NCBI RefSeq assembly: GCF_002104475.1
Contig: NZ_NBOF01000006.1
Coordinates: 124,001-188,000 of the forward strand
Reading direction: 5' to 3'
Origin: Cognaticolwellia mytili
GTDB taxonomy: Bacteria; Pseudomonadota; Gammaproteobacteria; Enterobacterales; Alteromonadaceae
DNA length: 64,000 bases
Shown one piece after another: positions 1 to 64,000 of this stretch (positions within the stretch are counted from its first letter, which is position 1; each line of letters begins with the position of its first letter). The position numbers and the translations under genes are program-made. The notes below the pieces were generated by a model. The model did not search any database. It was not told the origin of the DNA and worked only from the letters and a program-made list of their open reading frames with translations.

Positions 1-1264
1 CATCAAAAGGGCATTCACCTCTGTTTATAGAGTCGACCTTCTCTTTACTTAGGTCTACGCCTGTTACTGAATAGCCCGCTTGTGCAAGTAAGCTTGAAAT
101 AGGCAACCCCATATATCCCATACCAATTACGGCTAAGGTTTCATTTTTAGCCACAATAGGCAGCTCAACAAACTCAGTATTATCAGCAACAATAATATCA
201 AGAATTTTCTCTGCTACATGTCCATCGCCAAATGGATTATCCCAAGTAGTGGTTATATTAGTGTCAGATAACCACCTTTCCGTGGCCGCAAGTGCCTTAG
301 TGGCATTTCTCCCTACTAATACATTAGCACCAACTTCTATTGATTCAGGTCGTTCTGTGTTTTCACGTAATGTGATACATGGAACACCTAATAAACACGC
401 TTCTTCTTGTATGCCGCCAGAGTCAGTCAAAATTAATTGGGCGTGTTTTTGCAACTGAATAAAATCTAAATAACCAATAGGTGGCAACAATTTTAAATAT
501 TCAGGGACAGTTATATTGAATTCTTTTAATTTTGCTTTAGTCCTAGGATGAATTGGCCAAATGATTGGTTGGCTATATTTAGCGTGCAAACGGTCAAATA
601 ACTCCAATAACTCAAGTAAATTTACAGCTATATCAACATTCGCAGCTCTGTGCGCAGTCACTAAAAAATATTTTCCTGCTTCAACCTTTAAATCATTCAG
701 AATTGTACTTGTATTTGTCGAAATTTCTAAATGCTGAAAAAGAGAATCTGAAACAGTATTACCAACTGTATGTATCTTATTTGATGCGATACCTTCTTTC
801 GTCAAAATAGCTTGCTGGTTCGGACCCACTGCAAACAAATACTCACTAATGTGATCAGTCATTATACGATTAGTTTCTTCTGGCATGGTACGATCGTAGC
901 TACGTAAACCGGCTTCGATATGGCCAACTTTAATATCTAATTTAGAAGCAGCAAGCGCACCAGCAAGTACGGTATTGGTATCACCTTGAACCAAAACAAC
1001 ATCTGGTTTTTCATCTATTAATATTGGCTCCATTTTAATCAAAATATTACCAGTTTGATTGCTATGTAAACCTGAACCAACACCTAAATTATAATGTGGT
1101 GTTGGTAATGCTAATTCTTTAAAGAATATACTATCCATCTCTTCAGAGTAATGTTGATTAGAATGAATAATAAAATAAGGAATCTCACGCTTATGACATT
1201 CCCTTATAACTGGTGCCATTTTAATAATTTCTGGACGTGTGCCAACGATGATCCCTACTTTCAT
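1..1264 (-). CDS. Fused UDP-GlcNAc 2-epimerase / UDP-ManNAc dehydrogenase (WecB-WecC), C-terminus outside window
   Basis: An open frame runs without a stop from ATG at 1264 to the window edge (421 codons). Residues 1 to about 360 are a non-hydrolysing UDP-GlcNAc 2-epimerase: GTRPE at 8-12, GHIEAGLRS at 114-122, TDSGGIQEE at 280-288. The frame continues directly into a nucleotide-sugar dehydrogenase Rossmann start, with GMGYMGLP at 381-388 and then VDSINRGE as in WecC. The first domain makes UDP-ManNAc in the cytoplasm and the second should oxidise it to UDP-ManNAcA, a uronic acid precursor for the polysaccharide. WecB and WecC are usually separate proteins. The gene lies 33 bases downstream of a GT4 gene on the same strand. 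The dehydrogenase catalytic region is beyond the window, so its activity cannot be judged. Confidence 0.87.
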   Translation of the reverse strand, partial: MKVGIIVGTRPEIIKMAPVIRECHKREIPYFIIHSNQHYSEEMDSIFFKELALPTPHYNLGVGSGLHSNQTGNILIKMEPILIDEKPDVVLVQGDTNTVLAGALAASKLDIKVGHIEAGLRSYDRTMPEETNRIMTDHISEYLFAVGPNQQAILTKEGIASNKIHTVGNTVSDSLFQHLEISTNTSTILNDLKVEAGKYFLVTAHRAANVDIAVNLLELLELFDRLHAKYSQPIIWPIHPRTKAKLKEFNITVPEYLKLLPPIGYLDFIQLQKHAQLILTDSGGIQEEACLLGVPCITLRENTERPESIEVGANVLVGRNATKALAATERWLSDTNITTTWDNPFGDGHVAEKILDIIVADNTEFVELPIVAKNETLAVIGMGYMGLPISSLLAQAGYSVTGVDLSKEKVDSINRGECPFD

Positions 1265-1297
1265 TTCTATTTCCTATTCTACTGTATATGTTTGAGC

Positions 1298-2392
1298 TTA
1301 AATTTTCTTTTTTATAGAATATTTAGCCATGTACGCTTTCACCATTTGTTGCATGGCATACTTTTCCTTAACCAACTGATAAGCATTATTCACCTTAATC
1401 AATTGACTTTCATTATCTTCTCTTACTTCATTTAGCTTATTGGTTAGCGCATCACAATTATTAGACTCTACAAACCAAGTTTGTTCTTCTGTAATGAATT
1501 GAGAAATACCGCCAACATTCGTACATATAACGGGGGTTTTATTAGCCATAGCTTCTAAAATAGTCATTGGCATGGCCTCATAAACAGAGGACAGAACAAA
1601 GACATCAGAGTTATTCAGAATATCTGTAATGTCATCCCTAAACCCTAACAGATGTATGTGTTCTTGCATCTTCAATGATTCGATTTGTCGCTGTAGCTCA
1701 TTGAGCAATGGACCATCTCCGACTATATTCAGAGTACATTGCTCAAAATCGGGGATCGTCGTAACGGCCTGTGCAAAAGCATTAATCAACAACTGCTGAT
1801 TTTTCACTTTATCTAAACGACCTACTGTTACGAAGGTTTTAACTTTGTCACCCACAAACTCTTCGCTATGAGGAACGACAACACCATTAAAAATCAAAGA
1901 CAATTTTGATCGCTTCACCCTAATATCATTCGAGATCCATTGGAACAAATCATAGGAAACGACAATATATTCAGTGATAAAATTAGCAATAAATTTTCTA
2001 AACATATTATGTGATTTATTCTTACCTGCAGGGTCATCACCTCCCCGGCCATGATCACTATGCACACGAATTGGTACGCCGGCCATTTTTGCTACTAAAT
2101 GATATTCAATTGTGCCGAAATTATATGTATTAATTACTAGGGGCCTAAGTTCTTTCAATAAAGAAAATAACTTCACATGTGTTTTGATATCATTGCCAGG
2201 TCTTTTATCAAGAATTAACACCTTAATCTTCTTATTTACCTGATTAATCATACTTATATCATCTGTCAAAGATATAAGCACATGCTCAACATCGTAATTG
2301 GAAGAATGGTTAATTAAATTAGCAATGACCTTTTCAAGGCCTCCACAGCCGAAACTATAGACAAGGTGCACAACTTTATTTGTCATTTTCAA
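1298..2392 (-). CDS. GT4 family glycosyltransferase
   Basis: A 364-residue retaining GT-B glycosyltransferase. The N-terminus has the GGLE acceptor-side loop (17-20). The donor domain shows GRLDKVKNQ near 191-199, VGDGP near 224-228 and the GT4 E-x7-E pair (E272 and E280 in YEAMPMTILE), followed by a GG loop at 294-295. The opening resembles the XrtA-associated sugar transferase families. It should add one sugar to the lipid-linked repeat at the inner face of the membrane. Acceptor and donor cannot be read from the sequence. It appears to be the first gene of a leftward operon with the WecB-WecC fusion. ATG at 2386 is an alternative start. Confidence 0.85.
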   Translation of the reverse strand: MKMTNKVVHLVYSFGCGGLEKVIANLINHSSNYDVEHVLISLTDDISMINQVNKKIKVLILDKRPGNDIKTHVKLFSLLKELRPLVINTYNFGTIEYHLVAKMAGVPIRVHSDHGRGGDDPAGKNKSHNMFRKFIANFITEYIVVSYDLFQWISNDIRVKRSKLSLIFNGVVVPHSEEFVGDKVKTFVTVGRLDKVKNQQLLINAFAQAVTTIPDFEQCTLNIVGDGPLLNELQRQIESLKMQEHIHLLGFRDDITDILNNSDVFVLSSVYEAMPMTILEAMANKTPVICTNVGGISQFITEEQTWFVESNNCDALTNKLNEVREDNESQLIKVNNAYQLVKEKYAMQQMVKAYMAKYSIKKKI

Positions 2393-2501
2393 ATATCAGC
2401 CTTTTACTTTTATATTTATGCTTTACATTCCAATAAACTAGCAACACAATAAAAAGGTAAGATTCATAAGTATGACTATATTATCGTAATAGGTATCTAA
2501 A

Positions 2502-3653
2502 TTGAATGTAAAAAGCAAACAAATTGATCCTCCAATCATTCAAGTTACCGTCAAACCCCTTTTAGCGAAACAAATCAAATTTTTAAAAGAAAAATGGCTA
2601 ACATTAGAAGCTAAATCCTCTTCGTTTTTCTTTTTAAGTTGGAAATGGATAGGACCTTGGTTAGAACAAGTAAGTACATCCAATAAACTAATATTAGTAG
2701 AAGCGCGACAAAACGAGCAGATAATCGGTTTAGGTATTTTTTCTGAACAAAAGATCACTCGTCACGGCATATTGAAGAGTACACAATGGTTTCTACATAG
2801 AAGTGGAACTAATCACAATGATCAAATATGGATTGAAAATAATGACTTTTTAACGACAGATGAAAATCAAGAATTAATAACACAAGCTATATGGAAATCA
2901 TTACTTTTGAAACATCGTCATGTGGATGAGTTTATTATTGCAATGTACCATAACAAGTTAGATCAATTCACATTGCCCAGTACGTTAAAGTACAAGAAAT
3001 TCATCATACATTCTGAGAACGGTTATTATATTAACTTAACGAGCATTTCAACCATTGAAAGTTATTTGTCATTACTATCTAAAAATACTCGTAAGCAAAT
3101 TAACCGAAGTCTCAAACTGTTATCTACTCTTGGGAAATATGAATTTTCTGTTATTCAGGATCCTACACAGCAAAATAAAATATTAAGAAATTCTGCCCAT
3201 TGGCATATTAGTAAATGGCAAGAAACAAATACTCCTAGTGGCTTTATTAATACCAACTTTACCAGCTTTCATCAAAATCTAATTAATGAAGTACACCCTA
3301 CAAATGAAACTCTTGTTGCAAGTTTGAATATTAACGAAGAACTAGTTGGCTGCTTGTATTGTTTTATTGATGACAAGTGCGCTTACTTTTATTTAAGCGC
3401 CTTAAAACCATTTGCGGATAACCGTATAAAATTGGGATTGAATCTACATGCACTATTTATTCAATGGTTACTCGAAAACAAACCCTTGATTGAAAAATAT
3501 GATTTTCTGGCAGGAGAAGCAAGATATAAAAAGTCACTATCAAACTATCAGGATGATCATTCTTATATAGTAATACAAAAGAAACTATTTAAATTCAAAA
3601 TTGAAAGGTTATTAATACGTTTAAAAGATAGATTAAAACGCTTACTAACATAG
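2502..3653 (+). CDS. GNAT-type acyltransferase (CelD/BioF2-like, Acetyltransf_6)
   Basis: A 383-residue cytoplasmic protein of the double-GNAT CelD/FemAB-like type often found in exopolysaccharide loci. It has a central RKQINRSLKLL stretch and a late EELVGCLYCF-DDKCAYFYLSAL acyl-CoA-fold segment, and no signal peptide. The start must be non-AUG: in frame, TAG lies at 2490, and the only plausible initiator before the conserved region is TTG at 2502, seven bases after a weak AGGT. No in-frame ATG occurs until well inside the fold. It stands alone on the plus strand, divergent from the GT4 gene across 109 bases. A role in acylating sugar or amino-sugar precursors is inferred. The substrate is unknown. 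Confidence 0.7.
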   Translation: MNVKSKQIDPPIIQVTVKPLLAKQIKFLKEKWLTLEAKSSSFFFLSWKWIGPWLEQVSTSNKLILVEARQNEQIIGLGIFSEQKITRHGILKSTQWFLHRSGTNHNDQIWIENNDFLTTDENQELITQAIWKSLLLKHRHVDEFIIAMYHNKLDQFTLPSTLKYKKFIIHSENGYYINLTSISTIESYLSLLSKNTRKQINRSLKLLSTLGKYEFSVIQDPTQQNKILRNSAHWHISKWQETNTPSGFINTNFTSFHQNLINEVHPTNETLVASLNINEELVGCLYCFIDDKCAYFYLSALKPFADNRIKLGLNLHALFIQWLLENKPLIEKYDFLAGEARYKKSLSNYQDDHSYIVIQKKLFKFKIERLLIRLKDRLKRLLT

Positions 3654-4055
3654 TAAGCGCTGATGCAAAACATTTTCACATCCTGAGCTTAGCGCTATAT
3701 ATGTATTAGCTGTGATTTATTCTGAAGCATCAACTTCGTAAGTTGGAGGTTACCTTTTTTGATAAGCGTTTGAAATTTTGACCAAAACTAGAAAGGTAAC
3801 TCTCATGCTACATACTAGTTGCCAAGCATTAAAGCCTTGAAAATTCAGTCGCCCCAAATACCCCAAACTAGTGCTTAAATGAGTTGCCTATAAAGCCATA
3901 TTACATAAGTTTTATCAGATAACGTTTAGAAAAAAGCTATTCAACGATGGAGGAAATAGAAAAACTATTTTTCTGAAAATTATTCGGCTCAATTAAAGCT
4001 GACGAAGCCCCTAAAAATCAGAGAGCTATAAAAATTCATTCTGAACTATTATATT
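3654..4055. other. 402-base non-coding gap with small inverted repeats
   Basis: No convincing gene here. Two small dyads are visible: CAACTT/AAGTTG at 3731-3736 and 3740-3745, and GTTACCTTT/AAAGGTAAC at 3749-3757 and 3792-3800. The second could be decayed mobile-element ends or a regulatory stem. A short plus-strand reading near 3947-4045 is interrupted by a stop and shows no recognisable family. The gap lies between the 3' ends of two converging genes, so it needs no promoter. Confidence 0.4.
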
Positions 4056-5114
4056 TTAAGGTAAATTTTTCACTAAAAAAGGGCCCAACGTATTAGCAAC
4101 TAACAGTGGTAATTTTTTCCATACTTTAATCGCTAGATCAAACTTAGCATTACTAGGGGATAAATTAGGCAGCTCTCCACCTTCAGGTATCCAATGATAC
4201 CAGTAGCATTGTTGAGGCTCTGCACCCCATTGTTTTTTGAACTTATAAGTTCCGGCATCAATTGTTGAACGCCCGAAGTCAAACTCAGAACACCCACTCT
4301 CAATCGCATGAGATAATATTTGCCAATAGATGTACATATTAACTGAAATACGGTTAGCGTAAGAAAGTGTACTCGCCCAAGGTATTTCCATGCGATCTTT
4401 ATAACGGATAAGGAAACCAGTAGATACAGGTTTTCCTTGCCAATAAACAACAACTAAAGAAGCATTATCACTAAAAGTTTTAAAAATATTTTTGAAAAAG
4501 GGTTTACCATAAACAGGTGTACCAAGATCACGCATGTTCTGACAAAAAACAGCATAAAAATCATCTAACAACTCTATACCACCAATCTTGTGCTCAACCC
4601 CTTCTCTAATTGGACGTTTAATTTGTGAGCGACGCTTAGAGCCAATTAGTTTACCTAATGCTTCTGCCGATTCAGGTAAAGCTAAAACCATATTAACTTT
4701 ATCAGTGGTTACGGCTATAGTGCTATTTATTCGCTCGGTTTTTTCTCTGTATTGAACATGGCTCACGTTATTATCACTAGCTTGCTGTTGTAAGTGCGCA
4801 TTTAAGCTATCTGCAATATCTTGATTATCAGCAAGTACACCACCATAATTAAAAAAAGGCATTGAAACGATATAATTGCCAAAAAGTTTACTTTTTAGAT
4901 TTACGCTAGGTAGTACTCCACATATTTTATTATGCTGATTTATTGCGTAAAAATAGTAACATTTATGGTTAAAAGTTTCTTCTATCAAACTTTTCCATGC
5001 AGATTGATGATAGATAGAAGCACTACTATGATTACTAACATAACCATCCCAAAGTTGGATACTGTCAGCATCAAGAAGGTGAATGGTAATACTTAAATTG
5101 TTAGTTTCCGACAT
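4056..5114 (-). CDS. FemAB-related protein, XrtA/PEP-CTERM system-associated
   Basis: A 352-residue protein with two GNAT-like lobes, as in FemAB and LPXTG-independent peptidyl/acyl transferases. Typical marks are SKRRSQIKRPIREG (159-172), FDFGRS (278-283) and GTYKFKKQWGAEP (288-300). The last two are characteristic of the FemAB-like family that accompanies exosortase A loci. FemAB enzymes transfer amino acids from aminoacyl-tRNA; for the exosortase-linked family the substrate is unknown, and a role in amino-acyl or acyl decoration of the polysaccharide is only an inference. It lies 23 bases downstream of the beta-helix gene on the same strand, so the two are probably co-transcribed. Confidence 0.82.
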   Translation of the reverse strand: MSETNNLSITIHLLDADSIQLWDGYVSNHSSASIYHQSAWKSLIEETFNHKCYYFYAINQHNKICGVLPSVNLKSKLFGNYIVSMPFFNYGGVLADNQDIADSLNAHLQQQASDNNVSHVQYREKTERINSTIAVTTDKVNMVLALPESAEALGKLIGSKRRSQIKRPIREGVEHKIGGIELLDDFYAVFCQNMRDLGTPVYGKPFFKNIFKTFSDNASLVVVYWQGKPVSTGFLIRYKDRMEIPWASTLSYANRISVNMYIYWQILSHAIESGCSEFDFGRSTIDAGTYKFKKQWGAEPQQCYWYHWIPEGGELPNLSPSNAKFDLAIKVWKKLPLLVANTLGPFLVKNLP

Positions 5115-5137
5115 AATATTTAAATTTCTCTTCCGTG

Positions 5138-6157
5138 TTAGTTTAGTTCACCAACAATACCAATGATGTTAATAAGCTGGCCTAATTCTGAAATATTGGG
5201 TAAATACGGGTATGGACGTAATTTTGCCTTTTCTCTACTAATATACCAAGGATTTCTTTTACTAAATTCATTTGGATACAAAAAGTCGCCTATCATTACA
5301 TTATTTTCGATCAAAACATCATTCGCTTTTTTATAGGCAATTATAACATTTGCTTTATCACGATCTAACAAAAATAGGTTATTTGTAATTTCAATTTTAT
5401 TAATAGCATAATTAATCGGACGGTTTTCTAAACCGTACGCGATAAGCTGACTGTTAGAACTATTATCACCTTGTTGTAAAATGCTACCTTTGATTATTAG
5501 CTCGCCATAGTTAGCTACATCAATCAAACGGCTATCCTTACCATCTAATGTTGCAAGTAAACTGCTCATTACAATTGTTTTTCGTGAGCGAGATTTTAAA
5601 CCGCTGCCTTCCTCTCCCATAGAGAGCAACTTACTCTCAAAAAAGCTAAATTCACCCACGTTGGCATAAATAGCGTGCGCATACCCTTTACCTTTAGCCT
5701 TCCCTCCTAAACGTTCAAAGGTTGAATACTCAATTTTTAAAAAACCATCATTATAGTTAGTCATTACCCCTGATTGGCTATCATGAGCATATAGATCGCG
5801 TACCGTTAAATTGATGCCTTCAAACCGAATACAAGCACCGTTTAAATCTTTTACGTGAATATTCCTGCATTCTACACTTTCAACTAAAACATCGTTGCCA
5901 GCCAAAACTAGCGCAGCTTTCCCATCAATAGCCGCATTATCAAAAACAACATTTTTCTCACCTATAATTTCTATATTATTCGCTTTTAAATAGACTCCTT
6001 CAGTATAGATGCCAGCTTTTAGGTATATTCGACTACCATCTTTGATCGCTAATTTTGCTGCTTGTAAAGAAAAAAATTCTTTTCCGTCAACAAAAACATG
6101 CTCAGCCCAACAATAGTGAGTTATAAAATAAAATAACAAAAAAATTATATTTTTCAT
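5138..6157 (-). CDS. Secreted right-handed beta-helix protein
   Basis: A 339-residue protein with a signal peptide (basic KN, then a hydrophobic run ending near CWA at 16-18) and repeated beta-helix rungs. The rungs appear as recurring patterns such as NNIEIIGEKNVVFDN, LTVRDLYAHDSQSG and VLIENNVMIGD at spacings of about 20-25 residues. The fold is that of pectate-lyase-like and alginate-epimerase-like proteins that act on acidic polysaccharides in the periplasm. No catalytic triad could be assigned by eye. Context with FemAB and EPS genes suggests a lyase, epimerase or binding role on the exported polymer. It has no C-terminal PEP-CTERM motif. Confidence 0.7.
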   Translation of the reverse strand: MKNIIFLLFYFITHYCWAEHVFVDGKEFFSLQAAKLAIKDGSRIYLKAGIYTEGVYLKANNIEIIGEKNVVFDNAAIDGKAALVLAGNDVLVESVECRNIHVKDLNGACIRFEGINLTVRDLYAHDSQSGVMTNYNDGFLKIEYSTFERLGGKAKGKGYAHAIYANVGEFSFFESKLLSMGEEGSGLKSRSRKTIVMSSLLATLDGKDSRLIDVANYGELIIKGSILQQGDNSSNSQLIAYGLENRPINYAINKIEITNNLFLLDRDKANVIIAYKKANDVLIENNVMIGDFLYPNEFSKRNPWYISREKAKLRPYPYLPNISELGQLINIIGIVGELN

Positions 6158-6386
6158 TTCTACACTCTGAAGGTTTAGTAAATATAAACTGAGTATCCAT
6201 AGATAATTTAGACAATGCTTATCGCCAATTCAATGAATATCCCCTTGAATACTTAGTAGTAGACAAAACAATGTCACTACTACTTAAGGTAGTTTACTCG
6301 CGTTTATTTTAAAACAACAATTGTAAATACTACTTGATAGATTAAACTGGGAAGCGCTAAATATCTAAAATTGCCGATGATTTAAA

Positions 6387-7361
6387 ATGGAAGTTATACC
6401 AAATATGCTAAATTTGCTTTTATCAATAATGTACTGGCGCTCACGAATTAAATTCAAAGAAAACCCTTTAGCTACCATTTATTTTCATCATGTTTTCGAA
6501 TATAAAAATAGATATCATCAAGATGATATAACTGCAGCTGAATTTGATAGAAAAATAAAATTCTTAAAAAGGCATTTTAATATCTTAGCTTTACCAGAAG
6601 CAATTGAATTGCTAAAAACTCAATGTTTGCCACCGAAAGCTTTAGTGATTACTTTCGATGATGGCTATCAAGATAATTATACTGTCGCCGCACCTATACT
6701 GAAAAATAATGACTGCCCTGCAACTTTTTTTATTTCAACCAGCGGCATTGAAAAAGGTTACCTATGGAATGATGAAGTAGAACAGCTTTTAGATAATACA
6801 TCGATAAAACTAATATCAGCGGACATTATCGGAGAAAAAATAACAATTAGTAATAAAATGGAAAAAGTAAAAGCGCTTCAGTTGTTACTTAGTAAATTAA
6901 AGTTTCTAAGCCATGAAAAAAGAACACGCCAATTAAAAAAATTAGCCCATGAACTAGGTAACATTGAGTTTAAGCGCACAATGATGACAACAGCCCAGGT
7001 ACAAAAGCTTCATCAGAAAGGGTTCACAATAGGCGCGCACACACACAATCATACTATATTAACTACCGAAACGAATAACGATTGTCGACAAGAATTATTA
7101 ATGAATAAGAATCAACTAGAAGCGATTATAAACGAAGAGATTAAATTTTTTGCTTTTCCAAATGGCTTATTTGAAAGAGACTTTACGTCTGAACATTGTA
7201 ATATAGCTAAAAACATGAAATTTAAAGCTGCATTTTCAACTAATGACGGTGGTGCTACTTCACTTTCAAATATATATTCTATCCCGCGGTTTATGCCTTA
7301 TAGAAAACAACTTTCCTTATTCGCTTTATCCATAGCTAAAATAGCAGGTGAACATGTCTAA
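6387..7361 (+). CDS. NodB-type polysaccharide deacetylase
   Basis: A 324-residue carbohydrate esterase 4 protein. The metal-binding motif TFDDGYQDN is at 89-97, ATFF at 112-115 and the H-x3-H histidine motif GAHTHNHT at 216-223. CE4 enzymes remove N-acetyl groups from GlcNAc-containing glycans. The N-terminus has a weakly hydrophobic MLNLLLSIMYW segment but no clear signal peptide, so it may act in the cytoplasm or be membrane-attached. ATG at 6405 is a second possible start. It begins a three-gene rightward operon and overlaps the next gene by 8 bases. It is distinct from the XrtA-type deacetylase at 29389-30249. Confidence 0.85.
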   Translation: MEVIPNMLNLLLSIMYWRSRIKFKENPLATIYFHHVFEYKNRYHQDDITAAEFDRKIKFLKRHFNILALPEAIELLKTQCLPPKALVITFDDGYQDNYTVAAPILKNNDCPATFFISTSGIEKGYLWNDEVEQLLDNTSIKLISADIIGEKITISNKMEKVKALQLLLSKLKFLSHEKRTRQLKKLAHELGNIEFKRTMMTTAQVQKLHQKGFTIGAHTHNHTILTTETNNDCRQELLMNKNQLEAIINEEIKFFAFPNGLFERDFTSEHCNIAKNMKFKAAFSTNDGGATSLSNIYSIPRFMPYRKQLSLFALSIAKIAGEHV

Positions 7362-8589
7362 AACAATATTAATGGTTGCATTTGATTTTCCACCAAGCAA
7401 TGCTGCTTCAGTTCAACGAACACTGAAGTTTTTTGAATACCTGAACGAGTTCGGCTGGACAACAATTTTATTAACTTCAAAATCAAAAGCTTACCCATTA
7501 GTAGATGAAGGTTCTGATGTGACACTTAATGATAATCAATTTGTTTATCGAGCAACAGCATTAGATGTACATAAGCACCTATCAATTCAAGGTAAACATC
7601 TAAGCTGGATGAAAACTCCTGACCGCTGGGGAACTTGGATCCCTTTTGCGATAAATCTAGGGAAAAAGATCGTTAAGCGCCATAAACCTGATGTTATTTG
7701 GTCAACATTCCCAACGCCTAGTGCGAATATCATTGCAAATAGTTTGGCTAAATATAGCAATAAGCCTTGGGTTGCCGATTATCGTGATCCTGCTCCTTAT
7801 ATTCATACAACAAATGGGAAGTGGCTAGATCAGGTGCACAAAAAGATTGATAATTTAACATTTAAAAACGCACAAAAATTGGTCTTTGCTACGCAAGCAT
7901 CAAAAGAGTTATATCAGTCCCATTACCAGTGCCACGATAAGTTTGAAGTTATTGAGAATGGCTACGATGAGAATAACTTCATTAAAGCAAAAGCGTTAGA
8001 AGCATCTCACCCTGAGCTTTTCAATAAACATAAATTTAGTCTTTATTATGCAGGTGGGCTATATCCAAATGGTCGAGATCCAAGACCTATCTTTCAGGCT
8101 ATTGCATCTTTAAACAGTCATCAGCATTTATCTAAAGATAACTTTGAACTTATTTTTCAAGGGGCCGGTGACGGTAAAGAATTTTCAGACTTACTAAAAA
8201 AGTTAGAAATAAATCACATTGTTTCCTTCCTTAAACCAACTTCTTTCTTACTCGCATTAGTAAATATGACTCGTGCAAATGCACTACTTCTTATCCAAGA
8301 TTCGAGGTTTAATTTACAAATACCAGGAAAGATATTTGAGTACTTTAGAACAGGTAAACCTTTAATAATAAAAACTGATAAATTGGGTGCTACGGCACAA
8401 TTAGCAATGGACAATCCTCTATGTCATATAGTTGAAAGTCAGCATGAAATAGAAGAACTAATAGTAAAGCTAATAAGAAAAACTTGTAAAATCACGAAAC
8501 AAGATAAAATACTAAGACACTCAAGAAAAGAAAAAGCTCGGAGTCTCGATCGTATTTTATCCAATATCCTACCAATAAAAAAACTGTAA
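7354..8589 (+). CDS. GT4-like glycosyltransferase
   Basis: A 411-residue GT-B glycosyltransferase. The N-terminal FDFPPSNAASVQRTLKF and the C-terminal IPGKIFEYFRTGKPLI are typical of a subgroup of GT4-like enzymes found in polysaccharide loci. I start it at ATG 7354, eight bases inside the preceding deacetylase gene, because a CAGG ribosome site sits just ahead; an in-frame GTG at 7348 is possible. It should act on the lipid-linked repeat unit in the cytoplasm. The donor is not predictable. The overlap with the deacetylase gene and the 5-base gap to the acyltransferase gene indicate one transcript. Confidence 0.82.
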   Translation: MSKTILMVAFDFPPSNAASVQRTLKFFEYLNEFGWTTILLTSKSKAYPLVDEGSDVTLNDNQFVYRATALDVHKHLSIQGKHLSWMKTPDRWGTWIPFAINLGKKIVKRHKPDVIWSTFPTPSANIIANSLAKYSNKPWVADYRDPAPYIHTTNGKWLDQVHKKIDNLTFKNAQKLVFATQASKELYQSHYQCHDKFEVIENGYDENNFIKAKALEASHPELFNKHKFSLYYAGGLYPNGRDPRPIFQAIASLNSHQHLSKDNFELIFQGAGDGKEFSDLLKKLEINHIVSFLKPTSFLLALVNMTRANALLLIQDSRFNLQIPGKIFEYFRTGKPLIIKTDKLGATAQLAMDNPLCHIVESQHEIEELIVKLIRKTCKITKQDKILRHSRKEKARSLDRILSNILPIKKL

Positions 8590-8594
8590 ATCAC

Positions 8595-9707
8595 ATGAAA
8601 AAAAGATATATGCCGAACACAAATTGGTACATCAATAAACTAGAAATAGCACATGGCAACCACTCTCCTTTAAAACCTATGGAGGGCTTAAGAGGACTTG
8701 CTGTATTTCTAGTTTTTTTAGTTCATTATTGCTCTTTATTTGAACCTTATATCATGACCGATACAATTTCAGCACAATTCCTCTATATATTAAAAAATGT
8801 AGGTAATATTGGCGTTGATTTATTTTTTGTATTAAGCGGTTTTTTAATTTACGGAACATTACTTAAAAAAACAAAAACGCTGTTTATTCCATATTTTAAA
8901 AGGCGACTTGTTAGAATTTACCCAACATTCCTCGTCGTTTTTACTATTTACCTTATTTTATCATTTTTAATCCCTGCAGAGAGTAAACTACCGGATAGTG
9001 GCTTAGATAAGTTTATATTTATAATCCAAAACCTGTTGTTATTGCCAGGGATTTTTGAGGTGAAAGCCATCATTACCGTTGCTTGGTCACTAAGCTTTGA
9101 AGTTTTTTATTATATTTCCATACCTATTGTACTCGGGCTACTGAAAATGAGAGCATGGCGTTTTCAAAACAGAGTGACGTTTTGGTTAAGCGTTTCAGTA
9201 GTTGGTTTTTTATTATTCGAAATATTTGGTGACCCAGCTGACTATACGAGATTATTAATGTTTATTTCAGGTATTCTTTTATATGAAGTATACACGCAAA
9301 AATCATTCAAATTGCCTAACTTCTTTGGCACTTTATCTTTAATTTTTTCAATGCTCTTTTATCACTTTTCCTCTGAAATACCGAGTATTCCAACATTATC
9401 AGTAATAATACTCTTCGTTTGTTTCTTTTTTCTCTGTTTAGAAGCATTCGCCTCTAATAACGGGTCAGCATTATGGCTTAGCTTCTCCCCTTTACGCTGG
9501 CTAGGTAATATGAGTTACTCATATTACCTAATACACGGAATAACTCTTAAAGCACTATTTCTTTTTATGACAATGATAATTCCCGCAGCCGAGCAGTTTG
9601 ACTATCAATTTTGGTTGATTTTGCCAATATTTTTTATAATCACCCTAATTAGCTCATTTATCCTATACATTACTATTGAAAAGCCACTTTCTATTGATAA
9701 AAAGTAG
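8595..9707 (+). CDS. Acyltransferase 3 family membrane protein
   Basis: A 370-residue multi-spanning membrane protein with the acyltransferase-3 signature: MEGLRGLAVFLVFLVHY near residue 29, whose conserved Arg and His are needed for acyl transfer, and GVDLFFVLSGFLIYG shortly after. About ten membrane segments follow, with SYSYYLIHG near the end, as is usual for the family. Such enzymes move acetyl or other acyl groups across the inner membrane onto sugars. It is the third gene of the rightward deacetylase-GT4-acyltransferase operon. It has no C-terminal SGNH domain, unlike the protein at 12914-14878. Confidence 0.87.
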   Translation: MKKRYMPNTNWYINKLEIAHGNHSPLKPMEGLRGLAVFLVFLVHYCSLFEPYIMTDTISAQFLYILKNVGNIGVDLFFVLSGFLIYGTLLKKTKTLFIPYFKRRLVRIYPTFLVVFTIYLILSFLIPAESKLPDSGLDKFIFIIQNLLLLPGIFEVKAIITVAWSLSFEVFYYISIPIVLGLLKMRAWRFQNRVTFWLSVSVVGFLLFEIFGDPADYTRLLMFISGILLYEVYTQKSFKLPNFFGTLSLIFSMLFYHFSSEIPSIPTLSVIILFVCFFFLCLEAFASNNGSALWLSFSPLRWLGNMSYSYYLIHGITLKALFLFMTMIIPAAEQFDYQFWLILPIFFIITLISSFILYITIEKPLSIDKK

Positions 9708-9722
9708 GTATACAAGGCTTAG

Positions 9723-11723
9723 TTATGGATTAGGTGCTTGTAAATAATAATCAATAATTTTAATGTTAGCTGTTGGAGCATCATGGCCGTCACCTTTGTT
9801 GTATGGCCATTTTGTTCCTATGTGCTCGCCTTTAATAGACACGTCTTTTACCGCAAAAAACACTTTTACATAATTATTTTCAACCTCATCTGGCAGCTTA
9901 AATCGAGTCCAAACATTTGAACTCCAACCATTAGAACGTCTAATTAAATGCTCTGCATCTTTTCCTGCGTGCTCAATACCATTGTAAAACATAGGATCAA
10001 TTAATTCGGCTTGTGCAAAGTTTGCATTGGTAATGGGGGAAACCGACCATCTAATCTCGAATGTAGAATTATAATCATCATTATATATTTGATAAGACTC
10101 ATCATGAAACCCTATTTCCCATACTCCCTTATCCTTCCAATAGCCAACCCATAACGAAGTAATTGATTCATCGTTCTGCTCGGTTTCAACCATATCTTCA
10201 GAGCTGAAATACCTCAATTCATCAACATTAAAACTAGTTTTAATGTCTTCTTTATTGCGTATTTCAAAATAAAATTGGCTTAGCTGCTCAAAATAGTTCT
10301 TTTGATAATTGTCCCAAGTAGGATTGTTTTTAAGTGTGCTATTTCCATCTCTAATATGCTGTGGGTGCTGATCTAATAAAACATGAATCCATGCTCCAGA
10401 ATTAATAGCTAGATAATGATAGTAATGTTGATTTCCCTCTCCCTCATACGGACAGCCATCGCCGGTGCCATATGCAGCTTCGCCAGTTTGCCAACATAGG
10501 TAGGTGCCTATATGAAAATTATTTCCGATGCTCTCCTTTCCTCCATCATCTTTTAAGGCATTCATTCCTTCGGTCTTAAGATAGAAACTCATGCGATCTG
10601 TTTTAGCATACGTAATATCTCGTTCAGATAATGGCTTACCGTCATACCAAACCCACCATGTACTTCTATGATCGGTACTACCTTCAGTTTCGAAAACTTG
10701 TAAACTCCCTCCTGAATTTGATGATGGACTAATATCTACGGTAGTAATTATTGCTGAATTTTCTTTTCCATAATCACCTTTATTAAAGGAACGAGCTCCC
10801 CAACCCCAACGATAGTCACTCCCTCCATTAAGAGGGCCATCTGCATTGAGAAGCCAGCCTGGCAAGCCATAAACAATATCGTCAGACCAACTCCATCCAT
10901 CTAGTGCTTGCTGCGAACCATTGTCCCAATCGAGTAGAGTTTTATACTCGCTTACATTCGAAATGTTATTATCATAATTATGAAGAACATCAATGTTAAA
11001 TTTCTTCTTACTCGCTGAGCCATCGGTGCTATTCGCTTCAACTTCAACTTCATGAACTAACTGTGTGCGCGCATTCACTGAACGATTATCTGTGACTGTA
11101 ACCTCGCCAGAGCCATTATCTACTTGAAACATTCCTGATGAATTTTCTAATAGTTTATACGTCACACGATCATCGGGATCAACCGCATGTGCCGTTATGC
11201 CAGTTTTATTACTTCCGCCCTCAAGAACTTCATTAGGAAGGGTGTTTATGTCAACGAGCATGCCTATAGGACTATTTTCGGTTGTAACCGTAATAGTAAA
11301 TACTCTCGTTTGCAGAGAACCGTCTGTACTAGTTGCTTGTATATTTATTGAATGAAATGGGTTCAAATTCGCATTAAGCAAAAGATGATCTGCCACATAA
11401 ACAACACCGCTTGTTTCATGGATATCAAATCGACCTTCTGCAGAATCAAGTAATTTATATTTAACTTGCTCTTCTGGGTCAGAAGCATAGGCAGTAATAC
11501 CTACACTTGTATTGTTTATCGTAACTAAGTCACTTACAGTATTAGGCATGTTATCATGATCAACAATTTCACTTAACGGTGCATTATTAGGTGTAATAGC
11601 TGTAGGTTCATTACCACCAGAGCCACCACATGCAACCAGTAAAAAACTGAGCATAAAATAAAAAAAAGTTAATAAATACTTCAAAAAACCTCCACAAACG
11701 TCATTGAAAACATCTTTAATCAT
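9723..11723 (-). CDS. Large lipoprotein with two cadherin-like repeats and a novel C-terminal region
   Basis: A 666-residue exported lipoprotein: the hydrophobic segment ends in lipobox LLVAC, with lipidated Cys32 followed by GGSGG. Two tandem cadherin-like (calcium-binding type) repeats of about 100 residues follow (roughly 47-150 and 152-255), each with a SDPEE or VDPDD motif, a YKLL strand and an STDGS motif. The remaining 400 or so residues are rich in Trp, Tyr, Gly and Asp and look like a jelly-roll glycan-binding or lyase-like module that I cannot name. Its start overlaps the upstream GT4 stop by four bases (ATGA), tying it to polysaccharide synthesis. A surface role in holding or trimming the polymer is inferred. 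Confidence 0.65.
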   Translation of the reverse strand: MIKDVFNDVCGGFLKYLLTFFYFMLSFLLVACGGSGGNEPTAITPNNAPLSEIVDHDNMPNTVSDLVTINNTSVGITAYASDPEEQVKYKLLDSAEGRFDIHETSGVVYVADHLLLNANLNPFHSINIQATSTDGSLQTRVFTITVTTENSPIGMLVDINTLPNEVLEGGSNKTGITAHAVDPDDRVTYKLLENSSGMFQVDNGSGEVTVTDNRSVNARTQLVHEVEVEANSTDGSASKKKFNIDVLHNYDNNISNVSEYKTLLDWDNGSQQALDGWSWSDDIVYGLPGWLLNADGPLNGGSDYRWGWGARSFNKGDYGKENSAIITTVDISPSSNSGGSLQVFETEGSTDHRSTWWVWYDGKPLSERDITYAKTDRMSFYLKTEGMNALKDDGGKESIGNNFHIGTYLCWQTGEAAYGTGDGCPYEGEGNQHYYHYLAINSGAWIHVLLDQHPQHIRDGNSTLKNNPTWDNYQKNYFEQLSQFYFEIRNKEDIKTSFNVDELRYFSSEDMVETEQNDESITSLWVGYWKDKGVWEIGFHDESYQIYNDDYNSTFEIRWSVSPITNANFAQAELIDPMFYNGIEHAGKDAEHLIRRSNGWSSNVWTRFKLPDEVENNYVKVFFAVKDVSIKGEHIGTKWPYNKGDGHDAPTANIKIIDYYLQAPNP

Positions 11724-12910
11724 AGTTTAATGCATTTCATGACTTCTTGAGCACACCAATCCCATGTATATTTATTGAAAAAATCAGCCTGTTTTTTCCG
11801 ATTATTATTTCTTAATAATACGCCAATAATTCCAGCTATTATTTCATTTTGACTTTCATTTTCAACACAGAAACCCAAGTCATCCTCGCTAGACATAATT
11901 TCAGGTACACTACCAACGTTAGTAGCTACCGCAGGTGTACCACAGGCTAACGCTTCGGTAAGCACATTAGGACTCCCTTCACCTCTACTTGATAAACAAA
12001 ACACATCAGCAGCATTGTACCAAGTAATTAATTCACTGTTATCAACCGCACCTACAAAAACCACATGCTCCTGTAACTTATGACCCTCAATAAATTGATT
12101 AAGTTCTTTACGATAATCTCCTTCGGGCCCTTGTGCACCCAAAATATAAAACTTGCAGTTTTCCAAACCTTTTGTAGCAATAACCTCTTCCAAACCTTTT
12201 ATGACTAAATCAAACCCCTTGCGATGAATAAGAGCACCAACACCCAAGATAAATTTTTCATTTAAAGGTAGCCCTAATTTTTCACGACATTTATCTTGGT
12301 CTAAGTAATAAAACTTCGCTGTATCTACGCCGTTACGGATCACTACCGTTTTATTCGCAGTATTTGATAGTTCATCTGATTTTTTAGCCATTTCCTCGCT
12401 AAGTGAAATGATTTTATTAGCTTTCTTAAGGTAATGTGCAACAATTTTTTTTCTTAGTCCTGTGTCTTGTAAATGAAACGCTTCCATGCCCCTCAAAGTT
12501 ACATGAAAAGGTTTTTTAATTTTATTTGACAACCAATCTCCACAAGGTAAATCAGGAAAAGTCCAGTGCAAATCAATTAAATCAAAATTATAGCCTATAT
12601 TATCCAGCACAGACTTAACAGCCTGTTTATAGGTGTAAACTTCTAACGATTTCAAGTGTCCAGGTATTGACAAAAATCGTGGGTGGTAAACACTTATCCC
12701 TTCCATTATCTCTAATTCAGGAACTCCTTGAAGGTGAGAAAATTTACGAAGCCTCCTATGAATAGGTGAATCAGGAATTGGGTTAATAACTGTAATGTCA
12801 GCATATTTACTCATAGCCTTTAAGCGATTAAATACAAATATGCCATGGTTCGGCTGATTGCAGTTAGGAAATAAATAGCTAATTGCTATTATTTTTAGTT
12901 TGTGTGGCAT
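11720..12910 (-). CDS. GT4 family glycosyltransferase
   Basis: A 396-residue GT-B enzyme. The acceptor domain opens with ISYLFPNCNQPNHGIFVFNR, and the donor domain has GVGALIHRKGFDLVI, ILGAQGPEGDYR and the E-x7-E pair in GEGSPNVLTEAL followed by CGTPAVATNVGSVPEI. These are standard GT4 features. It should transfer one sugar to the growing repeat unit in the cytoplasm; specificity is unknown. It lies 3 bases after the OafA-like gene and overlaps the lipoprotein gene by 4 bases in a five-gene leftward operon (asnB, two acyltransferases, this GT4, lipoprotein). Confidence 0.87.
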   Translation of the reverse strand: MPHKLKIIAISYLFPNCNQPNHGIFVFNRLKAMSKYADITVINPIPDSPIHRRLRKFSHLQGVPELEIMEGISVYHPRFLSIPGHLKSLEVYTYKQAVKSVLDNIGYNFDLIDLHWTFPDLPCGDWLSNKIKKPFHVTLRGMEAFHLQDTGLRKKIVAHYLKKANKIISLSEEMAKKSDELSNTANKTVVIRNGVDTAKFYYLDQDKCREKLGLPLNEKFILGVGALIHRKGFDLVIKGLEEVIATKGLENCKFYILGAQGPEGDYRKELNQFIEGHKLQEHVVFVGAVDNSELITWYNAADVFCLSSRGEGSPNVLTEALACGTPAVATNVGSVPEIMSSEDDLGFCVENESQNEIIAGIIGVLLRNNNRKKQADFFNKYTWDWCAQEVMKCIKL

Positions 12911-12913
12911 CGG

Positions 12914-14878
12914 CTATCTCTGCGTAATAGTTGAGCTAAATAATTCAGGCATTTTACCACTTTCAAATAGTTGTTTACCAATTTGTATGGATGACTGTAT
13001 CTCAATGTGGCTTTTATCAAAATATAATACCTTTCTGTTGCGATCATATGGTGAACATTTTTCATCACACAGTAGGAAGTTAATATCATAATATTCAATT
13101 TTGTTATTTAAATGAGAGAAGTTTGAGAGCTCCAAATTTATCTCTTGTATCATCAATTTATTTTCTTCATCTACTTCATCACAATTCAGGAAAAAGTAGG
13201 ATATTGATTTTTCTTTACATTTTCTATCAAAACTAGAAAAAACAGGCGCTTTACCCAAAATAATAATTTTTTTATTTTGGGTAGAATACTTCATCAGCAT
13301 TTTCTTAAATTGCTCTAAGAAATTGGGGTCTCGTTGTAAGTAATCGCTATAATTTGCAGATAATATGAGAGTCTCGTAGTCATCAAGCATAGGAAGAACA
13401 ACATCTAAAGAACTCTGGCAATTTTTATAAAGTCGCTCTGGTACATAATTCTCAGCAGAACTATCAATTGGGGGACAAGATGCATGATGAATATTACGAA
13501 ATGACCAACCAGATTTTTTAGCAAAGTATTCTAGCATCCCGATATAATGAGCTGCATTAGAGTCCCCCCATAATAGTACTTTAGGCTCGATACCCTTGTT
13601 ACCGATAATACAATTTTTATCAGTTAAGTGCTTAGTTTCTACTTTCCAGTATTGGCACACATAGTCATATTTATTGGGAGCTAATGCATTGTTTTTAACA
13701 GCAATCAAAGACGAATTATAATCAGATAGAAAAAGCCGTAAACCTAAACCGTTAGTATGGATAATCCCCAATGAAATTATTATTAAAAGTATGGAAGGAA
13801 GGACAAATTGCCTAAAACATAACTTCAAGAAAGTTAATTTAGAATATCTAAATCTTTGTTCAACAAACAGAAATGTTATCCATGCAAAGAGTATCGTTAA
13901 TAAAAAAATAATGATACCTGCAAACAATGTTACATCGCCATAACCATACCGATAAAAGGCTAAAATCGGCCAATGCCATAAATAAGCGGAAAATGATATT
14001 TTTCCAATAAACACTAGGCTCTCATTAATGAATAACTTAGGAATGCCTGTATCTTGACCGATACCTGACCATATAAATAATGCTGCACCGAGAGTCGGAA
14101 TTAGCGCATAAAACCCTGGAAAAGCAATCGTTTCATCAATAAAAACAAGTGAAAGTAATAATAATAATATTCCTGTGCCTGACACAACATTTACATACAA
14201 CTTACTCTTTAATGGGAGCAATATGTCTTTGTGTAGCAAATAGGCAAGTAATGCCCCTATGAGTAATTCACCCGCCCGAGAAGGCAACATATAGTAAACA
14301 AATGAATGTGCTGACTCTGCCCAAAAATAACCAATAGCACAAGAAATTAGAATAGTTGTAATCAATAGTAAAATAAATTGTAAATTTGATATAAAACGGT
14401 AAATAGCCATTAGAATTAAGGGCCAAAAAATATAAAACTGCTCTTCAACGCCTAATGACCATAAATGTAACAATGGAATTTGATAACTTGAGCTAGCAAA
14501 ATACCCACTATCTAAAAATAACCAAAAATAGACATTAGCTAAAGAAAATGTTGACCAGAGTGCGGACTCACTTACTTCGACCGCATCACCTGGCAAGTAA
14601 ATAAACTGAGCTATTACTGTAGTGCTACCAATTACAAAAAATGCAGCAGGTAATATCCTTTTGATGCGACGACGATAAAATTCAACAATAGCAAAACTTT
14701 TAGTGTCCAGCTCTTGGTATATTTGCTTCGATATTAGATAACCTGAAATGACGAAAAACACATCAACACCAACAAAACCACCAGGTAATAGATGCTTATT
14801 AATATGGAATATGATTACGGATAGCACCGCAATGGCTCGCAATCCATCTATATGTGTTTGATAAGCTATTTTAGACAT
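12914..14878 (-). CDS. OafA-like acyltransferase with C-terminal SGNH domain
   Basis: A 654-residue two-domain protein. The N-terminal acyltransferase-3 membrane domain starts with IDGLRAIAVLSVIIFHI (catalytic-type His near 26) and GVDVFFVISGYLIS, and continues with about ten membrane spans to near residue 370. The periplasmic C-terminal SGNH hydrolase-like domain has its Ser motif in LLWGDSNAAHY (near 435-445) and a D-x-x-H pair in FDKSHIE (near 620). OafA/OatA-type proteins pass an acyl group from the membrane domain to the SGNH domain and onto a glycan. It is probably an O-acetylase of the exopolysaccharide. Confidence 0.9.
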   Translation of the reverse strand: MSKIAYQTHIDGLRAIAVLSVIIFHINKHLLPGGFVGVDVFFVISGYLISKQIYQELDTKSFAIVEFYRRRIKRILPAAFFVIGSTTVIAQFIYLPGDAVEVSESALWSTFSLANVYFWLFLDSGYFASSSYQIPLLHLWSLGVEEQFYIFWPLILMAIYRFISNLQFILLLITTILISCAIGYFWAESAHSFVYYMLPSRAGELLIGALLAYLLHKDILLPLKSKLYVNVVSGTGILLLLLSLVFIDETIAFPGFYALIPTLGAALFIWSGIGQDTGIPKLFINESLVFIGKISFSAYLWHWPILAFYRYGYGDVTLFAGIIIFLLTILFAWITFLFVEQRFRYSKLTFLKLCFRQFVLPSILLIIISLGIIHTNGLGLRLFLSDYNSSLIAVKNNALAPNKYDYVCQYWKVETKHLTDKNCIIGNKGIEPKVLLWGDSNAAHYIGMLEYFAKKSGWSFRNIHHASCPPIDSSAENYVPERLYKNCQSSLDVVLPMLDDYETLILSANYSDYLQRDPNFLEQFKKMLMKYSTQNKKIIILGKAPVFSSFDRKCKEKSISYFFLNCDEVDEENKLMIQEINLELSNFSHLNNKIEYYDINFLLCDEKCSPYDRNRKVLYFDKSHIEIQSSIQIGKQLFESGKMPELFSSTITQR

Positions 14879-14905
14879 CAGAATAGAATTCCCGTATGAA
14901 GGGCA

Positions 14906-15973
14906 TTAGCCGTTAGAATGAGAGAAAAATTTCTTATTCAGAATTTTTTTGAATGTCGTTTTATTCAACTCACACCAACGTCCAATAGTCGCGACAATTA
15001 AAAAGGTAATTACTATCATAGTAATTCGATAAAACAAATTAGATTTGTCTCCATCATATGCCGCAGCAATAAGCTGGATTATTGGTCGATGAAATAAATA
15101 AAGAGCAAAAGTTAATGATGCGCTCCATCTAATAAGCTTTTCATATTTAAACAAAATAGGTTTGATTAAGTTTATTATGTGCGGGCTAAAATACATATGA
15201 ATAACAAACAAAATAGCATCAAAGTAATCACCAATAATACTGGCTCTAGACATCCATGTTACACCTGTCTTAATTTCTCGGACTTCAGGACCCACGAAGA
15301 CAATTAGTAATAAAGCTGCACATGATATTAATGCTTTTAAATATGACTGTTCAAATTTTACTTTATTCCTAAGCTCTAATTTAAATAGTACGTAGCCTAA
15401 GAGCCAAATAGGAAACAGTAGCACTATTGTTGGACCAGATATAAGAATAATTAGCGATATGAATAACCACTTTATTTTACTTTTAATAAAATAAAATAAT
15501 CCAAATAATATGTAGTACATCCACTCATAAGTTAGAGACCAAAAAGGACCATTTATTCCGGGGTTTAAATCCATATTCCATAGATTTTGAATCAAAAAGA
15601 ACGATAATACATAATGTAAAACCTGAGAGCCTTCGGGATAAGGCCAAGCAGATTCTGTATATATTGCAGTATTAAGCTCTAACCCTATATAATCACATAT
15701 CGCTGTAAGCAAAAGCGCTGGGATTACAATAGACCAAAGCCTGGAAACCCTAGCAACTGTGAAATCAGTTATGTGCCTCTCTTTCTCATAAGTAACAAAG
15801 CCAATGACATAACCTGACATTACAAAAAAGATCATAACTGCAGTTTGTGAGTAAGCTTTAAACTGCCATAAGAATCCGTCGGTTAGGTCTTGACTAGCGA
15901 CATGAGAGAAAAAGACGACCATGGCAGCCGAAAAACGCAGCACATCCAAATAAAGAGAATACCCTTTATTCAT
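14906..15973 (-). CDS. Acyltransferase 3 family membrane protein
   Basis: A 355-residue integral membrane acyltransferase. FSAAMVVFFSHVASQD near the N-terminus carries the conserved His, and AVMIFFVMSGYVIGF follows; about ten hydrophobic spans fill the rest. It is shorter than OafA and has no SGNH domain. It sits between asnB (64-base gap) and the OafA-like gene (27-base gap) in the same leftward operon. It is likely another O- or N-acyltransferase acting on the polysaccharide or its lipid-linked precursor. Three such proteins in under 8 kb suggest several acyl positions per repeat. Confidence 0.85.
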   Translation of the reverse strand: MNKGYSLYLDVLRFSAAMVVFFSHVASQDLTDGFLWQFKAYSQTAVMIFFVMSGYVIGFVTYEKERHITDFTVARVSRLWSIVIPALLLTAICDYIGLELNTAIYTESAWPYPEGSQVLHYVLSFFLIQNLWNMDLNPGINGPFWSLTYEWMYYILFGLFYFIKSKIKWLFISLIILISGPTIVLLFPIWLLGYVLFKLELRNKVKFEQSYLKALISCAALLLIVFVGPEVREIKTGVTWMSRASIIGDYFDAILFVIHMYFSPHIINLIKPILFKYEKLIRWSASLTFALYLFHRPIIQLIAAAYDGDKSNLFYRITMIVITFLIVATIGRWCELNKTTFKKILNKKFFSHSNG

Positions 15974-16037
15974 AACTAATATTCCCTGTATTCTAATCTT
16001 ACCAAAATAAAGATTGTGATGACGATTTTAAGTGTTG

Positions 16038-17936
16038 CTAATGGTTAGTGTTTTTTCGCAGCCACTCTTCTAAAACAACTAACTGCCACAATGTTTTATG
16101 GTGATCAAATTTATCATTATTATGCTCAACAATAAGTTGTTTAATGCGCGATTTTTTAAAGAATTGATGTAATATTGTCTCTTCTGACAACAATAAGTTT
16201 TCGGCGTAACCTCTTAATTCGTTTTGAAACATTAGTTTCAGTGGCGTAGGGAAACCCATTTTTTTACGGTAAATGATGTCATTTGGTAAAATTCCTTCCA
16301 TCATTTTCTTTAACGGATACTTACCTTCACCTTTTTTAATTTTATGCTTACTTGGAATGGTTGCCGCAAATTCAACTAACCGATAATCTAAAAATGGCAC
16401 TCTTAGCTCAAGGGAAGCTGCCATACTCATACGATCAGCCTTTATTAGTAAGTCATCAACCAACCAAGTTTTTGTATCAAAATAGAGCATTTTGCTTAAC
16501 GTGTCTTCACCTTTTGTTTTCTCAAAAAGGCCTTCTGTATAGTCACGGCTAGTAATTTGATCACTTTGCTCAATTTCAGCCTTAAATTCAGCTGTATATA
16601 GCGCTTCTTTTTGATGATCAGGGTAAGTAGACATACCTTTATACCGTTTTTCTATCGGCAATGTTGCCATTGTTAAGTATTTAGATACTTTATGGCTTTC
16701 ACCGAAAACTTTATTGGCAATACCAGCAAAAAAATTACTGCCGGTTTGCCCAACAACAGCACGATATTTATCCAATACGTTCATGTACTGATATAAGTCA
16801 TAACCCGCAAATATTTCATCCGAACCTTCGCCTGATAAAGCAACCGTTACTTTCTCTTTCGCCAGCTTAGCGACAAAAAATAATGATATAGCAGCAGCTT
16901 CGGTAACTGGCTCATCCATTAAAGAGATGTATTCAGGAATAAACTCTTTAAATTGTGCGGGGGTTATTTTTATTTCATGATGATCTGTTTTAAATTTATC
17001 AGCAATAATTTGTGCGTAAGGGGTTTCATCAAAACCCTTGCCAAAATCATAGCCAATAGAAAAAGTTTTAAGCGGCTCCTCCACTCTATCAGCAAGCAAA
17101 CCAACAACAGCGCTAGAGTCTATTCCACCACTAAGAAAAATCCCAAGAGGTACATCACTACGCAAACGTAAATCAATAGCACTATCTAACAGCTTTTTGC
17201 TACCATCAACGTAATAATCAAACCCTTTATCCTGACTATTATCAAATTGTAGATCCCAATATTGAGTAATAGTAAGCTCATTACTTTTTCCGGCATTATT
17301 TTTAAGTATGGCGTAATGCCCCGGCATTAATCGTTTAATCCCCTGATGTAAGGTATTTTCGCCAGGAATATAGCCAAAACTCATGTAACTATCGATTAAT
17401 TGGGTATTAAGTGCCGGTTTTTTTTCTAGGCCTTTTAGAATCGCCTTGGTTTCAGAAGCAAAAATAAATTCCTTTTCATTTTGTAGATAATAAAGAGGTT
17501 TAATGCCAAGCCGATCTCTCGCGAGAAATAATTCTTGTTTATTACCATCCCAGATAGCAATCGCAAACATACCATTAAAGTGTTGCAAACAATCAACGCC
17601 ATACTCAATGTACGCCTTGAGTACAACTTCAGTATCAGCACCTGTTTCAAAGGTATAGCCTTTCGCTTCTAAATCAGTGCGAATTTCGAGATAATTATAA
17701 ACTTCACCATTATAGGAAATGACACAATTATGGCTAGCTTCTTCTCTAGGCTGATGTCCTGCGGGAGTTGGATCTAAGATGCTTAATCGAAGATGAGCAA
17801 GCCCTATTTTTTCTTCATTATCAAACCATATACCATTACTGTTTGGGCCACGATAAGGCATAGTATCCCGCATCAACTTGATACGTGATTTATCGACAAT
17901 GCTATCGACACTACTGATCCCTAAAATTCCACACAT
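16038..17936 (-). CDS. asnB: Asparagine synthase (glutamine-hydrolysing), AsnB family
   Basis: I start this at ATG 17936 because the class II glutaminase needs Cys directly after the initiator (MCGILGI); a longer frame to 18023 would bury it. The resulting 632-residue protein has the N-terminal glutamine amidotransferase domain (Cys2, RLSILDPTPAGHQP, NGEVYNY, DTEVVLKAY, DRLGIKPLYY) and the AMP-forming synthase domain with the PP-loop LSGGIDSSAVVG near 266-277. Length and motifs match AsnB. It either makes asparagine or, in this setting, amidates a sugar carboxylate using glutamine nitrogen. It is the first gene of the acyltransferase operon and one of three asparagine-synthase homologues in this locus. 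Confidence 0.88.
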   Translation of the reverse strand: MCGILGISSVDSIVDKSRIKLMRDTMPYRGPNSNGIWFDNEEKIGLAHLRLSILDPTPAGHQPREEASHNCVISYNGEVYNYLEIRTDLEAKGYTFETGADTEVVLKAYIEYGVDCLQHFNGMFAIAIWDGNKQELFLARDRLGIKPLYYLQNEKEFIFASETKAILKGLEKKPALNTQLIDSYMSFGYIPGENTLHQGIKRLMPGHYAILKNNAGKSNELTITQYWDLQFDNSQDKGFDYYVDGSKKLLDSAIDLRLRSDVPLGIFLSGGIDSSAVVGLLADRVEEPLKTFSIGYDFGKGFDETPYAQIIADKFKTDHHEIKITPAQFKEFIPEYISLMDEPVTEAAAISLFFVAKLAKEKVTVALSGEGSDEIFAGYDLYQYMNVLDKYRAVVGQTGSNFFAGIANKVFGESHKVSKYLTMATLPIEKRYKGMSTYPDHQKEALYTAEFKAEIEQSDQITSRDYTEGLFEKTKGEDTLSKMLYFDTKTWLVDDLLIKADRMSMAASLELRVPFLDYRLVEFAATIPSKHKIKKGEGKYPLKKMMEGILPNDIIYRKKMGFPTPLKLMFQNELRGYAENLLLSEETILHQFFKKSRIKQLIVEHNNDKFDHHKTLWQLVVLEEWLRKNTNH

Positions 17937-18254
17937 ATATTGATATACTCCATTCTGATAATATTGATTTTTAGCATCTATGAGTAATTCTAACTGTTTT
18001 ATTAGACAGTGAAAAGTGAACACTGTTTTACATCTTAGATTATTTTTTGTCGCTCATTGAGCTACTTTAGATTTTTATAAAAGGCTTAGCGATAGCTATA
18101 ACTTTACTAGTTGCACTATCGCTATTATAAATTGGCCAACCACGATTTGTTTGACTCTTAATTAAGAGCAACTTGAGCCCAACGAATTAACATTTTGGTA
18201 CCAAATAAATGAGTTTATATTCTTAATAGAATATAAACTTTAGCTAGTACCAAG
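17937..18254. other. 318-base intergenic region with inverted repeats
   Basis: This separates the end of the XrtA operon from asnB; both are leftward. No gene is visible. A dyad at 18088-18095 and 18116-18123 (AGCGATAG/CTATCGCT) and a long AT-rich stem at 18212-18239 (listed separately) lie here. The asnB promoter should be in the part below about 18070, but I could not fix it with good -35 and -10 boxes. Confidence 0.4.
18212..18239 (-). terminator. Candidate AT-rich hairpin after the XrtA operon
   Basis: Eleven-base perfect inverted repeat: arms at 18212-18222 and 18229-18239, loop TTAATA, located 16 bases downstream of the last gene of the operon. On the minus strand it is followed by a T-rich but imperfect tract (CATTTATTT). 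The stem is almost all A/T, so termination strength is uncertain. Confidence 0.4.
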
Positions 18255-19952
18255 CTACTTTATTGCGTTAAGTTGATTAAAATATTTAACTAAATAAGAA
18301 AAATCTTTGATTCCAAGCCTATGCAGCGTCATAGCAATAAACACTTTTTTGCTGTCAAAATACTGTTTAAATACACGAGCATGCTTCACTTGACGATAAA
18401 TGTCATAATCATCACGGCGATTAGTACTTTTTTTCGCACTCACTTCCCATTGATATGATAAACCCTCTGGAGTTTTTAAAGGACATTCTTCATGCTTAGG
18501 ATAGGTTTGCCATGGTGTGGTTTGTGCACAACTAGGGAAAAATTTAAACCATTTCATATAAAACTTATGGTAAAGCAATTCATGGCTTGGTAACGCATAA
18601 ATTGTTGCTAAAAATTCACTATCAAAGAAAGGTAAATGTAGTTCAACTTTATGCTGACAAATTGTTTCAAAGTGTACTTGCAAGTGACGTTTTTGATCGT
18701 TATTCATCAAAAAATAATATATAGCTTTAGCTGGGTCATTTTTATTTATTAAAAACTCTTTGGCTACGGTATTCTCCAATAAGCGATGAGTTTTCTGTAC
18801 GTATTCTTTTTTTAAAAACCGTGTTGGTAAGTTTATTTTAGTCGATAATAAGTACTTCTCTACTGCAGTCGGTAGATCTCCGTTGATAAGTGCATTGTTA
18901 ATATCTTCATTAATATAAACATGACCAACTGCGACACTTCCACCATCACCCGACCATACCGTCCCCCTATTGGTCACTTTATCTAAGGAATGATCGATAT
19001 CTTTAATCCCATCGGCTATCAATTGAGCCCAATTGGGGTAGGCGAGTTTAGCAAATTCTTTTTCGTGATGAACCAAGCCTGCATTTTCTGCAAAAACTCT
19101 TGCAAATTCATTATCTTGTGAACGCCCCGTTGAAAAATTGAATGTATGTAATGTATCCACATGAGCTTTAACCTGTGAACAGATAACTCTCGAATCCAAT
19201 CCGCCACTTAAAAATGCAATGGCTTCACTGCCTTGGTTCAAGCGCAATTTCACCGCATTATCAAACAGTTTGTATGCATCTTCAACGTCATCATTGGTTA
19301 GCTCGCTTTTAACCGGAATATTCTGCCAATCCCAGTACGATTCAACGCTTACGACATTATTATTCAAGAATAAAATCTCGCCACCGTTAAGCCGCTTTAT
19401 ATTTTCGTATGGCGTTCTGTTCGCCAAGCAAAAACTAAACGCCAAACTCTCACATAAACCGTCAAAATCTGTATCTAAATTTACAAATGGTAAATTTTCA
19501 AAAAACAACATTAGCGAAGAATAAATCAATACATCGTCGTATTGATAATAATAAACTGGCCTTATACCCAATTTGTCTGTAAATATGAAAGTGCTTTTAG
19601 ATGTATTATTTAGCTTAACGCCGGAAAAAACCCCTTTTGCTTTTTTAAGCAAGCTCTTCAGACCAGTTATACCTTCGGCTGAATTAATACTTTTGATTTC
19701 ATTATATCGATCATCACCTTCAGTTCTAAATAATGGATCTCCAGCAATAGTAGCGATGCTATTGCTGGACTCGTTTATATTGCCTTTTTCATCTTCCGAA
19801 ATATTAAAAGAAAGAAATAAGCTGCTATCAGTAGAAATCTCAAATATATTTTGGTGTAAGCAACTTTGTTGAAATACTCTGGTAATAATTGATTTTCTTT
19901 CAGAAGAAATTTTCTCATTTGATAAACTTATTATACCTGCAAAAACTGTCAC
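18255..19952 (-). CDS. Asparagine-synthase-like protein lacking the glutaminase cysteine
   Basis: I start this at GTG 19952: a GGAG site precedes it by seven bases and GTGA overlaps the alanine racemase stop. The 565-residue protein keeps the two-domain plan of asparagine synthase, with TDKLGIRPVYYY in the first domain and the ATP-binding PP-loop LSGGLDSR near 248-255. The N-terminus, however, reads M-TVFAGIIS where AsnB has MCGI, so the nucleophilic Cys2 is missing and NGEIYNY-type glutamine-binding motifs are not recognisable. It should adenylate a carboxylate but take its amine from something other than glutamine hydrolysis. Coupling to an alanine racemase makes an amino acid amine plausible (inference). 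It is the last gene of the XrtA operon. Confidence 0.75.
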   Translation of the reverse strand: MTVFAGIISLSNEKISSERKSIITRVFQQSCLHQNIFEISTDSSLFLSFNISEDEKGNINESSNSIATIAGDPLFRTEGDDRYNEIKSINSAEGITGLKSLLKKAKGVFSGVKLNNTSKSTFIFTDKLGIRPVYYYQYDDVLIYSSLMLFFENLPFVNLDTDFDGLCESLAFSFCLANRTPYENIKRLNGGEILFLNNNVVSVESYWDWQNIPVKSELTNDDVEDAYKLFDNAVKLRLNQGSEAIAFLSGGLDSRVICSQVKAHVDTLHTFNFSTGRSQDNEFARVFAENAGLVHHEKEFAKLAYPNWAQLIADGIKDIDHSLDKVTNRGTVWSGDGGSVAVGHVYINEDINNALINGDLPTAVEKYLLSTKINLPTRFLKKEYVQKTHRLLENTVAKEFLINKNDPAKAIYYFLMNNDQKRHLQVHFETICQHKVELHLPFFDSEFLATIYALPSHELLYHKFYMKWFKFFPSCAQTTPWQTYPKHEECPLKTPEGLSYQWEVSAKKSTNRRDDYDIYRQVKHARVFKQYFDSKKVFIAMTLHRLGIKDFSYLVKYFNQLNAIK

Positions 19953-21097
19953 TCTACTTCTCCATCTGTATATATATATTGACAACGCTTACCAATACTA
20001 CACATTACTTCATATGATATTGTATCTGACCATGTAGCGATATCATCTAAGGTAATATTCTGCTCACCATCACCACCAATCAAGGTTATCTTAGTATTTT
20101 TTGTCACATTGCTACACTCAGTAATGTCTAGCATCATAAAGTCCATGCAAATATTACCCACAATATTTGCTCTAACATTATCAACTAGTACGAACCCTTT
20201 GTTGCTAGCGAGTCTTGGATATCCATCAGCGTAACCGACAGGAATAATAGCGATTACACTATCTTTCTCTGCAAGCCATGTACTGCCATAGCTTACAGGT
20301 TCGCCTTTATTCAATCGTTTAATCTGTATGGGATATGTATACCAACTTAATATTGGCTTGATATCTAAAGAAATTTCTGAACTCATTGGTGAGCATCCGT
20401 ATAACAACAAGCCAGTTCTAACAATATCGAACATAGCGCTATTTGTTAAAAACCCAGCACTATTAGAGGCATGAAGTGTCTTCGGTATTAGGTTATGTGC
20501 GTGCAATAAGTGCTGTGCACTTTGAAAAGTCATAAGCTGTTTCTGAGATACACGACTTCCCGGTACATCCGCACAAGAAAAGTGAGTGAAAAAACCAGCT
20601 AAATGGATATTATTTGCATTCTTAAGTAAATCTATAACTTGTAATAATTCATGATTTAAAAGACCCGTCCTAGACATTCCAGTGTCCAGCTCCAAATGCA
20701 CATTTATATCCCATGAACAGTGAGCAATCAACTCTTTCAAATTATCGATACTATATACGACTGGCAATAAATTATAGCGTTTAACTTCACTCAAGTGGGG
20801 GATATAATCACAGCCAAAAAGCAATATCGTCGGCTTTATTATTCCTGATTTTCTGAGTTCAATTGCCTCATCAACGCTAGCCACCGCAAAGTGACATACT
20901 TTTAAAGCTTGTAGTTTCTTGGCAACTTTGATGGCACCATGCCCGTATGCATCCGCTTTTACCACGGCACAAATATCGGCATTACCGCTTTTATTATTTA
21001 GCTGCTTAAAGTTATATTCTAACTTTGCCAGATCAATTGTAATAATAGATCGCTGTGTATACATAGTGTGTGTTATTTCCTTATCAAGAGCTAACAT
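19949..21097 (-). CDS. alr: Alanine racemase (PLP-dependent)
   Basis: A 382-residue fold-type III PLP enzyme. The PLP lysine is K47 in AVVKADAYGHG; the second catalytic Tyr is in PVSYGSTW near 268; VGYADGYPR, GNICMDFMMLDIT and DTISYEVMCSIGKR complete the family pattern. It interconverts L- and D-alanine in the cytoplasm. The first ATG immediately follows the flippase stop (TGAATG); ATG at 21064 gives a more family-like 371 residues and is a real alternative. A racemase gene inside an exopolysaccharide operon is unusual, since D-Ala for peptidoglycan is normally supplied by a stand-alone alr or dadX. Its GTGA overlap with the Cys-less asparagine-synthase homologue suggests it feeds that enzyme. 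Confidence 0.92.
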   Translation of the reverse strand: MLALDKEITHTMYTQRSIITIDLAKLEYNFKQLNNKSGNADICAVVKADAYGHGAIKVAKKLQALKVCHFAVASVDEAIELRKSGIIKPTILLFGCDYIPHLSEVKRYNLLPVVYSIDNLKELIAHCSWDINVHLELDTGMSRTGLLNHELLQVIDLLKNANNIHLAGFFTHFSCADVPGSRVSQKQLMTFQSAQHLLHAHNLIPKTLHASNSAGFLTNSAMFDIVRTGLLLYGCSPMSSEISLDIKPILSWYTYPIQIKRLNKGEPVSYGSTWLAEKDSVIAIIPVGYADGYPRLASNKGFVLVDNVRANIVGNICMDFMMLDITECSNVTKNTKITLIGGDGEQNITLDDIATWSDTISYEVMCSIGKRCQYIYTDGEVE

Positions 21098-22534
21098 TCA
21101 CGATTTTTTATCTTTCTTAACAATGCTAATTATTTCATCTTTGTAAAACAGCCAATACGAAAATAGAATAACACCGCCACCCACTAGTATTTTTACCAAC
21201 AATGATTCAACTAAACTGACATCTCCTGTTAATAAAAATAAATCTACTAAATATATAATAAGCCACATCAGACATGAAATAATGAAAGGAATAAGCCAAC
21301 AAAATACCGTAGAGTATTTCAGCTTGTATTTCATTTTTACACGTACTATTACTATGAAAAAGGCGAGTAAAAATGATATCAGCCAAGCCATTGCTGTTGC
21401 TTGCAGTCCAAATTGGACACCTATAAGTATTCCCACAATAACAAATACTGAAATCAAAACCGTATTTTTTATTGCAAAGCCAGCATCATCCATCGCTATA
21501 ACAAAGTTATATATCACTGCATTAAGCATACGAAAAGGAAAAACCAAAGCAAATATAGCGATAATAGCAACCGCTTCACTCCATTGCGCCCCCAGAAATA
21601 ATAATACAATTTCATGTGATACTGCTGAAATACCCAAAAAAATTGGAAACACAGCCAGCGATAATAAGCTCAACGCCTTTTCTAAATAATAACGAGTAGC
21701 ACTAAGGTCTTCTTTAAGTGAGGAGAATGCTGAAAAACCAACTTGGTTTAAAATAGCGGATATTTTAGTCATGGGTAATGACGCGATTTCTACAGCAACA
21801 TTATATATACCAAGTTGCTGGACACCCACAAATTTTCCAATAATTAATGCATCTAGTTTATTATATGTAAACCAAATCAACTCAATGAGTTGGATTTTAC
21901 CTGCGAAAGAAATAATCTTATTAAAATCATTAAAATTCAATGTTATACGGTATTTCACTTTAGTCATATAATTGAGTAAAACACTACGAACTAAAAGCTC
22001 GACACCCAATGCAAAAATAAGGGCCCAATAACCTGCACCTGAATATGCGCTATATAATGCTACAAAAGTAGCTCCTAGTGCAGCAGTGGCTTCACATATT
22101 GCTTTAACTTTAAAGTTCATTGATATATTAAGGGCGGCTGTCGGGATAATACAAAAACTATTTAACGGTGTAATAATCGCCATCGCATAAATAATCAGCT
22201 CTAACTCCGACTTACCATAAAAATTTGCAATATTTGACGCTAATGCTGCGATACAAATACCAAATAAAATATAGATTCCAAATGATAAGGTAAATAACTG
22301 GTTACTACCTTGCTCTTTTATATTTTGCGATTTAACAAGTGCAGTAACAAAGCCATTTACGGTAAAAATACTGATAAAAGTAAAGATAACTGATGTTATC
22401 GCGACAAGCCCATAGTCATTAGGACTTAAAAGGCGAATAACAAGAAATGTTGAGATCCAAGAAAATAATTGTACGAGTAGTTTTGCGATAGCAGACCATT
22501 TCAAGCCTGTTATTACTTTTTCTTTTAATGTCAC
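21098..22534 (-). CDS. Polysaccharide flippase, Wzx/WzxC-like (MOP superfamily)
   Basis: A 478-residue inner-membrane protein with about 12-14 hydrophobic spans. It opens with KEKVITGLKWSAIAKLLVQ and LLSPNDYGLVAITSV, typical of Wzx/RfbX-type translocases. It should flip the undecaprenyl-linked repeat unit to the periplasmic face. It lies between the ligase/polymerase-like gene (40-base gap) and alr (zero-base gap). It is the only flippase in the window and therefore probably serves the whole locus. Confidence 0.88.
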   Translation of the reverse strand: MTLKEKVITGLKWSAIAKLLVQLFSWISTFLVIRLLSPNDYGLVAITSVIFTFISIFTVNGFVTALVKSQNIKEQGSNQLFTLSFGIYILFGICIAALASNIANFYGKSELELIIYAMAIITPLNSFCIIPTAALNISMNFKVKAICEATAALGATFVALYSAYSGAGYWALIFALGVELLVRSVLLNYMTKVKYRITLNFNDFNKIISFAGKIQLIELIWFTYNKLDALIIGKFVGVQQLGIYNVAVEIASLPMTKISAILNQVGFSAFSSLKEDLSATRYYLEKALSLLSLAVFPIFLGISAVSHEIVLLFLGAQWSEAVAIIAIFALVFPFRMLNAVIYNFVIAMDDAGFAIKNTVLISVFVIVGILIGVQFGLQATAMAWLISFLLAFFIVIVRVKMKYKLKYSTVFCWLIPFIISCLMWLIIYLVDLFLLTGDVSLVESLLVKILVGGGVILFSYWLFYKDEIISIVKKDKKS

Positions 22535-22574
22535 TTGCTACCTTTCACCTAAAGTAATTTTCATTTTATTCATT

Positions 22575-23867
22575 TCAGCCAATAACTTTATTAGGTAATT
22601 GCTTGTTAGAATTGATGTGCTTTATACAAAATAATACTGACAACAACACATACAATAAATCGTAATAAGCCATACTGAGTAAGCCGCCAGAAATCATATA
22701 TACAAGAATAACTGTATTTATCGCCTTAGATAAATCTTGTATCCATTGCTCTTTTCCTTTTTTTAGCAGAGATCTACTAGTAAAATAACCTTTTAATAAC
22801 ATTGATAAAAACAATATAAGACCTAGAAAGCCAAGGTCTCCTAATACTTGGAAATAAATACTGTGTGCAGCTTTTGGATAGTTAATAGGGCTATTCTTTT
22901 TCGTAATAAAGTCAAAATCATGTATATCACTATAGTAGTAGCTCCAGACATGAAAATGCTGTATTGAATCTTGTCCGGCACCAAGGATAGGACTATCTAA
23001 AGCAGCAATTGTAGCGAGTTTCCATGCTGTCACTCTTCCCAGAAATGACGCATCTTGATCAGCATGTTCAATAGTCTGTATACGATCTGTCCATTTGTCC
23101 GCTGCAATATAAATAGCGGAGGACGCAAAAACAATACTAAAGAGAATAAATAAAAATTTCCGTTTAACTTTTAAAAACACTTGCCAGCTAACTATAATTA
23201 AGCCAATAAATCCGCCTCGAGAGAATGAACCAATGACACAAACCGCTGATAACCCAGCTAAACCAGCAAAACCTAATTTAAGGTATTTGTGTTTTACTTG
23301 GGAGATAATATATAAATAAAGAGGAATAACCATCAATATCGCCAACGCAAATAAATTATTATCTGTCATCATTGAATTATTAATACCGACAATCTTATAG
23401 TTTCCTGCTGTTGCTAAAAATTTTAGTCCTTCAAAAAATATATTAAATCCGACTCCTAACAACATTGAAAATAAAAATGTTTCGATCCTATTCTTAGTGG
23501 TCAACAGGATCATTATTAAACAGCTCAACAATACTGCTTTAAAGAAGTCACTCCAAACTATCCATGAAGCTTCACTTGAGCCGAAAGTAAACATATTGGA
23601 AAAAGCTGACTGAATTAAAAGCAGCAGCATTAAAATAAACATACCATTAAAAGGCGACTTTCTTAATGGGTCTTTATCAAAGAACAAACCGATGATTGTA
23701 GCTATCGCTAAGATATACGTGAAGCGGATATCAGAAGAAAAACCCCAAAGCATATTTTTAGGTATTGCCATTATTGTCCAGATCCAACCACAAAGGCCCA
23801 AAAAAGGATTTCTTAATGCCAGAATAAATAATGGAGAAAACATTAATAAAAATATTATATCTTTCAT
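22575..23867 (-). CDS. O-antigen ligase/polymerase-like protein, exosortase A system-associated
   Basis: A 430-residue multi-spanning protein with a Wzy/WaaL-like plan, including a large loop near residues 255-340 (FLGRVTAWKLA, LGAGQDSIQHFH, PKAAHSIYFQVLGDLGFLG). The N-terminus (FSPLFILALRNPFLGLCGWIWT, then KNMLWGFSSDIRFTY) matches the putative O-glycosylation ligase family of exosortase A loci as I remember it. With no other polymerase in view, it may polymerise the repeat units rather than ligate them to protein. Its ATG overlaps the stop of the small upstream membrane protein by four bases. Confidence 0.82.
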   Translation of the reverse strand: MKDIIFLLMFSPLFILALRNPFLGLCGWIWTIMAIPKNMLWGFSSDIRFTYILAIATIIGLFFDKDPLRKSPFNGMFILMLLLLIQSAFSNMFTFGSSEASWIVWSDFFKAVLLSCLIMILLTTKNRIETFLFSMLLGVGFNIFFEGLKFLATAGNYKIVGINNSMMTDNNLFALAILMVIPLYLYIISQVKHKYLKLGFAGLAGLSAVCVIGSFSRGGFIGLIIVSWQVFLKVKRKFLFILFSIVFASSAIYIAADKWTDRIQTIEHADQDASFLGRVTAWKLATIAALDSPILGAGQDSIQHFHVWSYYYSDIHDFDFITKKNSPINYPKAAHSIYFQVLGDLGFLGLILFLSMLLKGYFTSRSLLKKGKEQWIQDLSKAINTVILVYMISGGLLSMAYYDLLYVLLSVLFCIKHINSNKQLPNKVIG

Positions 23868-24004
23868 CTTTTTCGTCCCCCTTTACCTCTTGCTTTTACT
23901 GTTCTCTTTATCTCTTCTTCACGATCTAACTTATCTTGCTTATCCCCTTGAATAAGAAAGTATATTACGAGTCCCATACTAATTAGAAAAACAATTGAAC
24001 TCAT
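23864..24004 (-). CDS. Small single-span membrane protein (46 residues) in the XrtA operon
   Basis: A short frame begins at ATG 24004, five bases after the preceding GT4 stop, and ends in TGA that overlaps the ligase start as ATGA. The product has an N-terminal hydrophobic segment (about residues 4-18: IVFLISMGLVIYFLI) and then a strongly charged tail, first mixed acidic-basic (DKQDKLDREEEIKR) and then very basic and glycine-rich (KARGKGGRKR). Exact packing within an otherwise gap-free operon argues that it is translated. I recognise no family. It could be an accessory subunit of the ligase/polymerase or of exosortase; the topology should place the basic tail in the cytoplasm. Confidence 0.62.
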   Translation of the reverse strand: MSSIVFLISMGLVIYFLIQGDKQDKLDREEEIKRTVKARGKGGRKR

Positions 24005-24009
24005 CTAAC

Positions 24010-25146
24010 CTACTTCCTTCTGACTGTAGAAGCTAAGTCAATTATTTTCTTAGTATTTTCCTGCCAAATAAATTTTTTATCAATTACACTATTTTTTATA
24101 GCGATACGCTTAGTCTCTAGCTGTTCAATATTATCTATTGCAAAAACTAATTGTTCAATAAAGGATGTTTGATTACCTTTTTCAAAAAATAGGGCCGTAT
24201 CATCACTCAAAATTTCTCTTATATTTGGACAATCTGGCGCAATAATGATGCTGCCAACAGCCATATATTCAAACATTTTCAGTGGTGAGGCATAATCAGT
24301 TACATCTGGTTGTAATGCGATATCAAATTGTTCGACATAATTAAGTACTTTATCGCGAGTCACTAAACCAGCAAACTCCACTTTATCACTAATTCCAAGT
24401 GATTCAGCTTGCGCCTTCAAGTCGGGGAGAATATTTCCGTTACCTACACAGATAAGTTTAAGTGGTAACGTTTTATGCTTAGCTATCGCTTCTATTGCCT
24501 TATCCATACCGTGCCATGGATGAATAAAGCCTGTAAATCCAATAACAATCTCTTTTTTGTTGCTATTTATAGGTTTTGCAAGCATTTGATCAATAAAGGG
24601 TTGATTAACGCCATTATGAATAACGCTAATATTCTCTTCCTTAACGCCAGCTTTTCTTAAATGGTCTGCTAACACATCCGTTACTGGAAGCGTATGTGTA
24701 GCATTTTTCCAAGTATAGTTCTCAATCCATTTTGCAAATCGTACTAACGATAATCCACTATACGTTTTTCGTTCATAAACTAAGGGAGCATTTACCTCTA
24801 ATATAAGCGGTATATTAAATAATCTACTCGCCCATATACCCGCAGGTTGGTATAGGTTATAGCGTTCATAAATAAATTCAGGGTTAAATTGTTTTATCGC
24901 TTTAACAAGTTTGATAAAAATCCAGAGACTATAAGATAACTCTAATAGCTCGTATAGAGATCGAGGGAGTAGTTTTTTGAGTTTAGTTACGAAGCCACCA
25001 TCATGGCCGAAGTCGCTATTTTCATTCAATGAAGGTGCTACAAATTTTAGATCGTGACCTTGTTCAATAAATGCATTAGTGAGTTCTTCAACGTGAACAA
25101 ATTGACCATCTTTTGAGGCGATTCTGTGGTGATAGAGTATTTTCAT
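24010..25146 (-). CDS. GT4 family glycosyltransferase
   Basis: A 378-residue GT-B enzyme. It opens with MKILYHHRIASKDGQFVHVEEL, an acceptor-side pattern seen in exosortase-locus transferases, and has FIYERYNLYQPAG in the first domain. The donor domain shows VIGFTGFIHPWHGMD, VGNG and the conserved SPLKMFEYMAVGSIIIA region. It should act on the lipid-linked intermediate in the cytoplasm. It lies one base after amidotransferase 1 and five bases before the small membrane protein gene, in the XrtA operon. Confidence 0.87.
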   Translation of the reverse strand: MKILYHHRIASKDGQFVHVEELTNAFIEQGHDLKFVAPSLNENSDFGHDGGFVTKLKKLLPRSLYELLELSYSLWIFIKLVKAIKQFNPEFIYERYNLYQPAGIWASRLFNIPLILEVNAPLVYERKTYSGLSLVRFAKWIENYTWKNATHTLPVTDVLADHLRKAGVKEENISVIHNGVNQPFIDQMLAKPINSNKKEIVIGFTGFIHPWHGMDKAIEAIAKHKTLPLKLICVGNGNILPDLKAQAESLGISDKVEFAGLVTRDKVLNYVEQFDIALQPDVTDYASPLKMFEYMAVGSIIIAPDCPNIREILSDDTALFFEKGNQTSFIEQLVFAIDNIEQLETKRIAIKNSVIDKKFIWQENTKKIIDLASTVRRK

Positions 25147-25147
25147 T

Positions 25148-27040
25148 TTATTTTTTTTCTTTATCTAAGAATGAGGCTAATACTAGTAATGCCCAAATTA
25201 ACACACCATTATTTATGGTTCGGTTTTGATGAGCTTCAGTAATTTTTTTTAATTCACTAATGTTAAATATGTTCAACGATACAAGGTGTTCCGATAAAAT
25301 TCTTTTTTCTAATGTTGCTTGAGGTATTTGTCTTATCCATTCATCTAGTGGAGAAGTAAAGCCCATTTTTTTTCTTTCTAATACGAAATTAGGAACTAAG
25401 CCTTCTACCGATTTTGCAAGAACCTGTTTTACTTTATGTTTTTTAAGATTAAGTTTTTCATTTAAACCTAAGCCCCATTCGACCAGTTTATAATCCAAAA
25501 ATGGCACTCTTACCTCTAAAGAGCAAGCCATACTTGCTCTGTCGACTTTAGTTAAAATATCTCCAGGCAAATATGTTTTAAAGTCAATATACTGCACTTG
25601 CTTCACAGGACTTAAGTTATCAACTTCACTAGCTATTGATTTAAATTGGCTTAAAGCGCTGTATCCTTCCAATTTTTGCTTAAATTGATAAGAGTATAAT
25701 TTATTTAAGGTTTCACTGTCGGATAACGACATTGCGTTATAAAAGCTCGTTATTGGATCATTTGTTAGCGCTTTAAACGTAGATTTTGCCCTTAGAAATT
25801 GAGGCGCTTTATCAAGTTTTGGATAATATTTTGCCAACAAATTAAACACAGGTTTTGTGAATTTATTTACGAAAGTAGCACGAAGTTTTTCTTCAAAATT
25901 TAACATTTGGTAATTTCGGTAACCAAAAAACAACTCATCACTGCCATCGCCTGAAAGGGCAACTTTTACCTTCTCTTTCGTTACCTTACTTAATATTAAA
26001 GTTGGAATAGCTGAATTATCAGCAAAAGGTTCATCAAACGTATCAACAACCAGGTCGACCAATGAAAGATCATTTACCGACACATTCGTCGTTGAATGCT
26101 TTGTTTTAAAGTGTTTAGCTACTTTCTCAGCAAAGTATGATTCATCATATTTTGATAAATCAAAGCCTATTGAGCTTGTTGTAATTGGCTCTGCACTTAA
26201 CTGACTCATAAAGGCCACTATCGCAGAAGAATCAACCCCTCCAGATAAAAAAGCACCAAGCGGCACGTCTGCTACCATTCGGTCTTGCACTGCCTTACTT
26301 AGCTGAGCATGTACATCTTCGATGTTATAGCTATTCTCATTTCTGGTGATATATTCTTTTAGATGCCAATAGGCTTCATTAATAAATAATTCAGGCGAGT
26401 TTTGATCTAAAAGAATAAAGTGCCCTGGTAGCAGTTTCATTACTTCTAAATAGATAGATTTTGGCTCTAAGACATAACCTAATGATAGATAATCTTCTAT
26501 CGATTTTAAGTTAATATTTAATGGAATTTTTGTATGTTTTTTCAACGCCTTTATTTCTGAAGAGAAAACAATTTCATTTTCTGTTGTTTTCGCCCAGTGA
26601 AGCGGTTTAATGCCCAATCTATCTCTTGCGGCAAACATTTGCTTTTTATTTTTATCAAAAAGAACAAAAGCAAACATACCATTAAGTTTATTTACACATT
26701 GCGTATGCCACTCTAACCAGGCATTCACAATGACTTCAGTATCACTATTGGTATTAAATTGATAACCTAAGCTTATTAATTCACTACGCAATTCTTTATA
26801 ATTATAGATTTCGCCGTTATAAGTAATACCAACAGTTTTAGTTTGATCGAATAATGGCTGATGGCCTCCTTCTAGGTCAATTATTGACAAACGAGTGTGT
26901 GCTAGGGCAATACCATCGGAGATATAAACACCATCACCATCTGGACCTCGGTGATGCTGGCTTTGATTCATTTTATTGACGGTATTTTTATCTATATCAA
27001 ATAAATGATCATGGTGAAAAATAGCTACAATTCCGCACAT
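25148..27040 (-). CDS. Asparagine-synthase-like amidotransferase 1, exosortase A system-associated
   Basis: A 630-residue protein with a complete class II glutaminase domain (Cys2 in MCGIVAIF, RLSIIDLEGGHQP, NGEIYNYKEL, DTEVIVNAWLEW, DRLGIKPLHW) and an AsnB-like synthase domain with PP-loop LSGGVDSSA near 264-272. The LEGGHQPLF and LGYVLEPKSIY features match the amidotransferase 1 family that marks XrtA loci, as opposed to housekeeping AsnB. By family analogy it transfers glutamine-derived ammonia to an activated carboxylate, probably of a uronic acid in the polysaccharide; the substrate is not experimentally known to me. Confidence 0.88.
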   Translation of the reverse strand: MCGIVAIFHHDHLFDIDKNTVNKMNQSQHHRGPDGDGVYISDGIALAHTRLSIIDLEGGHQPLFDQTKTVGITYNGEIYNYKELRSELISLGYQFNTNSDTEVIVNAWLEWHTQCVNKLNGMFAFVLFDKNKKQMFAARDRLGIKPLHWAKTTENEIVFSSEIKALKKHTKIPLNINLKSIEDYLSLGYVLEPKSIYLEVMKLLPGHFILLDQNSPELFINEAYWHLKEYITRNENSYNIEDVHAQLSKAVQDRMVADVPLGAFLSGGVDSSAIVAFMSQLSAEPITTSSIGFDLSKYDESYFAEKVAKHFKTKHSTTNVSVNDLSLVDLVVDTFDEPFADNSAIPTLILSKVTKEKVKVALSGDGSDELFFGYRNYQMLNFEEKLRATFVNKFTKPVFNLLAKYYPKLDKAPQFLRAKSTFKALTNDPITSFYNAMSLSDSETLNKLYSYQFKQKLEGYSALSQFKSIASEVDNLSPVKQVQYIDFKTYLPGDILTKVDRASMACSLEVRVPFLDYKLVEWGLGLNEKLNLKKHKVKQVLAKSVEGLVPNFVLERKKMGFTSPLDEWIRQIPQATLEKRILSEHLVSLNIFNISELKKITEAHQNRTINNGVLIWALLVLASFLDKEKK

Positions 27041-27052
27041 TTACCTTAAAAC

Positions 27053-27865
27053 CTAGCTAAATCTATTCAGTCGTTTATAAAGATTCCCTAAGCCCCAAAA
27101 GTACTTGTGCTTATTCATTAAGTAAAAAAGTCCTTTTAAATGCGAAAAGTGAAAAATTGATAGCTTGAAACCACGTGAAAGCTCTTGAGCGTCATGAATA
27201 ACTTCAGCAGAAGGAATATAAGTAATTTTAAAGCCGTTCTCCCATACTCTTAAACAATAATCGACATCTTCAGGAGAATAAAATATTTTTTCATCAAATA
27301 AGCCCGTTCTATCGACAGCTTCCCTTGATAGCATCCAACATGCCGAAATAGCATAATCGACATTAGTAGCCGTTTTAGTGGACTGTAATTCATGTGGTTT
27401 TGATTCTATTTTTTTTAAAAATAAAAAGCGTTTAAATTTATGAATAAGCGTTGGGAATACATCACAAGATAGTTGAAAGTTACCACTACGGTAAGAAAGT
27501 CGAGGTACCGCCATACCAACATCACAATGCTCCTCTAAATACGAAATTAAACTTTCAATTGCCTTGTGATTAACATAAGCATCAGAGTCTAATACTAAAA
27601 CAAATTTACCCGTAGCTTTTCTTAAAGCGGCGTTTCGGGAATAGGTTGTTCCTGTATTTTGACTAAAGAAAATAGGTTTAATTAGCTCAGGATAATCGTT
27701 TTCATATTGTTTTATTAACTCGACACTACCGTCTTTTGAACCATTATCAACAATAAATATTTCATTATCTTCATCAAACACCGATAGCGAGCTAATCAGA
27801 TCATCTAAACATCGCTGTATTGGGCTAACCGAATTATATGAAAGTATAACCGTAGAAATGAGCAT
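27053..27865 (-). CDS. GT2 family glycosyltransferase
   Basis: A 270-residue GT-A enzyme. It has VILSYNS at the start, FIVDNGSKDGSVELI (nucleotide-binding strand and turn) and the metal-binding VLVLDSDAYV motif near residue 91-97, followed by FYSPEDVDYCLRVW, which contains the catalytic-base-type ED. It is an inverting transferase of the WcaA/rhamnosyltransferase-like class. It lies between exosortase (16-base gap) and amidotransferase 1 (12-base gap) in the XrtA operon. Donor sugar unknown. Confidence 0.87.
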   Translation of the reverse strand: MLISTVILSYNSVSPIQRCLDDLISSLSVFDEDNEIFIVDNGSKDGSVELIKQYENDYPELIKPIFFSQNTGTTYSRNAALRKATGKFVLVLDSDAYVNHKAIESLISYLEEHCDVGMAVPRLSYRSGNFQLSCDVFPTLIHKFKRFLFLKKIESKPHELQSTKTATNVDYAISACWMLSREAVDRTGLFDEKIFYSPEDVDYCLRVWENGFKITYIPSAEVIHDAQELSRGFKLSIFHFSHLKGLFYLMNKHKYFWGLGNLYKRLNRFS

Positions 27866-27881
27866 GATTTAATATATTTCC

Positions 27882-29381
27882 TTATTGAGCCAAAGTTACA
27901 TGTTGATTAATTTCAAAAAAATTTTCAGACATAAATCTATCTAACATTCTATCGGCTTTATGTTCATTAGCTGATGATAATACAATAACCTTCCCACCTA
28001 GGTCGGTCATCATTATTTTGTTCATTAGCTGTAGCAATTTAAATTGGACTCTACTTGCTGATAAATGACTGCCTACTCTATATATGACTCTAAGTTTACG
28101 CTCTTCACCCTGTATATTGACAATAGAATACGAACTGTAAGGTATTGAATCACCTTTATTAGTTATCATTTCATTTGTCGAGATACTTTTAATAGACCAA
28201 TAATCTGTATTAAATAGTCTATTTTTATAACCAATAACTTCTTTCTCATCTGTCTCATACTCATAATTAGCGATAAAAATATCAACATTAGTATTACTTG
28301 AGCTCTTTGATGAGAGATACATAGAATCAGCATTAGGAAAACTTGGTAACCAATTATTGTTAAATTTAAAGGGAGCTCTTATAGAAGGCTTTTCAGCCAA
28401 ATGACTAGCTTTTTGAAATACCAATAAATCTAAATGACTTTCATATTTATATTTTAATACAGGCCCTATGAATAAAAACAACAAAGCAATAGTTATAAAT
28501 ATTGCAGAAGGATATTTTTGAGGTGCTTTTTTTATTTCAATTCGGTTGCACTCGTCTTCTTTATCTTCTGCATCAGTCATATAGTAACCAATAACAAACA
28601 ACAAGCCTAAAATGATGGTAAAAAACACTCCGCCATATACTAAATGATCAAAACCAACCGCCGCTTGCATATCAGATAAGTGACCAATAAGAATCATTAA
28701 GAAAGCTCTTAATCCATTCCCAATAATAGCAACAACACAACATAGCAGTACGAATACAATTTTTTTATATAATCGATTAAAATTTAGATAAGAATATAAA
28801 ATACCTATGGTAATAGTTGAAATTAAAAAACGAATTCCACTACAAGCTTCTGCAACATGAAAATTTCCGTTGGGTATTTGTATATACATACCATCCCGAA
28901 AGACTGGAATACCTAAGGCGTTTATCATAAAGACTGATATATCCGCGGTAATAAACTGCAGATAAGGAATTAAAAAATCTCCAATAGGAATTGATAAGTA
29001 TAAAAAAGCTAATGGAAATTTTAATGAAAGTACTATATTCCAACCAAAAAAAGCCCAAGTTAAAACAATAAACAAACTGAATAATACGAATTGCTCTAAA
29101 ACATTAATATACGACAAAGCACTAATAAACCAAAAGAACGATGTTAAACCGATAAGACATAAAGCAAGTAAAGAGGGTTTAGTATCAATTTGTGCAAGCA
29201 CATGTTTTTTTCGCTCAACCAACCAAAGGACGATAGGAAAAATTAAAAAGCCGTGACCATAGGTGTTGGAGCTTTGCCATATTTGAACAAGTCGAGTGAA
29301 CGAGCTGCTAAAGGCAAAAAACATACATAATATTATGCAACTGACTAGAAGGACATTAGTGAAATACCTGTTAATTGGCAT
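27882..29381 (-). CDS. xrtA: Exosortase A with C-terminal EpsI-like domain
   Basis: A 499-residue protein. The first ~270 residues are the polytopic exosortase domain. The putative catalytic residues are all present: Cys180 in VAEACSGIR, Arg225 in GNGLRAF and His246 in VGFDHLVYG. After the last span comes a periplasmic EpsI-type domain (roughly 320-480; FNNNWLPSFPNADS, VDIFIANYEYE). Exosortases are thought to cut and transfer proteins with a C-terminal PEP-CTERM signal while they cross the membrane, together with EPS synthesis. No protein in this window ends in such a signal. It lies seven bases after the XrtA deacetylase gene. Confidence 0.93.
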   Translation of the reverse strand: MPINRYFTNVLLVSCIILCMFFAFSSSFTRLVQIWQSSNTYGHGFLIFPIVLWLVERKKHVLAQIDTKPSLLALCLIGLTSFFWFISALSYINVLEQFVLFSLFIVLTWAFFGWNIVLSLKFPLAFLYLSIPIGDFLIPYLQFITADISVFMINALGIPVFRDGMYIQIPNGNFHVAEACSGIRFLISTITIGILYSYLNFNRLYKKIVFVLLCCVVAIIGNGLRAFLMILIGHLSDMQAAVGFDHLVYGGVFFTIILGLLFVIGYYMTDAEDKEDECNRIEIKKAPQKYPSAIFITIALLFLFIGPVLKYKYESHLDLLVFQKASHLAEKPSIRAPFKFNNNWLPSFPNADSMYLSSKSSSNTNVDIFIANYEYETDEKEVIGYKNRLFNTDYWSIKSISTNEMITNKGDSIPYSSYSIVNIQGEERKLRVIYRVGSHLSASRVQFKLLQLMNKIMMTDLGGKVIVLSSANEHKADRMLDRFMSENFFEINQHVTLAQ

Positions 29382-29388
29382 ACGTAAA

Positions 29389-30249
29389 CTATTCCATTAT
29401 TTTTGCGTTTTTATGTAAATAAACACTCTTCATCGTGTCCCATTGATATTCTTTTAATAGTTGTTCTAATTTACCTTCCATGCGTGATAAATTTACATAG
29501 TGTCTGAACTTTGATTTTAACGACGCCTCTTTTACTCTAGGCTGATCGGGGTCGATTTCCCAAGGATGGAAATAAAAGTTATAGGGCATTTGTTCCAATT
29601 TATGAAATTTATCAATACGCCTTTTAGAAAGCCAATAAGGGTATAACCGAAAATATCCTCCTCCGCCGATGCCCGTATTTATGTCACGGTGACGGATAGT
29701 CGGAATAGGTATTTCTATTAGTTTTTGATCACTTACATCTCGCAGATAAGCAAAACGAGGCCAATCAGGTACACCATATAAGTCATGGTTGATAGGATAT
29801 GTACTAGAACTATATTGAAAGCCTAACTCAATAAGTACATCATAAACCCACGTGTTGGTTTCATTGACTGAAAAACTAGGGGCACGATAACCAACGATTT
29901 TTTTACCTGAGAGTTCTTCAAGAATATTTTTACTTTGCTCAACATCAGAAAAAAACTCTGCTCGAGTCATCTCAGTTGCACGTTTATGGCTATACCCATG
30001 GCTCGCTAATTCGTGCCCTTGATCTACGATAGCCTTTATTAAATTCGGACAATGTTTTGCAACCCAGCCCAAAGTAAAAAATGTACTTTTAACATTATAT
30101 TTTTCGAACAGCTCTAATAACCGATATGTGTTACGTTCAACCCTTAAGGGCATTTTTTCCCAATTCGATCTTGGTATCGTGTTCTCAAAGGCAGAAACAT
30201 GAAAATAATCTTCAACATCAACCGTCATTGCATTAATAATTTTATTCAT
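29389..30249 (-). CDS. XrtA-associated polysaccharide deacetylase
   Basis: A 286-residue CE4-type deacetylase of the exosortase-linked family. The metal-site Asp pair is in MTVDVEDYFHVSAF at the start, and the H-x3-H motif is in ELASHGYSHKR near 86-96. YRAPSFSV near 121-128 and the C-terminal FYFHPWEID are also family marks. It lacks a signal peptide. It probably N-deacetylates an amino sugar of the repeat. It sits 5 bases after epsB and 7 before xrtA. Confidence 0.92.
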   Translation of the reverse strand: MNKIINAMTVDVEDYFHVSAFENTIPRSNWEKMPLRVERNTYRLLELFEKYNVKSTFFTLGWVAKHCPNLIKAIVDQGHELASHGYSHKRATEMTRAEFFSDVEQSKNILEELSGKKIVGYRAPSFSVNETNTWVYDVLIELGFQYSSSTYPINHDLYGVPDWPRFAYLRDVSDQKLIEIPIPTIRHRDINTGIGGGGYFRLYPYWLSKRRIDKFHKLEQMPYNFYFHPWEIDPDQPRVKEASLKSKFRHYVNLSRMEGKLEQLLKEYQWDTMKSVYLHKNAKIME

Positions 30250-30254
30250 GAAAC

Positions 30255-31664
30255 TTACCTTCCCTTACCGAACAATACTATTTCTACTGTTCGAATTAAG
30301 ATTAAAAGGTCGAGTAAAAAACTACGATGCTTAATATAGTATAAATCATATTTAAGTTTTTCTAACGAATCCTCTTCTGTTGCCCCATAAGGGTACTTGA
30401 GTTGTGCCCAGCCAGTTAAGCCAGGTTTCACATTATGACGTTCATTATAATAAGGAATATTTTTAATCAACTGCTGCACAAACTCAGGTCGTTCAGGTCT
30501 TGGACCTACAAACCCCATATCGCCACACAACACATTATAAATTTGTGGTAATTCGTCAATGCGATATTTGCGAATAAATTTACCTATTTTTGTTGTTCTA
30601 TCATCATTTTCAGATGCCATTTGAGCACCATTTTTTTCCGCATCGATGCGCATGCTACGGAACTTAACAATGCTAAAAGTTTGACCATCCAACCCAACAC
30701 GTTCTTGACAGTAAAATATCGGAGCCTTAAAGCCTTCGTCTAACTTAATTAATATTGTGGTAATCAGCATGATTGGCCAAGTAACCATCAGTAAAACAAA
30801 TCCCATGCCAGCGTTAAAGACCCAATCTAAGGTATTTCGCAAATGGTTAGCTGAGGCAAAGCCATTTGAGTAAATGACCCAACTAGGGTAAATCAAGTTA
30901 ACGGCTATCTGCCCTGTTTCACGCTCAATGAAATCTAAAATTTCAGTGACTTCAATACCGCGAATTTTACAAGCAAATAATTCATCAACAGGCAGGTTTT
31001 CACGGCGTTCATCATTGGCAACAACAATTTCATCAATTTCATGCTCGAGAGCGTAGTTGACTAATGACCCGTCTAGCTTAATTCTATTTTCATTAACAAT
31101 ACCACCTTCGCTATCACCATTCATAACAACAAAACCGTGCATAAAAAAACCCTGACGATCAACATCACGACGCATACGCTTTTCGATAATGGAAGCTCGT
31201 TCTCCTGCGCCAAGCACCAGAATATTACGCTTATTAAAACCAAAGAAATCAATTTGCAATGTTAAATAGCGCACACCACTAGCAATAACAAGACTAATTA
31301 ATGCTGCCATTGCCAATAATTCAATACCCAGAGCGCCAGCGCCATAAAACGGATTGATAAGTGATACGATAAAAAAGCCAATCGCTACTGAAACTAATAA
31401 CCTCCGAACAACTCCTCGAAAGTTCTCTCTTAGTTTTGAGTTATAAAGCCCCATAGCCAATGATGACAATTGCACGACTAAAGCAAAAATAATGGCATGA
31501 ATAAATAAAATATTCATAGCAACATCTTGGCTATTATAAGTAATAAAGTGAAATAGACTATTGAGATATAAACTTAGCAATAATGCGCCTGCAAAACAGA
31601 CAAACTCAATCAAGACTAGAGACTTGCTACCCGCAGATAAATCACGAAATTTTGGGCTAGACAT
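30255..31664 (-). CDS. Initiating sugar-phosphate transferase EpsB-like (exosortase A system)
   Basis: A 469-residue polyprenyl-phosphate hexose-1-phosphate transferase. Four to five N-terminal membrane spans and a CoA-binding-like Rossmann segment (RNILVLGAGERASIIEKRM) precede a last span and the cytoplasmic catalytic domain, with CQERVGLDGQTFSIVKFRSM, the Asp-Glu pair in RIDELPQ and GDMGFVGPRPERP. It starts repeat-unit synthesis by placing the first sugar phosphate on undecaprenyl phosphate. It is the first gene of the 11-gene leftward XrtA operon and is divergent from the export operon. Confidence 0.92.
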   Translation of the reverse strand: MSSPKFRDLSAGSKSLVLIEFVCFAGALLLSLYLNSLFHFITYNSQDVAMNILFIHAIIFALVVQLSSLAMGLYNSKLRENFRGVVRRLLVSVAIGFFIVSLINPFYGAGALGIELLAMAALISLVIASGVRYLTLQIDFFGFNKRNILVLGAGERASIIEKRMRRDVDRQGFFMHGFVVMNGDSEGGIVNENRIKLDGSLVNYALEHEIDEIVVANDERRENLPVDELFACKIRGIEVTEILDFIERETGQIAVNLIYPSWVIYSNGFASANHLRNTLDWVFNAGMGFVLLMVTWPIMLITTILIKLDEGFKAPIFYCQERVGLDGQTFSIVKFRSMRIDAEKNGAQMASENDDRTTKIGKFIRKYRIDELPQIYNVLCGDMGFVGPRPERPEFVQQLIKNIPYYNERHNVKPGLTGWAQLKYPYGATEEDSLEKLKYDLYYIKHRSFLLDLLILIRTVEIVLFGKGR

Positions 31665-31892
31665 GTGTTTAGAATAATCCTTTCTGGTAAGAAAAATAAA
31701 TCAAGAATAGTATATTTTTATTTTTAAGCAGTGTATTAGAATTGATCTATTGCCAAATGTAAACAATAGGCTATTTAAAAATACTCCAATTACTCTTGTT
31801 TATGGCAATTAAATAATGTGCATCGAATGTAAAAATCAAATACAATCAGATAGCTTAGATAAAAACGGTTGTAAATAAGAAGGTTAATTACC
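31665..31892. promoter_or_regulatory. Divergent promoter region of the two XrtA operons
   Basis: These 228 bases separate the first genes of the leftward and rightward XrtA operons and must hold both promoters. PrsR is a sigma-54 activator, so a -24/-12 box (GG, ten bases, GC) was looked for on both strands; none fits. A weak sigma-70-like rightward pair TTGCCA and TATTTA (16-base spacer) near 31750-31777 and a leftward TATACT are visible but unconvincing. Confidence 0.45.
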
Positions 31893-32528
31893 ATGGAAAA
31901 GCACATGACTAATACAATAAAGGCGATTTTATTTCTTGCATTAAGTTACATCGTAACTGGATGCAGTACAGCTACATTACCTCCTGCTACAGTTCATCAA
32001 TCGAATACCTCTGATGTATCCTCTTACAAATACCTAATAGGAGCTGGGGATGCAGTCAATATTTTCGTTTGGCGCCATCCTGAAGTGTCGGGTTCATTTA
32101 CTGTACGCCCTGACGGTATGATTACCACATCATTAGTTGAAGATATTCCCGTATCAGGGAAAACACCAACTGAATTGGCTCGTTCTATAGAAGAAATTTT
32201 AGCTACATATTTACGAGATCCTGTAGTTACCGTTACGGTCAATCAATTCATTGGACCATTTAGCGAGCAAATAAGAGTTATTGGTGAGGCTACAGAGCCA
32301 CAATCAATCAACTATATTCAGCACATGACATTATTAGATGTAATGATTCGTGTTGGCGGTCTAACAGAGTTCGCTAATGGCAATGGCGCTGTTTTAGTTA
32401 GAGTTAAAAATGGCCAACAAAAGCAATATGAAATATATATTGAAGATTTAATCAAAAATGGAGAAATTTCGGCTAATGTCGATGTTTTACCCGGCGACAT
32501 TATTGTAATACCTGAAACATGGTTTTAA
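31893..32528 (+). CDS. Exopolysaccharide export lipoprotein, XrtA-associated (Wza-like)
   Basis: A 211-residue lipoprotein with lipobox YIVTGC (Cys24). The polysaccharide export domain follows (YLIGAGDAVNIFVWRHPEVSG, VRPDGMITTSLVEDIPVSGKTP, DPVVTVTVNQF), and then an SLBB-type domain (IRVIGEATEPQSINY, TLLDVMIRVGGLTEFANGN). The protein should form the outer-membrane or periplasmic channel for the polymer. It is shorter than Wza, as usual for the exosortase-linked family. It is the first gene of the rightward operon; AAGG lies nine bases before the ATG. Confidence 0.93.
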   Translation: MEKHMTNTIKAILFLALSYIVTGCSTATLPPATVHQSNTSDVSSYKYLIGAGDAVNIFVWRHPEVSGSFTVRPDGMITTSLVEDIPVSGKTPTELARSIEEILATYLRDPVVTVTVNQFIGPFSEQIRVIGEATEPQSINYIQHMTLLDVMIRVGGLTEFANGNGAVLVRVKNGQQKQYEIYIEDLIKNGEISANVDVLPGDIIVIPETWF

Positions 32529-32565
32529 GCTCGTTAGATTTTTTTACCTGTTTTAGAGGGCAAGA

Positions 32566-34161
32566 ATGCAAGAAATTATAGAACAATTTGTCGGGTACCT
32601 TAAAGGTATTTGGCTTAAACGACGATTTATTATTATCTCGACTTGGTTGATATGCCCTCCTGCTTGGGTTTTCATTTCCCAACTTGACAATGTCTACGAA
32701 TCTGAAGCGCGCGTGTATGCAGATACACAATCTATTCTTGCACCATTATTAAAAGGGTTAACTGTTGGCATTAACCCAGAAGTACAAATTCGTTTAATGG
32801 TTAAAACGCTTTTAAGCCGACCTAATTTAGAACGAATTACCCGCATGACAGACCTTGATGTGCAGGCGGATACTCCAGAAGCGTATGAAGAGTTAATTGC
32901 TGAATTGAAGGAGAATATTGATATAACTAAAACAGGTGGCAGTAAAGAAAATATCTTTACAGTTGCTTATCAAAATTCAGACCCTGAAATGGCGAAAAAT
33001 GTCGTAAACTCTGTCCTTACTGTATTTATCGAGAACACGTTAGGTGAAAATCGTAGTGACTCAAATTCGGCTCAAAAATTCTTAGATACGCAAATTAAAG
33101 ATTATGAAGATCGTTTACTGTCCGCTGAATCACGATTAACAGATTTTAAGCAAAAGTATAGCGGTTTATTACCTGATCAATATGGCGGTTACTATCAAAA
33201 ATTAAACATTGTAAAAGAACAACTTAAAACAATTGAATTAAGTTTACTTGAGCAAGAAACTCAGCTTAAATCGGCTAAGAAGCAATTAGTTGCCTTACCA
33301 AATAATAACAATAATACCTCTCAAAATAAAATTAAGAATTCTAGTAGCATTGAAACTACATACGACGAACGAATTTCTGAATTAGAAGTAAAGCTGGACA
33401 CCTTACAATTACGATACACTGAAAAGTATCCAGATGTTGTTGAGGTAAAGCGTCGTTTGGATCGTTTAAATGAACAACGTAACAAAGAAATTAGCGAATA
33501 TTTGAATACGACCCAAGATGGTGATGCCAATAAGTTATCCATAAGTCAAAACCCTGTTATTCAACAGTTACAAATCCAGGTTAACCAACTTGAAAATATC
33601 GTTGCTTCAACCAGTGTTCGCGCAAATAATTACCGCCAACAGGTTAAAGAACTTGAAAGCAAAATTCATATACTGCCTGAAATTGAAGCTGAGTTGACAT
33701 CACTCAATCGTGGTTACAAAATTACTAAAACTAAATACGAAGAACTCTTAAACCGAAGAGAGACAGCACTACTAGCACAGCAAGCAGATGAAAACACCAG
33801 TTCAATTCAATTTAAGGTTATTGATCCACCTAGAGCGCCAACAGAACCAGCAGGTCCAAAAAGAATTTTATTTTTGATTGCTGCAACTATATTAGGCTTT
33901 GGCATTGGTATTGGGTTATCACTCTTATTTAGTCAAATAAATCCAGTAGTTACATCCAGCAGTCAAGTATCTAAGGCTACAGGTATTCCGGTTTTCGGTA
34001 TTGTATCTGCGACTGAAAACCTAGGGTTACAACAGTGGTATCGAAGAAAAACATTAATATTTATATTTTCTAACAGCGCATTATTTATTGTCCTTGCTTT
34101 TTTTATACTATATGCGATTGCACCAGATGTCATATTAGCGCCGATTAGAGGAGTTCTATAA
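32566..34161 (+). CDS. Polysaccharide chain-length determinant, XrtA-associated (Wzz-like)
   Basis: A 531-residue inner-membrane protein. A Wzz N-terminal span (about 18-38, FIIISTWLICPPAWVFIS) is followed by a periplasmic domain with long coiled-coil helices (about 165-400), then a Pro-rich segment (VIDPPRAPTEPAGP) and a second span near 431-453. An extra C-terminal span near 497-520 is also present. It belongs to the polysaccharide co-polymerase class that sets polymer length and partners the kinase-like protein encoded 4 bases downstream. Confidence 0.92.
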   Translation: MQEIIEQFVGYLKGIWLKRRFIIISTWLICPPAWVFISQLDNVYESEARVYADTQSILAPLLKGLTVGINPEVQIRLMVKTLLSRPNLERITRMTDLDVQADTPEAYEELIAELKENIDITKTGGSKENIFTVAYQNSDPEMAKNVVNSVLTVFIENTLGENRSDSNSAQKFLDTQIKDYEDRLLSAESRLTDFKQKYSGLLPDQYGGYYQKLNIVKEQLKTIELSLLEQETQLKSAKKQLVALPNNNNNTSQNKIKNSSSIETTYDERISELEVKLDTLQLRYTEKYPDVVEVKRRLDRLNEQRNKEISEYLNTTQDGDANKLSISQNPVIQQLQIQVNQLENIVASTSVRANNYRQQVKELESKIHILPEIEAELTSLNRGYKITKTKYEELLNRRETALLAQQADENTSSIQFKVIDPPRAPTEPAGPKRILFLIAATILGFGIGIGLSLLFSQINPVVTSSSQVSKATGIPVFGIVSATENLGLQQWYRRKTLIFIFSNSALFIVLAFFILYAIAPDVILAPIRGVL

Positions 34162-34165
34162 ACCT

Positions 34166-35026
34166 ATGAGCATCATTGAAAAAGCATTAGCTAAGCAACA
34201 AAAAGACAATCAAACAGTTCCTGAAATTGATAATTCTGAACCAAATGTTGCAACTACAGCTATAGCAAATAAAAAAAGTACAACTGATAAGCCGACATTA
34301 GCACTTGATAAAGAAAGCTTAGAAGAACGAGGTTACTTAATAGATACTGGCACTCGAAAAAGTATCAAAGATGAATTTCGTCAAATTAAGCGTAAATTGC
34401 TCAATAATGCTTTTGGAAGCAACTCAAAAACATTACAAAACAGCAACTTGATTATGGTTAGTAGTGCTAAGCCAAATGAAGGAAAAACTTTTGTTGCTAT
34501 CAACCTAGCATTGAGTATTGCTTTAGAAAAAGACAAAACAGTGTTACTTGTCGATGCTGATGTACTTCGACCTAGTGTTATTCGTGAACTAGGGCTTGAT
34601 GAAACTCCAGGTATTATTGAATATTTGCTCGGTAAAGCAGAACAAGTCAGTGACGTTATTTATAATACTGATATTGATAAACTTAAATTAATCTCGGCGG
34701 GAAAACCTCATCATTTATCTAACGAGCTATTAGCCAGTGAAAAAATGGCTACATTGGCGAATGAATTAGCAAATCGCTACCCGGACCGAATAGTTATCTT
34801 TGATTGCCCACCACTAATTGGGGTTACCGAAACTTTGGTATTAGCCAACTTAATGGGACAAGCTATTATTGTTGTTGAAGAATCCAAAAGTTCAATTGCG
34901 GATATACAATCAGCGACTGAGCACCTCAATGAAGATTTAGCAGTAGGATTAGTACTTAATAAAGCAATAAGATCTCATAAGGACTTGTATGGTTACTATG
35001 GCTATGGATACGGTGCACAAGATTAA
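34166..35026 (+). CDS. XrtA-associated tyrosine-protein-kinase-like ATPase
   Basis: A 286-residue cytoplasmic BY-kinase-like P-loop protein. Walker A is SSAKPNEGKTF (99-109), Walker A' is LLVDADVLRP (127-136) and Walker B is IVIFDCPP (209-216). The C-terminus carries a tyrosine cluster, with five Tyr between 275 and 282. In BY-kinases such a cluster is autophosphorylated and tunes polymer length together with the Wzz-like partner. The DNA coding this tail also codes the start of the next gene in another frame. Confidence 0.92.
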   Translation: MSIIEKALAKQQKDNQTVPEIDNSEPNVATTAIANKKSTTDKPTLALDKESLEERGYLIDTGTRKSIKDEFRQIKRKLLNNAFGSNSKTLQNSNLIMVSSAKPNEGKTFVAINLALSIALEKDKTVLLVDADVLRPSVIRELGLDETPGIIEYLLGKAEQVSDVIYNTDIDKLKLISAGKPHHLSNELLASEKMATLANELANRYPDRIVIFDCPPLIGVTETLVLANLMGQAIIVVEESKSSIADIQSATEHLNEDLAVGLVLNKAIRSHKDLYGYYGYGYGAQD

Positions 35027-36608
35027 ACGATGCATCGTATACCTCACATTAATCTGCTCGAACTTCACCTTCGCCGGTGATTGGCAATTTACTCCGAGTA
35101 TATTAATTAACGAAACCTATACCGATAATGTTGGTGTAGTATCTAATAATGAAATATCTAGTTTGGTTAGCCAGACTGGTATTAGCATTGATTCTACATA
35201 TAAAGCACAATATACAACTTTCAATTTTTTATCACAAAGTAACTACGCACTCTATAGCCATAATCACGAACTAGATAATGATTATCACACATTAGCCAGC
35301 GATTTACGTTTGCAACTGTGGCCAAACGGAATCGCATTAGTCGCCGATATAAACATTGCAAATCAAGCTCGAAATACCAGTAGAAATGCCTTAGCTGATG
35401 TTATTTCCGCAGATACCAGTCGAGTAGAAACCTACAATGCAGGCTTAGAATATAATATTAATAATAGCGCTTTTATCGTTAGCTCAGGCATTAGTTATCT
35501 CCAAACGAAATCAGAAGATAATATCGGTGATAGAGAAGGCGTAGTTGCAACACTTAATAGTACTAACGGCTCCGGTGCTCGTCATATTTTTTGGCGGGTC
35601 GAGCATAGCTTTCAAGAGCTGAAGAATAATTCCCAAGATGGAAAACTAAGCAAAAGTGAAGTAAAAATAGGCTTGATTACTGATTTCAAAATCAATCCAT
35701 TTATCCGTTATTATGATGAAGACAATAGTGGTAATTTAGGTAATGGAAGCAATTCGACTGAATCCAATTCATACGGTTTCGGTATTCGTTTGTTGATTTC
35801 TCCGCGGTTATACATAGATAGTTCTTATAACAAACCTATCGGTAACAATTTTGATATTGATGGTAAAAAACAAGGTGACTATATAAATACAGCGATTCAA
35901 TGGCAGCCGTCTATTAGAACGACATTAGAGGCAAACTACTCAGAGCGATTTTTTGGTGACAGCTACGGCCTTAATTTTAGTCATAAGAATAAGCGTTTAA
36001 CAAATACCATCAGCTACGTAGAAGATGTACAAACATTAACACGCAATAATTTTATTAATGATATTATTGGCTTCTACCTATGCCCGAATAATGTGACATC
36101 AATCGAACAGTGTACCATTCAAGATGGTAGTACAATTATTCCTGATAATCCAAATGATCCGAATGATCAAGGTTACCGTATCCTCCCGATTCAAGATTTT
36201 ATCTTAGTAGAAGATAATGTCTTTTCACTCAATAAGACCTTAAATTGGAATTCAACGCTAGAACTTGCTCGCACCACAATTAATTTGAGCGCTAGTCAGC
36301 AGAGTCGTGATAATCTTGATACTCGTATCGAAGATGAATCAAATGTCCTAAGTCTTAAAGTTAAACGCAATGTTAGTGGACGATCTAGCGTAAATCTCGA
36401 CATCTCATATACTGAAACAAACCTACAAATTGATACTGAACTAGAGCGTGTTGACCGTTATCGCCGCTATCAACTTAGTTATGAGAAATCATTGAATAGT
36501 GCATTATCCCTCAGCCTTACGATGAGCTATTTAGATAGAAGCTCAGATAGTGCCGACCTCAACTATGAAGAAGGCCGCATTAGCGCCCAAATGACCAAAG
36601 GTTTTTAG
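34989..36608 (+). CDS. Outer-membrane beta-barrel protein, XrtA/PEP-CTERM-associated
   Basis: A 539-residue exported protein. ATG 34989 is chosen because AAGGA lies five bases ahead; the first residues lead into a basic and hydrophobic signal peptide ending near FTFA (26-29), after which DWQFTPSILINETYTDNV begins the barrel. Alternating hydrophobic strands continue to a C-terminal aromatic (KGF), as in outer-membrane barrels. It belongs to the uncharacterised beta-barrel family of exosortase A loci, probably the outer-membrane secretin-like partner for EPS. It overlaps the kinase gene by 38 bases and ends 4 bases before the ATPase gene. Confidence 0.87.
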   Translation: MVTMAMDTVHKIKRCIVYLTLICSNFTFAGDWQFTPSILINETYTDNVGVVSNNEISSLVSQTGISIDSTYKAQYTTFNFLSQSNYALYSHNHELDNDYHTLASDLRLQLWPNGIALVADINIANQARNTSRNALADVISADTSRVETYNAGLEYNINNSAFIVSSGISYLQTKSEDNIGDREGVVATLNSTNGSGARHIFWRVEHSFQELKNNSQDGKLSKSEVKIGLITDFKINPFIRYYDEDNSGNLGNGSNSTESNSYGFGIRLLISPRLYIDSSYNKPIGNNFDIDGKKQGDYINTAIQWQPSIRTTLEANYSERFFGDSYGLNFSHKNKRLTNTISYVEDVQTLTRNNFINDIIGFYLCPNNVTSIEQCTIQDGSTIIPDNPNDPNDQGYRILPIQDFILVEDNVFSLNKTLNWNSTLELARTTINLSASQQSRDNLDTRIEDESNVLSLKVKRNVSGRSSVNLDISYTETNLQIDTELERVDRYRRYQLSYEKSLNSALSLSLTMSYLDRSSDSADLNYEEGRISAQMTKGF

Positions 36609-36612
36609 TCGA

Positions 36613-37644
36613 ATGTATGAAAGTTATTATGGTTTTAAAGAAAGGCCTTTCCAGTTAAGCCCTGATCCTCGGTTCTTTTTTGCCTCGAGCCATCATCAGC
36701 GTGCTCTATCGTATTTACAATATGGTTTAGATCAAGGTGAAGGGTTTATTGTAGTTACTGGTCCAATTGGCACTGGGAAAACGACCATAGCTCGTAACTT
36801 ACTAAGTAACTTAGACGATGCTAATATTGTGGCAGCACAGCTTGTAACTACGAAATTAAACCCGAAAGAATTATTGGAGTTGGTTGTATCAGAATTTAAC
36901 ATTACTGTAAAAGGTGATAGCAAAGCTGATTTATTGCAGGCGATTGAAAGGTTTCTCGTACAATTACATCAGCAAGATAAGCGCGCGCTATTAATCGTCG
37001 ATGAAGCACAAAATCTATCGAGTGAAAGTGTTGAAGAACTAAGAATGCTATCTAATTTCCAGTTAGATAATAAACCATTGATCCAAAGCTTTCTTTTGGG
37101 GCAAGAGGAACTCAAAGGCATCATTCAAGCGCCTAACATGGAGCAATTTCGTCAAAGAATTATCGCATCAGCTCACCTAAAGCCACTTTCAAGCGAAGAA
37201 GTTAAAGAGTATATAAATCATCGCTTGCAGCAGGCTGGTTGTAAAAAAACAGAAGTATTTTCTGCTCCTGCTTTTGATCTCATCCATGAAAAAACCTTAG
37301 GTGTTCCACGAAAAATAAACATTTTCGTTGATAGATTACTACTTTTTGGTTTTCTTGAAGAACTAGATAACATTGATGTTGATTCAATTGACGAAGTAGC
37401 TAAAGAAATGGAAGTTGAGCTTACGGGCTCATTAAACGGGGCACAGTTGCAAAGTATTGAACCTAATCAAGCAGTGCTGAGTTCAACAGCAAACGTAGCA
37501 AGCATTAAAGATGTGCTACGCGAAGTAGAAGAGATATTGGAAACTAGCATTAAAGAAAAAATAAAAATGGCACGCTATGTAGACAAGCTTTTGAAACAAA
37601 AGAGCCGAATGTACACTAACGCTACGACTGGAACGAATGAATAG
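36613..37644 (+). CDS. ExeA/MshM-like AAA ATPase, XrtA-associated
   Basis: A 343-residue cytoplasmic AAA ATPase. It has the family start MYESYYGFKERPFQLSPDPR, Walker A GPIGTGKTT (50-58), Walker B LLIVDEAQNLS near 125-135, and an arginine-finger region around EQFRQRI. In type II secretion and MSHA systems such ATPases work on cell-wall passage or assembly of the export apparatus; the exosortase-linked form is assumed to help build the exporter. It is the last gene of the rightward operon, followed by a terminator. Confidence 0.92.
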   Translation: MYESYYGFKERPFQLSPDPRFFFASSHHQRALSYLQYGLDQGEGFIVVTGPIGTGKTTIARNLLSNLDDANIVAAQLVTTKLNPKELLELVVSEFNITVKGDSKADLLQAIERFLVQLHQQDKRALLIVDEAQNLSSESVEELRMLSNFQLDNKPLIQSFLLGQEELKGIIQAPNMEQFRQRIIASAHLKPLSSEEVKEYINHRLQQAGCKKTEVFSAPAFDLIHEKTLGVPRKINIFVDRLLLFGFLEELDNIDVDSIDEVAKEMEVELTGSLNGAQLQSIEPNQAVLSSTANVASIKDVLREVEEILETSIKEKIKMARYVDKLLKQKSRMYTNATTGTNE

Positions 37645-37662
37645 CTTGTCGTTGCAACAAAA

Positions 37663-37682
37663 AAACCGCTAAAAAGCGGTTT
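37663..37682. terminator. Bidirectional rho-independent terminator
   Basis: Eight-base perfect stem AAACCGCT/AGCGGTTT (37663-37670 and 37675-37682) with an AAAA loop. T-rich DNA follows on the plus strand, and a strong T run follows on the minus strand (from the A run before the stem). It lies between the converging ATPase gene and prsR and can stop both transcripts. Confidence 0.9.
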
Positions 37683-37706
37683 TAAATTTAAGTTCATCAG
37701 CTAGAG

Positions 37707-39056
37707 TTAGTCATTAATTGTTAATTCATACTTTTCAATCAATGAATATAGTGTAGGTCTAGTCACACCTAGTAACTCTGACGTTTTTGACATGTTCCCA
37801 TCTGCTAAGGCATAGGCTTTTTGAATAGCAATAGATTCTGCACGTTCTCTTACCGTACGTAAATTTAATGATAATTCAAAGCTTTTCTCTTGATGATCAA
37901 AAAAACCAAGATCTAATGCTGTGACTTGTCGGCCAGTCGTCATAATTACTGAACTTTTAACTTTATTTTGCAATTCCCGGATATTACCTGGCCAACGATG
38001 GTCTTTAATCGCACTTAACGCATCTTCAGAGAAACTTTTAACGTTGCGCTTATATTCTGAGGCATAGTGTTGCAAAAAGTACTGCGCAAGAATAATAACA
38101 TCTTCATCGCGGTCTCTTAAGGGAGGAATGTTAAGAGTTATTTCACTGACGCGATAAAATAAGTCTTCTCTAAAGGTTTTATCTGCAACCATTTCTTCAA
38201 GGTTTTGATTAGTCGCGCAAACGACCCTAACATCAACTGCAATCTCTTGTCGACCCCCTAAGCGCTCAATACGTTTTTCCTGTAGAAAACGTAACAATTT
38301 TGCTTGCAGGCTATAAGGCATATCCCCTATTTCATCAAGAAATAAAGTACCACCTTCCGCACACTCAATTTTTCCTTTTGTTGCTCTATGCGCACCTGTA
38401 AAAGCACCTTTTTCAAAACCGAATAACTCACTTTCTAAAAGTGTTTCAGGTATCGAGGCACAATTTATCGCAACAAAAGGTTTATTTTTACGATCACTAG
38501 CTAAATGAACGGCATTAGCAGTTACCTCTTTGCCAGTACCGCTCTCCCCTAGCAGCAATGCCGTAATTGCAGTCGGCGCGATACGTTTTACCATCATACG
38601 TAATCTATCGATGCTTTCACTATTACCGATAATACCAATATCGCTACCGGCAACGGCACGCATTTTACGATTTTCTTCTTCAATAGCCGCGACGCTGAAA
38701 GCTCGAGAAACAATGACATTAATCACTTCTGTATCAACAGGCTTTTGATAAAAATCATAAGCGCCAGCAGCTATCGCAGTTAACGCGTTATTTCTGTCAT
38801 CGTTACCTGTAATAACAATCACTTTAGTATGGGGGGCGATGACTAATATTTCTTGTAGTGCAGCTAAGCCTTCTGAAGCGTTAGTTTCGTCTGGCGGTAG
38901 CCCTAAATCTAATGTTACCACCTTAGGCTCATGTCGGCGCACGGCGGCGATAGCACTTTCGCGATCGCCAGCCAAGACAGCATCGTAATCTGACAAGCTC
39001 CATTTTAGCTGCTTTTGAATACCTTTATCGTCATCTACGATTAACAACTTTTCCAT
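37707..39056 (-). CDS. prsR: PEP-CTERM-system sigma-54 response regulator PrsR
   Basis: A 449-residue NtrC-like regulator. The receiver domain has phospho-acceptor Asp50 in VVTLDLGLPPDE, with Lys105 in YQKPVD. The AAA domain has Walker A GESGTGKE (170-177), the sigma-54 contact loop GAFTGA (217-222) and Walker B TLFLDEIGDMP (237-247). The Fis-type helix-turn-helix is near 420-445 (MSKTSELLGVTRPTLYSLI). It activates sigma-54 promoters of exosortase-linked genes after phosphorylation by PrsK, which is encoded 24 bases upstream. Confidence 0.95.
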   Translation of the reverse strand: MEKLLIVDDDKGIQKQLKWSLSDYDAVLAGDRESAIAAVRRHEPKVVTLDLGLPPDETNASEGLAALQEILVIAPHTKVIVITGNDDRNNALTAIAAGAYDFYQKPVDTEVINVIVSRAFSVAAIEEENRKMRAVAGSDIGIIGNSESIDRLRMMVKRIAPTAITALLLGESGTGKEVTANAVHLASDRKNKPFVAINCASIPETLLESELFGFEKGAFTGAHRATKGKIECAEGGTLFLDEIGDMPYSLQAKLLRFLQEKRIERLGGRQEIAVDVRVVCATNQNLEEMVADKTFREDLFYRVSEITLNIPPLRDRDEDVIILAQYFLQHYASEYKRNVKSFSEDALSAIKDHRWPGNIRELQNKVKSSVIMTTGRQVTALDLGFFDHQEKSFELSLNLRTVRERAESIAIQKAYALADGNMSKTSELLGVTRPTLYSLIEKYELTIND

Positions 39057-39080
39057 TCTCGGAAATCCTTATGATAAATC

Positions 39081-41126
39081 TTAATTATTTACAGGGCTAT
39101 TTGCATGGGAAGGTAAGTCTATGGTGAAAACAGTCCCCTGATTAAGCGTACTTTCAACTCTTATAACACCCAACATACTTTCAAAAAATTGTTTAGCTTC
39201 AAAGACCCCTATTCCCATTCCTGCATTACCTTTAGTTGTATCAAATGGCCTAAACAAGCGAGTATTAATAAACTCTTCGCTCATACCACAGCCATTGTCC
39301 GCAATGGTAATCCTAATAGTACGTTTTTTCTCAGCTAAGGTCACCTTAACCCAACCATGACTTTCCGTCGCTTCTTGGGCATTTTGTATGAGATGGTGCA
39401 TCACAGAATGAAATGCCTCATGATCAATCAAACTAAAACAATTACCATCATGCTCGAAATTCACTTGGGGCTGCTGAACGTTACACTGATTAACTACCTT
39501 ATCAATAGTTTTGGCAAGATCAATTTTACGATTGCTCGACTGCTCAACCTGTTTCTTACGCAGCTGTGATAGAACCTTTGCAAGTCTTTCTGTTGCCGAC
39601 TCAACGGTTTCAAAGACATCATCAATAAATTCTGGATTTTTACGGTGTTTTTCCGCATTAGTGGTTATCAAAGTAAGCTGTGCTTGAACATTTTTCAAAT
39701 CATGCACTAAGAATGCTGACATACGATTAAAAGCATCGAATTGTTTTGACTCGCTTAGTTTGTCAGTTGCCTCATATAACGAGATAAAGTTACCCAGCTG
39801 TTTAGAAACCGCAAAAAGTAGATCTCTATCTTCCCAATTTAGTTGCTTTATCTTATTTTCATCCGCTAAGACAAATAAACCATAAAAAGCTTTACCAATA
39901 AAGATTGGCACTATTATTTGTATATTTGATTCTTTGCAACGAGCAGTATCTAATACTAAATCAGGGTAAATAGTAGGCGATTGCTCATATTCATTAACAT
40001 CAACTATCCAGCCTTGCTGTTGGCAGAATTTACCTACTTCAATTAGTTGTTCTTCAATGTTTTCATCTATATTGATGTTATGACAATATTGCTGTTGATA
40101 GTGTTGATCTGTCACTTTTTTTATAATAGCGCCACGTTGCGCATCAACTTTCGACATCATAATTTGTGTCGCCATTTGATAGTGACTTTCACCGCTGGTA
40201 GTTTCAATTTTTTCAATAAGATTTAACCATTCGTCACGATATTCATATTTATTAGCAAAAAAGTTTTTCGCAATAAATACTTTTACTCGTCGACGTAAAG
40301 ATTCAGTTATCAATAATGCGAAAAGTACGATACCACTTAACATCAAGAAACCAATACTAACAAAGCTTCCCCATTCACCACCGACATAATTTATCACGTA
40401 GCCAGCAAGAGCCATAAGCAATAAGTAAGTACCTGCTATCATTAGCATTGAACTATAAAAAACTACATTACGCGAAACAAATATCCGCACTTCACCGTTC
40501 TTCACTCTACGTGTGCTAATGAGTAGTAATGGAGCAACAAATAACGCTAGGTAGCCTCTGCTATACCAAAAATCAAAATCAATTCCATCAATCATAGTGG
40601 CCTGAGCATATAGTACAAAATCAAAAATAGCGATGCTTGCTAACGCGATAACTAAAGGCCAAATAGCCCACCGTACCTGCAAATTTGCATTTCGATATAA
40701 TTGTTCTAGTAGCACTAACATCCACAAATTGAGCACAATAAAAAGTAAGAAAATGTATTCATAAGCATAATCTAGCCAGTAGCTTACAAACCAACAGCCG
40801 ACCATTAGGAGCAGCCAAATTGCGACATATTGTCGGACGTAGAAATTCCGAACCAATATCCGAATACTACGATCCTCGGTATTAAACAATATGATAAGCA
40901 ACGACCAACACGCTATTTTAAATGCATCAGCCAATAGCGCCCACTGTAAGCTATAACCAAACTTAATTTGTAAGGCTGCAACGACATTAGTGGTCAGTGT
41001 CACTAGAATGCAAAATAAAACCCAACGCGCCAGTAAGCTATTATTTCGTGCCGCGATAATAAGCAGTGTAAATATTGCATATGCGACACTTGCTAAGGAA
41101 AAGCCAATTGAACCAATGAAATCCAT
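39081..41126 (-). CDS. prsK: PEP-CTERM-system histidine kinase PrsK
   Basis: A 681-residue sensor kinase. Roughly the first 290 residues form many membrane spans, a GAF-like sensory domain follows (about 310-455), and the kinase core has the H-box FLVHDLKNVQAQLTLI near 470-486, N-box HHLIQNAQEA and G-boxes DNGCGM and GMGIGVF. It phosphorylates PrsR. The signal is unknown. Its start lies 12 bases after the RND permease stop, so kinase, regulator and efflux pump seem to share one transcript. Confidence 0.94.
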   Translation of the reverse strand: MDFIGSIGFSLASVAYAIFTLLIIAARNNSLLARWVLFCILVTLTTNVVAALQIKFGYSLQWALLADAFKIACWSLLIILFNTEDRSIRILVRNFYVRQYVAIWLLLMVGCWFVSYWLDYAYEYIFLLFIVLNLWMLVLLEQLYRNANLQVRWAIWPLVIALASIAIFDFVLYAQATMIDGIDFDFWYSRGYLALFVAPLLLISTRRVKNGEVRIFVSRNVVFYSSMLMIAGTYLLLMALAGYVINYVGGEWGSFVSIGFLMLSGIVLFALLITESLRRRVKVFIAKNFFANKYEYRDEWLNLIEKIETTSGESHYQMATQIMMSKVDAQRGAIIKKVTDQHYQQQYCHNINIDENIEEQLIEVGKFCQQQGWIVDVNEYEQSPTIYPDLVLDTARCKESNIQIIVPIFIGKAFYGLFVLADENKIKQLNWEDRDLLFAVSKQLGNFISLYEATDKLSESKQFDAFNRMSAFLVHDLKNVQAQLTLITTNAEKHRKNPEFIDDVFETVESATERLAKVLSQLRKKQVEQSSNRKIDLAKTIDKVVNQCNVQQPQVNFEHDGNCFSLIDHEAFHSVMHHLIQNAQEATESHGWVKVTLAEKKRTIRITIADNGCGMSEEFINTRLFRPFDTTKGNAGMGIGVFEAKQFFESMLGVIRVESTLNQGTVFTIDLPSHANSPVNN

Positions 41127-41138
41127 GATTTGTTCTTT

Positions 41139-44100
41139 TTATTTGTTAGCTGCTGTTTTGGTGAAAATCTCTGTCAATATGGGAACGATCACAAAGCTGG
41201 CAATGGCAGAAATACATAAGCCAGAAATAATAACCACTCCAAGAGGTTGCCATAGGCTCCCACCAAATAATGTCAGTGGTATTAAGCCACCAATGGTTGT
41301 TATTGTTGTTAATAATATTGGTGTAAAACGAGTTGCACTGGCAAACAAAATAGCTTGCTCTTTGTCATTGTTTATCAATAAATTTTTATTAGTAGTATCA
41401 ATTAAAATAATCGCGTTATTAACCACAATACCAAACAAACTAATTAAACCGATAAACGCCATCATAGAGAATGATAAACCTGTTAGATACAAACCAAATA
41501 CCGCGCCAGCAATAGCAAAGGGAATAGATGTAAAAATAACTAAGGGCTGCAAGAATGATTTAAACTGCAACACTAAAATGGCAAAGATGCCAATTGCCGT
41601 TATCAACATAATTTGAGACAACCCAGCAAAAGATTCTTGTCGAGCTTCTTCCTCACCACCCAAAATATAATACATACCCGCTGGCAATTCATAATTTTCA
41701 AGATAATTAACAATATCACTAGTTAGCACTTGAACTGAATACCCTTGTGCGGCATCTGCAGAAACTCTCGCCATTCGTAATTTTTGGTAGTGGAAAAAAT
41801 CTGTTCTTCCCTTCTGCAATTTTGTATCGATAAATTGCCCCAATGGAACACTTTTTCCTTGGTCATTAACAATAGTAATATCTGCAAGGCCTGCCAAATC
41901 ACTTTTTGGGCGACGTACGAGTATTGGATAGTTTTCACCATTACTATCGTTAAACTTTCCGATAAATGTGCCCGAAAGAGCCGTTTGAATGACATTATCT
42001 AAGTTGTGTACATCGATCCCCGATAATGCGGCTTTATCATAATCAATATCTAATGCTAATTCAGTATTCGCAATTCCAATAGGGTTATCTATGTTAATGA
42101 CCCCTGACATTGATGCCATATGGCTGTGTATATCTGCTGCAACTTTCTCTAGGTCAGTCAATGATTCACTGATCAGCCTTACCGTAATGGGCTGGTCCGT
42201 TACTGGTCCTTGAGTAAATTCTTTTACTGTAACTTTTGCTTGGTGCCACTGCGAAAATTCAGTGCGTAAATTGCCCACTAAGGTATTTACTTTATCTTCA
42301 TCATATTCTTTCAATACAAGTAGTATTTGGCCATAAGTAACAACACCACGTTTAGGTATTTCGTTATAGTAAATACGTGGATTTGAATTACCGACATTAA
42401 GTGCTATTTTATCCACTTCAGGTTGTTCTTTAAGAAAACCTGTCATTGAGTGCATAACACTATTAGTATAATCCAACGATGAATTTGGTGGTGTTTCAAC
42501 ATCAATAAGCAACATAGATTTTTCGGCTTTAGGAAATAAACTCAAACCAACTTGGCCAAAGAGCGATGCCATGGCAATTAGCGCAATAAATGCAGCAGTT
42601 AAAACTATAAACTTTGCATTCATCAACTTGCGCAGCCACCGGACATAATATCGTTCCGCAAATGCATTAGCATAATATTGTAGCGTTTTGATTTTTGAAG
42701 TTTTTTTGCTAAAAAGCTTACTCGCCAATAAGGGCGTCAAAGTTAAAGCTATGAGTAAAGACGCCAACAAAACTAGCACCACAGTTACTGGCATTGAGCG
42801 AACAAAATCGCCAGTATCACTAGCTAACATCAACATAGGCAAAAAAGCTAACATAGTAGTAACCGTACCACTACTAATAGCCCAACCTACACGACTAGTA
42901 CCAACCGCCGCAGCTTCACTTAATGTCGGAAAGTTAGCTTTTTCTCGATGAATACTTTCGGTAACAACAATTGCATTATCGACCAATAACCCTAGAGCGA
43001 TAATTAGTCCAACAATTGACATTTGTTGCAAGCCAAAACCTGCGAAATCAAGCCAACCTATTGCAATTAGAAATGATAAAGGTATAGCAACAATAACAAC
43101 AAGCGCTTCACGCACACCGAGAAATATTAGCGACATAATGCCAACTAATACTAATCCTTGCCATAAATTATCAAAAAAACCATTAACACGGTTTGCAACG
43201 CCATCTGACTGCTTAAATAAAGTCGCTATTTTGATGCTTTCAGGTAACGTCTCCTGAAAGGATGAAATTTCATTTTCAATGGCTTTTGTCAGTGTGAAAA
43301 TATTGGTATGCGCACGTTGCTCGGCGGTTAAAAATATTACCGGCTTGCCGTCGTAGTATGCTAAGTAACTTGGATCACGATCGGAGAACGATACATGAGC
43401 TACGTCCGCTAAACGAATAATGGATGTTTTATCTGAAAATACAACAGTATTATTTAGCTCTTCAATATGTTGAAAATTTCCACTAGTTTTAACATTAAAA
43501 CGTCGAATATTGGCATCTACAAAACCGGGAGTAATATTGATAGCACGACCCTTTAATATATTATTAATAGTAGTTACGCTGATGCCATAATGTTTTAACA
43601 TATTTAAGTTTAAATCAACGGCAACAACCTGCGTAGGATAGCCCCATATATCTGCTTTTTTTACTGCTTCTATTGCCTCTATTCTCTTTTCGAGCTGCTT
43701 CGCATGGAACTCCATACTCTTATAATTACTTGAGTCACTCCATAGCGCCAATTGAATAATAGCAACACTGGTTGGTGTAGCTTTTAACACCAACACATCT
43801 TGTACACCTTCTGGCAACGTAGGTTTTACTGATGAAACTGCTTGCTTAATTTCGTTATATGCAGCGTTGGGATCACTACCATATAAAAATGTCACCTCAA
43901 TGCGTGCGCCACCATTCTTAATTTGTGATTCAATTTTTTTTATTCCTTCAATATCCGCAAACTCTTCTTCCAAAGGATCAACAACTAAGCTTTCAATATC
44001 CGTAGGTGATGCTCCCGGATATATAATTTCTAATAGCGTAATAGGGATATCAAATTGTGGGTCTTCAGAACGAGGCATCTGAAAATATGAAACAATGCCT

Positions 44101-44171
44101 ACCAGTACTAACAGTACAACAATGGTCAAAGTGAATTGGGCGTTTTTAATGGCTGTGCTAGGAAGGCGCAT
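41139..44171 (-). CDS. RND efflux transporter, inner-membrane permease
   Basis: A 1010-residue AcrB-like permease with 12 spans and two large periplasmic loops. GLIIALGLLVDNAIVVTESI in span 4 carries an Asp of the proton relay type (AcrB has a DD pair; here D-N), and SLFGIVVNNAIILIDTTN is the matching C-terminal repeat. The start IVVLLVLVGIVSYFQMPRSEDPQFDIP is typical of the divergent AcrB/CzcA-like clade seen in marine proteobacteria. It exports unknown small molecules across both membranes with the adaptor encoded 5 bases upstream. No outer-membrane channel gene is nearby. Confidence 0.92.
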   Translation of the reverse strand: MRLPSTAIKNAQFTLTIVVLLVLVGIVSYFQMPRSEDPQFDIPITLLEIIYPGASPTDIESLVVDPLEEEFADIEGIKKIESQIKNGGARIEVTFLYGSDPNAAYNEIKQAVSSVKPTLPEGVQDVLVLKATPTSVAIIQLALWSDSSNYKSMEFHAKQLEKRIEAIEAVKKADIWGYPTQVVAVDLNLNMLKHYGISVTTINNILKGRAINITPGFVDANIRRFNVKTSGNFQHIEELNNTVVFSDKTSIIRLADVAHVSFSDRDPSYLAYYDGKPVIFLTAEQRAHTNIFTLTKAIENEISSFQETLPESIKIATLFKQSDGVANRVNGFFDNLWQGLVLVGIMSLIFLGVREALVVIVAIPLSFLIAIGWLDFAGFGLQQMSIVGLIIALGLLVDNAIVVTESIHREKANFPTLSEAAAVGTSRVGWAISSGTVTTMLAFLPMLMLASDTGDFVRSMPVTVVLVLLASLLIALTLTPLLASKLFSKKTSKIKTLQYYANAFAERYYVRWLRKLMNAKFIVLTAAFIALIAMASLFGQVGLSLFPKAEKSMLLIDVETPPNSSLDYTNSVMHSMTGFLKEQPEVDKIALNVGNSNPRIYYNEIPKRGVVTYGQILLVLKEYDEDKVNTLVGNLRTEFSQWHQAKVTVKEFTQGPVTDQPITVRLISESLTDLEKVAADIHSHMASMSGVINIDNPIGIANTELALDIDYDKAALSGIDVHNLDNVIQTALSGTFIGKFNDSNGENYPILVRRPKSDLAGLADITIVNDQGKSVPLGQFIDTKLQKGRTDFFHYQKLRMARVSADAAQGYSVQVLTSDIVNYLENYELPAGMYYILGGEEEARQESFAGLSQIMLITAIGIFAILVLQFKSFLQPLVIFTSIPFAIAGAVFGLYLTGLSFSMMAFIGLISLFGIVVNNAIILIDTTNKNLLINNDKEQAILFASATRFTPILLTTITTIGGLIPLTLFGGSLWQPLGVVIISGLCISAIASFVIVPILTEIFTKTAANK

Positions 44172-44176
44172 AATTA

Positions 44177-45169
44177 TTATTGCTCACTCACTAATAAATT
44201 TTGCCAGCCTTTAGTCATAACTTTTAGAGGTGCATCGTCAGGACTTGCACTTAAGTATACATAATCATTATCTAACTGAAATATACTAAAACTTTGCTTA
44301 ACAAAATCAGCTCCTTCCGATGGTTGAGCGATAACAATTGCTTTTCCGGCTTCATCAACAGCAACAAGTGCTCCTATAGGGAGCTTATAAACAAATTTAC
44401 TACTTTTAAAGTCGATATCAACACCTGCTAATTGTCCAGCAATCATTCTCGATAAAGCAGGTGCTTTCGGCAATGAAATTTCGATAATAAATAAGTTACT
44501 GGTGCTTTCAGCGATTGCAGGGATTTTACTAACAAAACCCTCAATGGTAGCCATGTGATCTAAAGTGACTTTTACACTTTGCCCCAATTGAACTTGTCCA
44601 ACCTCTTGGCCCGTGAGTGCTACTTTGACAATCCAATCAAGTTTAGCAATTTTTAGTACTTCGTTTCCTGGAGATTGAAGCTCACCTAGCTCGGTATTTC
44701 GCGCTAAGACAATACCAGAAAATGGTGCATATATTTGTGCCTTCTCTAGATTATAGTAAGAAACTTGATAGGCAGCTCGTCTAGCTTCAGCTTGCGTCAT
44801 TGCATTATCCATATCACGCTCAGACGCCATTTCCTTGTCCATCAAACGACTTATACGTTTTACTTCCCGCTTTGCTTGTAACAGCTGAGCATAGTTAGCA
44901 TTTTTATCTTCTTTCAATTCGCTTACATCTAAGGAAGCCAGTAATTGGCCTTTAGTGAACTGTTCACCTTCATCAATATTTAATAATCTTAAATAACCAC
45001 TACTTTTGAAAGCAAGACTTAAAGTACGTTTATAGTCCAACCTACCTGTACGTTCTATGGTGTCACTGTAAAAATCAGCTACTACCACTTCAGTATCATA
45101 TGATTGAGCGAAAGCAATATTCGCGATTGAAATAAGCAACAAATTAAGTACAGTAAAAAGTCGTTTCAT
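44177..45169 (-). CDS. RND periplasmic adaptor (membrane fusion protein)
   Basis: Start taken at ATG 45169, because it directly precedes a signal peptide (MKRLFTVLNLLLISIANIAFA); a longer frame to 45262 would bury it, and neither start has a strong ribosome site. The 330-residue product has the HlyD/AcrA pattern: lipoyl half-motif LLNIDEGEQFTKGQLLASLD, a short coiled-coil hairpin around AQLLQAKREVKRISRLM, then IYAPFSGIVLARNTELGELQSPG and a beta-barrel. It bridges the permease to an outer-membrane channel. It is the first gene of the pump-prsK-prsR operon. Confidence 0.9.
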   Translation of the reverse strand: MKRLFTVLNLLLISIANIAFAQSYDTEVVVADFYSDTIERTGRLDYKRTLSLAFKSSGYLRLLNIDEGEQFTKGQLLASLDVSELKEDKNANYAQLLQAKREVKRISRLMDKEMASERDMDNAMTQAEARRAAYQVSYYNLEKAQIYAPFSGIVLARNTELGELQSPGNEVLKIAKLDWIVKVALTGQEVGQVQLGQSVKVTLDHMATIEGFVSKIPAIAESTSNLFIIEISLPKAPALSRMIAGQLAGVDIDFKSSKFVYKLPIGALVAVDEAGKAIVIAQPSEGADFVKQSFSIFQLDNDYVYLSASPDDAPLKVMTKGWQNLLVSEQ

Positions 45170-45303
45170 AGCTATGTATTTACTTATAGAGTATTGAGAA
45201 TAATGATTTATTATAGTCTTTACTTTAGGCATCTTCATGCTGAAAGTACACCTTTTTCCCATTACCCCTTAACAATAAATTAATAAAATCGCCTTGAAAT
45301 CAA

Positions 45304-45332
45304 TCTATATCTTAAATACTACCGAAATTCAA
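45304..45332 (-). promoter_or_regulatory. Candidate sigma-70 promoter for the RND pump-prsKR operon
   Basis: On the minus strand TTGAAT (45332-45327) and TATAGA (45309-45304) are separated by 17 bases. Transcription would start near 45297, leaving about 128 bases of leader before the preferred ATG at 45169. The remaining gap up to the tRNA gene holds the tRNA promoter on the other strand. Confidence 0.42.
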
Positions 45333-45434
45333 AGAAAGATATCATTTAGATAGTGAAAAAAAGTGTTAAATTGCCATTTAAGACAAATAAAACGGGTATT
45401 CTGTGTAGACATAATCGGGCATAATCTATAGTAT

Positions 45435-45463
45435 TTGCCGCGCTTAAAGTATTTAAATATATT
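45435..45463 (+). promoter_or_regulatory. Promoter of tRNA-Arg
   Basis: TTGCCG (45435-45440), a 17-base spacer and TATATT (45458-45463) give a good sigma-70 promoter about 33 bases before the 5' end of the tRNA. Confidence 0.6.
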
Positions 45464-45495
45464 GTCTTAGTAAAATTATCTAGAAGATAAAATAA

Positions 45496-45572
45496 CCACC
45501 CGTAGCTCAGCTGGATAGAGTACACGCCTCCGAAGCGTGTGGTCACAGGTTCAATTCCTGTCGGGTGGGCCA
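45496..45572 (+). tRNA. tRNA-Arg (anticodon CCG)
   Basis: A 77-base cloverleaf with encoded CCA. The acceptor arms CCACCCG (45496-45502) and CGGGTGG (45562-45568) pair fully. The D-arm holds AGCTGGATA, the anticodon stem is CACGC/GCGTG with loop CTCCGAA (anticodon CCG), and the T-arm is ACAGG-TTCAATT-CCTGT. It decodes CGG, a rare codon in this AT-rich genome. It stands alone with its own promoter. Confidence 0.95.
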
Positions 45573-45751
45573 CCTCCTTAACAATACTTATCAAAAACAG
45601 TAAAAATCAATTTAACTTTCATGTAGAGCAGAATTTTCTGTCTTGGAAATTACCTATCGAAAGTTATTCAAACACACTTATATATCAGCACTAGCTAATA
45701 TAAGGCCAATTCTCTACAATATTAGCTCTTGTCAGATTTAGGAAGTTATTC

Positions 45752-46156
45752 ATGAAAGCAGAAGTAAAGTGGGTTGGTGATGAGTTATTTATGGGCACAT
45801 CAGAAAGTGGTCACACGATCGTATTAGATGCAAATGGCGGAGCTTTAGCACCAAGTCCATTAGAAAATGTATTAATTTCTTTAGGAGCTTGCTCTTCCGT
45901 TGATGTCGTCAGCATTTTAGAAAAAGCACGCCAAAACATTAGAGGCTGTAAAGTCGAAATTACAGCTAAACGTGTTGATACAGTGCCTAAGTTGTTTTCT
46001 GATATACATCTACACTTTGTGATAGAAGGCAACGAAATTAGTGAAAAACATGTAGAACGCGCAGTGAAATTATCTGCCGACAAATATTGCTCAGTTGCAC
46101 TTATGCTGAACAAATCTGTCAATATAACCCATGACTTTGAAGTGAAAGCAGTATAG
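45752..46156 (+). CDS. OsmC family protein (YhfA-like)
   Basis: A 134-residue OsmC/Ohr-fold protein. The two redox-type cysteines are present: Cys47 in SLGACSSVDVVSIL and Cys113 in ADKYCSVALML. The length and the start (MKAEVKWVGDELFMG) match the YhfA subgroup rather than Ohr. OsmC proteins reduce organic hydroperoxides, but YhfA's substrate is not established to my knowledge. In E. coli yhfA also lies near prkB, so the neighbourhood is partly conserved. An AGGAAG ribosome site precedes the start. Confidence 0.9.
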   Translation: MKAEVKWVGDELFMGTSESGHTIVLDANGGALAPSPLENVLISLGACSSVDVVSILEKARQNIRGCKVEITAKRVDTVPKLFSDIHLHFVIEGNEISEKHVERAVKLSADKYCSVALMLNKSVNITHDFEVKAV

Positions 46157-46173
46157 GCGATCTTCCCTCTTTT

Positions 46174-46215
46174 AAGATTAATAGGGCTAACCCTTAGTTT
46201 ATCCCTATTAATCTT
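46174..46215. repeat. Perfect 13-base inverted repeat between converging genes
   Basis: Arms at 46174-46186 (AAGATTAATAGGG) and 46203-46215 (its exact reverse complement) with a 16-base loop. It covers the stop codon of the leftward peptidase-like gene and lies 18 bases beyond the osmC stop. No T run follows on either strand, so it is not a classic terminator, though it could act as a stem that blocks 3' decay or weakly terminates both transcripts. Confidence 0.6.
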
Positions 46216-47462
46216 CTAAAATCGTCCGTATCCTTCTTTGATAAGCTATATTTCTCTTGTGCTAGTGATAACAGTTCATTGCTATCTAGTTGACCGCCAT
46301 TTCTAGCTTGTGCCATTAAGGCCACCCATAAACTTTCAGTTCCATGTTTTTTGGGATACGCAATTTCAATAGAGCTATAGATATATAAACCACAATCATA
46401 AAGCGCTTGATAATTTCCTGCTTCAACTTGTTCTGGTAAAGATGAGCTTTTCATAATACCGAGACAGTTACCCTTTGCTTGCGCTACTTTTGCTTCAACA
46501 AAGTGTTGGTACTGAGGCACCAAGCTTAGCATGATTTTCTTTGCCATCATTTCCGCATGGCCTTCGTGCAACCAGTTATCTACGGGAGTTACTGCTTGGC
46601 CGGCCATTTTCTGGTACATGTGTGCCGCCTCATGTGCAAAGAACCATAAAGTCGCTGCTGGATTCTGCTCGTGATATGTCGCAGCCCCGTACCAATGCAT
46701 AAAAACCTGATTAGGCAAAACTCCGCCCTGACGCCCAAAGCTACCATCACTGGTTTCGCCAAATGAAGCAAATAACATCGGTTTATTTTCTATAACTCCG
46801 TAGGTGGCCTCCAGAAATGACATCATGCGAGGTAAGATAGTATCCAGCTGCCTACCAACAGTTTTTGTTAATTTGGCGTCAACAATACTAATGTAGTCTT
46901 CATTATAATTTAACCGCTGCTTGCCTATATAAAACTTTTGACCGTCATTTTTATCCCACCAAGATGTTTTCTTTAAATACGTTTGACTGCCTACGATAAT
47001 AGTATCATCAACAGGTGCCTTAATAGCCATCGCCCAAATATTTTCGCTACCTGAGCATATATTAGGGCAAGCGAAAAAACGCCCACTGTGCACTAGCATC
47101 CCACCATCAGAGAATGGAGAAAATGGCGCATAACTTTTTGGTAAATGAATATAGCTAGGAGTGAGTTGAAACCTCACCAAAGAAAACGGCTTGCCATCTT
47201 TACGCGTAGCGATCTCCTTACCATTAATATAATTAACGCTAAACTCTGAAGAAATCGGTAGCCAACGCTTTAATCGACTATCATCAGGCGAGTTTGCAAA
47301 CACCACTGCTTTGATCGGTTCTTTACTCTGATAACTAACAGTCCAGCCTAAGTCCGCATGCTTTTCAATCTCGGTAAAAAGAATGTCTTCTGCTACTGCA
47401 GATATTGAAAACCCACATAAAGCGATTACATAAAATGACATTTGGATAAGGCATCTGCGCAT
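46194..47462 (-). CDS. Secreted gluzincin-like HExxH protein of unknown function
   Basis: A 422-residue exported protein. A signal peptide (hydrophobic FYVIALCGFSISAVA, ending near residue 24) is followed by a beta-rich N-terminal part, then a zinc-protease motif HEAAH at 277-281 (in FFAHEAAHMYQ). EGHAEMMAKK about 20-25 residues later could supply the third zinc ligand. The layout recalls M61-like or other gluzincin metallopeptidases, but I cannot name the family. It should act in the periplasm or outside the cell. It begins two bases after the prkB stop, so it is probably co-transcribed with prkB. Confidence 0.6.
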   Translation of the reverse strand: MRRCLIQMSFYVIALCGFSISAVAEDILFTEIEKHADLGWTVSYQSKEPIKAVVFANSPDDSRLKRWLPISSEFSVNYINGKEIATRKDGKPFSLVRFQLTPSYIHLPKSYAPFSPFSDGGMLVHSGRFFACPNICSGSENIWAMAIKAPVDDTIIVGSQTYLKKTSWWDKNDGQKFYIGKQRLNYNEDYISIVDAKLTKTVGRQLDTILPRMMSFLEATYGVIENKPMLFASFGETSDGSFGRQGGVLPNQVFMHWYGAATYHEQNPAATLWFFAHEAAHMYQKMAGQAVTPVDNWLHEGHAEMMAKKIMLSLVPQYQHFVEAKVAQAKGNCLGIMKSSSLPEQVEAGNYQALYDCGLYIYSSIEIAYPKKHGTESLWVALMAQARNGGQLDSNELLSLAQEKYSLSKKDTDDFRRLIGIN

Positions 47463-47464
47463 GC

Positions 47465-48364
47465 CTATAAGTCACTCATCCAATCTAGTTGTTTATTTGC
47501 TTCGCGTTTTTTATACATTATATCTTTTATTAACGGTGTTAATATTAACTCCATCGCTAAGCCCATTTTACCGCCTGGCACCACTAAGGTATTCATCCGT
47601 GACATAAAAGCACCGTCAATCATGCTTAGATAATAAGGAAAATCTAAATGACTAGACTCTCTACAACGAATAACCACAAAGCTTTCATCTAGGGTTGGTA
47701 TCGCTTTCGCGCTAAATGGATTAGATGTATCAACCGTAGGCACTCGTTGAAAATTAATATGCGTTCGTGAAAATTGTGGCGTAATAAAAGAGATATAATC
47801 TTCCATACTTCTAACAATACTAGCCGTCACAGCTTCGCGGCTATGGCCACGCTGGTTGGTATCACGAATTATCTTCTGTATCCATTCTAGATTGACAATT
47901 GGCACCATACCAATCAGTAGGTCTACATGTTTCGCAACGTCATTTTTTTCGGTTACTACACCGCCATGTAAACCTTCGTAAAATAATAAATCAGTACCTT
48001 CACCTAGTTCTTCCCATGGAGTAAAAGTTCCTGGCATTTGATTATATGGTACGGCTTCATCAAAGGTATGAAGATATCGACGCATTTTTCCCTTACCCGT
48101 TTCAGAGTAATCTTTAAAGAGTTTCTCTAAAGCATCAAAATCATTCGCAGCATCGCCAAAATAACTAACATTACGTTGTTCTTCACGTGCTTTACGCTTT
48201 TCCAAATCCATTTCTTGTCGAGAGAAGCGATGAAAGCTATCCCCTTCAACTGTCGCAGAAGAAATACCAAGCGAGCGAAAAATATGCTCAAAAGACTCAA
48301 TGGTTGTTGATGTACCAGCGCCGGAAGAACCAGTAACAGCAATAATAGGATTACGTGACGACAT
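47465..48364 (-). CDS. prkB: Phosphoribulokinase-like protein PrkB
   Basis: A 299-residue P-loop kinase. Walker A is GSSGAGTS (12-19), EGDSFHRFSR follows near 39-48 and LLFYEGLHGG near residue 130. The length and pattern are those of the gammaproteobacterial PrkB group, related to phosphoribulokinase and uridine kinase but found in organisms without a Calvin cycle. The physiological substrate is unknown. It converges on neither neighbour; its upstream side is the rplQ terminator region. Confidence 0.93.
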   Translation of the reverse strand: MSSRNPIIAVTGSSGAGTSTTIESFEHIFRSLGISSATVEGDSFHRFSRQEMDLEKRKAREEQRNVSYFGDAANDFDALEKLFKDYSETGKGKMRRYLHTFDEAVPYNQMPGTFTPWEELGEGTDLLFYEGLHGGVVTEKNDVAKHVDLLIGMVPIVNLEWIQKIIRDTNQRGHSREAVTASIVRSMEDYISFITPQFSRTHINFQRVPTVDTSNPFSAKAIPTLDESFVVIRCRESSHLDFPYYLSMIDGAFMSRMNTLVVPGGKMGLAMELILTPLIKDIMYKKREANKQLDWMSDL

Positions 48365-48460
48365 TATGTATCAGCCTTACTATAGGTGGACAATTGTTAT
48401 ACGAGGTATTACTTGATGGGTCAAGCTTTTAGCTGCTACATATAATTTTCAGGCACAAAA

Positions 48461-48482
48461 AAGCGGAGCCTAAGCTCCGCTT
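48461..48482 (-). terminator. Rho-independent terminator of the alpha operon
   Basis: Nine-base perfect stem AAGCGGAGC/GCTCCGCTT (48461-48469 and 48474-48482), four-base loop, then a T run on the minus strand. It lies 36 bases downstream of rplQ and ends the long ribosomal-protein transcript. Confidence 0.93.
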
Positions 48483-48517
48483 TCAATTCCGTCAGAAGAA
48501 TTTAGTAGTTTACTAAA

Positions 48518-48925
48518 TTATGCTTCTGCGCTAGCTTCTTCAACAACTTCAGCAGCATCTTCTACTACTGGGCGGTCTACAAGCTCAACATAAGCCATAG
48601 GAGCTTTATCACCAGTACGGAAACCACATTTTAAAATGCGAGTGTAACCACCTGGACGTTCTTGGTAACGAGCACCAAGTTCGTTGAATAAAATACCTAC
48701 TACTTCTTTATCTTGTGTACGAGCAAACGCTAAACGGCGATTTGCAACACTGTCGGTTTTGGCCAATGTAATTAGTGGCTCAACAACGCGACGTAGTTCT
48801 TTAGCCTTAGCTACGGTAGTTTTGATCAAACCGTGCTTTACTAATGAACTTGCCATATTGCGGAACATCGCCTGGCGATGACTGCTATTACGGTTTAACT
48901 GGCGACCGCTTTTACGATGGCGCAT
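48518..48925 (-). CDS. rplQ: 50S ribosomal protein L17
   Basis: A 135-residue protein starting [20 protein letters not shown], the invariant L17 opening, with an acidic Ala/Glu-rich C-terminal tail ([16 protein letters not shown]) that is slightly longer than in E. coli. It binds 23S rRNA near the exit tunnel. It is the last gene of the alpha operon. Confidence 0.97.
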
Positions 48926-48968
48926 AAGTTAATCCTTATCTCAACTATTAAAAAAAACGATGATCGAC

Positions 48969-49958
48969 TTAGTCGTTATCAGCTATGCTTTCAGGTGGCC
49001 AGTTTTCTAGGCGCATGCCTAGTGACAAACCACGAGACGCCAAAACGTCTTTGATTTCTGTTAAAGACTTCTTACCTAAATTAGGTGTTTTAAGAAGTTC
49101 AACTTCAGCACGCTGTACTAAATCGCCAATATATTGAATTGCTTCTGCTTTTAAACAGTTTGCTGAACGAACAGTAAGTTCAAGGTCATCAACAGGACGA
49201 AGCAAAATAGGATCAAACAGTGGTTTTTCCTCTTTTGGTTCGACTTCAGTCACATCACGAAGCTCAACAAACGCATCTAGCTGTTCAGCTAAAATTGTTG
49301 AAGCACGACGAATTGCTTCTTCAGGATCTAACGTACCGTTAGTTTCCATGTCTAGTACCAATTTGTCCAAATCTGTACGTTGTTCAACACGTGCAGAATC
49401 AACATCATAGGCAATTCTTACAACAGGACTAAATGAAGCATCAACTAACAAACGTCCAATTGCGCGATCTTCTTCCTCGGCATCACGTCGAGTTGAAGCT
49501 GGAACATAACCACGTCCCATTTCAACTTTAATACGCATACTGATAGAGCCGTCACCTGTCAAATGACAGATTACATGTGCTGGATTTGCAATTTCTACAT
49601 CACCATCATGTTGGATATCGGCTGCCGTTACAGGGCCTTCACCGGACTTAGTTAAGGTAAGAACAGCTTGATCTTTGCCTTCTAAACTTATAGCTAGTCC
49701 CTTAAGGTTTAACAGTATTTCGATGATGTCTTCTTGCACACCTTCTTTACTGCTGTACTCATGAAGTACACCATCAATTTCTACTTCAGTTACAGCACAA
49801 CCTGGCATTGAAGATAAAAGAATGCGGCGTAACGCATTACCTAAAGTGTGACCAAAACCACGTTCTAATGGCTCTAAAGTTACTTTAGCACGAGTAGCAC
49901 TAACAGTTTCGATATCAACCAATCGTGGTCTAAGGAATTCGGTTACAGAACCCTGCAT
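48969..49958 (-). CDS. rpoA: RNA polymerase alpha subunit
   Basis: The usual 329 residues. The N-terminal dimerisation domain has [23 protein letters not shown] near 27-50, and the C-terminal domain that binds UP elements and activators has [15 protein letters not shown] and [25 protein letters not shown] near 260-320. It lies between rpsD (24-base gap) and rplQ, as in other gammaproteobacteria. Confidence 0.98.
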
Positions 49959-49982
49959 TATGTCCTCTCTTAAAGTGCAACT

Positions 49983-50603
49983 TTACTTAGAGTAAAGTTC
50001 AACAATCAACTGTTCATTAATTTCGGCAGATAGGTCAGAACGATCAGGAACACGTTTGAAAACGCCTTCAAGTTTCTTGTTATCTACTTCAACCCAAACT
50101 GGCTTCTCACGTTGCTCAGCTAATTCTAAAGCAGCGATAATACGCGCTTGAGTTTTAGACTTTTCACGTACAGAAACTACATCTTCGGCTTTAACAGTGA
50201 AAGATGGAATATTAACAACAACACCGTTAACTACGATAGCTTTATGGCTAACTAGTTGACGAGCTTCAGCACGAGTGCTTGCATAGCCCATACGGTATAC
50301 TACGTTGTCAAGACGTTTCTCTAAAAGTTGCAACAAGTTTTCACCTGTATTGCCTTTTAGACGAGCCGCTTCTTTATAGTAGTTGCGGAATTGTTTTTCT
50401 AGAACGCCATATATACGACGAACTTTTTGTTTTTCACGAAGCTGAATACCGTAATCAGACAAACGACCGCGACGGGCGCCATGTTGACCTGGAATAGTTT
50501 CGATTTTACATTTAGTGTCAATTGCTCTAACACCGCTTTTAAGGAACAAATCTGTACCTTCGCGACGGCTAAGCTTTAACTTAGGACCTAAATATCTTGC
50601 CAT
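49983..50603 (-). CDS. rpsD: 30S ribosomal protein S4
   Basis: A 206-residue S4 of the family's usual length. It has the start [19 protein letters not shown], the S4 RNA-binding domain around [27 protein letters not shown], and no zinc cysteines. S4 nucleates 16S assembly and, as in E. coli, should repress translation of this operon through the leader at 51397-51489. Confidence 0.97.
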
Positions 50604-50636
50604 TTTACTTTCTCCAACATTCCTAAAAAATAGCGA

Positions 50637-51026
50637 TTAAACGCGACGTTTCTTAGGAGGACGACAACCATTATGAGGAATAGGTGTAACGTCAGTAATG
50701 TTGGTGATTTTAAAACCAGCAGCATTTAAGGCACGGATAGCAGATTCACGACCTGGACCTGGACCTTTAACGAACACTTCAATATTCTTCAAACCAAACT
50801 CTTGTGCAGTTTTACCAGCACGATCAGCAGCAACCTGTGCAGCGAATGGAGTAGATTTACGTGAACCACGGAAACCTGAACCACCTGCAGTTGCCCAAGA
50901 TAAAGCATTACCTTGACGATCTGTAAGAGTCACGATTGTGTTGTTGAAAGATGCATGGATATGAGCCATGCCATCAGCAACTTGTTTTTTAACGCGCTTA
51001 CGCGTTTTAACTGGTGTTTTAGCCAT
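50637..51026 (-). CDS. rpsK: 30S ribosomal protein S11
   Basis: A 129-residue protein with [19 protein letters not shown] near the start, [17 protein letters not shown], and the basic tail [18 protein letters not shown]. Length and order (13 bases after rpsM) match the alpha operon. Confidence 0.97.
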
Positions 51027-51039
51027 TGTCTAGTTCCTC

Positions 51040-51396
51040 TTACTTCTTAATTGGCTTACGAGGACCTTTACGGGTGCGCGCATTAGTTTTAGTGCGTTGA
51101 CCACGTAGAGGAAGACTGCGACGGTGGCGAATACCACGGTAACAACCTAAATCCATAAGACGTTTAATGTTCATTGAAACTTCACGGCGTAAATCACCTT
51201 CAACGGTGTATTTATCCACTTCTGCACGAAGCAAATCAATTTGAGCTTCGTCCAATTCACTGATCTTAGTTGACTCTGCAATACCAGTAGCTACACAAAT
51301 TGCTTTCGCACGTGTTGCTCCGATACCGAAGATCGCAGTAATGGCTATTACTGCATGCTTACGATCAGGGATGTTAATGCCAGCGATACGGGCCAC
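51040..51396 (-). CDS. rpsM: 30S ribosomal protein S13
   Basis: I start this at GTG 51396, giving [14 protein letters not shown] and 118 residues. AGGAG lies nine bases ahead, while an upstream in-frame ATG at 51405 abuts the AGGAG directly. E. coli rpsM also uses GTG within the same S4-regulated leader. The basic C-terminus [21 protein letters not shown] is typical. First gene of the alpha operon. Confidence 0.95.
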
Positions 51397-51489
51397 TAAA
51401 CACATCTCCTATTTTTAAATTAAAATTTACCAGTTGAAAAGCCCGTTAGGATACTCAACCAGCCGCATTTCTTTGTAAATCGAAGCGGC
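51397..51489 (-). promoter_or_regulatory. Alpha-operon S4-responsive leader (pseudoknot RBS)
   Basis: On the minus strand this leader contains TTGAGTATCC, ACGGGCTTTTCAA and then AGGAG before the GTG of rpsM. From memory it lines up with the E. coli alpha-operon leader, whose pseudoknot binds S4 and traps the 30S subunit. Visible stems pair 51462-51466 with 51485-51489 (GCCGC/GCGGC) and 51433-51437 with 51455-51459 (GTTGA/TCAAC). S4 is encoded in the same operon, so feedback control is expected. Confidence 0.8.
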
Positions 51490-51495
51490 ATTATA
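51490..51495 (-). promoter_or_regulatory. Candidate -10 box of an alpha-operon promoter
   Basis: A perfect TATAAT preceded by CTCTG and followed by GCCGC, nearly the same context as the S10 promoter. It lies just upstream of the S4 leader. No good -35 is found at 16-18 bases (GTGGTA at 17), so strength is uncertain; readthrough from the spc operon is also expected. Confidence 0.5.
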
Positions 51496-51551
51496 CAGAG
51501 TTATCGGCATAATACCACTTCTAAAAGATCTAGCTGTTACTTAGGTTATTA

Positions 51552-51665
51552 CTAACCTTGACGTTGTTTATGCTTTGGCTCTTCACAGATTACGCGAACA
51601 ACACCAGCACGTTTAACAACTTTACAGTTACGACAAATCTTTTTTACGGATGCACGTACTTTCAT
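51552..51665 (-). CDS. rpmJ: 50S ribosomal protein L36
   Basis: A 37-residue frame, [17 protein letters not shown] and onward to KHKQRQG. It is the zinc-binding form: Cys11, Cys14, Cys27 and His32. It lies 28 bases after secY, the standard position at the end of the spc operon. Confidence 0.96.
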
Positions 51666-51693
51666 TTTATACTCCGTTACCTAATGACTCAGT

Positions 51694-53019
51694 CTAACGA
51701 CCGTAGCCCTTAAGGTTTGCTTTTTTAAGTACATTGTCATATTGATGAGACATCAAATGTGTTTGTACTTGTGCCATAAAGTCCATTATCACAACTACTA
51801 TAATTAGTAGTGATGTGCCGCCAAAATAAAAATTAACGTCCCATGCCATGATAATAAACTGAGGTACCAAACAGATAAAGGTAATATACATCGCACCAAC
51901 TAAGGTTAAACGTGTCATTACTTTATCAATATATTTTGACGTTTGTTCACCAGGACGAATCCCAGGAATAAACGCACCAGATTTCTTAAGGTTATCTGCA
52001 GTTTCACGCGGATTGAAAACAAGAGCCGTGTAAAAGAAACAGAAAAATATTATCGCTGCAGCAAGTAACATTACATAAAGCGGCTGTCCTGGAGAAATAG
52101 CAAGAGATACTTCTTGTAGGAAATCAGCAACCATACCGTCACCTTGTCCGAACCAGCTCGCAAGCGTGCCTGGGAACAAGATAATACTTGAAGCGAAAAT
52201 TGGTGGAATAACACCTGCCATATTTACTTTAAGTGGTAAATGTGTACTTTGCGCGGCAAACACCTTACGGCCTTGCTGACGCTTCGCGTAATTAACAACG
52301 ATACGTCGTTGACCACGTTCCACAAATACTACAAAGAAAGTTGTAGCAAATATAATTACGCCAATTAGCAATAATACTAATAAGTGCAATTCACCTTGAC
52401 GCGCCGCTTCTGCTGTTTGACCAACAGCTGACGGCATACCAGCAACAATACCTGCAAATATCAAAATAGAAATACCGTTACCAATACCACGTTCAGTAAT
52501 TTGCTCACCTAACCACATTAAAAACATGGTACCAGTAACCAAACTCACTACCGCAGCAAAGTAGAACCCGAAACCTGCGTCCATTACTAGACCTGGCATC
52601 ATTCCTGGTAAACTTTTTGCTATTGCAATTGATTGTACAGTCGCTAGAACTAAAGTGCCGTAGCGGGTGTATTGGCTGATCTTACGACGTCCAGCTTCAC
52701 CTTCTTTTTTAAGCTCTGCCATTGCGGGATGAACCACAGTAAGCAATTGCATAATAATTGAAGCTGAGATGTACGGCATAATACCAAGTGCCAATACTGA
52801 GGCTCGCTCAAGTGCACCACCAGAGAACATGTTAAACATTTCTACAATGGTGCCCTTTTGTTGATCGAACAACTGAGCTAATACAGCGGCGTCAATACCA
52901 GGGATTGGCACAAATGATCCTAAACGAAACACAATAAGTGCGCCGAATACAAACCACAATCTTTGTTTAAGCTCAGACAAACCGCCTTGCGCTTTATTAT
53001 CCATTCCTGGTGTAGCCAT
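51694..53019 (-). CDS. secY: Preprotein translocase subunit SecY
   Basis: Started at ATG 53019 ([21 protein letters not shown]), ten bases after GAGGAA; a longer frame into rplO is not needed. The 441-residue protein has ten membrane spans, with [27 protein letters not shown], the conserved cytoplasmic loop [14 protein letters not shown] and [13 protein letters not shown]. It forms the SecYEG protein-conducting channel. It lies 7 bases after rplO in the spc operon. Confidence 0.97.
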
Positions 53020-53026
53020 AACCGTA

Positions 53027-53461
53027 CTATTCCTCGATTTTTCCGCCTGCTGCTTCAATAGCTGCACGAGCGCCTTTAGTAACACTTAAACCACGAACAG
53101 TAAGTGGACGTGTGATTTCACCAGAAAGCATGATTTTCACAGACACAATGTTACGTGTGATTAAGTTAGCATCTTTAAGGGCAAAGATATCGACAACATC
53201 ACCAGTGATGTTGTTTAGCTCATGTAAACGTACTTCAGCGCGAACTAAAGATTTACGTGACGTGAAACCAAACTTAGGTAAACGTTGTTTCAATGGCATT
53301 TGACCACCTTCGAAACCAGGACGTACACTACCGCCAGAACGAGACTTCTGACCTTTGTGACCACGACCACCTGTTTTGCCTATGCCAGAACCAATACCAC
53401 GACCACAGCGTTTCTTGGCTTTCTTAGCACCTGGTGCAGGAGATAAAGTATTTAAATGCAT
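53027..53461 (-). CDS. rplO: 50S ribosomal protein L15
   Basis: A 144-residue protein starting [18 protein letters not shown], with the glycine- and lysine-rich loop [20 protein letters not shown] that enters 23S rRNA. Two bases after rpmD. spc operon. Confidence 0.97.
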
Positions 53462-53463
53462 TA

Positions 53464-53643
53464 TTAATCCTCCACCTTAATCATATAAGATACTTGATTG
53501 ATCATACCACGTACAGCGGGAGTATCTTCTAACTCTACTGTATGACGGATACGACGTAAACCAAGACCTTTTAATGTAGCTCTATGCTTCGGTAAACGAC
53601 CGATAGAACTTTTTAACTGAGTTATTCTAACTGTTTTAGCCAT
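53464..53643 (-). CDS. rpmD: 50S ribosomal protein L30
   Basis: Start at ATG 53643 gives the family-sized 59 residues ([20 protein letters not shown]); a TTG two codons earlier is possible. [20 protein letters not shown] is the L30 core. It follows rpsE by six bases in the spc operon. Confidence 0.95.
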
Positions 53644-53649
53644 GCTCAA

Positions 53650-54159
53650 TTACCCCAAAATGTCTGAAACGCTTTTGCCACGTTTAGCTGCAACAGCTTC
53701 AGGCGAATGCATATTCGCAAGAGCAGAAACAGTAGCGCGAACTACGTTGATTGGGTTGGTAGAACCGTATGCTTTTGACAATACGTTCTGTACGCCTGCA
53801 ACTTCTAGTACTGCACGCATCGCGCCACCGGCGATGATACCTGTACCTTCAGAAGCTGGTTGCATGTAAACTTTAGAACCAGAGTGCTTGCCTTTGATAG
53901 CATGCTGAAGAGTAGTACCCTTCAAATCAACGGTTACTAAGTTACGACGTGCTTTTTCCATTGCTTTTTGGATTGCAGCAGGCACTTCACGTGCTTTACC
54001 GTAACCAAAACCAACGCGACCAGCGCCATCACCAACTACTGTTAGTGCTGTGAAACTGAAAATACGACCACCTTTAACCACTTTTGATACGCGGTTAACT
54101 GCGATTAGCTTTTCAGCCATATCACTTTGTTGTGAGTTTTCTTGATTATGATTAGCCAT
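53650..54159 (-). CDS. rpsE: 30S ribosomal protein S5
   Basis: Start at ATG 54159 ([19 protein letters not shown]), which has AGGGG five to six bases ahead. The 169-residue product has [23 protein letters not shown] (dsRNA-binding domain) and [20 protein letters not shown]. The N-terminal Gln/Asn/Ser stretch is slightly longer than in E. coli. S5 takes part in decoding fidelity. spc operon. Confidence 0.95.
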
Positions 54160-54168
54160 TATCAACCC

Positions 54169-54522
54169 CTAAAACTGAAGACCAGCTTCACGAGCTGCAT
54201 CTGCTAACGCTTTCACGCGACCATGGTAACGGAAACCTGAACGGTCAAAAGCAACTTTAGAGATGCCTTTAGCTACTGCACGTTCTGCAATTGCTTTACC
54301 TACAGCCGTAGCTGCTTCAACGTTACCTGTTTTCTCTAACTGAGCACTAACTTCTTTGTCTAAAGTAGACGCTGATGCGATTACTTCAGAACCAGTTGGA
54401 GCGATCAATTGCGCGTAAATATGGCGAGGAGTACGGTGTACGACTAAACGATTCGCACCCAGCTCGCTAATTTTTGCACGAGCGCGTTTAGCGCGGCGCA
54501 AACGAGATGTTTTCTTATCCAT
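54169..54522 (-). CDS. rplR: 50S ribosomal protein L18
   Basis: A 117-residue protein ([18 protein letters not shown] start, [26 protein letters not shown] end). It binds 5S rRNA with L5. It lies between rplF and rpsE, as is standard. Confidence 0.97.
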
Positions 54523-54531
54523 CGTATTACC

Positions 54532-55065
54532 CTACTTTTTCTTAGCTTCTTTACGACGTACATTCTCATCGCTATAACGAATCCCTTTACCTTTATAAGG
54601 CTCAGGTTTACGATATGCACGAATGTTCGCTGCGGTTTGACCAACTAACTGCTTGTCAGCGCCTTTCAGCGTGATTTCAGTTTGGCTAGGAGTTTCAACG
54701 GTAATTCCTTCAGGAATTGCGTGGTCAACTGGGTGTGAAAAACCTAAAGATAAGTTCAAAGACTTACCAGCAGCTTTAGCACGGTAACCAACACCGTTTA
54801 ACAACAATTTCTTTTCAAAACCCTTACTAACACCTTCAACCATATTATTGATTAAAGAGCGTACTGTACCGGCTTGAGCCCAAGCGCCTTTAACATCAGC
54901 AACGATTGTAGTGATGATGTTGTTTTCTTCTTGAGAAACAACAACGTCGCTATGGATCGTGTGAGATAATTCGCCAATTGGACCTTTAACTTTAATGTCT
55001 TGACCTGATAACGTAATAGTAACGCCAGCAGGGATTGCGACAGGTGCTTTTGCAACACGAGACAT
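54532..55065 (-). CDS. rplF: 50S ribosomal protein L6
   Basis: The family's usual 177 residues: [43 protein letters not shown] and the C-terminal [25 protein letters not shown]. It sits near the factor-binding site of the large subunit. spc operon. Confidence 0.97.
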
Positions 55066-55077
55066 AATTCTGCTCCT

Positions 55078-55467
55078 TTACTCTACGAAACCAAGAACTT
55101 CACCGCCAAGACCCGCATTGCGAGCGGCGCGATCAGTCATAAGACCTTTAGAAGTAGAAATAATAGCGATACCCATGCCTGCTAATACTTTAGGAAGCTC
55201 TTGAGCTCCTTTGTATACGCGAAGACCTGGACGTGAAACACGTTTGATCACTTCAATTACTTCTTTACCTTCAAAATATTTCAATTCAACAGTTAGTTCA
55301 GGTTTAGCACCTTCAACAACTGAAAATTCTGAAATGTAACCTTCTTCTTTAAGCAAGTTGGCAAGTGCAACTTTAACCTTTGAAGATGGCATTGTAACTG
55401 CAGTCTTTGCTGCAGATTGACCGTTGCGGATGCGTGTAAACATGTCCGCGATAGGATCAGTCATCAT
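55078..55467 (-). CDS. rpsH: 30S ribosomal protein S8
   Basis: Start at ATG 55467 gives [17 protein letters not shown] and 129 residues, with GGAG nine bases ahead; an ATG two codons upstream is too close to that site. [29 protein letters not shown] is the conserved C-terminal domain. In E. coli S8 represses the spc operon at rplE. Confidence 0.95.
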
Positions 55468-55486
55468 AACCATTTACTCCCGTGAA

Positions 55487-55792
55487 TTACCAACTAGCTT
55501 TCTTAAGACCTGGAACTTCACCGCGCATCATAGTTTCACGTAATTTAATACGGCTTAAACCGAATTTACGTAAGTAACCATGTGGACGGCCAGTAATGTT
55601 ACAACGGTTACGTTGACGACTACTGCTCGAATCACGAGGTAATGCTTGAAGTTTCAATACTGCATCCCAGCGTTCTTCTTCAGAAGAATCTACACCGGAG
55701 ATGATAGCTTTTAGTGCACTACGCTTTTCAGCATATTGAGCAACTAATTTGGTTCTTTTAGCTTCACGAGCTTTCATTGACGTTTTAGCCAT
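55487..55792 (-). CDS. rpsN: 30S ribosomal protein S14
   Basis: A 101-residue long-form S14 ([17 protein letters not shown] start, [23 protein letters not shown]-like end). It lacks the zinc CxxC pairs of the short form. spc operon, between rplE and rpsH. Confidence 0.97.
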
Positions 55793-55796
55793 AACT

Positions 55797-56342
55797 CTAC
55801 ACCTTCTTCTTAAATGGGAAGTTGAAGGCAGTCAATAATGCATGACCTTCTTCGTTGTCCTTCGCACTTGTAGTGATAGTGATATCCATTCCGCGAATTT
55901 TATCGATTTTATCGTAATCGATTTCAGGGAAAATGATCTGCTCACGTACGCCCATGCTGTAGTTACCACGACCATCGAATGACTTAGGATTCAAGCCACG
56001 GAAATCGCGGATACGAGGAATAGAAATAGAGATAAGACGCTCTAAAAATTCCCACATACGTTCGCCACGTAGAGTTACTTTTGTACCAATAGGGTACCCT
56101 TCACGAATCTTAAAGCCCGCTACTGATTTGCGTGCTACAGTCGTAACAGGTTTTTGACCTGAGATTGCAGTAAGATCATTTGTGGCATGTTCTAGTACTT
56201 TTTTATCAGCAATAGCTTCACCAACACCCATGTTAAGGGTGATCTTTTCAATCCGAGGGACTTGCATGACACTTTTGTATTCAAACTTCTTTTGAAGCTC
56301 TGCAACAATTGTATCTTTGTAAAAATCATGCAGTTTCGCCAT
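55797..56342 (-). CDS. rplE: 50S ribosomal protein L5
   Basis: A 181-residue protein with [34 protein letters not shown] and [19 protein letters not shown]. It binds 5S rRNA. It lies 12 bases after rplX; in E. coli the S8 target lies around its start. Confidence 0.97.
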
Positions 56343-56354
56343 CGTTTACTCCAA

Positions 56355-56669
56355 TTATATTAATTCGTTATTAGATTTGAAAAAACGAACTTTTTTGCCG
56401 TCTTCATCTCTAAAACCAACACGATCTGCTTTCCCATTAGCTGGGTTAACAATTGCAATGTTGGAAACATGTAAAGGTGCTTCTTTTTCAACAATCCCAC
56501 CAGGCTGCTGTAACTGAGGTACAGGCTTAGTGTGCTTTTTGATTAAGTTAATACCTTCAACAAATACTTTGCCTTCTTCAACAAGAACTTTGGTAACTTT
56601 ACCAGTTTTTCCCTTGTCTTTGCCTGCAAGTACGATTACTTCATCATCACGACGAATCTTAGATGCCAT
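56355..56669 (-). CDS. rplX: 50S ribosomal protein L24
   Basis: A 104-residue KOW-domain protein ([19 protein letters not shown] near the start, [10 protein letters not shown]). It is an early-assembly protein of the large subunit. spc operon. Confidence 0.97.
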
Positions 56670-56681
56670 TATCGTTACTCC

Positions 56682-57050
56682 TTAAAGTACTTCTGGTGCA
56701 AGTGAAACAATTTTCATGAATTTTTCATTACGAAGTTCACGAGTCACAGGACCGAAAATACGAGTACCAATTGGTTGTAAGTTAGCATTTAACATTACAG
56801 CCGCGTTTTCATCGAAACGGATAGTAGAACCATCAGAACGACGAACACCTTTCTTAGTGCGCACCACTACTGCAGTAAGAACATCACCTTTTTTAACTTT
56901 GCCGCGAGGATTTGATTCCTTCACTGCAATTTTAATGATGTCACCAATGCGTGCGTAGCGACGGTGCGAACCACCAAGAACCTTTATACATTGTACACGT
57001 CGAGCGCCGCTGTTATCAGCTACGTTCAATTGTGATTGCATTTGGATCAT
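56682..57050 (-). CDS. rplN: 50S ribosomal protein L14
   Basis: A 122-residue protein, [21 protein letters not shown] to the C-terminal [12 protein letters not shown], the usual L14. It is the first gene of the spc operon, preceded by a promoter at 57154-57159 and separated from rpsQ by 430 bases. Confidence 0.97.
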
Positions 57051-57153
57051 TTAATATGTCTCCGCTAAATTATCTTATAAAAGATTAAATTCAAGGCCAG
57101 AAATTTGACCCGTCACTGCCTTCTAAATCCCACTCACAATGAGAGGGCGCGAG

Positions 57154-57162
57154 ATTATAACA
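57154..57162 (-). promoter_or_regulatory. spc operon promoter (extended -10)
   Basis: On the minus strand TGT-TATAAT forms an extended -10 (57162-57154); the downstream bases read CTCGCGCCC, a GC-rich discriminator typical of stringently controlled stable-RNA and r-protein promoters. A -35 at 17 bases is poor (TATCAC), as allowed for an extended -10. The rplN start is about 97 bases beyond the likely initiation point. Confidence 0.65.
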
Positions 57163-57423
57163 CCAGTTATTAAAAAGTGATACTTTATTTAGCTAAAAAA
57201 TAACCACTATTAGGCATTTGGGCTCTCACATGACAACTTAACTTGCCACCCTGCACTACTTAAATAAGTAGAATCATAGAGATGAGGTTAAAAAGTGATA
57301 AATCAATGGCGGGGGTATTATTAAATTTCTGAACTGAGAATTGAATTTTTTTTTAATGTGCAGTAACAGCAAAACGTACTGCTATATAAGGGGAGTACTA
57401 AATATTTTATCGTAGAAAATAAA

Positions 57424-57447
57424 AAGGCCCTGCCGAAGCAGAGCCTT
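57424..57447 (-). terminator. Rho-independent terminator of the S10 operon
   Basis: Ten-base stem with one mismatch, arms 57424-57433 and 57438-57447. On the minus strand it is closed by a stable TTCG tetraloop and followed by a T-rich tract (TTTTTATTTT). It lies 34 bases after rpsQ. Confidence 0.9.
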
Positions 57448-57480
57448 ATCAAAGTACTTATTGTGAATTAGCGTCAGCGA

Positions 57481-57732
57481 TTAAGCTTTTTCTAATACAG
57501 CAACCAAAGTCCAAGATTTACTCTTAGAAATTGGTGCACATTCACGAATAGATACTAAATCACCAGCTGCACATTGGTTAGTTTCATCATGCGCTTTCAA
57601 CTTAGTTGAACGCGTCATAAACTTACCGTAGATTGGGTGCTTTACACGTCGTTCAATTAATACAGTGATAGACTTATCCATTTTATCACTGATAACACGA
57701 CCTTGTAGTGTACGAATTTTAGCTTCGCTCAT
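57481..57732 (-). CDS. rpsQ: 30S ribosomal protein S17
   Basis: An 83-residue OB-fold protein ([39 protein letters not shown]). Last gene of the S10 operon; its start overlaps the rpmC stop as TAATG. Confidence 0.97.
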
Positions 57733-57923
57733 TACTTACCTGCCTTTTCAGTTATGATAGTCTTAACACGTGCAATATTGCGACGTACTGTTCTTAGCAA
57801 ATGAGTTTGTGCTAATTGACCAGTGCTTGCTTGCATGCGGTAGTTAAACTGCTCGCGTAGTAAGCTTAGTAATTCTGCATTTAACTCTTCAATGCTTTTT
57901 TCTTTCAATTCGCTTGCTTTCAT
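57732..57923 (-). CDS. rpmC: 50S ribosomal protein L29
   Basis: A 63-residue helical protein ([27 protein letters not shown]). It overlaps rplP and rpsQ by one base each (TAATG), which indicates translational coupling. It sits at the tunnel exit near the SRP and trigger factor sites. Confidence 0.97.
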
Positions 57924-58336
57924 TACATCACCGTTCTAGTTACGAAAGTAGTTTTGAAAGGAAGTTTAGCTGCTGCTAAAGCAAATGCTTCACGAGCAAT
58001 CTCTTCCGAAACACCTTCCATTTCATAAAGAACACGACCAGGAAGAATTTGACATACCCAATATTCCACTGAACCTTTACCTTTACCCATACGAACCTCA
58101 AGAGGTTTTTTGGTAATTGGCTTATCAGGGAATACGCGTATCCAAATTTTACCTTGACGCTTCACGTGACGAGTCATTGCTCGACGAGCCGCTTCAATTT
58201 GACGCGCAGTCATACGACCACGTTCCATTGATTTCAACCCGAAAGTACCGAAGCTAACTGAACTACCTACATGTGCAAGACCGCGGTTACGCAGTTTAAA
58301 TTGCTTACGGAATTTAGTACGTTTTGGTTGTAACAT
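57923..58336 (-). CDS. rplP: 50S ribosomal protein L16
   Basis: A 137-residue protein ([44 protein letters not shown]). It lies near the A-site tRNA elbow. S10 operon. Confidence 0.97.
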
Positions 58337-58346
58337 TACTTAGCTC

Positions 58347-59042
58347 CTACTTAGGTTTACGGTTAGTTTTTCTTTTAGGCTTAGCAGCTGGTTGCTCTAC
58401 TTGTAATGGCATTTTGCCAATTACTTCACCTTTAAAGATCCATACTTTGATACCAATAACACCATAAGTGGTATCAGCACGCGCAATTGAGTAATCAATG
58501 TCAGCACGTAAAGTGTGTAATGGAACACGACCTTCACGGTACCATTCAGCACGAGCAATATCTGCACCGCCTAAACGACCACTAACTTGAACTTTGATAC
58601 CCTTAGCACCTAAACGCATAGCGTTTTGTACTGCACGTTTCATAGCACGACGGAACATTACACGACGCTCTAATTGGCTAGCGATACTGTCGGCAACAAG
58701 CTGCGAATCCATCTCTGGCTTACGTACTTCAGCAATGTTGATTTGAGCAGGAACACCAGCAATTTTAGAAACCGCTAAACGTAACTTTTCTACATCTTCG
58801 CCTTTCTTACCGATTACAACACCCGGACGAGCCGTGTGAATTGTAACGCGGATAGATTTAGCTGGACGTTCAATTACAATTTTTGATAACGAAGCACGTT
58901 TAAGTTTTTCAGTTAAATATTCACGAACCAAATGGTCACCGTGTAAATTATCTGCAAAATCTTTAGTGCTAGCAAACCATGTAGACGCGAAAGGTTTCGT
59001 GATACCTAGGCGTATACCGTTTGGATGTACTTTTTGACCCAT
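58347..59042 (-). CDS. rpsC: 30S ribosomal protein S3
   Basis: A 231-residue protein with a KH domain ([19 protein letters not shown]) and [23 protein letters not shown]. The Pro/Lys-rich tail [13 protein letters not shown] is usual. It lines the mRNA entry channel. S10 operon. Confidence 0.97.
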
Positions 59043-59053
59043 ACTAATATCTC

Positions 59054-59386
59054 CTAACTATCAGATACAATCACAGTAATGTGGCTTGTACGCTTAATAA
59101 TGCGATCGGCGCGGCCTTTCGCACGTGGCATGATACGCTTCATTGTTGGACCATCGTCAACTGTAATAGTTTTAACGATTAGCTCATCAATGTCTGCACC
59201 TTCGTTGTGCTCAGCATTAGCAATTGCTGAATCAAGTACTTTTTTAACTAAAACTGCAGCAGATTTGTTGCTGAAAGTTAAAATTTCAAGTGCTTTTTCA
59301 ACATGTAAGCCGCGGATTTGATCCACAACTAAACGTGCTTTTTGAGCAGAACCGCGGGCAAATTTATGTATAGCTTTAGCTTCCAT
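59054..59386 (-). CDS. rplV: 50S ribosomal protein L22
   Basis: A 110-residue protein ([22 protein letters not shown]-type helix, then the tunnel-lining hairpin around [22 protein letters not shown]). Macrolide resistance changes map to this hairpin in other species; it looks normal here. Confidence 0.97.
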
Positions 59387-59397
59387 TATAATTTTCC

Positions 59398-59673
59398 CTA
59401 TCTCTTCGCTTTCTTATCCGCGACATGGCCACGGTAAGTACGAGTTGGTGCAAATTCACCTAGTTTGTGACCGATCATTTCATCAGTTACAAATACAGGT
59501 ACGTGTTGACGGCCATTATGGACGGCGATGGTCAATCCGATCATCGTAGGGATGATCATTGAACGACGGGACCAAGTCTTAATTGGCTTTTTATTCCCGC
59601 TTTCCACCGCTGTCTCTACCTTCGTCAACAAGTGTAGGTCTATAAATGGACCTTTCTTGAGAGAACGTGGCAT
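59398..59673 (-). CDS. rpsS: 30S ribosomal protein S19
   Basis: A 91-residue protein ([57 protein letters not shown]). S10 operon, 11 bases before rplV. Confidence 0.97.
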
Positions 59674-59698
59674 GGTGATTCCTCTTTAATTATGAGTA

Positions 59699-60523
59699 CT
59701 ATTTAGTACGACGACGTACGATAAATTTATCGGTACGCTTGTTAGAACGAGTCTTGTAACCCTTAGTTGGTACACCCCAAGGTGATACCGGATGACGACC
59801 GCCTGATGTTTTACCTTCACCACCACCGTGTGGGTGATCAACTGGGTTCATGGCAACACCACGAACAGTTGGGCGAACACCACGCCAGCGTGAAGCACCA
59901 GCTTTACCCAAAGAGCGAAGCATGTGTTCAGCGTTACCGATTTCACCTAAAGTAGCACGACAATCTGACTCAATTTTGCGCATTTCGCCGCTGCGAAGAC
60001 GTAAAGTGACATAAGCACCGTCTTTCGCAACTAGCTGAGCGTAAGTACCAGCAGCACGTGCGATTTGAGCACCTTTACCTGGTTTAAGTTCGATTGCGTG
60101 TACAACACTACCTAATGGCGTGTTGCGAAGTGGTAAAGTGTTACCCGCTTTGATAGGAGCATCTACACCAGACTGGATTGAATCTCCAGCTTTTAAGCCT
60201 TTAGGGGCTAAGATGTAACGACGTTCACCATCTGCGTAAAGTACTAGTGCAATGTTTGCACTACGGTTTGGATCATATTCCAAACGCTCAACTTTTGCAG
60301 GGATACCATCTTTATTGCGTTTAAAGTCAACCATGCGGTAATGGTGCTTGTGACCACCACCAACGTGACGAACTGTAATACGACCAGTATTGTTACGACC
60401 ACCAGACTTAGACTTAGTGTCTAATAATGGTGCGTAAGGCTTACCTTTATGCAACTCCGCGTTTACCACTTTAACAACGTGGCGACGACCCGGAGAAGTA
60501 GGTTTACATTTAACTATAGCCAT
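59699..60523 (-). CDS. rplB: 50S ribosomal protein L2
   Basis: A 274-residue protein ([20 protein letters not shown] start). The peptidyl-transferase-proximal [20 protein letters not shown] motif, with the conserved His, is intact. S10 operon. Confidence 0.98.
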
Positions 60524-60535
60524 TTTCGTAAACTC

Positions 60536-60838
60536 CTATGATTCCGCGCCGACGAAGTCGATGTCGCTGCCTTCAGCAAGAGTAACGTATGCTTTTTTCC
60601 AATCGCTTCTGCGACCAAAACGAGCACCAGTACGTTTCACTTTACCTTTAACATTTAATGTGCGAACACCGTCAACTGAAACTTCGAAAAGTTTCTCAAC
60701 AGCAGCTTTGATTTCAGCTTTAGTAGCAGTAGTAGCAACTTTGAAAACAACAGTGTTGTTTGCTTCAGCAGCCATAGTGCTTTTCTCAGAAATGTTTGGT
60801 GCTAAAAGCACTTTCAGTAAACGTTCGTCGTTTATCAT
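60536..60838 (-). CDS. rplW: 50S ribosomal protein L23
   Basis: A 100-residue protein ([48 protein letters not shown]). It docks trigger factor and SRP. Its ATG overlaps the rplD stop by four bases (ATGA). Confidence 0.97.
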
Positions 60839-61440
60839 CCTAACATCTCCTCAAGTTGTTTAACTGCAGACGCAGTCATCAAAACTTTTTCGAAACCAAC
60901 CAAGCTAACAGGGTCAATACCATCTACGTCACGAACGTCAACTTTGTATAAGTTACGTGCTGATAAGAACAAGTTCTCATCAACTTCTGGAGTAACGATT
61001 AATACGTCTTTTAACTCCAAACCGTTTAGTTTAGCTACTAACTCTTTAGTTTTTGGTGTTTCAACTGCAAAATTTTCTACCACTACTAAGCGTTCTTGAC
61101 GAACTAACTCAGAAAGGATGCTTTTGATCGCACCACGGTACATTTTACGGTTTACTTTTTGGCTGTGATCCTGTGGCTTAGCAGCGAATGTTACGCCACC
61201 TGTACGCCAGATTGGACCACGACTTGTACCAGCACGTGCACGGCCAGTACCTTTTTGACGCCATGGTTTTGCGCCACCGCCGCTAACTTCTGAACGAGTT
61301 TTTTGAGCACGAGTACCTGCACGAGCACCAGCTGCGTATGCAACTACTACTTGGTGTACTAAAGCTTCATTAAACTCAAGTCCAAAGGTTGCTTCAGAAA
61401 CTTCAAGAGCGCCTGAAGCGTCTTTTAATGCTAATTCCAT
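60835..61440 (-). CDS. rplD: 50S ribosomal protein L4
   Basis: Start at ATG 61440 gives 201 residues, equal to E. coli L4, with AGGAG seven bases ahead; a GTG one codon earlier is less likely. The loop [23 protein letters not shown] reaches into the exit tunnel. In gammaproteobacteria free L4 represses the S10 operon through its leader. Confidence 0.97.
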
Positions 61441-61456
61441 CACAAATCTCCTTGGA

Positions 61457-62095
61457 CTAGGCTTTAACAGCTGGCTTGATGATTACATTGCCGTTGATAG
61501 CACCCGGAACTGCACCTTTAATAAGGAGCAAGTTACGTTCTGCATCGACACGAACCAATTCAAGGTTTTGCGTAGTAACTTTCGCAGCACCCATGTGACC
61601 AGACATTTTTTTACCTTTAAAAACACGACCTGGTGTTTGACACATACCTATCGAACCGTTTGAACGGTGAGATAGTGAGTTACCATGAGTTGCATCTTGC
61701 ATTGAAAAATTCCAACGTTTAATACCACCTTGGAAACCTTTACCTTTTGAGGTGCCAGTAACATCCACTAGTTTCGTGTCATTGAATAGCTCAACAGTGA
61801 TTTCACTGCCAGCTTCAAGACCTTCGCCTTCATTTGCATTTAAGCGGAATTCCCACAGGCCACGACCTGCTTCGATACCAGCTTTAGCAAAATGTCCGGC
61901 TGTTGGCTTGTTAGTACGATTAGCTTTTTTGCTACCCGTAGTAACTTGAAGCGCTGAATAACCATCATTGTCAACAGTTTTAACCTGAGCAATACGGTTC
62001 GCTTCAACTTCTAGGACTGTAACAGGAGTAGAAACACCATCTTCAGAGAAGATGCGAGTCATACCCACTTTACGTCCAACTAGACCTATAGTCAT
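61457..62095 (-). CDS. rplC: 50S ribosomal protein L3
   Basis: Start at ATG 62095 ([20 protein letters not shown]), seven bases after AGGAG; an upstream in-frame codon at 62146 would overlap rpsJ. The 212-residue protein has [22 protein letters not shown] with the conserved Gln that is N5-methylated by PrmB in E. coli. Confidence 0.97.
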
Positions 62096-62108
62096 GTTAA
62101 AACTCCTA

Positions 62109-62600
<492 letters not shown>

Positions 62601-62628
62601 ATTATACAGAGACAGATGATAATTTCAA
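62601..62628 (-). promoter_or_regulatory. S10 operon promoter
   Basis: On the minus strand TTGAAA (62628-62623) and a perfect TATAAT (62606-62601) with 16 bases between them, followed by ACGCC. This is the best sigma-70 promoter in the window. Confidence 0.82.
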
Positions 62629-63004
62629 CTATTATATTAACACACGGAAGATACACTAACTTAGAGTAAATTATGCAATAACTACGCTTAGCCTTAACTA
62701 GGTATTCGAATATGATTTCACAGTTAAGTGTTCATAATTACCTTTAAATCTTATTCACTACACTTTTACAATTTATAACAGCCTACACCTATATATAAGC
62801 AGAAGAATTGAGCTATTAGAATTTCAAAAAATATGCAGTTCTCACTTACTATTAAGTCGATAAGCTACTTTTTTGCTTGTTTTTTTATCAAATTTGTAAA
62901 CTTCAATAATTTTTTATGTCGATCCTTGTTGAGTAATGGTATACTCGCGCGCAAATTTTCAACAATTCCACTTTTTTAGTGATTCAATTAAATAGAGTAA
63001 AGTA
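62629..63004. other. Divergent intergenic region upstream of the S10 promoter and EF-G2 gene
   Basis: No gene seen. The rightward promoter of the EF-G2 gene probably uses TATACT at 62941-62946, followed by a GC-rich CGCGCGC discriminator; no good -35 is visible. The rest is AT-rich without clear repeats. Confidence 0.5.
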
Positions 63005-64000
63005 ATGGCAGATTTATCCAAATACAGAAATATTGGTATCTTCGCTCACGTTGATGCTGGTAAAACAACAACAACTGAGCGTATCCTTAAATTAACTGGT
63101 CAGATCCATAAAACTGGTGAAGTACATGATGGTGAGTCTACAACTGACTTCATGGAACAAGAAGCTGAGCGCGGTATTACTATCCAGTCTGCTGCAGTAA
63201 GCTGTTTTTGGAACGATCACCGTTTCAACGTTATTGATACTCCTGGTCACGTTGATTTCACAGTTGAAGTTTACCGTTCACTTAAAGTACTTGATGGTGG
63301 TGTTGGTGTATTCTGTGGTTCTGGTGGTGTTGAACCGCAATCAGAAACTAACTGGCGTTATGCGAATGACTCAGAAGTTGCCCGTATTATCTTTGTTAAC
63401 AAATTAGACCGTTTAGGTGCTGATTTTTACCGTGTTGTTAAGCAGACTAAAGACGTATTAGGTGCTAACCCACTTGTTATGGTGTTGCCAATTGGTACTG
63501 AAGATGAATTTGTTGGTGTTGTTGACCTTCTTACCCGTAAAGCTTGGGTATGGGATGACACTGGTCTTCCAGAAAACTTTGAAATCACTGATGTTCCTGC
63601 GGACATGGTTGATCAAGTAGAAGAATACCGTGAAATGCTTCTTGAAACTGCTCTTGAGCAAGATGATGAGCTTTTCGAAGCATATCTAGAAGAAGGTACT
63701 GAACCTTCAATGGAAGACATCAAGCGTTGTATCCGTAAAGGTACACGTACTATGGACTTTTTCCCAACTTACTGTGGTTCTGCATTTAAAAACAAAGGTG
63801 TTCAAAATATTCTTGACGCTGTTGTTGATTACTTGCCTTCACCAACAGAAGTTGATGCTCAACCACTTACTGATGAAGAAGGTGAGCCTACTGGTGCACA
63901 CGCAATCGTTTCTGCTGATGAAACATTTAAAGCGTTAGCATTCAAAATCACTGATGACCGTTTTGGTACATTAACTTTCGTACGTATCTACTCAGGTACA
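63005..64000 (+). CDS. fusB: Elongation factor G, second paralogue (EF-G2), N-terminal part
   Basis: The frame from ATG 63005 runs past the window end (332 codons visible). The GTPase motifs are complete: G1 [12 protein letters not shown] (14-25), G2 within RGITIQSA, G3 DTPGHVDF and G4 NKLDR. The start [17 protein letters not shown] and features such as [16 protein letters not shown] match the EF-G2 group of marine gammaproteobacteria rather than canonical FusA. It is a ribosomal translocase or recycling factor. The domains that separate these roles lie outside the window. Confidence 0.88.

Follow-up and report, generated by a model that had tools for sequence, protein, structure and literature searches.

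The asparagine synthetase (AS)-like protein encoded at this exosortase A (XrtA) locus of Cognaticolwellia mytili is best read, from its sequence, as a member of a small and distinct AS-like subfamily, of which five members are known here. We tentatively favor the explanation that this subfamily of exosortase-type exopolysaccharide (EPS) loci is glutaminase-dead and acts as an ATP-dependent ligase on lipid-linked units, and that the adjoining racemase gene, alr2, is an extra, non-obligate supplier of D-amino acid. The AS-like protein would most likely be a cytoplasmic ligase driven by ATP. Acting on the lipid-linked repeat unit ahead of export, it would add a small group to this unit, probably in the form of an amine or amino acid placed on a sugar carboxylate. 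In this strain, Alr2 would probably supply a D-amino acid, D-Ala being the first candidate, to some step of polysaccharide synthesis. That the AS-like protein is catalytically active is an inference, as are the substrates and product assigned to it and any role of D-Ala.

Gene layout and the second racemase

The window, that is, the whole 64,000-nucleotide stretch of DNA analyzed, carries both genes on the minus strand, where an earlier sequence-only reading had placed them. The relevant features are as follows.

1..1264, minus strand: WecB-WecC fusion, a 756-residue ORF that continues beyond the left window end
4056..5114, minus strand: FemAB family XrtA/PEP-CTERM protein (TIGR03019, 348.4 bits; cut-off 260.35)
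16038..17936, minus strand: second AsnB-like gene of canonical type (MCGILG); the AS-like gene lies 318 bp upstream of it
18255..19952, minus strand: AS-like gene with a GTG start, encoding 565 aa (Asn_synthase, 59.7 bits; cut-off 21)
19949..21097, minus strand: alr2, the genome's second alanine racemase gene (TIGR00492, 331.7 bits; cut-off 168)
21098..22534, minus strand: MOP-type (Wzx-like) flippase (NF007773, 174.7 bits, below its cut-off of 273)
22575..23867, minus strand: putative O-glycosylation ligase, exosortase A system-associated (TIGR03097, 330.6 bits; cut-off 188.1)
25148..27040, minus strand: amidotransferase of canonical type that has MCG and falls just short of TIGR03108 (774.7 bits; cut-off 816.9)
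27882..29381, minus strand: exosortase XrtA (TIGR03109, 301 bits; cut-off 208)

The junction sequence confirms that alr2 and the AS-like gene overlap as GTGA, the TGA stop of the former being shared with the GTG start of the latter (19952), and that the AS-like gene has its own GGAG site, 7 bases ahead of that start. The first ATG of the alr2 frame lies directly after the flippase stop codon. Terminator-like sites exceed the chance level (10 vs. 4.1 expected), but none of them marks the end of the AS-like gene, and promoter-like sites are no more numerous than chance (30 vs. 32.6 expected). The WecB-WecC fusion on which the sequence-only reading relied is real, and it is the source of an amino-uronic acid. 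Counting against a ligase role for the AS-like protein, nearby AT3 and AsnB genes could make a decoration instead.

Both Ala_racemase Pfam domains are present in Alr2, and its alignment contains KADAYGHG and SYGSTW, which we take to be the PLP lysine and catalytic tyrosine motifs of alanine racemase. Its best solved relative carries the name serine racemase (4ecl), and it scores 307.7 bits against the VanT-G model, below the cut-off of 460. The genome holds two alr genes, the other directly behind dnaB. Thus, alr2 is extra, and a housekeeping role for it is ruled out, as had been anticipated; the objection that this might be the only alanine racemase of the genome does not refute the idea of an alr/AS-like module.

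A passenger or back-up role for Alr2, with no tie to the polysaccharide, is unlikely, although this reading is a serious contender. Among 147 family genomes, the only Alr2 relative at E<=1e-60 was one 34% match, and related loci lack alr. However, no gap separates the flippase, alr2, and the AS-like gene, and the GC content of alr2 (37.0%) lies inside the range of the locus genes (31-37%). It is very unlikely that Alr2 instead feeds another enzyme of the locus, for example the FemAB XrtA protein, to place a D-amino acid on the sugar through which exosortases link proteins. The FemAB protein is indeed encoded within the window, the whole genome yields 15 PEP-CTERM matches over cut-off, and T9SS species have an aminoacylated, amidated linking sugar, with the same speculated for exosortase loci in the portion of PMC7468200 available to us. 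Yet the amino acids named in that portion are seryl and glycyl, and the FemAB gene lies ~15 kb from alr2 with nothing to link the two.

A rebuilt active site

The AS-like protein begins with MTVFAGII, with Thr where MCGIxGI has Cys2, and retains FLSGGLDSR. The sequence-only reading was therefore right that a Cys-less AS-like protein is encoded inside the XrtA operon, and incomplete in treating the loss as one of Cys alone: the glutaminase half also lacks RGPD and NGE, both absent from all four close members, and the synthetase motifs are altered as well. Recruitment of Thr2 as a new N-terminal nucleophile is ruled out by the variation at residue 2, which is T, S, T, and N in these four members.

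The PP-loop SGG[LIV]DS is present in the four close members, in the fifth member, and in 16/16 others. By comparison, the acidic pair of SG[DE]xxDE, found in all 16 others, is lost in 5/5 subfamily members, which have SGDGGSV. The KxG[FW] motif occurs in 0/4 members vs. 16/16 others; the corresponding segment (482-491) is modeled at pLDDT < 50, so a spatial replacement for the lysine could still exist. Beta-lactam synthetase and carbapenam synthetase have the AS fold without the glutaminase Cys, and the AS-family synthetase site, as in beta-lactam synthetase, contains a catalytic Lys and a Mg-binding Asp. The analogy with beta-lactam synthetase that had been drawn for this protein is weakened because the residues aligning with the acidic pair and the lysine are missing, and ordinary adenylation may thus be impossible. 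A simple loss of Cys, as in beta-lactam synthetase, is further weakened as a description by the same loci, where two further AS homologues without the Cys retain both the DE and KxGF motifs.

These losses would suit a pseudoenzyme that keeps the fold, may bind a nucleotide or sugar, and has a scaffolding or regulatory role at the flippase or ligase, a reading that we consider unlikely but deserving of weight. The loss of the DE pair (5/5) and of the lysine motif (4/4 scanned), the retention of both in the two Cys-less homologues, and the membrane transporter that is the usual neighbor of the gene all speak for it. Against it, members of different classes share the PP-loop and a new group of invariant residues, and conservation is stronger in the synthetase half than in the glutaminase half.

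The Asn_synthase domain (PF00733) of three relatives scores 37.5-63.6 bits, and the AS-like protein falls below the cut-offs for glutamine-dependent asparagine synthase (TIGR01536, 98.5 vs. 267.1 bits), XrtA amidotransferase (TIGR03108, 69.1 vs. 816.9 bits), and lasso peptide cyclase (NF033535, 73.5 vs. 525 bits).

Relatives, their loci, and alr

Three full-length relatives, at 39-46% identity, come from a Paraglaciecola MAG, Thalassotalea algicola, and Glaciecola sp. XM2, in each case from an EPS locus of exosortase type; a fifth member, at 27% identity, is from another class and lies on a 5.2-kb contig. The subfamily motif set is FLSGGLDSR, WSGDGGSV, NDQ[KR]RHL, and PWQxY, the first two being found in 5/5 members, including the one from another class. 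A first scan of genome contigs found no relatives; a second gave 11 loci, of which three were the full-length relatives and eight were set aside (one AsnB-type ORF, L078, and seven PurF-like by eye). In viral contigs, a mixed alignment retrieved 25 AS relatives and the family alignment gave no match. A class-wide search (369 genomes) returned the strain's own genome and three partial matches (108-111 bits). More distant relatives (24-28%), one with SDGLDS instead of SGGLDS, lie outside EPS loci as far as their neighborhoods were read, which counts against the ligase reading, as does the Glaciecola locus, with its flippase ~6.5 kb off and an exosortase below the XrtA cut-off.

Within the subfamily, identity is 38-50% over the synthetase half and 25-40% over the glutaminase half (ratio of the latter to the former, 0.60-0.85 in 6/6 pairs). 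The canonical amidotransferase (25148..27040), used as control for this half-by-half comparison, has the reverse pattern (1.01-1.12 in 3/3 pairs). Thus, the synthetase half is held by selection. At the same loci, identity to the window's proteins is higher for the AS-like protein (39-46%) than for the ligase (31-33%) and the flippase (21-24%).

XrtA is above cut-off in the window and at the Paraglaciecola and Thalassotalea loci. In other genomes, a flippase is the usual neighbor of the AS-like gene: it adjoins it in Paraglaciecola, Thalassotalea, and the fifth genome, and is one gene off in the window. A gene for UDP-N-acetylhexosamine dehydrogenase, which is an amino-uronic acid source, lies within ~30 kb in 4/4 widely read loci, as a raw count, and is almost adjacent in Glaciecola. 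Canonical MCG amidotransferases are present as separate genes at the same loci.

The conservation of the pair in related XrtA loci, set beforehand as a test, does not hold. With both Alr proteins as tblastn queries, no alr was found in the 80-95 kb that surround each close relative's gene at the three loci or on the fifth member's contig, and tblastn likewise found none in the 20 kb surrounding each of nine further AS-like genes (L042-L047, L049-L051; L041 repeats the T. algicola locus and is outside the nine). The genomes of the three close relatives each have one TIGR00492 match over cut-off. On the neighborhoods read, a fixed alr/AS-like module is rejected, and alr2 is probably a local recruit rather than an obligate partner. 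Because relatives could use D-Ala from their housekeeping alr, its absence nearby is not a full refutation of a D-Ala ligase.

The sequence-only reading had Alr2 make D-Ala for the AS-like protein to join to a uronic acid, ManNAcA for instance, after adenylating the latter in the manner of beta-lactam synthetase. We regard this as quite unlikely. It draws on the GTGA overlap with a dedicated second racemase, on the amino-uronic acid dehydrogenases at all four widely read loci, and on the Microbulbifer capsule, in which GalNAcA is amide-linked to D-Ala (PMC3210612, in the part available); it is opposed by the 3/3 close relatives without alr alongside and by the altered synthetase motifs. It seems equally unlikely that the subfamily comprises previously undescribed ligases whose active site has been rebuilt to work on polysaccharide units of exosortase-type loci, and that in this strain the D-amino acid made by Alr2 is used, so that either the EPS or the exosortase linking sugar would carry a D-aminoacylated uronic acid. 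Ala amide-linked to amino-uronic or uronic acids does occur in other bacteria (available parts of PMC3210612 and PMC4663550), and polysaccharides with D-alanyl uronamides are among the examples, which makes the proposed chemistry possible. As a whole, the earlier interpretation is partly supported.

Comparison with known systems

Either alr2 or the AS-like protein could help to decorate a polysaccharide. According to the available text of PMC7468200, the acceptor compound for proteins in the exosortase reaction is unidentified, and the parts of the literature consulted name no enzyme that links an amino acid to a uronic acid in a marine polysaccharide. With its unusual active site and its tie to exosortase-type EPS loci, the small AS-like subfamily is a concrete candidate for such modification chemistry, and strains that have alr2 can naturally be compared with strains that lack it. 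Our literature search, with most subscription journals outside its reach, found no described system combining alr with a Cys-less AS-like gene.

Several polymers illustrate the product class that had been proposed. Besides the Microbulbifer capsule, amino acid-decorated polysaccharides include those of Colwellia (Thr and Ala) and Vibrio (Ala and Ser), according to the available parts of PMC3210612, PMC5852497, and PMC4663550, which name no ligase gene for them. In Acinetobacter baumannii, alt denotes an alanine transferase gene of capsule loci (PMC9676051, in part), and K17 contains a GalNAcA-D-Ala amide, to go by the title of a cited work.

At the level of the protein, the best Foldseek and HMMER matches are E. 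coli AsnB (1ct9) and the hydroxyamidotransferase TsnB9 (7ylz). Beta-lactam synthetase (1jgt/1mbz) and carbapenam synthetase (1q15) are matched by both methods, more weakly, and they belong to antibiotic loci, whereas the AS-like gene belongs to an EPS locus; in contrast to beta-lactam synthetase, the acidic pair is replaced throughout the subfamily, and the Lys is not found by motif where pLDDT is low. With the asparagine synthetase superfamily (PF00733), the AS-like protein shares the Asn_synthase domain, the PP-loop FLSGGLDS, and a two-domain architecture, and it differs in lacking Cys2, RGPD, NGE, and the KxG[FW] motif and in having SGDGGSV for SG[DE]xxDE. In setting, its counterparts are the TIGR03108 amidotransferase and WbpS, which are AS-type proteins encoded at exosortase and O-antigen loci, the latter protein assigned to uronamide formation in the available part of PMC7468200, just as the AS-like protein is one of exosortase loci.

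Genes around the second alanine racemase

In the window, positions 124001-188000 of contig C35 in a genome of 4.5 Mb and 42 contigs, an asparagine-synthase-like (AS-like) gene follows a flippase gene and a second alanine racemase gene, alr2, in an uninterrupted run:

21098-22534, minus strand: MOP-type flippase gene, directly abutting alr2
19949-21097, minus strand: alr2, with no gap to the flippase gene and overlapping the AS-like gene
18255-19952, minus strand: AS-like gene, with a GTG start

The sequence-only reading had described this overlap as GTGA and assigned the AS-like gene its own GGAG site; the window sequence bears out both, the GGAG lying seven bases 5' of the GTG, as well as the coordinates. 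Lying 5' of the run, and co-directional with it, are genes for a ligase-like protein, two glycosyltransferases, a canonical amidotransferase, exosortase A (XrtA), and the XrtA deacetylase and glycosyltransferase. A second canonical AsnB-like gene lies 318 bp from the AS-like gene, and an imperfect palindrome of 28 bases (18212-18239) occupies part of the interval. Elsewhere in the locus, WecB and WecC form a single 756-residue ORF (window 1-1264 plus 1006 bases leftward), which is two genes in Paraglaciecola and Glaciecola. An unannotated 339-residue protein (5138-6157) has no Pfam match at E ≤ 0.01; the Thalassotalea algicola locus encodes a relative at 39% identity (L127:13993-14982).

A motif-defined AS-like subfamily

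The AS-like protein matches Pfam Asn_synthase (59.7 bits, cut-off 21) and, marginally, GATase_7 (25.5, cut-off 25), and it falls far under the NCBIfam cut-offs for asparagine synthase, XrtA amidotransferase and lasso cyclase. In the named-genome collection it has three close relatives, one each in a Paraglaciecola MAG, in Glaciecola sp. XM2 and in Thalassotalea algicola M1531 (identical with genome G074). These four close members were aligned with 16 other AS homologues (two from the window, three from relatives' loci and 11 from IMG/VR contigs). All four retain SGGLDS, carry T, S, T and N at position 2, and lack RGPD and NGE. They have S-V where all 16 others carry D-E, and they lack the KxG[FW] motif present in 16 of 16. 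In AsnB and beta-lactam synthetase, residues at these altered sites serve as metal ligand and catalytic lysine. Cys2 is present in 14 of the 16. The two exceptions, encoded in the loci of Paraglaciecola (L075:14901-16640) and Thalassotalea (L076:14946-16760), retain DE and KxGF; thus, loss of Cys2 alone does not bring the other losses. These two are better candidates than the window protein for a beta-lactam-synthetase-like amine ligase. The window's own genome encodes another Cys-less AS-like protein on contig C12 (L047:9192-10979), which starts MTGLVG, has Asp where the subfamily has Ser, and is clustered with a flippase and sugar genes.

In all six pairs of close members, identity is lower in the glutaminase-like part (25-40%) than in the synthetase-like part (38-50%), with a ratio of 0.60-0.85. 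The same ratio is 1.01-1.12 in all three pairs of the control, the canonical amidotransferase of three loci, whose Paraglaciecola copy is cut at the locus end and starts ~20 residues late. Identity to the window is higher for the AS-like protein (39-46%) than for the ligase (31-33%) or the flippase (21-24%), and a fifth member, from another class and 27% identical, retains FLSGGLDSR, WSGDGGSV, NDQRRHL, LPFFD and PWQxY. The AS-like protein is probably not decaying. Against this view stand three distant relatives of 24-28% identity (L042:9139-10827, L043:9834-11495 and L044:8718-10373), with no EPS locus visible in the 20 kb around them, one of which carries SDGLDS instead of SGGLDS.

A structure model from the four sequences was poor (pLDDT 50.7, pTM 0.38); one from the 20-sequence alignment was good (pLDDT 81.7, pTM 0.86), with segment 482-491, the expected lysine site, modelled at pLDDT <50. 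The top Foldseek matches of the latter were TsnB9, AsnB, human asparagine synthetase, beta-lactam synthetase and carbapenam synthetase, a likeness partly built in, since 16 of the 20 alignment rows are other AS homologues.

Distribution and the racemase pairing

At ≥40% identity, the AS-like protein occurs in two of 196 family genomes, its own among them. At E ≤ 0.001, 153 of the 196 matched; among the matches listed, nearly all were partial and of AsnB type by range. More widely, it was found in 2/295 genomes of the order (E ≤ 1e-25), 4/369 of the class (E ≤ 1e-30, three partial) and 2/398 of the phylum (E ≤ 1e-40), the last two being its own and the fifth member. The XrtA deacetylase exceeded its cut-off in 46 of 295 order genomes, both AS-like carriers included, in a draw equal in size to that of the AS-like search but not matched genome by genome. 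In the genus, one of 17 genomes has an XrtA over the cut-off of 208 bits, and in 15 of the remaining 16 an exosortase scores 160-182 bits and misses it; the window's XrtA locus (XrtA gene at 27882-29381) is thus sporadic in the genus. PEP-CTERM matches over the cut-off number 15 in the window's genome.

All three named relatives carry, on the same contig, XrtA-type glycosyltransferase, deacetylase, exosortase, export, chain-length and kinase proteins (BLAST against the window). The Paraglaciecola and Thalassotalea exosortases exceed the XrtA cut-off (336.7 and 337.7 bits); that of Glaciecola falls under it (159.4) and passes the general exosortase model. Paraglaciecola and Thalassotalea have ligase, flippase and AS-like genes ordered as in the window, without alr. 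In Glaciecola, WecB, a UDP-ManNAc dehydrogenase and one short ORF precede the AS-like gene, and the flippase is ~6.5 kb off. The dehydrogenase lies ~28 kb from the AS-like gene in Paraglaciecola (UDP-ManNAc) and ~15 kb in Thalassotalea (TviB-type, UDP-GlcNAc). For the fifth member, the contig is 5.2 kb long and carries a MOP flippase gene in head-to-head orientation with the AS-like gene.

When both Alr proteins were searched by tblastn against these regions, that of the fifth member included, and against the surroundings of nine further AS-like genes, the window and the housekeeping site were the only places with an alr. The sequence-only reading had joined alr and the AS-like gene into a possible amidation module for the EPS: the genes are real, the description is correct and the interpretation is borne out in part, and non-conservation of the pair, a refuting condition set by that reading, refutes a fixed module. 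It does not refute every use of D-Ala, because the relatives' genomes each have an alr and can make it: TIGR00492 is over its cut-off once in each (the Paraglaciecola and Glaciecola assemblies being of unstated completeness), and a further Glaciecola match, at 36 bits, falls short of it.

Alr2 itself passes the TIGR00492 cut-off of 168 with 331.7 bits and retains KADAYGHG and SYGSTW, the motifs of the PLP lysine and the catalytic tyrosine. TIGR00492 has two matches in this genome; the other alr lies seven bases behind the DnaB gene (TIGR00665, 577.6 bits, cut-off 385.25), and its product is 33.6% identical to Alr2. At E ≤ 1e-60, 147 family genomes yielded one other relative of Alr2 only (34%). 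Its substrate is not certain, since the best matches among solved structures bear the names serine racemase (4ecl) and alanine racemase 1. The locus genes span 31.1-37.4% GC, and alr2 falls inside this range (37.0%).

Comparison with amino-acid-bearing polysaccharides

What endures is a small AS-like subfamily, defined by its motifs and belonging to EPS loci of the exosortase type; alr2 is a local addition that may supply a D-amino acid. The literature searched yielded no account of alr paired with an AS-like gene at an exosortase locus. Published work does describe related chemistry. A Microbulbifer capsule consists of GalNAcA units, each with D-Ala in amide linkage, as a homopolymer, and Pseudoalteromonas has 2,3-diacetamido-mannuronoyl-L-alanine (both PMC3210612). 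Colwellia 34H bears Thr on its capsule and Ala on its EPS (PMC5852497), and a Vibrio EPS has GalA with amide-linked Ala and Ser (PMC4663550). Acinetobacter baumannii capsule loci include an alt gene for alanine transfer, the alanine being D- in the table and L- in the text of PMC9676051; K17 has a GalNAcA/D-Ala amide, as cited there and in PMC10320297. A Rubrivivax polysaccharide cluster contains three asparagine synthase genes (PMC3684757), and a nitrile-forming AS-like enzyme illustrates the variety of the family's chemistry (PMC13060819). In PMC7468200, the T9SS linking sugar is aminoacylated and amidated, and FemAB-type proteins of exosortase loci are suggested to help make a similar compound.
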